A DNA stretch of 29,113 nucleotides, from positions 1 through 29,113 of IMG/VR virus record IMGVR_UViG_3300027985_000592; one strand, 5' to 3'. The stretch comes from a virus. Each line of letters begins with the position of its first letter. The first letter of the stretch is position 1. Of the stretch, positions 1-29,113 are shown piece by piece. A program made the position numbers and the translations under genes. Under the pieces are notes generated by a model. That model saw nothing but the letters and a program-made list of their open reading frames with translations, was not told the DNA's origin and did no database searches.

Positions 1-81
1 TCAGGTTTCGCTAAGGTGGTATCAAGTGTGGTAATATTCAGTAACATAATGTGTTGGCAAGGAAAAGTGATGTTCAGATGA
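1..81 (+). CDS. C-terminal end of an unknown gene (partial)
   Basis: The first reading frame is open from the first base to a TGA at 79-81 and encodes about 26 residues ending in KVMFR. The stop overlaps the preferred ATG of the next gene as ATGA (78-81). The same overlap joins gene pairs at 2791, 9397 and 28476 in this window, which is why I treat this frame as the likely tail of an upstream gene. The visible residues include a mildly hydrophobic stretch and suggest no function. A second frame is open only to a TAA at 32-34 and is the alternative. Confidence 0.3.
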   Translation, partial: SGFAKVVSSVVIFSNIMCWQGKVMFR

Positions 82-404
82 GTATAGCCCTAAAAGATGC
101 GGTCTGGTTCATCGTTTACATTGTTTCAATGGTCAGCATCTTTTTGGCTTTTCGTAATGAAGTTAAGAACTTAAAGAATGAAGTTAAAAAAGAAAAATCA
201 ATCATCTGGCAGGAAGGCGGGCGGCTTAACCTTGTCGATCACAAAGCCTGCAGGGAATACCGGGACGCTATTTGGTCATCGATGCGAAAATGTGATAATG
301 TTATGGAAGGCATGAACAGCCGTTTGGATTCAATCAACGAAAAAATAATCCGGGTATTAGTCAAGCTGGAATTAAATGGCAAAGACGATAAAGATAAGCT
401 GTAA
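78..404 (+). CDS. Small membrane-anchored phage protein with coiled-coil tail
   Basis: This gene encodes about 108 residues. One strongly hydrophobic segment lies at roughly residues 9-25 (AVWFIVYIVSMVSIFLAF) and is followed by a charged heptad-like region rich in Lys and Glu. The rest is soluble, with a second helical segment near the end. I chose the ATG at 78 over a GTG at 51 because an AAGGAA sequence lies about 13 bases upstream and because it makes an ATGA overlap with the preceding frame. A single anchor plus a helical domain fits a lysis-module accessory protein or another inner-membrane phage protein, but no family is recognised. The 3' end overlaps the next gene by 29 bp, so it belongs to the same transcription unit. 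Confidence 0.6.
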   Translation: MSIALKDAVWFIVYIVSMVSIFLAFRNEVKNLKNEVKKEKSIIWQEGGRLNLVDHKACREYRDAIWSSMRKCDNVMEGMNSRLDSINEKIIRVLVKLELNGKDDKDKL

Positions 405-651
405 GTGCAGCGACAGCCTGCCGATTGACCAGCTAAAGACGATTGACGAAGAGTCATTCAATAAATTGAAAGCCTCTATTCTAAAGTATGGCTTCAGCAT
501 TGATTATTGCGTCGGGTCGGGCACATCTATAATCGCATCAGAGCAAACCGGACGGCGTTGTTATGCCATGGAAATAGATCCCCACTACTGCGATGTTGCA
601 GTCAAGCGGTGGGAAGATTTTACGGGAGAGAAAGCAACGCTCCAAACATAA
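376..651 (+). pseudogene. Internally deleted ParB-like/DNA methyltransferase gene (91 aa relic)
   Basis: Residues 5-41 (IKISCK, then LPIDQL and ESFNKLKASILKYGFS) resemble the first part of a ParB-like N-terminal domain. From about residue 42 the protein resembles the last part of a beta-class DNA methyltransferase: GSGTS at 47-51 is the SAM-binding motif I, followed by ASEQTGRRCYAMEIDPHYCD and VKRWEDFTG. Phages often carry such a ParB-methyltransferase fusion of several hundred residues just before the small terminase gene. Here everything in between is missing, including the catalytic DPPY-type motif, yet the reading frame is intact across the junction. The product cannot be an active methyltransferase. 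It is either a decaying relic, a shrunken protein with a new role, or less likely an assembly error. It overlaps the preceding gene by 29 bp and lies 21 bp before the small terminase. Confidence 0.75.
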
Positions 652-672
652 CTATCCGTAATTGTGATTTAA

Positions 673-1047
673 ATGATTGATCACTCAAAAAAAAGAAAGA
701 AAAATCTCAGCTTAAAAACTTATGAAAAAGCTATGCGAAAGCATCATGGGTATGTGTCAAGCATAGCTGAAGAGTTAAACGTTTCACATCAGGCTGTTTA
801 TCAGAGAATAAACCACAGCAAACGACTGCAAGATTTACAACAAGAGATTGAGGACAAAATAACCGATAAGGCTGAACAGGTGCTTGCCAAACAGATAAAT
901 CTTGAAAATATGACTGCGGTAATATTCCATCTTAAAACTAAAGGTAAACACCGGGGTTACTCAGAACGAGTAGAGAACGAGCTTTCAACCAAGGATGACA
1001 AACCGTTATCAATAGAGTGGCACATTGTCAAAGAAGCTGAGGATTGA
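673..1047 (+). CDS. terS: Terminase small subunit
   Basis: This 124-residue protein is the likely DNA-recognition subunit of the packaging motor, which selects phage DNA and hands it to the large terminase. Residues about 15-50 (YEKAMRKHHGYVSSIAEELNVSHQAVYQRI) form a helix-turn-helix of the type seen in phage small terminases. The following helical region (about 52-85) and the motif FHLKTKGKHRGY near residue 85-96 match the usual oligomerisation part and tail of this family. It lies directly before the large terminase and overlaps it by 23 bp. No strong ribosome-binding site is visible before the ATG at 673. The assignment rests on the HTH, the size and the position. Confidence 0.82.
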   Translation: MIDHSKKRKKNLSLKTYEKAMRKHHGYVSSIAEELNVSHQAVYQRINHSKRLQDLQQEIEDKITDKAEQVLAKQINLENMTAVIFHLKTKGKHRGYSERVENELSTKDDKPLSIEWHIVKEAED

Positions 1048-2245
1048 TGTCGCGCCTTGGGCCGAGCCGCTTTTAGTCCCATACGCAAGATACCGCGGGG
1101 CATTCGGCGGCAGGGCATCCGGCAAGTCTTGGTTCTTTGCCATGCTGATGATCGCAAGAAGTTACCAGAGACAGCCCACCTTTTCCGTCTGTATCCGCGA
1201 AATCCAAAAAGACCTCAAACACTCCGCTAAACGACTGCTTGAAATCCAAATAGAAAAATTTAAACTTGGTCCCTGGTTTCAGGTTCAGGAATCACAAATC
1301 AAGACCCCCGGCGGCGGTCTGATCATATTTCAGGGGATGCAGTCACATAATGCCGAGTCTGTAAAATCCCTTGAGTCATATGATATCGCATGGATAGAAG
1401 AGGCGCAGACCATTAGCCAGAGATCGCTTGACCTGCTGCGTCCGACCCTTAGAAAAGACGGCAGCGAGATATGGGCGAGCTGGAACCCCAGGTTTGAAGA
1501 CGACCCCATTGACGTTTTCTTAAGACAAGGCGAGCCGCCGGAGTCATCCGTTATTGTCAAAGTCAATTTCGAGGATAACATCTGGCTGCCGGCAGAGTCC
1601 AAAAAAGAAATCGAGTATGACAAGATAAGAGATCCGGATAAATACGCTCATATATGGCTGGGGGATTACCAAAGGCACACTGAAGCCAGAGTTTTCAAGA
1701 ACTGGACCATTGAAGAGTTTGAAACGGACCCCAAGGCCATGTTTCGGTTCGGTGCCGACTGGGGCTTTGCAAATGATCCTACGGCATTGGTCCGCTGTTA
1801 CATAATGGGGCGCAAGATATTCGTGGACTATGAAGCTTATGAAGTGGGCTGCGAGATTATAGACACGCCGGACCTGTTTCGCACAGTGCCGGAATCGGAT
1901 CGCTGGCCGATAGTGGCAGATTCAGCAAGGCCTGAAACCATTTCCCACATGAAGAAAAACGGCTTTCCAAAAATTTATCCGGCTATTAAAGGCAAAAACA
2001 GCGTTAATGACGGGATAGAGTTCTTGAAATCCTATGATATCGTGGTCCATCCCCGCTGCAAACACACGATTGATGAGCTGTATTTATACTCCTACAAGAT
2101 TGATAAAATCACCGAAAAAGTCTTGCCGGTGCTTGAAGACAAAGACAATCACTGTATTGACAGCCTGCGCTATGCTCTTGAAGGTCAGCGACGTTATAGC
2201 CTTTCAAATGACGACTCTCCTATAAATTTCACAACTTATTATTGA
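1025..2245 (+). CDS. terL: Terminase large subunit (packaging ATPase and nuclease)
   Basis: The protein is 406 residues long and powers DNA translocation into the prohead and cuts the concatemer. The N-terminal ATPase shows a Walker A motif GGRASGKS (residues 28-35), a Walker B motif DIAWIEEA (120-127) and a coupling motif in SWNP. The C-terminal RNase H-like nuclease shows three acidic positions: D245 in GADWGF, D299 in VADSARPE and D379 in NHCIDSLRYALE. All motors are intact, so the enzyme should be active. It resembles the PBSX/Terminase_3 group. The start is unclear: the frame opens with TTG at 1025, inside the small terminase gene. The first internal ATG lies after Walker A, so a non-ATG start is required. 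Confidence 0.93.
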   Translation: MSKKLRIDVAPWAEPLLVPYARYRGAFGGRASGKSWFFAMLMIARSYQRQPTFSVCIREIQKDLKHSAKRLLEIQIEKFKLGPWFQVQESQIKTPGGGLIIFQGMQSHNAESVKSLESYDIAWIEEAQTISQRSLDLLRPTLRKDGSEIWASWNPRFEDDPIDVFLRQGEPPESSVIVKVNFEDNIWLPAESKKEIEYDKIRDPDKYAHIWLGDYQRHTEARVFKNWTIEEFETDPKAMFRFGADWGFANDPTALVRCYIMGRKIFVDYEAYEVGCEIIDTPDLFRTVPESDRWPIVADSARPETISHMKKNGFPKIYPAIKGKNSVNDGIEFLKSYDIVVHPRCKHTIDELYLYSYKIDKITEKVLPVLEDKDNHCIDSLRYALEGQRRYSLSNDDSPINFTTYY

Positions 2246-2293
2246 TATTTTAAATACATGCTATTATTATCTTGTATATCAGGAGGTAATATC

Positions 2294-2794
2294 ATGTTAT
2301 TAAGTGATTTGATCCGCACACTAAGCCAAGCCGGTCAAAGAGCTACCGCACCTGTGGCCCGCCAAGCTTCCCAGCAATATAAAGCCCGCTCACCTTGGGG
2401 GCAGAGAGTACAGCAAAGACAAGCCCAGCTTATGCAGGATATGCGCAACCGTCAGCAGCAACGCCGAATTGCGCAAGAGCAGTATCAGAATCAAATGCGC
2501 ACATATAAAACAAATCGGGCTGATTACACCGAAAGACGCCGGGCTTTGGGTAAAAGCGACAGCACTCTTTACGGGGACGGCGCTTTGCAAGGACAAATGA
2601 GAGAAGATTATATTGCTAAAAGACTCGGCGCAAGGCCTACTATGCCGACCGAACCAACCACCAGCACGGCAAACGTTATCCGTGAACGCTACCAAAGGCC
2701 GGAAAGAACACAGACAACCAAAAGTTGGCGGAATACTCGCAGCACTATGCCGACCGGAAATAGACGGTTTCTTCGCGGAGTAAAATTAGAATGA
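2294..2794 (+). CDS. Basic Gln/Arg-rich protein between terminase and portal
   Basis: I do not recognise this 166-residue protein. It is strongly basic and rich in Gln and Arg, with a central helical stretch full of QQR and RRR patterns (about residues 30-80) and a Pro/Thr-rich, probably disordered C-terminal part. An ATG at 2258 would add 12 hydrophobic residues, but the ATG at 2294 is preceded by a perfect AGGAGG at 2281-2286 with 7-base spacing, so I use the latter. The stop overlaps the portal start as ATGA. Position and charge fit a DNA- or head-associated small virion or assembly protein, but that is inference only. Confidence 0.65.
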   Translation: MLLSDLIRTLSQAGQRATAPVARQASQQYKARSPWGQRVQQRQAQLMQDMRNRQQQRRIAQEQYQNQMRTYKTNRADYTERRRALGKSDSTLYGDGALQGQMREDYIAKRLGARPTMPTEPTTSTANVIRERYQRPERTQTTKSWRNTRSTMPTGNRRFLRGVKLE

Positions 2795-4893
2795 AACACA
2801 CCGATGTTTTAAAAGATTTGGAGCAAGCCCAGGACGCCGAAAACGATCTTCGGAAAATGGTCAGAGAGGCAGACCATTTCATTAATAAGCGCGATGGGCA
2901 GTGGGAGCCTGATATTATTAAACGCTTTGACGGTAAGCCGCGTTTTACTTTTGATATGATCAGCTCCATCATCGATGATATTATGGGCGAAATGGAGCAG
3001 ATGTCGTTTGATATCAGAGTCAACCCGGCAGGCGGCGACAGCTCTAAAGACACAGCAAATGCATTTGAAGGCATTATCAGAAACATCGAAAATATATCGG
3101 GCGCAAGATATATCTATAACGCAGCAGCCCGCATTATGACCGGAACCGGCTTTTGCGGCTGGCGTATAATCACAGACTACAAAGACGAGGATTCATTTGA
3201 CCAGGATCTTTTAATACGCTCAATACCAAATGTGCAGGACTCGGTTTGGTTTGATCCTGATGCGTGCCAGCAGGACATGAGTGATGCAAATTTTTGCTTT
3301 GTGCTTCAGTCAATGACTAAAAGAGAATATGAGAAAAAATATCCTAAAGGCTCGGGTGTTTCGGTTGGTACGGATATTAAAAGAACCGTCTACTACCATA
3401 AAAAGCCGGATGAGATTAAAATAGGAGAATATCTTTACAAAAAGAAAAAAGAGCGTGAACTCGTTTTGCTGTCAAATAATATGGTCATGGAATTAAACGA
3501 AGAGTTCATGAAAATATCCGACGAACTTATGCAAAGCGGAATTGAGATAGTCGATACCCGTAAAAGACCCTATTATGTTGTCTATCAGCGCCATTTTGAC
3601 GGTAAAGATTGGCTCACTGATGAGAAAGATTCTCCATTTTGCTATCTGCCCATAGTACCGCTTTATGGCAATTTCAGAATATCGGAAAATAAAGTTATCT
3701 ATTATGGCTGCATTGAAAAATGCATGGACGCTCAGCGAGTCATAAATTACGCCGAGAGCCGCAAGATTGAAGAAGGCGCACTCAGCCCGCGTGGTAAAAC
3801 ATGGATGACCAAAGATCAGGCTAAAAGCCCTGATGTTAGGCGAACTCTCAGAACATTAAATACCAATAGCGCACCGGTACAATTTTACGATCATGTAGAC
3901 AATCAGCCGCCGCCCCAGCACAGAGACGCTCCGGTATCAAATCCGGGGCTGATAGAAACCAGCCAGAGCGCCCAGCAATTTATCCAGAGAACAAGCGGCA
4001 TGTTTGACGAATCACGCGGGACTGCTCCCCCTCAGCGATCCGGTGAAGCGATTGAACTACTCCAAAACAAGTCCGATAATCCCAAGCGAAAATGGTTCAC
4101 GGCTGTCGAAATTGCCCTGGCACATACCTGTAGAATTTTAATCAAGGCGATTCCAAAAGTCTATGACACAACGCAGCAAATGCGGCTGATCAATAAAGAT
4201 GGCACCTCTAAAGAAATCACGATTAATCAGCGTGTGCAGGATATTCAAACAGGACAGATGGTCGATGTCTATGATTTATCTAAGGGCAGCTATGAGGTTG
4301 TCTGCTCTTCCGGTCCCGCGTTTCACAGCAGGCAGCAAGAAGCTAATACCGCCATTTTAGAGCTTGCCAAAATCGATCCTTCTATTTTGCAGTTGGGCGC
4401 TGATATATTTTTAAACAATATCCAGGCACCCGGCGTTGACAAGATTGCGGAGCGAAAGCGGCTTCAAATGGTGAACCAGGGCATTGTACCGCAATCCCAG
4501 CTAACAGACGAAGAGCAGCAAATGATGGCGCAAAAAGCCCAGCAGCCCCAAGAGCCTGATGCTATGATGATTGCTGCCCAGGCTGAAATGGCCAAAGCCC
4601 AGGTACAACAGCAGGAAGTGCAGCTAAAGCTGCAAATGGAGCAACAGAAATTACAGCTCAAACGCATGGAAATGGCGATCAAGGCGCAATCCGACCAGGC
4701 CAAGATAGAACAGGATCGGGCCAAGCAAATGATGGAAAGCTTAAAGTCTATGTCTGATCAGATCAAGACCCAGGCCGAGGTGTTAAAGATAATCCGTGAA
4801 GCAATGGGAGCAGATGCGGTGGTAACTCCTGCGGCTGCGGTAGCTTATCAAAAACAAGCCGAGCAGCTTGCATCAAGTGTCAGCTCTCAATAG
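2791..4893 (+). CDS. Portal protein, P22 gp1-like
   Basis: This 700-residue protein forms the dodecameric ring at the capsid vertex through which DNA enters and leaves. The size is close to the roughly 725 residues of the P22 portal. The sequence shows family hallmarks: a helical N-terminus, the segment KRFDGKPRFTFDMI (about 48-61), a middle part with conserved aromatic and DPDA-type segments, and RTSGMFDESRGTAPPQRSGEAI near 400-420. The last 120 residues are a long Gln/Lys/Met-rich helix, comparable to the P22 portal barrel that reaches into the head. The start is coupled by an ATGA overlap to the gene before. It is followed by the repeat-containing scaffold leader. Confidence 0.9.
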   Translation: MKHTDVLKDLEQAQDAENDLRKMVREADHFINKRDGQWEPDIIKRFDGKPRFTFDMISSIIDDIMGEMEQMSFDIRVNPAGGDSSKDTANAFEGIIRNIENISGARYIYNAAARIMTGTGFCGWRIITDYKDEDSFDQDLLIRSIPNVQDSVWFDPDACQQDMSDANFCFVLQSMTKREYEKKYPKGSGVSVGTDIKRTVYYHKKPDEIKIGEYLYKKKKERELVLLSNNMVMELNEEFMKISDELMQSGIEIVDTRKRPYYVVYQRHFDGKDWLTDEKDSPFCYLPIVPLYGNFRISENKVIYYGCIEKCMDAQRVINYAESRKIEEGALSPRGKTWMTKDQAKSPDVRRTLRTLNTNSAPVQFYDHVDNQPPPQHRDAPVSNPGLIETSQSAQQFIQRTSGMFDESRGTAPPQRSGEAIELLQNKSDNPKRKWFTAVEIALAHTCRILIKAIPKVYDTTQQMRLINKDGTSKEITINQRVQDIQTGQMVDVYDLSKGSYEVVCSSGPAFHSRQQEANTAILELAKIDPSILQLGADIFLNNIQAPGVDKIAERKRLQMVNQGIVPQSQLTDEEQQMMAQKAQQPQEPDAMMIAAQAEMAKAQVQQQEVQLKLQMEQQKLQLKRMEMAIKAQSDQAKIEQDRAKQMMESLKSMSDQIKTQAEVLKIIREAMGADAVVTPAAAVAYQKQAEQLASSVSSQ

Positions 4894-4997
4894 CCTACTG
4901 ACGGCAAAAACTCAGTCTGCCTACTGAGGCAATAAATCAGTCAAGGAGAAAGCATGGACGAAGAAATCCAAGAGCCTACTGAGGCTGAAAATCAGTC
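4893..4997 (+). repeat. Three short hairpin-forming repeats in the scaffold leader
   Basis: A unit of about 24 bp starting GCCTACTGA and ending TCAGTC occurs at 4893-4917, 4919-4942 and 4974-4997. The first copy begins on the last base of the portal stop codon, the second ends just before the scaffold ribosome-binding site, and the third is coding inside the scaffold gene. Each unit holds an ACTGA/TCAGT inverted repeat with a 9-10 base loop. Between units one and two a competing perfect 6-bp stem is possible: CTCAGT at 4911-4916 with ACTGAG at 4923-4928. Confidence 0.7.
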
Positions 4998-5709
4998 TGA
5001 TGAGGTTGAGATCGAAGCAGGAGAGCAGGAACCCGAACAACAACAACCAGACGAAAAGGAGGCACCTGCCGAAGATCCTGAAAAGCTTAAAAAGGCGTTT
5101 GACAAAAAAATCGCAAGAATGACGTTTCAGCGCAAGGAAGAAGAACGCAGGCGCATAGAGGCAGAGGAAAAGCTCAAAAAATTTGAGTCCAAGCCAAAAG
5201 CTAAAAGTGATATTCCGGATGCCTATGACCCGAATTACGAAGCCAAGCTGAATGAATATATCAAAACTGAAGCAGAACGAATCGCAGAGAGCAAATTGCA
5301 GGTCGAACAGCGGCAAGCAGCGTTAAGACAAGAGCAGGAGCAGATTGCAAAATCCATCGAGAAGATGCGGGCGGGCGCGACCAGGTACGGCATTACAGCA
5401 GATGAGCTTGACGAGGCAGACAAGCGGGTTGCCATGTTTATAAGAGATCCGCAGCTAGCAAGATACATTTTAAGCCATGATAAAAGCCCGCTGATTATAA
5501 AGCACCTGGCAAACTCTATCGATGAGCTTGAAAATATTTCGGGTATGAATGCAGTTGATGCCGCAGCCTATATTGCTTCAACTGTTGCGCCAAACGCCGA
5601 AAAGCTTAGGCCGAAAGTCACCAAGACACCTAAACCGTTAGATATACCAAAGGGCCGCGGTGCCGGTGAGAAAAAAGACAGGTTCTTGGAGGGTGTCACC
5701 TTCGAATAA
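4954..5709 (+). CDS. Capsid scaffolding protein
   Basis: The protein has 251 residues and is extremely charged. The first 50 residues are acidic and disordered, residues about 50-75 and 95-135 are Glu/Lys/Arg/Gln-rich and very likely coiled coils, and the C-terminus is basic (KPLDIPKGRG, then KKDRF). Position between portal and coat is exactly that of the P22 scaffold gene 8. A helical, mostly extended protein with a basic C-terminal tail matches scaffolds that bind the inside of the coat lattice and leave before or during packaging. AAGGAG at 4943-4948 gives a strong ribosome-binding site. The mRNA leader and the first 15 codons contain short repeats that can fold, so translation may be controlled. 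Confidence 0.82.
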   Translation: MDEEIQEPTEAENQSDEVEIEAGEQEPEQQQPDEKEAPAEDPEKLKKAFDKKIARMTFQRKEEERRRIEAEEKLKKFESKPKAKSDIPDAYDPNYEAKLNEYIKTEAERIAESKLQVEQRQAALRQEQEQIAKSIEKMRAGATRYGITADELDEADKRVAMFIRDPQLARYILSHDKSPLIIKHLANSIDELENISGMNAVDAAAYIASTVAPNAEKLRPKVTKTPKPLDIPKGRGAGEKKDRFLEGVTFE

Positions 5710-5723
5710 AAACGAGGTGACAA

Positions 5724-7007
5724 ATGGCGAACAATCTTAGCTCAAACATAACAACCAAAGTCATGCGGGCATTTATCCCCGCTTTTGAAAAACAACGAGT
5801 CCTTTCTAAAACCGTTAATACGCAAGTTTTTGCCGGAGAATTTACGCCGCAGTTCGGTGAAACGGTTTATATCAAAAGACCCCACAGATATATCGCATTT
5901 CGAACCGCAGGCGGTGATATCAGCGCCGCCGCTGGTAACGATATTATTTCAGGCCGGGCAGCCGCCACAGTGCAAAACTATATTACTGTGCCGATTGACT
6001 GGACCAATAAAGAAGAAGCCCTTCAATTAGACCAGCTCGAAGAAATCCTGAAACCCGCCGCAGAACAATGTGTGATCGAGCTTGAAACGTCCCTGTGTGA
6101 CTACATGATCACTAACGCCGGGCTTTCTACCGGCACGCCCGGCACCGCGATTGATGCATGGTCTGATGTGGCCGCGCAGATGTCTTTGATGAAATCTATC
6201 GGCGTTCCTATGGGCGAAATCTATTCCGTGATGAACCCTTTTACCATTCAGAATTTGGCATCCGTTCAAACCGGGCTGTCGGCAGATCCTTCAAGGCTTG
6301 TACAGACCGCTTGGGAGCAGGCGCAGATAAGCACGCCTTTTGCGGGCCTGCGGGCGGTAACCTCTAACAGTCTGTCAACTTATACAAACGGTTCTACTGC
6401 GGATCGTACAGGCGCATTAGCCGCCAATCCCGATGTAACCTATGTCACGCACAAAGACACCATGATCCAGACCTTATCTGTCACGGGCTTGACTGCTTCT
6501 GCTACAGTTGCAGCCGGTGAGATCCTTGAATTTACCGGGACCGGAGCGGATGCCAGAAGTTTTGCGCATCAAAGAACGCAAAAGACCGTCTTTAACGGCT
6601 CGGGCGCTCCGGTCAAATGGCGCTGCGTGGTGACGGCCGATGCTACAATGGACGGGTCTGGTGATGGGACTTTATACGTTGCCGGTCCTGCGATTTATGA
6701 GGCAAACGGGCAGTATAACAATATCAGTGCCGCTTTGGTTTCAGGTGATGTTTTCGATATTTTGGGAACTGAGGATGTAGAGTACCAGCCGAATCTTTTT
6801 TATCATAAAGATGCATTCGCTGTCGCTTTCGTTAAACTGCCCAAGCTTTACAGTACAGACACCTTGGCCACAACCAATGATGGGATTTCTATCAGAGTCA
6901 GCAAATACTCTGACGGTGACGCCAATACACAAAAAATCAGATTTGACCTGCTTCCGGCCTTTTCTGTTATGGACCCATTTTTTGCCGGAAAAGGGTATGG
7001 CTATTAA
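5724..7007 (+). CDS. Major capsid protein, P22 coat-like
   Basis: At 427 residues this is nearly the length of the 430-residue P22 coat protein (gp5), and it builds the icosahedral shell. The N-terminus (NLSSNITTKVMRAFIPAFEK, then VLSKTVNTQ and FGETVYIKRP) is the typical start of this family. An HK97-type fold is followed by a beta-rich insertion at about residues 230-345 with Gly/Thr/Ala-rich loops that corresponds to the P22 I-domain. The C-terminus returns to the fold near RFDLLPAF. A GAGGTG ribosome-binding site lies 6 bases before the ATG. The gene directly follows scaffold and should be among the most strongly expressed in the window. Confidence 0.93.
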   Translation: MANNLSSNITTKVMRAFIPAFEKQRVLSKTVNTQVFAGEFTPQFGETVYIKRPHRYIAFRTAGGDISAAAGNDIISGRAAATVQNYITVPIDWTNKEEALQLDQLEEILKPAAEQCVIELETSLCDYMITNAGLSTGTPGTAIDAWSDVAAQMSLMKSIGVPMGEIYSVMNPFTIQNLASVQTGLSADPSRLVQTAWEQAQISTPFAGLRAVTSNSLSTYTNGSTADRTGALAANPDVTYVTHKDTMIQTLSVTGLTASATVAAGEILEFTGTGADARSFAHQRTQKTVFNGSGAPVKWRCVVTADATMDGSGDGTLYVAGPAIYEANGQYNNISAALVSGDVFDILGTEDVEYQPNLFYHKDAFAVAFVKLPKLYSTDTLATTNDGISIRVSKYSDGDANTQKIRFDLLPAFSVMDPFFAGKGYGY

Positions 7008-7036
7008 TTAATGTAAGAGGAGGGGGAAAAATTTCG

Positions 7037-7381
7037 ATGTCGCTCATAACTATGTTTTTCGATTCTGATGATGATCGGCCTTACCGCAAGGCAATTATCG
7101 ACGCAAAAGACAGGGGGTTTTTTGAGTCTTTAGGAGCCAGGCGCACACCGGATGAAGTACCCGTTAATCCCCCCCGGGTGGATCCGGATAAAGGCTGGGG
7201 CAAATTCGGCTCTTATGAGTGGCATCGAAATTCTATCAATGATCTAAAAGGCAATACTGCTGTTTATGAATATGTTTTAGAGCTTACAGGCATCAAGATT
7301 GAAAAGAAAGGCTTTCCAAAGCATGTCAAGAAGAAAGCCTTATACGTAATCAAGGAGTTTATCAATGGCAAAAGCACGTGA
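7037..7381 (+). CDS. Small unknown protein between coat and gp4-like gene
   Basis: I do not recognise this 114-residue protein. It begins MSLITMFFDSDDDRPYRKA and is mixed-charge, with a Pro-rich stretch near residues 37-50 and a Lys-rich C-terminus (KKKALYVIKEFING). The mRNA has a long purine run GAGGAGGGGG at 7017-7026, more distant from the ATG than usual. The next gene starts inside it (17-bp overlap), so the two are translationally coupled. Its position between coat and the head-tail adaptor fits a head-completion or decoration role. P22 has no gene at this point, so this is an addition specific to the relatives of this phage. Confidence 0.65.
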   Translation: MSLITMFFDSDDDRPYRKAIIDAKDRGFFESLGARRTPDEVPVNPPRVDPDKGWGKFGSYEWHRNSINDLKGNTAVYEYVLELTGIKIEKKGFPKHVKKKALYVIKEFINGKST

Positions 7382-7844
7382 AGTCATCGTCGATGCCTTG
7401 GAAGATTTGGTCGTGCAGGCAGATGAAGCGCCGATAGAGCAAAGTGAAGCAAATGCAGCGTTAAGAGCCTTAAATGATATGATGATGGATTGGGATGCTG
7501 TCGGGATTACGCTCGGCTATACCTACCTAGAAGATCTTGCCGATGAACTGACGGTGCCGCTAGGTGCAATCCGGGGAATTAAGGCAAATCTTGCTGTTGA
7601 ACTTGCGCCGAAATATGATGTCCCGCTGTCGCCCAAGCTGATCAAAAAGGCCAAAGAAGGCTATATGACATGCATCGATATAGCTGTTGAGATGGCAGAT
7701 ACCGAATATCCCGGCACGCTTCCAAGGGGCAGTGGCAATACTGCGCCTGATTGGTTTGATAATACGTTCTACACCGATCAACAGGAAACCATTTTAAGCG
7801 AATCGGGCGGATCTATTGCGCTTGAAGATAATACGGAGCCGTAA
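7365..7844 (+). CDS. Head-to-tail adaptor, P22 gp4-like
   Basis: The 159-residue product matches the P22 tail accessory factor gp4 (166 residues), which binds the portal ring after packaging, closes the head and creates the surface for the next tail protein. Family features seen are a helical N-terminus (REVIVDALEDLVVQ), the stretch ALRALNDMMMDWDAVGITLGYT (about residues 28-50) and the middle helix AVELAPKYDVPLSP. Order after coat and before a gp10-like gene supports the call. AAGGAG at 7352-7357 provides the ribosome-binding site. The acidic C-terminal 40 residues are probably flexible. Confidence 0.85.
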   Translation: MAKAREVIVDALEDLVVQADEAPIEQSEANAALRALNDMMMDWDAVGITLGYTYLEDLADELTVPLGAIRGIKANLAVELAPKYDVPLSPKLIKKAKEGYMTCIDIAVEMADTEYPGTLPRGSGNTAPDWFDNTFYTDQQETILSESGGSIALEDNTEP

Positions 7845-7846
7845 TC

Positions 7847-9400
7847 ATGACGAGAAAAAGAGATTTAAAAAAGAGTGAGTTTACAGCGGTACTTTCATCT
7901 GACAGCGCCGATTTTCTTGATTTTGTCCGAAACGGTCAGAATTTTAAAATAAGTTATTCAGATTTTTTAAGCGGCCTTGGTGTTACCGGCAGCATTGAAG
8001 CCCGCGGAGAAGTAACAGCCATTCCTGTTTTAAAGGTTTTAGGTGATGTTAATTATATCAGAAATATTTTAGGCGGCGCAGGCATTGCAGTAGAAACCAG
8101 CCCGCAAGACGGCATTCAGATTTCACATAATTTTATCGTGGATAAAACCGGTGTGCCGGTGATTATTGATGAAGGCGCGGATCAGCCCACAGTAAGATCT
8201 ATAACAGCCGGCAATGGTATTAGTGTTACACCTGACAGCGACAGTGTTAGAATTGCTTTAGGCGGCGCAGGGACCACCAAGACGGTTCTGGTTTATTCTA
8301 TCGATGATTTCCCGACCGCAGTAGGTTCGGTCATCACTTTAGAAGATGATACCGAATATCAGGTTTTAAATGATATTAGTACGGTTAACCGCTTTGTTTT
8401 CGGCGATAACTGCATTTTAAGCGGCACTGACGGCACATTGATAGAGCTTGAATATACCGGCATCAATACGATGTTTACGGCAACAGATAAAAATATCAAG
8501 ATCAAAGATATTTATATCAAATGTAACAGCGGAACCGTGTTTGACGTATCTTCTACGACCAAAGCGCATATTTTCAGACTTTATACCTGCGGCGTTGAAT
8601 GCGACACCATCGGCAATTTTGATAATCTGAATATTTTCCTACTCTTTAATACGCTATTTTATAACGTTATAACGGACGGTTTTACTTTTACAGGTGATAC
8701 AAATGTTGCCCTGTTCAATATCTTCGGAATCAATATGTTTTCAGGCTCAGGCACGGCTATTGATTTGGGATCGGCTACATTTACGGCCTTTACCATCGAT
8801 AAGGGCAGTCTCAATATTAATACTTCCGGCTATATTTTAGACGGCTTGACTGCAAGCGGCAATATTAACAGCGCGGGTATCGGCACCATTTCAAATATCT
8901 ATCAATTCGGGAGTTCCACAATATTAAACAATATCAATTCCTTCGATGACCGCTGGGAGATGGAGAACAGCGCACAGATCGTTAATTCCAATGATCTGGC
9001 TTTAGTTACAAATTCAGGTACGACTGTTTCGATATCTGCTTTAGGCACTCCGGCAAAAATCGCGGCATCATGGGTTGAGCAAGACAGCCACAGGTTTACG
9101 ACAACAGCGGGTGGGACTTTCACGTATGACGGCAAGGGCAGTCATTTAGAGATGACGGCATCAATTACGGCTGATATTGTGACCGCAACAGACAGTTGCA
9201 CATTTTTTTTCTACAAAAACGGCGTTCAAATCACAGCCAGCGCAGTACAAAGAACATTTGCAGCGGGCAGTCCCGGCAACATTTCCATGATTTGGGAATT
9301 ACTTATAGAAAATGGAGATTATATAGAGATATGGTGCCAAAACGATGACACTAACGTGGATATTAATATCTATAACGCTATCGTAAGGTTTCGATCATGA
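7847..9400 (+). CDS. Beta-rich tail protein with C1q/TNF-like C-terminal domain
   Basis: This 517-residue protein is almost entirely beta-structure by eye, with many short Thr/Ser/Gly/Asn-rich strands. The N-terminal 70 residues look like an attachment part. About residues 140-370 show a ladder of short hydrophobic strands (for example KNIKIKDIYIKCNSGTVFDV) typical of a right-handed beta-helix. The last 110 residues (from AASWVEQDSHRFTT, then FFFYKNGVQI, to IVRF) resemble a C1q/TNF-like jelly roll. Such a trimeric needle or spike could recognise or pierce the cell surface. It sits between the gp4-like and gp10-like genes, where P22 has no gene. Its stop overlaps the next start as ATGA. Confidence 0.7.
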   Translation: MTRKRDLKKSEFTAVLSSDSADFLDFVRNGQNFKISYSDFLSGLGVTGSIEARGEVTAIPVLKVLGDVNYIRNILGGAGIAVETSPQDGIQISHNFIVDKTGVPVIIDEGADQPTVRSITAGNGISVTPDSDSVRIALGGAGTTKTVLVYSIDDFPTAVGSVITLEDDTEYQVLNDISTVNRFVFGDNCILSGTDGTLIELEYTGINTMFTATDKNIKIKDIYIKCNSGTVFDVSSTTKAHIFRLYTCGVECDTIGNFDNLNIFLLFNTLFYNVITDGFTFTGDTNVALFNIFGINMFSGSGTAIDLGSATFTAFTIDKGSLNINTSGYILDGLTASGNINSAGIGTISNIYQFGSSTILNNINSFDDRWEMENSAQIVNSNDLALVTNSGTTVSISALGTPAKIAASWVEQDSHRFTTTAGGTFTYDGKGSHLEMTASITADIVTATDSCTFFFYKNGVQITASAVQRTFAAGSPGNISMIWELLIENGDYIEIWCQNDDTNVDINIYNAIVRFRS

Positions 9401-10851
9401 GAATCGAGATTCCTGTATCAAACGGATTTTATGTTTCTGATTCTCTGCCGTTATCAAATCAGGAATGCGTCAATTGGATTCCCATTAACCAGCAGGTTAC
9501 AACATTATCAAACCGTCAACTGATCGGAACGCCCGGAATCAGGCAAGTTGCAACCGTCGGCAGCTCCATCGTTTTTGCTAATCGCGGCGCTCATGTTATG
9601 GCCGGGATTCCCTATTTTGTGCAAGGCCCGACTCTTTACCGATTAGACCGGGGTTTTATCAGCGGTGAAGAAGTCTTTTTGCCTTACGCTGTCGATGTAG
9701 TTAACGATATCACGGGTGACGGCCGGGTCAGCATGGCCGATAACGGCACCCAATTAATGATATTAGATCCGGGCGGCGACGGCTTTATTTATACGGTTGC
9801 GGGCGGAATACAAGAGATCACTGATCCTGATTTCAAAGCATCCGGTAATCCTCAATATACAGTTTTTATTGATGGCTATTTTGCCTGCTCAACTGATACT
9901 AAAGCATGGATCGTATCAAATTTAAACGATGGCACCGCATGGGACGCTTTAGATTTCGGAACCGCAGAAGCAGACCCCGACCCTATTGTGGCACCTGCGG
10001 TATTAAACAATCAGTTGTTGATGACCGGCTCAGAAACCACGGAAGGCTTTCAAAACATCGGCGGCGCGGGCTTCCCATTTCAGCGAAGCAATGTCTTTTT
10101 AGATAAGGGCTGCTATGCGCCGTTTAGCCTGATTACAGCCAATCAGCGGCTTTTTATGATTGGAGGCGGGACAAATGAGCGGGCCGGAGTGTGGAGTTAT
10201 GCGGGCAGCGGTTATGAGCGAGTGTCTACCAATGCCATCGATAATATCTTAAATGATTATTCTGACGCAGTTCTTGCGACCGTCTTTGCTATGAGCTGGG
10301 GTTTGCGTGGACAGCGTTTTGTGAGCTTTACTTTTCCGGATCGTACGCTCGTTTTCAATCTTACAACCGGACTTTGGCACGAGCAAAAGTCAAGCATCGA
10401 AGACGATAATGGTGATCCGCAGCAGCAACGTTGGCGGGTTAACAGCCTTGTTACGGCATATGGCTACACGCTGGTAGCAGACAGCCAGGACGGGCGCATG
10501 GGAATAATGGATATCGACACCTATACCGAATACGACAACAATATTATTCGGGTGTTTTCTACCCAGCCCATAGCGCAGCAGGGCAAAAGTTATCGCATCC
10601 CCATGATCGAGCTGACGATGGAGGCCGGTGTAGGTGACGGCGTGCAAGAGCCGCTTGTATCTCTTGCAATAAGTGAAGACGGCAAAACATTTGACTATGA
10701 ACGCAGCCGTAAAATAGGTCGCATTGGTCAGTATAGAAGACGCACGATCTGGAGAAAAAACGGCAGGGTGCCGCGATATTCAACTTGGCGCTTTAGATTA
10801 TCAGATCCGGTCAAGCCGGTTGTGCTGAAATTGGAGGCTGATCTTGTATAG
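9397..10851 (+). CDS. Packaged-DNA stabilisation protein, P22 gp10-like
   Basis: The protein has 484 residues against 472 for P22 gp10, the hub of the tail that locks DNA into the head and holds the needle and spikes. The sequence is full of beta-propeller-like blades with Gly-rich turns. Characteristic stretches are LSNQECVNWIPI and GTPGI near the N-terminus, VFIDGYFACS in the middle, and the pair RTLVFNLTTGLWHEQ / GRMGIMDIDTYTEY towards the end. The start is coupled by ATGA overlap to the preceding gene. Its strict position after the gp4 homologue makes the call secure. Confidence 0.88.
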   Translation: MRIEIPVSNGFYVSDSLPLSNQECVNWIPINQQVTTLSNRQLIGTPGIRQVATVGSSIVFANRGAHVMAGIPYFVQGPTLYRLDRGFISGEEVFLPYAVDVVNDITGDGRVSMADNGTQLMILDPGGDGFIYTVAGGIQEITDPDFKASGNPQYTVFIDGYFACSTDTKAWIVSNLNDGTAWDALDFGTAEADPDPIVAPAVLNNQLLMTGSETTEGFQNIGGAGFPFQRSNVFLDKGCYAPFSLITANQRLFMIGGGTNERAGVWSYAGSGYERVSTNAIDNILNDYSDAVLATVFAMSWGLRGQRFVSFTFPDRTLVFNLTTGLWHEQKSSIEDDNGDPQQQRWRVNSLVTAYGYTLVADSQDGRMGIMDIDTYTEYDNNIIRVFSTQPIAQQGKSYRIPMIELTMEAGVGDGVQEPLVSLAISEDGKTFDYERSRKIGRIGQYRRRTIWRKNGRVPRYSTWRFRLSDPVKPVVLKLEADLV

Positions 10852-11110
10852 TACGATTAAAAGAATCGATCCAATCCAGCCGGTAGTAAACAGAAATAAC
10901 GGCGTGATGCTAGATCACTTCAGGCTGTTTATTTTAGCAGCTCAGGAAAACAGTCTTTTAATCGGCACCGGAAGCCCTGAAACCATAGTCCAGGCGCAGC
11001 AGGGCAGGTTTTATATGGATGAAAACGGTATTGCAGGTGCAATACTGTTCATTAAACAAGCGGCTGATATCGGCGGCGACAGGACACAGGGATGGGTAGC
11101 AATCGGATAA
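10844..11110 (+). CDS. 88-residue protein at the P22 tail-needle gene position
   Basis: I do not recognise this protein. It begins with TTG at 10844, supported by GGAGG at 10832-10836 with about 7-base spacing, and overlaps the gp10-like gene by 8 bp. Visible segments are VNRNNGVMLDHFRLFILAAQ and a Gly/Asp-rich end (DIGGDRTQGWVAIG). In P22 the gene between gp10 and gp14 is gp26, a 233-residue trimeric coiled-coil needle. This product is far too short and has no coiled coil, so it is not a standard needle. It may be a tail-tip or plug component, by position only. Confidence 0.65.
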   Translation: MYSTIKRIDPIQPVVNRNNGVMLDHFRLFILAAQENSLLIGTGSPETIVQAQQGRFYMDENGIAGAILFIKQAADIGGDRTQGWVAIG

Positions 11111-11556
11111 ATGCTTTTCTAATTACGGATTACTTGATTGCACTTTCGATCATCAAAGATGAAACGATTGCAAAGGCGATTTATGAAGACGGCGAGCTGT
11201 TTAAGATCCCCGATGTTGTTAATGAATTTTGGATCGGCATTAATTTAAACGGGGTCGGCATTATCGGATGCTACCGCGTGCATCAGCTCGGGACAATCTT
11301 ATGGCAAGGTCACGCCTTTATGTTGCCGCAGTTTAGAAAAGAGTATTCTGTTCTGGCGACCAGAGCTGCGATTGATTTTGCATTTGATAAAATACCTGAT
11401 CTTCAAAAGATCATGACCTGTGTACCGGCGCTTCATGAAAACGTCTTGAAACACGTTAAACTTTGCGGCTTTAAGGAAGAATCTGTCATCAAGGATTCAT
11501 ATTTAAAAAACGGTCAAATCTATGACCGGCATTTTTTAAGCATCACTAAGGAGTAA
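11092..11556 (+). CDS. GNAT-like head assembly protein, P22 gp14 type
   Basis: This 154-residue protein follows the gp10-like region as gp14 does in P22. Its middle looks like the core of a GNAT acetyltransferase fold: GIIGCYRVHQLGTILWQGHAFMLPQFR followed by ATRAAIDFAFDKI and a late strand/helix LQKIMTCVPALHENVLKHVKLCGFKEE. P22 gp14-like and T7 gp13-like virion proteins have this fold, usually with no known acetyltransferase activity. The acetyl-CoA-binding R/Q-x-x-G-x-G/A motif is not clearly present, so I expect a structural or morphogenetic role. It overlaps the gene before by 19 bp and is followed 4 bp later by the first ejection protein. Confidence 0.65.
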   Translation: MGSNRINAFLITDYLIALSIIKDETIAKAIYEDGELFKIPDVVNEFWIGINLNGVGIIGCYRVHQLGTILWQGHAFMLPQFRKEYSVLATRAAIDFAFDKIPDLQKIMTCVPALHENVLKHVKLCGFKEESVIKDSYLKNGQIYDRHFLSITKE

Positions 11557-11560
11557 TATT

Positions 11561-13240
11561 ATGGGTGGATCAGCCATAGGCGCATTCGGGCAGATGGGAG
11601 CCGCGTTGATCACGGCTGATAAAGAGCGCAGCGCTAGACAAGACGAGCGCAAAGCATCAGAAAAGGCAGCTGCAACCGAGCGTGAATACAGCGAACAGGC
11701 CAAAATGGATATCATCAGCCGAATGGTGCCTGCAATGGCCGATTATATGGATGCCATGTATGAAGCCGGTGACATTATCCGCTCAGGTGAAGCAGATGTT
11801 ATGCAGGTCTTACAGCAGACAACCGGTGACGCAAGAGGCATATTGGCGCAAAGCGGCATAGACGCAGAGCGGGCCATCATGGGCAATATGTATCTGAGCC
11901 AGGGAGTGCCGTACAGTCAGTTTCAGGATAATTATGCACAGATTCAACAACTTCCCCCCGAGCAGCAACAAGCCGCAATGGGTCAGATGTTATCCGATAT
12001 CGGAGCAGATCCGGCCCGATTTGCAGCGGATTTAGGCACCACACCTGAAGCAATCGGGATGACTCAAAATCCCAGCGGCCAGTGGGTTTCTGCCGAGCCG
12101 ATACCGCAGATCGGCTACAGCGGCGCACGCTATGCCATTGAAACCGGCATGGGTCAGGCATCCCAGGCATTGCAGCAGGGCTTTGGCATGGCAGGAAGAG
12201 AAGTGACAGCCGGAGAACAAGCCGCACTGGAACGGACGGCACTTGGCCGGGAAGAACTTCAAGCAGCAAGGGAAGCCGGGCTTGGCTATTATCAGCCTTA
12301 CAGCGAGGCAGGACAAGCCGCCATAGGTCAAGAAGCTGCCTTATCAGGCGCTATGGGACCGGAAGCCCAGCAAGCTGCGATTGATGCATTTATAGAAAGC
12401 CCAGGGCAAAAGTATTTAAGAGAGCAGCAGGAAAAATCTTTACTTCGCAATCAGGCGGCAATCGGCGGTTTAGGCGGCGGCAGGATCAGAACAGCCCTGC
12501 AAGAACAAGCCATGGGAATTGCCGCAACGCAGCAGCAACAACAGCTTGAGAATCTGCGCAGCTTGGCGACTAGGGGTCAAGAGGTGGCCGGAGCGCAAGC
12601 AGGGATTCAGACCGGGACTGCCGGAGCTTTAGCGGGAATATATGGCCAGGAAGCAGGCATCATGCAGCAAGCAGCCCAACAGCGGGCGCAGCTCGCCCAG
12701 GCATTAGGTGTGGGAGAAGCAGAAATAGACCGGCTCACAGCTGATCAGATATCAAGTCTTGCCCAGCAAACGGGATTACAACTTGCCGCGTTGCAACAAA
12801 GCCAGGCCGCTAAAGATATCAATTTGGTGACACAATTAGGCGGATCAACAGCAGAACTCATGCAAGGCACCAATGCGGCTCTTGCAGGTCTGACGGAACG
12901 CGGTGCCGGAAATATTCTGACGCAGGAGCAGAACATTGCCAATATTATTGCCGGGCTGACGAGCGGGACCGGGACAAACTTAGCTAACATTGCCATAGGC
13001 GAAGGCGCATCATCAGCAGCCAGCCAGCAGCGCATGGGCGAAATATTAGGCTCAGGGCTTAAAGGAATTGCCGATATCGGTGCATCTGCTTATGAGCAAA
13101 AATATGGAGATTCAAGCGGATCAGGACTGACAAGTTTAGCTCAGACCGGCAGCAATGTGCAGGGCTTTGGCAATACTCAATACAATGTGCCGAGTTATAA
13201 TTTAGGCACGTATAATGTGGATCAATACAGCAAATATTAA
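11561..13240 (+). CDS. DNA-ejection/transfer protein 1 (P22 gp7-like position)
   Basis: The 559-residue protein is Ala/Gln/Gly-rich and mostly helical, as expected for internal virion proteins that leave the particle with the DNA and help it across the envelope. A conserved block runs from residue 245 to about 335: YYQPYSEAGQAAI, AIDAFIESPGQKYLREQQEK, NQAAIGGLGGGRIRTALQEQ and QQQQLENLRSLATRG. This block is widespread in podophage DNA-transfer proteins. The last 50 residues are Gly/Ser/Tyr/Asn-rich. AAGGAG at 11548 is a strong ribosome-binding site. It starts a three-gene ejection set. Confidence 0.8.
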   Translation: MGGSAIGAFGQMGAALITADKERSARQDERKASEKAAATEREYSEQAKMDIISRMVPAMADYMDAMYEAGDIIRSGEADVMQVLQQTTGDARGILAQSGIDAERAIMGNMYLSQGVPYSQFQDNYAQIQQLPPEQQQAAMGQMLSDIGADPARFAADLGTTPEAIGMTQNPSGQWVSAEPIPQIGYSGARYAIETGMGQASQALQQGFGMAGREVTAGEQAALERTALGREELQAAREAGLGYYQPYSEAGQAAIGQEAALSGAMGPEAQQAAIDAFIESPGQKYLREQQEKSLLRNQAAIGGLGGGRIRTALQEQAMGIAATQQQQQLENLRSLATRGQEVAGAQAGIQTGTAGALAGIYGQEAGIMQQAAQQRAQLAQALGVGEAEIDRLTADQISSLAQQTGLQLAALQQSQAAKDINLVTQLGGSTAELMQGTNAALAGLTERGAGNILTQEQNIANIIAGLTSGTGTNLANIAIGEGASSAASQQRMGEILGSGLKGIADIGASAYEQKYGDSSGSGLTSLAQTGSNVQGFGNTQYNVPSYNLGTYNVDQYSKY

Positions 13241-13249
13241 GGTGATGGT

Positions 13250-14629
13250 ATGCCCATACAATACCAGCAAAGACGGAACGTGGCCGCTCCAGGCTTTTTA
13301 CAGACAGGCGCACAGGATACGATTCAGGCTATAGCAGCGGGTCAGGCCATGCGGCTTAAAGATGAAGAAGAGAAAAGGCGCAAAAGTCTTTTCCAGGTCG
13401 CAGAGCAAGAAGCCCGGATGAAGCTTGAAGAGGCCGAAAGCCAGCACGCACGGACGATGGGCTTTGACAGGCTGCATGATGATTTTATCACGGCTGTTAA
13501 TGCCGGTGATCCTGATTTACAGCATCAGTATTTAAAGCAGATGCGCTCTATCGATCCGACCAAGGCAAGGGAAATCGGCTCGTTTTATACGGATAATGTT
13601 AAGCAGATGTTAGGCGAGGCATATCCATCTATTATGGGGTCAATTGCACTGCCTCAGTCTGACATGGAAACCAAAAACATGCAGATGCAAAGGGCTTTGG
13701 ATATCATTGAGAGCTATGATGACATGCACCCTGCAATCGATCACATCAAAGGCATCATGAATGCGACCGGAGAAGACCGGGACAAGCGCGAAATGGAAGC
13801 AGTCGCATTTTTACAGCAGCTCGGGTTTGGGGGCGGCATGGGCGGCGAGGATCAATATAAAGAACGTGAAATGCGAGTTAAAGAGGCTGCTATTGATTTA
13901 CGCAGATCAGAGCAGGAATTCAGACAAGACGAGGCAGAATGGGAAAAAACAAGGCTGACCCCATCGGGTGAAAAGATCCTTGAAAAAGTCGATGATCGCA
14001 TCTTTGAAAATGAAAAAACAGTCGGGCAGTATGAAACCTTGGCCCAGGATTTTGACCGCTTGTCAGCCGAAGGTGTAACCGGCGGCAAGATCGGATGGGC
14101 AAGGGAGAAGCTTAAAGATTGGTTGGGATCTCAAGACGAAGTATCACTTCTTTACCGCAAATTTAGAGGCTTACGTGCGAGCGGTGCCGTTAAGAACCTG
14201 CCTCCTGGTGTGGCATCTGATAAAGACATTGAGCTTGCCTTGTCAGGTACGCCGCCCGAAGATGCTGGGCCGGAGTATGTCGCCTCATGGCTAAGGGGAG
14301 CGGCTAAAATGGCCAAGCTTGATTCGTTATATCATCAGGCAAGATCTAACTATCTAAGCGAGAATAAAACGCTGGCGAATTTTAGCGGCTGGTGGAAAGA
14401 CAACAAAGCGCAAATTATAGCCGATGAGTTTGGGATGCCTTTAGAAGAGGTGATGAAGCAAAGACCCAAAGCGCCAAAAGGCATGCAAGAAACCAGCAGG
14501 CTTAACACTATGACGACTAAAGAAGCGGCAACCAAGACCGCTGAAAAGATCGGCGCGGCTGTTAAAGAAAAAACAGCGGACATAGGGCAAATGTCAACTG
14601 AGGATCTTTTTAAAGAATTTATAAAATGA
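13250..14629 (+). CDS. DNA-ejection/injection protein 2 (P22 gp20-like position)
   Basis: This 459-residue protein is highly charged and helical, with Glu/Lys/Arg-rich heptads at about 35-70 and 200-240, as in the second ejection protein of P22-like phages. The first 50 residues contain a module YQQRRNVAAPGFLQTG followed by TIQAIAAGQAMRL. A clearly related module is found in a secreted protein encoded at 28476-28841. Later segments include HDDFITAVNAGDPDLQHQYL (about 75-95) and a Lys-rich C-terminus. It lies between the other two ejection genes. Role is inferred from position, composition and size (P22 gp20 has 471 residues). Confidence 0.75.
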   Translation: MPIQYQQRRNVAAPGFLQTGAQDTIQAIAAGQAMRLKDEEEKRRKSLFQVAEQEARMKLEEAESQHARTMGFDRLHDDFITAVNAGDPDLQHQYLKQMRSIDPTKAREIGSFYTDNVKQMLGEAYPSIMGSIALPQSDMETKNMQMQRALDIIESYDDMHPAIDHIKGIMNATGEDRDKREMEAVAFLQQLGFGGGMGGEDQYKEREMRVKEAAIDLRRSEQEFRQDEAEWEKTRLTPSGEKILEKVDDRIFENEKTVGQYETLAQDFDRLSAEGVTGGKIGWAREKLKDWLGSQDEVSLLYRKFRGLRASGAVKNLPPGVASDKDIELALSGTPPEDAGPEYVASWLRGAAKMAKLDSLYHQARSNYLSENKTLANFSGWWKDNKAQIIADEFGMPLEEVMKQRPKAPKGMQETSRLNTMTTKEAATKTAEKIGAAVKEKTADIGQMSTEDLFKEFIK

Positions 14630-14639
14630 GGCAGTCAAG

Positions 14640-16733
14640 ATGCCTACCAAAGCTGAAATATTAGAAGAGCTGAAAAAGCGCACTGACTTAACAGACAGGC
14701 AAAAAGCTATCCTTGCTGAATTGGAGAAAAGACAGGCCGCAGGGCAATTTGAAGAAAAGCCGCGACCAGCAGTGGAGGAAGAAGCGCCGCCGCCAAGAAC
14801 CATTTCAAGATCCCCGGCAGAAGGCGAGCGTTTTCCTACCTATGTGACCCCCGAAGGTTACGAGGTGCCGACCGGCTTAAAAGGACTCGGCAAATTTGCT
14901 TTGGGGATGGGTGAGAATCTTTTGTCAATGGGAACCGGTGCTGCATCAATGGCAGTAGGCGGTTTGGCAGGCTTGGCATCAGCGCCATTTGTGGGCATGG
15001 ATCGAGCCGGTGAAATAGTAGAAGGCATACAAGAAGGCGGCACTTATCAGCCAAGGACAGAATCAGGTCGTGAGTCTGCCAAAGGTTTAGCAGAAGCAAT
15101 GGCACCGCCTGAAATGGCAATGGAGCAGCTTAGAGAAAGGGCTTATGAGCCGGTAACAAAGGCAGTTGGAGAAGTGGCCGGACCTACTGCTGCCGGTGTT
15201 GTCGGATCTGTTTTAGAAACCGCACCTGTTGCTTTATCAATGCCGGGTGGTGTCGGTAGAGTGGCAAGAGCGCCGTTTAAAGGCATTACAAAGCGTTTTG
15301 GAGCGGAGCCGATGACATTGGGGGCAAGGGCAAAAGCCGGGATGGAAGAAGCCGGGATAAGACCGTCTGAATTAGGACCGAAAGCGCAAGCCAGAGTAGA
15401 GCGCATGAGCCAATATGCAAGCCCCGAAGAAGCAGCCAGAGCCGAATTTTTAAGAGAGCAGGGCTTTATGGGCGAGGCAGCACCGACACGGGCGCAGGTC
15501 AGCCGCAAGGCGTCTGATTTTGTCACGCAGCAGGAGCTTGCCAAGCAGAGCGGACCTGTTTTGACTCGTCTTGAAAATCAAAGCCAGGTTTTAGAGGGCA
15601 AATTTAACAAGATGAAGAGCAAAACAGGCGGCAATGTACCCAAGTCTGAAGCACTGCCCATGCCGTCAGGCGAAAAGGGAAGCGTTGTAAATGTCGTTAA
15701 TAAATCCGCTTTGGAATTAGATCAGGCAATCTCTGATCTTTATAAGGAAGCAGCCAAGGCATCAGGCGGCGCTCAGGTCGTCAAAGCTGAAAATTTTATG
15801 CAGGCGCTTAAAAAACATATGCCTGATAATCAACTGAGCGGCGGGCTTGTAAAATCTATTCGAGGGCTTGCCAAAGATCAGGGCTTGATCGGCGAAAAAG
15901 GCCAATTGATGAATATATCAGTCGATCAGGCAGAACAGTTAGTTAAGGGCATTAACAAGCGTTTTTCACCTGGCAACAAGATAGGAAATTGGATCGGGCG
16001 GGATTTAAAAGACGCTATTGATTTGGATGTGGCTGCTTCAGGCGGAACCGATATGTTCCAGATGGCAAGAAAAGCGAAAGCGGCGTTTCATAAGGCTATC
16101 GGCAGGACTGCTGAGACTAAATTTTCAAAGCGCAAAACATCCTTGATTGACGATATTTTAACTGAAAATGTCAATACTGAAAATATATTGGAAGATGCCA
16201 TTCTGAAAAAGAAATATCGATCTTCAGAAATTAAAGATCTACGGAATTATTTGACTGAAAGCGGCGAAGAGGGCTTGCAGGCTTGGCAGGATTTAAGAGC
16301 TGAAGCAATTGATTATCTAAAAGACAACAGCTTTAAAGGCCCGGCAGATGAAATGGGCAGGCGCACAATTTCAAGGCATCGATTTGAGCAGGCACTTAAA
16401 AAATTCGGCACAGTGGACAAATTAAAAGAAATCTTTTCGCCGGAAGAAATGAAATTTATCAAAGATATGCGTAAAACTCTTGAAATGATGGAGCCGACCC
16501 CAGGCACCTTTAAAGGTGAGGGACCGAGCGCAAGAGCGATCAATAAGCTTTGGGGGAATCTATCAAGGCGCATGGCCAAATCTTCAATCTTTAACACCTT
16601 TTCAGAGATGGCTTTTGATCCGCAAGGCAAAGCCTTAAGAGGCAAGCCGACAGTAACAACTCCCTATAAACGCCAAGCTGCACAAGCCGCGGCGATTGGC
16701 ACAGCAGCCGAAGGGATGCAGGAAAATGAGTAG
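14640..16733 (+). CDS. DNA-ejection protein 3 (P22 gp16-like position)
   Basis: This 697-residue protein is the third of the set. Residues 1-60 are charged, with a Pro-rich linker. Residues about 80-125 are small and hydrophobic (GLGKFALGMGENLLSMGTGA, then GLAGLASAPFVGM), with a second such region near 175-205, which could insert into or span a membrane. The rest is helical and charged with ordered segments such as EAARAEFLREQGF and LDQAISDLYKEAAKASGG. P22 gp16 (609 residues) is likewise needed to move DNA over the inner membrane. No lytic transglycosylase motif is seen. GAGG before the ATG gives a ribosome-binding site, and the 3' end overlaps the fibre gene by 8 bp. Confidence 0.75.
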   Translation: MPTKAEILEELKKRTDLTDRQKAILAELEKRQAAGQFEEKPRPAVEEEAPPPRTISRSPAEGERFPTYVTPEGYEVPTGLKGLGKFALGMGENLLSMGTGAASMAVGGLAGLASAPFVGMDRAGEIVEGIQEGGTYQPRTESGRESAKGLAEAMAPPEMAMEQLRERAYEPVTKAVGEVAGPTAAGVVGSVLETAPVALSMPGGVGRVARAPFKGITKRFGAEPMTLGARAKAGMEEAGIRPSELGPKAQARVERMSQYASPEEAARAEFLREQGFMGEAAPTRAQVSRKASDFVTQQELAKQSGPVLTRLENQSQVLEGKFNKMKSKTGGNVPKSEALPMPSGEKGSVVNVVNKSALELDQAISDLYKEAAKASGGAQVVKAENFMQALKKHMPDNQLSGGLVKSIRGLAKDQGLIGEKGQLMNISVDQAEQLVKGINKRFSPGNKIGNWIGRDLKDAIDLDVAASGGTDMFQMARKAKAAFHKAIGRTAETKFSKRKTSLIDDILTENVNTENILEDAILKKKYRSSEIKDLRNYLTESGEEGLQAWQDLRAEAIDYLKDNSFKGPADEMGRRTISRHRFEQALKKFGTVDKLKEIFSPEEMKFIKDMRKTLEMMEPTPGTFKGEGPSARAINKLWGNLSRRMAKSSIFNTFSEMAFDPQGKALRGKPTVTTPYKRQAAQAAAIGTAAEGMQENE

Positions 16734-19700
16734 AGTAATTGCGGCTTTCGCGCAGTTTTTTGACGATCAGGGCGACCCGGTAGAAAACGGCTGGCTTCGC
16801 TTTTTAGTCAGCGCCACCAATAACACCGACAAAGAAACCTATTCAGATGCCAATCAAACTGTTGCTAATGCCAATCCACTTCAATTAGACGCAGCAGGCA
16901 GATGCCCAAACGTTTTTGGCCAGGGCAAATATAGGGTCGTGCTTTTCGAAAATAATCCTGTCACCAATCTGCCCGGCAGCCAGCTTGCAGAATTTGATCC
17001 TGTTTTTGCACAGGTCATCACCGAAAGCGCCGGCGAAAATTTCAGCGAATGGGATGTCGATGTTACATATGAAGTTGGTTCAATTGTCAGCTATCAGCAC
17101 AGCTATTATCGCAGCTTTACTTCCGGCAACCTTGGCAATTTTCCCGACAGCAGCCCTACACAATGGGAGCAGATCTCATTTTTAAGATACTATAATCCGT
17201 CTGTCAGCTACTATACTGATGATATTGTCGTTTATAATTCACAGTTTTATTTTTCCTTGGCCGATGCCAACCAGGGCAACCAGCCGGATATATCGCCCGC
17301 CTGGTGGGATGCTTTAGGCTCCGGCACGATCCTAACAAATTGGGAAGAAAACGGGACCGACTTTCGCCCGACAGCAGCAGGATATAATATCGGCGATGCC
17401 GTCAACTATGTCGGCACCATGTACCTTGATGCCTTTGGGATTTTTCCCGAAACTCCTGCAGCACTACCGACAGCCGATTATGAGGTAGCGAACAAACTTT
17501 ATGTCGATACCCTGCGTGATGACGTAATGAAATGGCAGGGTGAATGGGTGCCGGGAACATATGAAACCTATGATGTGGTCAGAGATGATCAATGGACCAT
17601 GATCGCAAATACGACTACTATAGAAAGGGCAGCGCCGCAAAATTCGGGGGATGCGTTTTGGGTGCGCGATTTATATAGCCCGCCGGCGTTATCTTCCACT
17701 TCAGCAAGCGAGAACGTGCTTTATATTGGCCAGCGTTATCTTTATGTATCGGCATTTTTAAATACCAATATCAGAATTTATTTTCCCGCTGCTGCTATCG
17801 GCATGAATGTTGAGGTTTGGGCAGTTGTCGATCCTACGGGTGATAAATATATTTTTAACATCGTTCCGCAAAAGACTTTAACGGCTACAGATGTAGACAA
17901 ATGGGTTGAACTGAATTTAGAGCAATCATTTGTTCCTAAAAATACGACTGTCGATTTTATCATGGTAGTAAGGCCGTCAACGGGAGCCACCACATTCACC
18001 CATGAATGGGTCTACAGCAAGGCAGACGGCGATCCCGCAGCCGGAGAAATCAACCATCAAAGCAGCAATCTTGATCAAATCAGAGTCCATGAGCAGGATA
18101 ATACTTTAACGGATCGCACCAGTGAGCTTGATAATATCGGACCAGGATCAACGATCTATATGGATGCAAGCGATTATACGTGGGAAGTGCTGCAAGCTTC
18201 TAAAACGGGTGATGTCTATTCTTTTACGGTCGATCCGGGTGCAAGAGCAGCAGATGCCACCACGGATTTCACGTTTCAATATTTAGCCTCAACTTCAATA
18301 AATTATGTTTATAACACTAATCTTTATGCTTCTGAAAGCCGCATTTCAGGCTATTTTGCAAATGAGTATGAACCGACTAACGCCGCTTATATCAACGATA
18401 ACGGCTATGGTTTAGATATTCAGATTCAAAATGTGATCACTTCCGCTGATTGGGAAGTGGTCGCAACGCCGCCCGGTTTTGGGTTTATCAGCAGCGCGGG
18501 CGGCGGCGGATCTGGCTTAACTTATTGGGAAGAAGTCGGGGATATCTTTAGACCTGTTACGACCAAAGTAGGTCAGCTCGGAGATGCCACGCACCTGATT
18601 GAGTCCCTATTTGTCATGGATTCAGGTGTTATTTATCTAGGCGACAGTCAGGATTTAGAGCTTTTCCATGACGGTACTGACTCTTGGCTTGAAAATAATA
18701 CCGGGGATTTATATCTGCAAAACAGCTCGGCCAATAGTATCTTTTTAATAGCCAATAGCAATAGCTGGGAAATAGCGTCAAACGGCGATATCATCCCTGA
18801 TACTACCGCAGCTTATGACTTCGGATCGACTAGCTTTAGAATTGACAAAGGCTGGTTCACAAGTCTTGAAATAACTAATATTCCTACAATAAACGGTGCT
18901 GATTTCATAACTACAGTATTACCATCACAAGTAGGCCATACAGGAGAATTTCTACAAACAGACGGCGCAGGTAATTTATCATGGGCTGTAGCAGGTGGCG
19001 GTGGGACAACTCTTGTTTATTGGGAAGAGAACATAGATACATTTCGCCCAAAAACGACTAAAGTTGGGCAATTAGGGGATAGTACACATTTAATTGAACT
19101 TGTGTATTTAATGTCAGACGGTTTTATTTATTTTGGGGATAGTCAAGAAGCATCAATCCAATATTATAGCAGTGCAAATACACTTTATCTAGCATCAGCA
19201 AATAATATGGATCTTGATGTCGGGTTTAATTTATCAATTGCAGTTTTAAGCGACTGTTATTTTGATATAACCGGTGATACATATTTTAATGTAAATCCGG
19301 CTTCCAATTTCAATTTTCAATTCTCTTCAACAACATACTGGCAGATATCAAATACGGGCGCGATTCTTGTCGGGGCTTCAAATCCCTTAGCTGATATTGG
19401 TGATACAACCAACCGAGTCAATAAGCTGTGGGCTGTAGATGCCGAGTTTACAAATACACCTACCATTGGTGGAGCAGATTTTATAACGACAGTTTTACCT
19501 TCACAAGCAACGCATGCGGGAGAGTTCCTTCAAACAGATGGTGCAGGTACTTTGAGCTGGGTGGCAGCAGGCGGTGGAAGTTTAACAGCATGGGAAGAAA
19601 ATGGCAATGACCTAAGGCCGGTAACAACCAAGGTTAGTGATTTAGGAGATCCAACCCATTTACTTGTTTATGCATATATCTGTGATGGTGGTAGATTATA

Positions 19701-21135
19701 TTTTGGAGATGGCCAGGATTTTTCAATCTATCATGATGGTTTATCAGCATATTTAACAAATATGACCGGCTCATTATATTTTGAAACACCAAACAACATA
19801 CTTTTTAGGACCAACTCAACTAATCAATGGATATTAGATACCACCGGAGCTTTTAGACCGGTAACAACTAATACTGTTGATATCGGCACAACATCATTAA
19901 GAGTAAAAAAAGGTTGGTTTGTCGATGGAGAATTTACAAATACTCCAACAATCGGCAGTGCTGATTTTATTACTACTGTTCTGCCCGCACAAGCAACGCA
20001 TTCGGGCGAATATCTCCAGACCGATGGGGCCGGAACCTTATCATGGGCGGCAGTATCAGCGTTGTCTTCATGGGAAGAGAGTAGCGATGATCTAAGACCT
20101 GTCGTCAGTGGTACTGGTAATCTTGGCGATAGTACACATTTAATTGAAGGTGCTTACTTCAACGACAACGCAACGATCAATTTAGGTACAAGCCAAGATA
20201 TCAGAATCTATCATGATTCTACAAACAGCTACATCGAAAACAGGACCGGCGTTTTTAATATAGGGACTTTTTCTGCTCTTACACTTCAATTTTACACCAA
20301 TTCAATCAATCAATGGGCAATACAAGGAACCGGGGAACTTGTACCGGGAACCGCAGGAGCAAAAGATATCGGTACGACAGCTTTAGAAGTAAGAAATATC
20401 TATCAAAGCGATAGCGGCCATCATTACCTTGGTAGTGATCAAGATATGGATATCTATCATAGTGGATCGGTTGGATATATTTACAATGGCACAGGAGTTT
20501 TAAGAGTCGGTACAACCGCAGCAAATGCGATTTATTTTGATGTAAATAGCACAACAAGATGGACGATGGATTCAAGCGGTCATTTAGTCCCAAGTGGCCC
20601 AGGAGTTTATAATATCGGTTCAACCGCAGCAGAAGTGAATCATATTTATCAGGCAGATTCCGCGATACATTATTTTGGTTCGGATCAAGACTTAGAAATC
20701 TATCATGATGGATCGAATGGATATATCGTCAATAATACAGGTCAAGTCTTCATAAATGGAGAAGTATTAGGCACCGGCTTAAAGTGTGTGTCGTTTTATT
20801 ATGAAGGCACCGCCCAGGATGAAGATTATATCGTAATTGATAGTACATCCGGTCAAGGGTTCAGGTTCGATGAAGATGTAACGATAACAGATATTACCAT
20901 TCATGCCCGTGTTGCGCCTACAGGTGCGAGTTTGATTGTTTATCCAATTAAAAATGAAACTGAAATCGGCGCAAGCAGTGCAACATTAACAAGCGGATCT
21001 TACATAGCCAAAACAGATATAGCAGATATCACAATCACAGCAGACACCGATAGATTCGGTTTAATTATAAAACAGATTGGATCGACTGAGCCGGGACAGG
21101 GCATAACGGTAGTTGTCCATTATTCAAATAATTAA
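16726..21135 (+). CDS. Large modular tail fibre 1
   Basis: This 1469-residue fibre is the largest product here. I chose the ATG at 16726 (MSRVIAAFAQFF), which matches the start of fibre 2, over a TTG at 16696. Residues 1-105 are an anchor domain shared with fibre 2. Two modules at about 106-200 have the pattern of CBM5/12-type chitin-binding modules: W, VTYEVGSIVSYQHSYYRS, NFPDSSPTQW. A third related one follows near 270-320. WEE...RP units start at residues 206, 601, 766, 956 and 1116, and the last four contain LGDxTHL and YHDGT-type strands. A linker with FITTVLPSQ and LQTDGAGxLSW is repeated three times. The C-terminal 120 residues are a different beta domain, with no S74 chaperone. Base composition drops sharply after about 18880. 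Confidence 0.85.
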   Translation: MSRVIAAFAQFFDDQGDPVENGWLRFLVSATNNTDKETYSDANQTVANANPLQLDAAGRCPNVFGQGKYRVVLFENNPVTNLPGSQLAEFDPVFAQVITESAGENFSEWDVDVTYEVGSIVSYQHSYYRSFTSGNLGNFPDSSPTQWEQISFLRYYNPSVSYYTDDIVVYNSQFYFSLADANQGNQPDISPAWWDALGSGTILTNWEENGTDFRPTAAGYNIGDAVNYVGTMYLDAFGIFPETPAALPTADYEVANKLYVDTLRDDVMKWQGEWVPGTYETYDVVRDDQWTMIANTTTIERAAPQNSGDAFWVRDLYSPPALSSTSASENVLYIGQRYLYVSAFLNTNIRIYFPAAAIGMNVEVWAVVDPTGDKYIFNIVPQKTLTATDVDKWVELNLEQSFVPKNTTVDFIMVVRPSTGATTFTHEWVYSKADGDPAAGEINHQSSNLDQIRVHEQDNTLTDRTSELDNIGPGSTIYMDASDYTWEVLQASKTGDVYSFTVDPGARAADATTDFTFQYLASTSINYVYNTNLYASESRISGYFANEYEPTNAAYINDNGYGLDIQIQNVITSADWEVVATPPGFGFISSAGGGGSGLTYWEEVGDIFRPVTTKVGQLGDATHLIESLFVMDSGVIYLGDSQDLELFHDGTDSWLENNTGDLYLQNSSANSIFLIANSNSWEIASNGDIIPDTTAAYDFGSTSFRIDKGWFTSLEITNIPTINGADFITTVLPSQVGHTGEFLQTDGAGNLSWAVAGGGGTTLVYWEENIDTFRPKTTKVGQLGDSTHLIELVYLMSDGFIYFGDSQEASIQYYSSANTLYLASANNMDLDVGFNLSIAVLSDCYFDITGDTYFNVNPASNFNFQFSSTTYWQISNTGAILVGASNPLADIGDTTNRVNKLWAVDAEFTNTPTIGGADFITTVLPSQATHAGEFLQTDGAGTLSWVAAGGGSLTAWEENGNDLRPVTTKVSDLGDPTHLLVYAYICDGGRLYFGDGQDFSIYHDGLSAYLTNMTGSLYFETPNNILFRTNSTNQWILDTTGAFRPVTTNTVDIGTTSLRVKKGWFVDGEFTNTPTIGSADFITTVLPAQATHSGEYLQTDGAGTLSWAAVSALSSWEESSDDLRPVVSGTGNLGDSTHLIEGAYFNDNATINLGTSQDIRIYHDSTNSYIENRTGVFNIGTFSALTLQFYTNSINQWAIQGTGELVPGTAGAKDIGTTALEVRNIYQSDSGHHYLGSDQDMDIYHSGSVGYIYNGTGVLRVGTTAANAIYFDVNSTTRWTMDSSGHLVPSGPGVYNIGSTAAEVNHIYQADSAIHYFGSDQDLEIYHDGSNGYIVNNTGQVFINGEVLGTGLKCVSFYYEGTAQDEDYIVIDSTSGQGFRFDEDVTITDITIHARVAPTGASLIVYPIKNETEIGASSATLTSGSYIAKTDIADITITADTDRFGLIIKQIGSTEPGQGITVVVHYSNN

Positions 21136-21144
21136 AGGCATATT

Positions 21145-22161
21145 ATGGCTATTTTATATTCGGGGCAAAATTCAGATAATAAAATATTCAATCCTGATTT
21201 TGACTACTGGGACTATGCAACCAGCCAGACCTCTTCAGGTTTCGGATCCGATAATAGAGGATATAATTTGCATGTAGGTGCCAGCAAGACCCATAGTAGA
21301 CAAGCGTTTACATTGGGTCAAGTGGATGTACCGGGAAATCCTACATATTACAGCAGAACTGTTGTTACTGCTGGATCTGCGGCAGGAGATTACTGTTTAA
21401 AACAATATCTAATTGAAAATGTTGGTACTCTATCAGGTGGCCCATGTACATTTTCGTTTTGGGTGAAGGCAGATTCAAGTAAAAATATAGCTACTGAATT
21501 CATACAAAACTTCGGCAGTGGTGGGAGTCCAACTGCCTCTGTGGATACTTTAGGAGTAACAACACACAGTCTAACAACATCATGGCAAAAATTTACAGCA
21601 ACTCTTAATCTTCCTTCTGTTAGTGGTGCAACATTAGGCACGAATGGCGATGATCGATTGACATTAAATATTTGGTTTGATGCCGGATCTACTTATAATT
21701 CGAGAACAAATAATTTAGGCCATCAGAGCGGAACATTTGATATTGCTCGAATGCGCTTGGTGCGAGGCACAGATGACGGCGATAATATCAATACGGATTT
21801 ATTATTGGATAGAATGCATTGTAATCGTTATACATACAAAATTATTTCTGTCGCTGCATATGCTAAATTCGGTTCCGGCTATTGGGATAACACGACTGCT
21901 GCAAATGTGATGCTTCAAAATCCGAATAAAATGAGGATTACTCCCCATACATTAACTACAAGTGGTGCTGGCACGTTTCTTCTGAGAGCATCAACCGGAG
22001 CTAAAACGGTTACAGGTATAAGTTTAACTTTATCAAATCCCGATATAATCAATTTGAGTTGTACTGTTGCAAGTGGAGGGATTGCAGGTGAAGCAACACA
22101 TTTATTGGCTAATAATAATACAGCCGCTTATATTTTATTAGATGCTGAATTTACGCCGTAA
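21145..22161 (+). CDS. Tail-associated protein with carbohydrate-binding jelly-roll-like domain
   Basis: The product has 338 residues. From residue 14 it shows the layout of CBM4/9-like or related phage carbohydrate-binding domains: IFNPDFDYWDYATSQTS, then a Gly-rich segment, YCLKQYLIENVGTL, CTFSFWVKADSS, TSWQKFTATLNLPS, LTLNIWFDAGS and FDIARMRLVRG. This alternating strand pattern, with conserved Trp and Phe in FSFWVKA, is characteristic. The last 100 residues form a smaller beta domain. Lying between two fibre genes, it is probably a further receptor-binding or glycan-binding tail component. It shares the low GC content of the end of fibre 1. AAAGG at 21134-21138 is the ribosome-binding site. 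Confidence 0.75.
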   Translation: MAILYSGQNSDNKIFNPDFDYWDYATSQTSSGFGSDNRGYNLHVGASKTHSRQAFTLGQVDVPGNPTYYSRTVVTAGSAAGDYCLKQYLIENVGTLSGGPCTFSFWVKADSSKNIATEFIQNFGSGGSPTASVDTLGVTTHSLTTSWQKFTATLNLPSVSGATLGTNGDDRLTLNIWFDAGSTYNSRTNNLGHQSGTFDIARMRLVRGTDDGDNINTDLLLDRMHCNRYTYKIISVAAYAKFGSGYWDNTTAANVMLQNPNKMRITPHTLTTSGAGTFLLRASTGAKTVTGISLTLSNPDIINLSCTVASGGIAGEATHLLANNNTAAYILLDAEFTP

Positions 22162-22170
22162 GGATTAATC

Positions 22171-24576
22171 ATGGGCAGAATAATACCAGCTTTCGCGCAG
22201 TTCTTCGATGGAGAAGGCGACCCATTAGTCGATGGTTGGCTTCGTTTTCTGGTTTCTGGTAGCAACAACACGGATAAAGATACTTTTGCTGATGCGTCCT
22301 TAAAAATAAAAAACGCCAATCCATTGCAGTTAGATGCCGAGGGCAGATGTCCTGATGTTTTCGGCCTAGGTGATTATCGCGTTATTTCATATCATTTTAA
22401 TCCTGAAGATGAAACAAACCCTGGCGAGCAAGTACAAGTTAAAGATCCTGTTACAGCGCAATTAGCAGGCGAGGCGGGCGGCGGCGGCGGGACCGGCATA
22501 CCCACATGGAGTTCAATTATCGTTTATGCCCTAAATGATATTGTTTATTATAACGGCAAATATTACTCATCTTTAAATGCCACGAATTTAAATCAAAATC
22601 CTGAAATTGAGACAGCCTATTGGGAAGTCATAGAATGGCTGCATGTCTGGAATGCCACGGTTACATATAATGATAATGACCTGGTACGATATGAGGACTA
22701 TCTTTATTTTTCAATTCAAGGCTCAAATCTAAATCAACAACCGGATGAAAGCCCGTCATATTGGTATCGGATTTCGGGCTATATCATTGAGAGCAATAAT
22801 AAAACCGATGATTATGAAGTTTTACCGACCGAATTTGATCAACTTTTCATTTTGGGATCAGGGACAGCCGCAGACAAGACGTTTACTTTGCCGGTGATGG
22901 CCGCTTCAATGGATCATTTTAGGCTGTGGGTCTATAATGCATCCGATTATAATCTGACAGTTCAGACTCAAGGCGGGTCAACTATCTGGCTCGAAACTGA
23001 TCTGACAATTGAAAAAGGCGCATGGATTGAGCTTGATTATGTGGCAAGCTATGACCATTGGCTTGTTAAAGGCAATGCGGGGACTCTTTTTGGCGGACAG
23101 ATTTTAGGGACCGCTACAACTCCGATTGATACTTTATATCTCGATAACCTTATTATTAATAACGGCTTTACGATTCCGACAGATGAATATTTGTATTTCG
23201 GTGATTCAAGCGAAAGTTCTATACGGTATTCGAGCGGTGATATATCATTATACTTAAATTCAACTGTTGCCATTGATTTAAATGCCACGACAGATATCAA
23301 TTTCACGGCAGGAAACGATTGCATTTTCAGCATAACAGGCGATCTTGTTTTAAATGTTGGTGCAGCGCAAGATATATTTTTTCAATTCAATTCGATTGAT
23401 TTCTGGCAGATGGCAGACACGGGTGAGCTATTGCCGGGTGCAAGTAATCCCAATTCTGACATTGGTTCTACTTCTGCAAGGGTTAACGGATTTTACGGTG
23501 ACAATTTTTATGCAGGCCCATTAGGACGATTTGATATAGACGGTGAGCTGTTTCTATTTCACAACTCATTCGATGGCTATCTTACGTGTAACACCGGCAA
23601 TCTGCGCCTTGCTGTGACCGGGACCGATGATCTGTATTTTATTACTGATTTCGGCACGATGGCAGTTTTTAATGATCAAGGTGAAGCTTATTTTTATGAC
23701 GACATTCTTTTAGATACCGATGGCGGCAATATCTGGCTTGGCGCTGATCAGGATATGCAAATTCAGCATACGGGAACAGCGGGTCTTATCTATTGCACTG
23801 GTCAACTGAATATAGGAACTACAACAAGCGTAAGAATTAGTTTTATTACTAACACACTTGAACGTTGGTATATAAATAATGTCGGTGATCTAAGACCCGC
23901 CGCTACAAACACATATAATATTGGAGCTACTACAGCACGGGTCGCTACAGTTTACGGAGTTAACGCTAATTTTAGCGGCACTATAACAGGAACTATTACG
24001 CCTTCAGGAACTACAATATTCTCAGTTGCAGCGCGCTTTAATGATAATATTAATTTATATTTGGGTACAGGCAACGATGCATCTTTTGTATGGAACGCAG
24101 CAGCGAATCGATTGTATACTAATGTAACTAATGATTGGGTTATAACTGTTGATGATGATTTATTAGTTGATGCGGGTGGTACTATTTATCTTTTTGATGC
24201 GGCGGCATTTAGAATATCATCTGGATCGGCTAATTGCGGATCGACAGGAAATAGATGGAGTACGGTTTATTGTGTAACACTTGATGAAAGTTCTGATATA
24301 AGATTGAAACAAAATATTGAACCGTCATTTTTGGGGCTTGATTTTATTAATGCTTTAAATCCGATAGCTTATAATTTTGATACAAAATTGACACGGCATG
24401 GTTTAGCCGCTCAACAGGTTTTAGAGGCCATCGAGAGTCTTGGTTATAAATTAGAGGATTTTGCAGCAATTTCAAATGATAATGATAATTGGGGTTTAAG
24501 CTATACCCAATTTATTGGGCCAATAATCAACGCGATCCAAGAACTGTCACGGAGGATAGATGATAAAACTGACTAA
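22171..24576 (+). CDS. Tail fibre 2 with C-terminal S74 intramolecular chaperone
   Basis: This 801-residue fibre starts with the same anchor as fibre 1 (IIPAFAQFFDGEGDP, GWLRFLVSGSNNTDK, NANPLQLDAEGRCPDVFG). Two CBM5/12-like modules follow at about 112-205 (IVYALNDIVYYNGKYYSSLN, then VTYNDNDLVRYEDYLYFS). The body repeats strands such as IWLGADQDMQIQHTG and WYINNVGDLRPAATN. Residues 708-801 are an S74 peptidase/chaperone domain: SDIRLKQNIEPSFLGLDFIN, then LNPIAYNF, HGLAAQQV and a C-terminal helical segment. In known members this domain promotes trimer folding and cuts itself off just before the Ser of SD, here Ser708. Fibre 1 has no such domain. Confidence 0.87.
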   Translation: MGRIIPAFAQFFDGEGDPLVDGWLRFLVSGSNNTDKDTFADASLKIKNANPLQLDAEGRCPDVFGLGDYRVISYHFNPEDETNPGEQVQVKDPVTAQLAGEAGGGGGTGIPTWSSIIVYALNDIVYYNGKYYSSLNATNLNQNPEIETAYWEVIEWLHVWNATVTYNDNDLVRYEDYLYFSIQGSNLNQQPDESPSYWYRISGYIIESNNKTDDYEVLPTEFDQLFILGSGTAADKTFTLPVMAASMDHFRLWVYNASDYNLTVQTQGGSTIWLETDLTIEKGAWIELDYVASYDHWLVKGNAGTLFGGQILGTATTPIDTLYLDNLIINNGFTIPTDEYLYFGDSSESSIRYSSGDISLYLNSTVAIDLNATTDINFTAGNDCIFSITGDLVLNVGAAQDIFFQFNSIDFWQMADTGELLPGASNPNSDIGSTSARVNGFYGDNFYAGPLGRFDIDGELFLFHNSFDGYLTCNTGNLRLAVTGTDDLYFITDFGTMAVFNDQGEAYFYDDILLDTDGGNIWLGADQDMQIQHTGTAGLIYCTGQLNIGTTTSVRISFITNTLERWYINNVGDLRPAATNTYNIGATTARVATVYGVNANFSGTITGTITPSGTTIFSVAARFNDNINLYLGTGNDASFVWNAAANRLYTNVTNDWVITVDDDLLVDAGGTIYLFDAAAFRISSGSANCGSTGNRWSTVYCVTLDESSDIRLKQNIEPSFLGLDFINALNPIAYNFDTKLTRHGLAAQQVLEAIESLGYKLEDFAAISNDNDNWGLSYTQFIGPIINAIQELSRRIDDKTD

Positions 24577-24946
24577 CAGCCAATGCTCTGCACTCATGAC
24601 ACCGACAATAAAAAAACTTTTTGATGACTCAAGTAGGCAGTTCCCGATCCAAGATGCTTTTAAATTGTCGGATCTGCTGACAGCATTACAAGGCCGGATG
24701 AAAGCGTATTTCGAGCAGGTACAGAAGATTGCCAAAGAAGATAATGCAAAGATTGAGGCAAACGGCGCGGTATCTGGTTTGAGTATCGAAGCACAGAAAA
24801 AGATAGCTGAGTTGAACCGGACCGAGCTTGAATATAATTTTGAAAAGCTTGATATAACCGATGATTGGCCAAAATTAACATTATCTGAAGCATCTATTTT
24901 ACGACCGCTTTTAAATTTGAATGGAGACAAAAAAGATGCCTCTTAA
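24560..24946 (+). CDS. Small helical phage protein (unknown)
   Basis: The 128-residue protein is helical and charged. It starts LTNSQCSALMTPTIKKLFDD, contains AFKLSDLLTALQGRMKAYFEQVQKIAKED (helix) and ends with LDITDDWPKLTLSEASILRPLL. This layout (conserved start, long charged middle helix, then an EI-type segment before the end) recalls small DUF1617-like phage proteins, but the match is weak. It overlaps the fibre 2 stop by 17 bp, with GGAGG at 24550-24554 as ribosome-binding site. Being last but one in the late block, it might be a fibre or tail assembly helper; this is inferred from position only. Confidence 0.6.
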   Translation: MIKLTNSQCSALMTPTIKKLFDDSSRQFPIQDAFKLSDLLTALQGRMKAYFEQVQKIAKEDNAKIEANGAVSGLSIEAQKKIAELNRTELEYNFEKLDITDDWPKLTLSEASILRPLLNLNGDKKDAS

Positions 24947-25088
24947 AAAACGATATCAAAAAATATCAGTGAGCTTTCAAAATCAGGCAAGCGCAGCAAT
25001 AAACAAAATGTTGCAATTGCCTTGGATATGGCTCGAAGATCTAAAAAAAAGAATCAAAGAAAAAGGCGCTGATTATACGATGGAATAA
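24936..25088 (+). CDS. 50-residue basic protein at the end of the late block
   Basis: An ATG at 24936 opens a 50-residue frame with a GGAG at 24922-24925, starting inside the previous gene. The protein is basic and amphipathic, with a central aromatic stretch MLQLPWIWLEDLKKRIKEK. No family is recognised. It ends at 25088 and runs 16 bp into the 3' end of the convergent hydrolase gene, so no terminator separates the opposed blocks. The good ribosome-binding site and the phage-like tight packing argue that it is real; its shortness argues for caution. Confidence 0.5.
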   Translation: MPLKKRYQKISVSFQNQASAAINKMLQLPWIWLEDLKKRIKEKGADYTME

Positions 25089-25771
25089 ACCGGCAGCCCT
25101 GTTATCTTTTCGATTTCTTGTATGAATTGTTTTGGATTGGAATTATCGTCTGATAGATGGATCAGATGGATTTCTTTGGTTCGGCTTAGATCCTGGGCTT
25201 TGAAAAAGCTTTTCACGTTCTCCAGCTCAAAATGGCTCGTCACAATCCTGTCTTTTGTGATCTGCGGCAGCTCCGTGTTTTGCTCTAACAATTCCCGCGA
25301 ATAATTGCACTCCACCATCCAGTGTGTGACTTCTGTAAAATTATACCGTATGTAGTAGGTGTCTGTTGCATAGCAGATCTTTTGGCCGCTGGGCGTTCGG
25401 ATCAGAAACCCTAAAGGCTCGGCTGCGTCGTGCTGGGTTGCAAAGGGCAGGATTGACCAGCCGTTGAAATTAAATTCTTTTTCAGATTCTAAAAGCACCG
25501 GCATGGTATACCAGCTATTATAGTCCAGGTTCTTGAGTGTGCCGGCGGACATGCAGCATGTTATGCCCATTTTCGAAATATCTTTGACGGCCCGGCTGTG
25601 GTCCCTGTGCTCATGGCTTAACAGGCATAATTCGATAGACGAGAGCGTGAAATTTGAACGTTTTTTAAGTTCGGCTATCGGTAGACCGGGATCAATTAAG
25701 ATGCTGTGTGAGCCGTCTCTGATGATGTAGGCGTTGCCTTTAGACGATGAGGCTAAGATTTTAATATTCAA
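25073..25771 (-). CDS. YycJ-like metallo-beta-lactamase-fold hydrolase
   Basis: The 232-residue protein has the full metal-binding set of the MBL fold: SHEHRDH with H53, H55, D57 and H58, then H114 in TQHD, D137 in ATDT and H205 in HLSDDN. The start (LASSSKGNAYIIRDG, then ILIDPGLP) and the MVECNYS and HLIHLS motifs match the YycJ/WalJ group of MBL enzymes, which act on nucleic acids or phosphodiesters. The substrate cannot be told from sequence. The start codon is TTG, inside the upstream gene by 11 bp, with AGAAGG upstream. It is last in the leftward early operon. Possible roles are DNA metabolism or counter-defence (phage Apyc1, an MBL enzyme, destroys cyclic nucleotides), but this is speculation. 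Confidence 0.82.
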   Translation of the reverse strand: MNIKILASSSKGNAYIIRDGSHSILIDPGLPIAELKKRSNFTLSSIELCLLSHEHRDHSRAVKDISKMGITCCMSAGTLKNLDYNSWYTMPVLLESEKEFNFNGWSILPFATQHDAAEPLGFLIRTPSGQKICYATDTYYIRYNFTEVTHWMVECNYSRELLEQNTELPQITKDRIVTSHFELENVKSFFKAQDLSRTKEIHLIHLSDDNSNPKQFIQEIEKITGLPVYSIV

Positions 25772-26069
25772 TGTTCCAGCCTTCTATAAATGTGCTTTTA
25801 TGGATTGTAAACTGGTAGTCTGTCTTTTTATCATGTATCTGCTCTGCATAATAAATCCTGATCCCGAAATATTTTGATTCGGCAACATTTCTTAAATGCC
25901 CGAACTCGAATAGATTTTTTTTCAATCGCTCAATATCTTTTTCTAATTCGATATCAGGCTTATGTCGTACAACTATAATTGTAATAAATTCAGGTTCATC
26001 TAAATGATCATTATTTTCCACTATTTTATCGATATGTTTTTTTAGTTCAGGATATTTATCTATTATCAT
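25761..26069 (-). CDS. Unknown 102-residue protein of the early operon
   Basis: I do not recognise this protein. It is a mixed alpha/beta, acidic-then-mixed sequence starting MIIDKYPELKKHIDKIVEN with a hydrophobic strand FITIIVVRHKP (about 28-38), an amphipathic helix rich in Lys and Glu, and a late strand YFGIRIYYAEQI. The ATG has an AGGAGT ribosome-binding site upstream on the minus strand. It lies 9 bp after the initiator gene and overlaps the hydrolase by 11 bp, so the three genes form one leftward operon. Confidence 0.65.
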   Translation of the reverse strand: MIIDKYPELKKHIDKIVENNDHLDEPEFITIIVVRHKPDIELEKDIERLKKNLFEFGHLRNVAESKYFGIRIYYAEQIHDKKTDYQFTIHKSTFIEGWNIEY

Positions 26070-26078
26070 TGCATACTC

Positions 26079-26744
26079 CTAAACACTCTCAAATAAATGG
26101 CTTAATATATTATTGTCAGCTAAAATAGCTATATCCATTTTGTAAGCCTCATTTTTCTTAATGTTTTTCCTTTCATTTTTCATCTGCTCTTTTTTATCAA
26201 AGCTTTTAAGAGTGCTTTGCAAAATTAAGACCCTGTCGTCAATATCATATTTATCAAGCCCATTGGCTAACCTCATTAAATCGGCTTTATATCCCATATC
26301 CCAATATTTTTTCAATGTTTGTTCTTTGATTTTATAGCAACCAAACTCCCTTATCTTTTTAAAAAAATAATCAAAAGAATGCCCTGCGGGAGCATTTTCT
26401 TTTATATTTTTCTTTTCCTTTTCTTTTATATAAGGCGGTAACTCAGGGTTACCACTTGGTAACTGGGAGTTACCGATTATTTTTTCCTCATTCAGATATA
26501 TCTTGCGGCTTTTATACCGCCCTTCAATTTTGATGTATTTCTTGTTTTTAAGCCTCATTATAAGGTTTTTAACATAGTCTTTAGACTCACCTATACGTTC
26601 TCCCATCTGTTCGTTTGTAGGCCATATATGATCGTTTTCGCCCAAATGTATAGAGATACTGATTAAAAGATTTTTTTCGGCATGTGGTAATGTTTTGCGG
26701 TCGATTTTTTGGATGGATTTTATGACTTTGAAAATATTTGACAC
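26079..26744 (-). CDS. Winged-helix replication initiator-like protein (gene O-type)
   Basis: The 221-residue protein starts with GTG at 26744, supported by AAGGAA about 9 bases upstream. Residues 15-85 form a helix-turn-helix of the HTH_36 kind (LPHAEKNLLISISIHLG, then PTNEQMGERIGESKDYVKNL and IKIEGRYKSRKIYL). A Gly/Pro/Asn linker (GNSQLPSGNPELP, about 91-103) is followed by a helical C-terminal domain with FDYFFKKIREFGCYKIKEQ. This layout, DNA-binding N-terminus plus a separate C-terminus, matches phage replication initiators such as lambda O. The linker is encoded by two 17-bp palindromes, the place where O-type origins lie. It leads the leftward operon and lies next to a divergent control region. 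A plain transcription regulator is the alternative. Confidence 0.7.
   Translation of the reverse strand: MSNIFKVIKSIQKIDRKTLPHAEKNLLISISIHLGENDHIWPTNEQMGERIGESKDYVKNLIMRLKNKKYIKIEGRYKSRKIYLNEEKIIGNSQLPSGNPELPPYIKEKEKKNIKENAPAGHSFDYFFKKIREFGCYKIKEQTLKKYWDMGYKADLMRLANGLDKYDIDDRVLILQSTLKSFDKKEQMKNERKNIKKNEAYKMDIAILADNNILSHLFESV
26401..26432. other. AT-rich, strand-biased tract next to the candidate origin
   Basis: The + strand is almost pure pyrimidine plus A/T from 26401 to 26432 (runs such as TTTTCTTTTCCTTTTCTTTT), so the minus strand is purine-rich. It sits 4 bp from the iteron-like palindromes and encodes the Lys/Glu-rich part of the initiator. In lambda the ori has the same arrangement: repeats, then an easily melted A+T tract with purine/pyrimidine asymmetry. 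Confidence 0.45.
26437..26474 (-). repeat. Two iteron-like palindromes, candidate replication origin
   Basis: Two 17-bp palindromes with the form GGTAAC-N5-GTTACC lie at 26437-26453 and 26458-26474. Both arms are perfect in both copies, the spacer bases differ (TCAGG and TGGGA) and the copies are 21 bp apart, two helical turns. They are inside the initiator-like gene and encode its interdomain linker. An AT-rich strand-biased tract lies beside them. This resembles the lambda ori inside gene O, where initiator dimers bind palindromic iterons. Confidence 0.6.
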
Positions 26745-26762
26745 CGGAAATAATTCCTTCCC

Positions 26763-26776
26763 GGTTCATGATGAGG
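26763..26776. promoter_or_regulatory. Operator-like site 1 (imperfect)
   Basis: GGTTCATGATGAGG matches the minus-strand reading of site 2 (GGTTCATGATGAACC) at 12 consecutive positions. It lies 19 bp upstream of the leftward GTG start and just before the TTGACA box. It could bind the same regulator as site 2 to control both directions. Confidence 0.45.
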
Positions 26777-26778
26777 AC

Positions 26779-26806
26779 TTGACAATTTCTGCGGAGTTGA
26801 TATCCT
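26779..26806 (+). promoter_or_regulatory. Candidate rightward promoter
   Basis: A perfect TTGACA at 26779-26784 is followed after 16 bases by TATCCT (26801-26806), which has four of six consensus bases. It lies between two operator-like palindromes and before a leader ORF and hairpin. The -10 is weak, so an activator may be needed, or the promoter may be misassigned. Confidence 0.4.
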
Positions 26807-26822
26807 GCGTCTACAATTCGGA

Positions 26823-26837
26823 GGTTCATCATGAACC
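26823..26837. promoter_or_regulatory. Operator-like site 2, perfect 15-bp palindrome
   Basis: GGTTCATCATGAACC has perfect 7-base arms around a central C. It overlaps the Shine-Dalgarno end and the ATG of the leader ORF. Together with site 1, about 60 bp away, it flanks the TTGACA box, an arrangement typical of phage regulator-binding sites. The palindrome might also act as an RNA hairpin, but the loop would be too small. Confidence 0.55.
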
Positions 26838-26845
26838 AACTTTAA
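26831..26845 (+). CDS. Four-codon leader peptide MNQL
   Basis: ATG-AAC-CAA-CTT-TAA is preceded by a perfect GGAGG at 26820-26824 with 6-base spacing. The stop codon lies directly against the 5' arm of the hairpin at 26846. A ribosome on the leader would cover this arm, so translation could decide whether the hairpin forms. Chance occurrence of such a short frame is likely on its own; the perfect Shine-Dalgarno and the position make it worth noting. Confidence 0.35.
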   Translation: MNQL

Positions 26846-26881
26846 GAAAGCCCCAAACTTTGATCGGTTGCTGGGGCTTTC
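26846..26881 (+). terminator. 10-bp hairpin, terminator or attenuator
   Basis: GAAAGCCCCA (26846-26855) pairs perfectly with TGGGGCTTTC (26872-26881) around a 16-base loop. Rightward, the stem ends in GGGGCTTT and is followed by CGCCGTTT, a weak U-tract. Leftward, it is followed by TTAAAGTT. It may stop transcription in either direction or act as an attenuator for the genes from 27088. Confidence 0.55.
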
Positions 26882-27087
26882 GCCGTTTATAAGATACCCA
26901 CCTACATATCACATCTGCACAATAATATACATATCTATTTTAATCCAATAAATCCAATGCTTTAAAAATATTATATTTTTCTTTATTTTTTTGTTAAAAT
27001 ATGTGAAAAATTATTAAAGTTTGTGAAAAATAGGGCGATAATAATATTAACTGAGCGAGATAAACCCCAAATAAAGGAAACTGAAAT
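26882..27087 (+). promoter_or_regulatory. AT-rich control region before the rightward accessory genes
   Basis: This stretch has no gene and is very AT-rich. It holds two AATCCAAT copies (26942-26949 and 26951-26958), a T-rich run near 26977-26995, and two TGTGAAAAAT direct repeats at 27002-27011 and 27022-27031. A TTGTTA at 26991-26996 with TATTAA at 27012-27017 is a weak promoter candidate. AAAGGAA before the ATG at 27088 is the ribosome-binding site. Confidence 0.4.
27002..27031 (+). repeat. Direct repeat TGTGAAAAAT x2
   Basis: The ten-base sequence TGTGAAAAAT occurs at 27002-27011 and again at 27022-27031, 20 bp apart, about two helical turns. The region is AT-rich, so chance is possible, but the spacing and position upstream of the rightward operon suit a regulator-binding pair. 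Confidence 0.4.
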
Positions 27088-27447
27088 ATGAATGGATCAT
27101 ACAAAGAAATAAAATTTGCAGAAGATTTAAAAAGAAAATTTGAAAATGCTTTAAAAGATATTTCTAAAGAAAAGTTTGATGAACTTGTATCCGATCATAT
27201 TGATGAGTACGGCGATGATATTGAAGACTTTTCATATTCAAGATTCAGAAATATGTTTGAATTGATTCAGTCTGTAGAAAGTTCCTATCGATGGATATAT
27301 AATTATAAATATTACAAATTTAATGATAAATTTATCAGGGAGTTTATTAGTAGTGTTGAATTATTCTGTGATGAAGAAGAGTGGATAGATTTCTTAAAAA
27401 TGTGGGGTATTGAAGAAACTGAAGAAAATCTGAAAAAAAGAATTTAA
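27088..27447 (+). CDS. Unknown acidic protein, first of the small accessory genes
   Basis: This 119-residue protein is acidic and helical, starting MNGSYKEIKFAEDLKRKFEN and rich in Asp, Glu, Phe, Tyr and Lys. An aromatic stretch YRWIYNYKYYKFNDKF lies at about 68-83 and the end is Glu/Lys-rich. No family is recognised. It is first in the rightward small-gene operon, just after the AT-rich control region, where phages often carry host take-over or anti-defence proteins. AAAGGAA lies about 8 bases before the start. Confidence 0.65.
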   Translation: MNGSYKEIKFAEDLKRKFENALKDISKEKFDELVSDHIDEYGDDIEDFSYSRFRNMFELIQSVESSYRWIYNYKYYKFNDKFIREFISSVELFCDEEEWIDFLKMWGIEETEENLKKRI

Positions 27448-27496
27448 GATATTTTTATTCCGGGCGATATATGAAACAATGTGAAAGGAAGTGAAA

Positions 27497-27685
27497 ATGG
27501 AAAAAGCACATAACAGACTGACGGTAATACAAATGATTTTAAAAAGACATGGAATTAATTTTGAAATGATTAATGACCGATTGATTGCAGACGATGAGTA
27601 CAGCATGGACGGCAAGCTTTACAGCGAAAAAAGAGATCTGACAAATTATAAGATCGTGGATGTCAAAGCATGGCTGGGATACTAA
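27497..27685 (+). CDS. Small unknown protein (62 aa)
   Basis: The ATG at 27497 has AAAGGA 7 bases upstream, which is why I prefer it to a GTG six bases earlier. The 62 residues are helical at the start (AHNRLTVIQMILKRHG) and then form short strands (NDRLIADDEYSMDGKLYSEK). No family is recognised. It ends one base before the next start. Confidence 0.55.
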   Translation: MEKAHNRLTVIQMILKRHGINFEMINDRLIADDEYSMDGKLYSEKRDLTNYKIVDVKAWLGY

Positions 27686-27686
27686 A

Positions 27687-27842
27687 ATGAAACAAAATCC
27701 CGAACTATGCGCCTGCTGCCAGGCGCAGATCATCAGCGAAACCAATCCTAAAGCCCAGTTTTTAGATCTGTGTGACGACTGTTTTAAGAAACTGAATGTG
27801 GACCTTCAAAGCGAAATTATAGGATACAGAAAAGGAGAATAG
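27687..27842 (+). CDS. Small zinc-ribbon protein
   Basis: The 51-residue product has two CxxC pairs, CACC near the N-terminus and CDDC 24 residues later, a classic zinc-ribbon knuckle pair. I use the ATG at 27687, directly after the previous stop, rather than one at 27660 inside that gene. Small zinc ribbons of phages often bind DNA, RNA polymerase or other proteins. The exact role is unknown. Confidence 0.6.
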   Translation: MKQNPELCACCQAQIISETNPKAQFLDLCDDCFKKLNVDLQSEIIGYRKGE

Positions 27843-27846
27843 GCAA

Positions 27847-28092
27847 ATGGCATTACAAAAACCAATAAAAAATGGAATGAAAACAAAACCAATTTGGGAA
27901 TTTGAAGGTACTGATCTTGAAAAAGAAATAGATGATTATGTCAGTGACATGGATTGGTGCGACAGACTTTTTTTAGATCCAGATGGAAACATTATAGAAA
28001 TAAAAGAGAGTGTAGAAGAACTTTTTTTTGCTCAGAATCCTGACTTAACAGGATGGACTCAAATACTTTTTGGAATTTGGATTGAGGATTAA
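27847..28092 (+). CDS. Unknown acidic protein (81 aa)
   Basis: This 81-residue protein is acidic, with EKEIDDYVSDMDWCDRLFLD in the middle and a Trp-rich end (GWTQILFGIWIED). AAAGGAGAA upstream gives a good ribosome-binding site. No family is recognised. Small acidic proteins like this in phage accessory operons can mimic DNA, but nothing specific supports that here. Confidence 0.55.
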   Translation: MALQKPIKNGMKTKPIWEFEGTDLEKEIDDYVSDMDWCDRLFLDPDGNIIEIKESVEELFFAQNPDLTGWTQILFGIWIED

Positions 28093-28095
28093 ACA

Positions 28096-28263
28096 ATGCG
28101 AATAAACATATTTCACTCAATCGACAAGCGATTACTGGCTGATACGGTTAACGAATGGCTTGCAGCCCATGAGCATGAAATCGAAATTGTTAAAATGGCG
28201 CAAAGCATCGAAAACGACACAATGATAATCACATTTCTTTGGAAACTGAAGGAGCAATTTTAG
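28096..28263 (+). CDS. 55-residue small protein, Cse60-like layout
   Basis: A 55-residue frame runs from ATG 28096 to TAG 28263. It has the layout strand, helix, strand, strand: MRINIFHS, then DTVNEWLAAHEHEIEIVKMAQSI, then DTMIITFLWK. This resembles the small sporulation-type Cse60 family (conserved NEWL...IEIV...TFLW-like pattern), found in many phages with unknown role. It lies 3 bp after the preceding stop and the next ATG follows its own stop at once, so the three are coupled. Confidence 0.5.
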   Translation: MRINIFHSIDKRLLADTVNEWLAAHEHEIEIVKMAQSIENDTMIITFLWKLKEQF

Positions 28264-28479
28264 ATGAAACTAACATACCTGAAAAAAGGCTGGAAACGGC
28301 CATATGTATACCGATCTGAGATTGAAAAGTTTAGCCGCGGTATTATCGGGCCGGGCTATCTATCCAATCTTGACAGTATCGGCATGGGACCGAAACGGAT
28401 GAAGCTGGGCGGCAAAGTGGTGTATGACGTTAACGATTTTATCAAATGGCTTGAAAAGCGCTCGGAGGTGGTATCATGA
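28264..28479 (+). CDS. AlpA/excisionase-like DNA-binding protein
   Basis: The 71 residues show the small winged-helix MerR-like pattern of AlpA and excisionase proteins: VYRSEIEKFSRGIIGPGYLS, then GMGPKRMKLGGKVVYDVNDF and a final IKWLEKRS helix. Such proteins bind DNA as short arrays to regulate transcription or direct excision. No integrase is in the window. AAGGAG lies about 9 bases upstream, and the stop overlaps the next start as ATGA, so it is co-translated with the secreted protein gene. Confidence 0.7.
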   Translation: MKLTYLKKGWKRPYVYRSEIEKFSRGIIGPGYLSNLDSIGMGPKRMKLGGKVVYDVNDFIKWLEKRSEVVS

Positions 28480-28841
28480 AACGAATCTTAATTATTGCAT
28501 TGTTTTTGGTTATGGCGGCAGGATCGGCATGGGCGGATTGCTCACAATACGCAAGGCAAGGGGATTGGCAATCATACGAAAATTGTATGAGATATAATTA
28601 CAGTGGCAGGACCATTCATTATCAACAAAGACAGCAAGTGCAGGCTCCCGGATATTTACAAGATGGCGGCAATAGCACGATTAGAGCGATTGAGGCAGGC
28701 AGACGAGCGAGAATAGAAGAGGACCGCAATAGACGCGAGCAGGAAGCTCATGATGCTTTTATGCGCAGCTATCAGCCAAGCAACGAAGATCAGCAGCGGC
28801 AGGCAGAATATGACAGACTCATGCAGAAATATAGTAGATGA
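28476..28841 (+). CDS. Secreted protein sharing a module with ejection protein 2
   Basis: The 121-residue protein begins with a signal peptide of about 20 residues (MKRILIIALFLVMAAGSAWA) with an AWA cleavage site. Two Cys residues follow (one near 22, one near 37), possibly a disulfide. Residues 46-95 hold a module IHYQQRQQVQAPGYLQDG followed by STIRAIEAGRRARI, closely similar to residues 3-48 of the ejection protein at 13250. The remainder is Arg/Glu/Gln-rich and helical. Export implies a periplasmic place, an unusual pairing with a virion protein module. It is coupled to the AlpA-like gene by ATGA. Confidence 0.65.
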   Translation: MKRILIIALFLVMAAGSAWADCSQYARQGDWQSYENCMRYNYSGRTIHYQQRQQVQAPGYLQDGGNSTIRAIEAGRRARIEEDRNRREQEAHDAFMRSYQPSNEDQQRQAEYDRLMQKYSR

Positions 28842-28845
28842 TCCA

Positions 28846-28983
28846 ATGGATAAGCCCGAATATACTGAAGCTGAAAAAGAGATATTGGAGCGCATTGAAG
28901 AACTCAGAGCAGAGGCTAAGATGCGACTTGATCGGATGGAAAAACTGTTTAAAGAGGCTGAGAAATTGAAGCTTGACCGTTAA
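28846..28983 (+). CDS. Short coiled-coil protein (45 aa)
   Basis: The ATG at 28846 lies 4 bp after the previous stop and gives a 45-residue protein of nearly perfect heptads rich in Glu, Lys, Arg and Leu (AEKEILERIEELRAEAKMRL). It should form one long helix, probably a coiled coil. A longer version starting at 28750 would lie inside the secreted protein gene and is unlikely. No clear ribosome-binding site is seen. Role unknown. Confidence 0.5.
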   Translation: MDKPEYTEAEKEILERIEELRAEAKMRLDRMEKLFKEAEKLKLDR

Positions 28984-28989
28984 ATAAAC

Positions 28990-29035
28990 CCATGCCATCT
29001 TTAGAGAATAACCCTAAACTCTAAGGATGGCATGG
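28990..29035 (+). promoter_or_regulatory. 17-bp stem that covers the next ribosome-binding site
   Basis: Bases 28990-29006 pair with 29019-29035 along 17 positions with one T-G wobble, around a 12-base loop. The 3' arm contains AAGGA (29023-29027), the likely Shine-Dalgarno of the gene that starts at 29037, one base after the stem. No U-tract follows, so it is not a typical terminator. In RNA it should block translation until melted or cut. Confidence 0.65.
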
Positions 29036-29036
29036 C

Positions 29037-29113
29037 ATGAAAAAACTAATCTTTTTGTTCCTGATCCTTATCCCCAGCATTGCCCTGGCAGAAACGATTC
29101 AACTTGAATGGGA
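29037..29113 (+). CDS. Start of a secreted protein (partial)
   Basis: The ATG at 29037 opens a frame to the window end. The first 18 residues (MKKLIFLFLILIPSIALA) are a typical signal peptide with a cleavable ALA site, followed by ETIQLEW. The latter is reminiscent of the first strand of fibronectin type III-like domains seen after signal peptides in bacterial and prophage proteins, but too little is visible to say more. The start lies one base after a long stem holding its ribosome-binding site. Confidence 0.65.
   Translation, partial: MKKLIFLFLILIPSIALAETIQLEW

Follow-up and report, generated by a model that had tools for sequence, protein, structure and literature searches.

The element at positions 26763–26881 of the virus record IMGVR_UViG_3300027985_000592 (29,113 bases, the whole of which is referred to here as the window) is, as we hold with moderate confidence, a small-RNA locus of the oop-like kind that belongs to the replication module of a podovirus of the P22-like type, and its plus-strand RNA would lower or time the expression of the neighbouring replication initiator. 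The element probably serves as a small RNA that adjusts replication of the phage; a role as a switch for the genes on its right is improbable. The left part of the window carries packaging and head genes, including those for a terminase (PF04466) and a portal protein with mostly P22-like phage relatives. In the right part, a minus-strand block consisting of a metal-dependent hydrolase gene (25073–25771), a small gene and an O/DnaD-like replication initiator gene (26079–26744; profiles phrog_270, 6.9e-8, and phrog_345, 3e-7) is followed by small plus-strand genes from 27088, the first of which (27088–27447) has no assigned function. Further to the right, a strong inverted repeat (CCATGCCATCTTTAGAG / CTCTAAGGATGGCATGG, 28990–29035) lies just before a signal-peptide-like ORF which resembles the gene at the matching place in the related phage G001.

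All features described in a previous sequence-only reading of this stretch were found by direct reading of the window. The TTGACA box does lie between the sequence GGTTCATGATGAGG (O1, 26763–26776, no strand), which equals the left half-site plus the centre of a palindrome, and the perfect palindrome GGTTCATCATGAACC itself (O2, 26823–26837, no strand). The box is the −35 element (26779–26784) of a plus-strand promoter whose −10 element TATCCT (26801–26806) is separated from it by 16 bases and preceded by TG (extended −10). With a consensus score of 10/12, this consensus match (26779–26806) is the top plus-strand promoter-like site of the intergenic region, and the RNA start is predicted at about 26812–26814. 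The Shine-Dalgarno sequence GGAGG (26820–26824, plus strand) belongs to the four-codon ORF MNQL* (ATG AAC CAA CTT TAA; 26831–26845, plus strand). Palindrome, GGAGG and ORF had been read as following one another; all three are present but not in this order, as GGAGG shares its last two bases with the start of the palindrome, which also contains the ATG. The plus-strand hairpin (26846–26881; arms GAAAGCCCCA at 26846–26855 and TGGGGCTTTC at 26872–26881, loop of 16 nt) has a stem of 10 bp in the window and 12 bp in the relatives, and its first stem base directly follows the MNQL stop, as had been noted. Beyond it lie a C-rich, G-poor stretch of the plus strand (26882–26951; 17 C, 4 G), which is a candidate Rho-loading site, and a consensus match on the minus strand, TTAACA-16-TATAAT (26970–26997), which is the predicted promoter of the initiator mRNA. 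An AT-rich direct repeat with two copies of a 20-bp unit (TTGTTAAAATATGTGAAAAA, 26991–27030) may belong to an origin or to divergent promoters.

The palindrome by itself is unremarkable within the window and proves nothing: three perfect 7+1+7 palindromes were seen versus about 1.8 expected (29113/4^7). Of 100 shuffled sequences, 34 contained two near-matches to GGTTCATNATGAACC with at most 3 mismatches. No other perfect 10-bp stem with a loop of 3–20 exists in the window, and the fold of the 88-nt RNA beats 200 of 200 shuffles (z −3.1). We judge the element to be beyond chance because it recurs at the equivalent place in three other phage contigs. The earlier proposal of a hairpin able to end a short RNA, together with a promoter and an operator-like palindrome, is supported. 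Conservation and position of the element, covariation and strand preference of the hairpin, and pairing potential were all computed.

In each of the four contigs (the window, G001, L101 and L175, the last being part of the record G016), the element is located immediately upstream of an O/DnaD-like initiator gene and reads away from it; the initiator equivalents of the relatives were recognized by profile. G001, which is represented by the same sequence (L086) in a sister sample, was reached by a terminase search (78% identical terminase). We take it as complete because it has a 141-base direct terminal repeat, and its element lies immediately 5′ of the G001 initiator gene. L101 was reached by a promoter-plus-palindrome scan; its hydrolase–initiator block is arranged as in the window and the adjoining tail-type genes differ. 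L175 was reached by a hydrolase search. It retains the promoter position and the hairpin but lacks the palindrome, in place of which it has a different ribosome-binding site (AGAAAGGG; GGAGG in both G001 and L101). The promoter motif is TTGACAA..TGATAT in G001 and L101 and TTGACT..GATATT in L175, whose plus-strand promoter is weaker (TTGACT, spacing 15, 9/12). Since L175 keeps promoter position and hairpin without the palindrome, which is thus confined to three of the four members, the conserved unit consists of promoter, start site and hairpin, tied to the initiator. All four members have a ribosome-binding site with a start codon, and the short ORF that opens there is MNQL* in the window, MNQV* in L101, 46 codons long in G001 and 16 codons of a different sequence in L175.

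The initiator-protein search of viral contigs produced no relatives, DNA searches of phage records gave nothing useful, and the loop-plus-arm pattern search retrieved no additional member. The palindrome is absent from the 14 terminase relatives other than G001, and the RNA model found no strong match in these 14 or in two hydrolase relatives. The pattern GGAGGTTCANNATGAACC occurs in 37 other viral stretches, all without promoter and hairpin. G001 also carries an IS607-like recombinase with a TnpB-like gene (L085:3369–4986) and a second TnpB-like gene (L085:8577–9671); the IS607-like element, which was followed as a clue to the host, matched nothing in plasmids.

Across the members (alignment A8), 97.8% of the pairs of the 12-pair stem are kept, whereas the slid-register controls reached at most 59%. 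Three stem pairs are changed on both sides in a compensatory manner, and in each of the five cells with a change on one side only, the plus strand has a G-U pair where the minus strand would have an A-C mismatch. Because of these compensatory changes and of the G-U pairs favouring the plus strand, the plus-strand RNA fold appears to be what selection sees, the evidence being modest with about four independent changes in four members. Conservation of the hairpin region as protein-coding sequence was considered and dropped, since indels shift the frame between the phages. No Rfam family reached the gathering threshold for the RNA, and a covariance model recovered the four members from which it was built and no other strong match among the sequences scanned.

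The identity of the hairpin as a classical terminator was also dropped: the d'Aubenton-Carafa-type scores of the element hairpins range from −30 to −15 (d −30 in the window), compared with +7 for P22 oop and +13 and +21 for the terminators of a second locus described below. In every member, the 70 bases 3′ of the hairpin are rich in C and poor in G (top 1.3–2.1% of windows in each, the sequences being related and not independent tests) and would suit Rho termination. The plus-strand RNA probably ends at the hairpin or in the C-rich stretch just beyond it. A predicted RNA of about 70 bases, remarked on in the sequence-only reading, is the best-supported part of its interpretation, which as a whole is partly supported. 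In L175, a further hairpin (L175:684–733) consists of a 10-bp inverted repeat and seven T's ending at the initiator start codon, covers the Shine-Dalgarno sequence and, being directed towards the initiator gene, has the score of a classical terminator (d +19.7).

It had been proposed that a ribosome stopping at codon 4 governs read-through to 27088. More generally, the promoter could serve the genes from 27088 onward as a leader or attenuator, with translation of the short ORF and the hairpin or, in a Rho version, the C-rich stretch setting the read-through. We consider this unlikely, and control of read-through as the main role was not supported. Promoter and genes do share a strand, the start site with a Shine-Dalgarno sequence is found in all four members, and a weak-terminator hairpin followed by C-rich sequence would permit conditional read-through. 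The varying ORFs speak on both sides. The equivalent ATG of G001 opens 46 codons which run through the hairpin and across the C-rich stretch, as a Rho version could use, but the stop-to-stem spacing changes along with ORF length: the abutment of stop and stem is kept, besides the window, only in L101, and the ORF of L175 ends in the hairpin loop. As neither the ORF length or peptide nor the stop-to-stem distance is kept, the main prop of leader-coupled read-through is gone; judging from the members compared, translation initiation may be selected, and the peptide and the distance would not be. Moreover, the downstream genes differ between the phages and start 130–480 bases off, and each phage has other plus-strand promoter-like sites, though weak consensus matches, between the hairpin and the plus-strand genes. 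The plus-strand RNA has two compatible hairpins, and no pairing alternative to the conserved one was found in it.

In the oop-like reading that we prefer, the extended −10 promoter (26779–26806) would give rise to a plus-strand RNA from about 26813, which would pass the ribosome-binding site and the very short ORF into the hairpin (26846–26881). All four members have a minus-strand TATAAT (a consensus match) on the right-hand side of the hairpin, and the initiator mRNA probably starts there (26997–26970 in the window). With the predicted minus-strand promoter beyond the hairpin, the plus-strand RNA would be antisense to the initiator mRNA leader, and pairing between the two would lower or time initiator expression. 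The palindrome is placed where a repressor could block the promoter of the plus-strand RNA, and its opposite-strand copy (O2′) would be able to pair with O1 beside the Shine-Dalgarno sequence of the initiator. We infer the production of the RNA, its ends and the initiator promoter; the regulatory effect, as well as its direction, is proposed by analogy with the lambda, P22 and plasmid systems. What speaks against the oop-like reading is that a ribosome-binding site and a start codon recur, which would be needless for a pure antisense RNA, that the terminator score is weak, that the promoter of the initiator is recognized by consensus alone, and that there are only four members.

In the minus-strand RNA, O2′ pairs with O1 over 11–12 bp (12 bp in the window) at a site adjoining the Shine-Dalgarno sequence of the initiator, just 5′ of which the minus-strand form of O1, UCAUCAUGAACC, is located. 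The duplex has −18.5 to −18.8 kcal/mol in all three phages with the palindrome (P ≤ 0.0005 versus shuffled O1); in L175, the corresponding place is taken by the terminator-like hairpin described above. The centre TCA is changed to CTA in both O1 and O2 of G001, and O1 retains only the half that is required for pairing with O2′. O1 would therefore, as far as its sequence indicates, be no less consistent with a pairing arm of the opposite-strand mRNA than with a second operator. The claim of two operators is supported for the O2 palindrome, as an operator-like site, and not for the upstream copy, which is one half-site plus the centre only, and a protein operator pair is possible.

Control of the promoter by a protein, i.e. 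by a host regulator (e.g. LexA) or a phage repressor acting on O2 (and O1), with the O1/O2 similarity due to protein binding and not to RNA pairing, seems doubtful to us. A perfect palindrome at the predicted start site in three phages, the joint change of the centre triplets in G001 and the LexA-binding sequence in lambda pO (PMC5869508) are consistent with it. However, O2 is missing from L175/G016 and O1 is one half only. The palindrome had been suggested as a repressor target to be sought elsewhere in the genome; its single copy in the complete relative G001 argues against a self-regulating phage repressor, and a multi-site phage repressor was dropped on the same grounds. In bacterial genomes, promoter plus palindrome gave 31 matches versus about 39 expected by chance, none of them like the element, and with matches at the chance level neither a host nor a host regulon can be named. 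A two-sided replication switch, in which O2′ in the initiator leader would choose between its own hairpin and the 11–12 bp stem with O1 and the antisense RNA with its ribosome-binding site and mini-ORF would decide, its ribosome loading reporting the state of the cell to replication initiation, is in our opinion improbable.

The initiator genes of all four phages contain phage-specific internal repeats in a similar place: two palindromic repeats GGTAACT-N-GTTACC in the window (26436–26475), which are candidate origin iterons, GGTWAATCACCATTAACCTTTT three times, one of them inverted, in G001, 33-base tandem copies in L101 and TTTTGCAWATACGCAAAAA in L175. In lambda, the origin is contained in gene O (PMC6022878). 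An initiator gene with such internal repeats and the AT-rich repeats adjoin the promoter, and lambda pO matters for replication with OOP RNA not being the primer, according to a review (PMC12197685), but we find it very improbable that promoter activity near the initiator and origin merely opens the DNA or interferes with initiator transcription while the RNA is inert, since the compensatory changes and plus-strand G-U pairs point to selection on the RNA fold.

A second locus (B) was found in G001 (L085:5600–5802) and in G016 (L264:1530–1717), in both cases on the minus strand. A promoter of the element's type (ACTTGACA..GATATTTC) is accompanied there by a hairpin and by AAAAGCCTGGTC..GACCGGGCTTTT, a strong terminator. 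The locus is located upstream of a second replication-like gene, is directed away from it and would by its appearance yield an independent RNA some 170 bases in length. These second genes are only weakly assigned to replication (E about 0.0006 to 0.005). It appears to be usual in these phages for a replication-like gene to have an independent RNA that reads away from it, and we count locus B in favour of the oop-like reading. The loop motif CTTTNNNCGG is present in locus B of G001 but not in that of G016 and was not used as evidence.

If the oop-like reading is true, the element represents a new phage regulatory RNA family, absent from Rfam, in uncultured P22-like phages, and the layout with oop next to the initiator recurs where neither sequence similarity nor a cII-like target exists. 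The RNA start site, the concerted changes in O1 and O2 and the different sequence that stands in for the palindrome in L175 would provide a handle on direct action upon the initiator itself, a question which for lambda oop has been overshadowed by the action on cII.

Among the known systems, leader-peptide attenuators of the trp or erm/cat type resemble the element in having a promoter, a Shine-Dalgarno sequence, a very short ORF and an adjoining hairpin, but here there is no codon theme, no competing hairpin pair and no masked downstream ribosome site, and the ORF is not conserved. The antisense RNAs of plasmid rep systems (R1 CopA, pT181, IncB/I-alpha types) are likewise stem-loop RNAs opposite the leader of an initiator mRNA, whose start is predicted here, and share the pairing alternatives of the leader near the Shine-Dalgarno sequence; some of them are paired with a repressor protein (PMC5717011). 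The present element differs in belonging to a phage and in that its antisense action is only predicted, and an O2 palindrome and an ORF on the antisense RNA are atypical of the plasmid systems. The oop RNA of lambda and P22 lies just upstream of the initiator gene and points away from it (PMC5869508, PMC12197685, PMC13397905), and that of P22 is 63 nt long (PMC13397905). Sequence similarity of the element to either is lacking (local alignments did not exceed those of shuffled sequences, P 0.41 and 0.66), the predicted initiator leader and not a cII/c1-like gene lies opposite the element, the hairpin is no classical terminator (d −30 in the window versus +7 for P22 oop), and a ribosome-binding site with a mini-ORF is present on the RNA. 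An operator-like sequence is found at the promoter in lambda as well, where it is a LexA site (PMC5869508), whereas the palindrome described here is not a known LexA box. As in lambda and P22, a short promoter-to-hairpin RNA, predicted here, is situated just upstream of an O-type initiator gene and reads away from it, the initiator gene holds repeats (origin repeats in lambda, candidate ones here), and the RNA would overlap the upstream part of the initiator mRNA. By this analogy, the element would not be oop but would work like oop.
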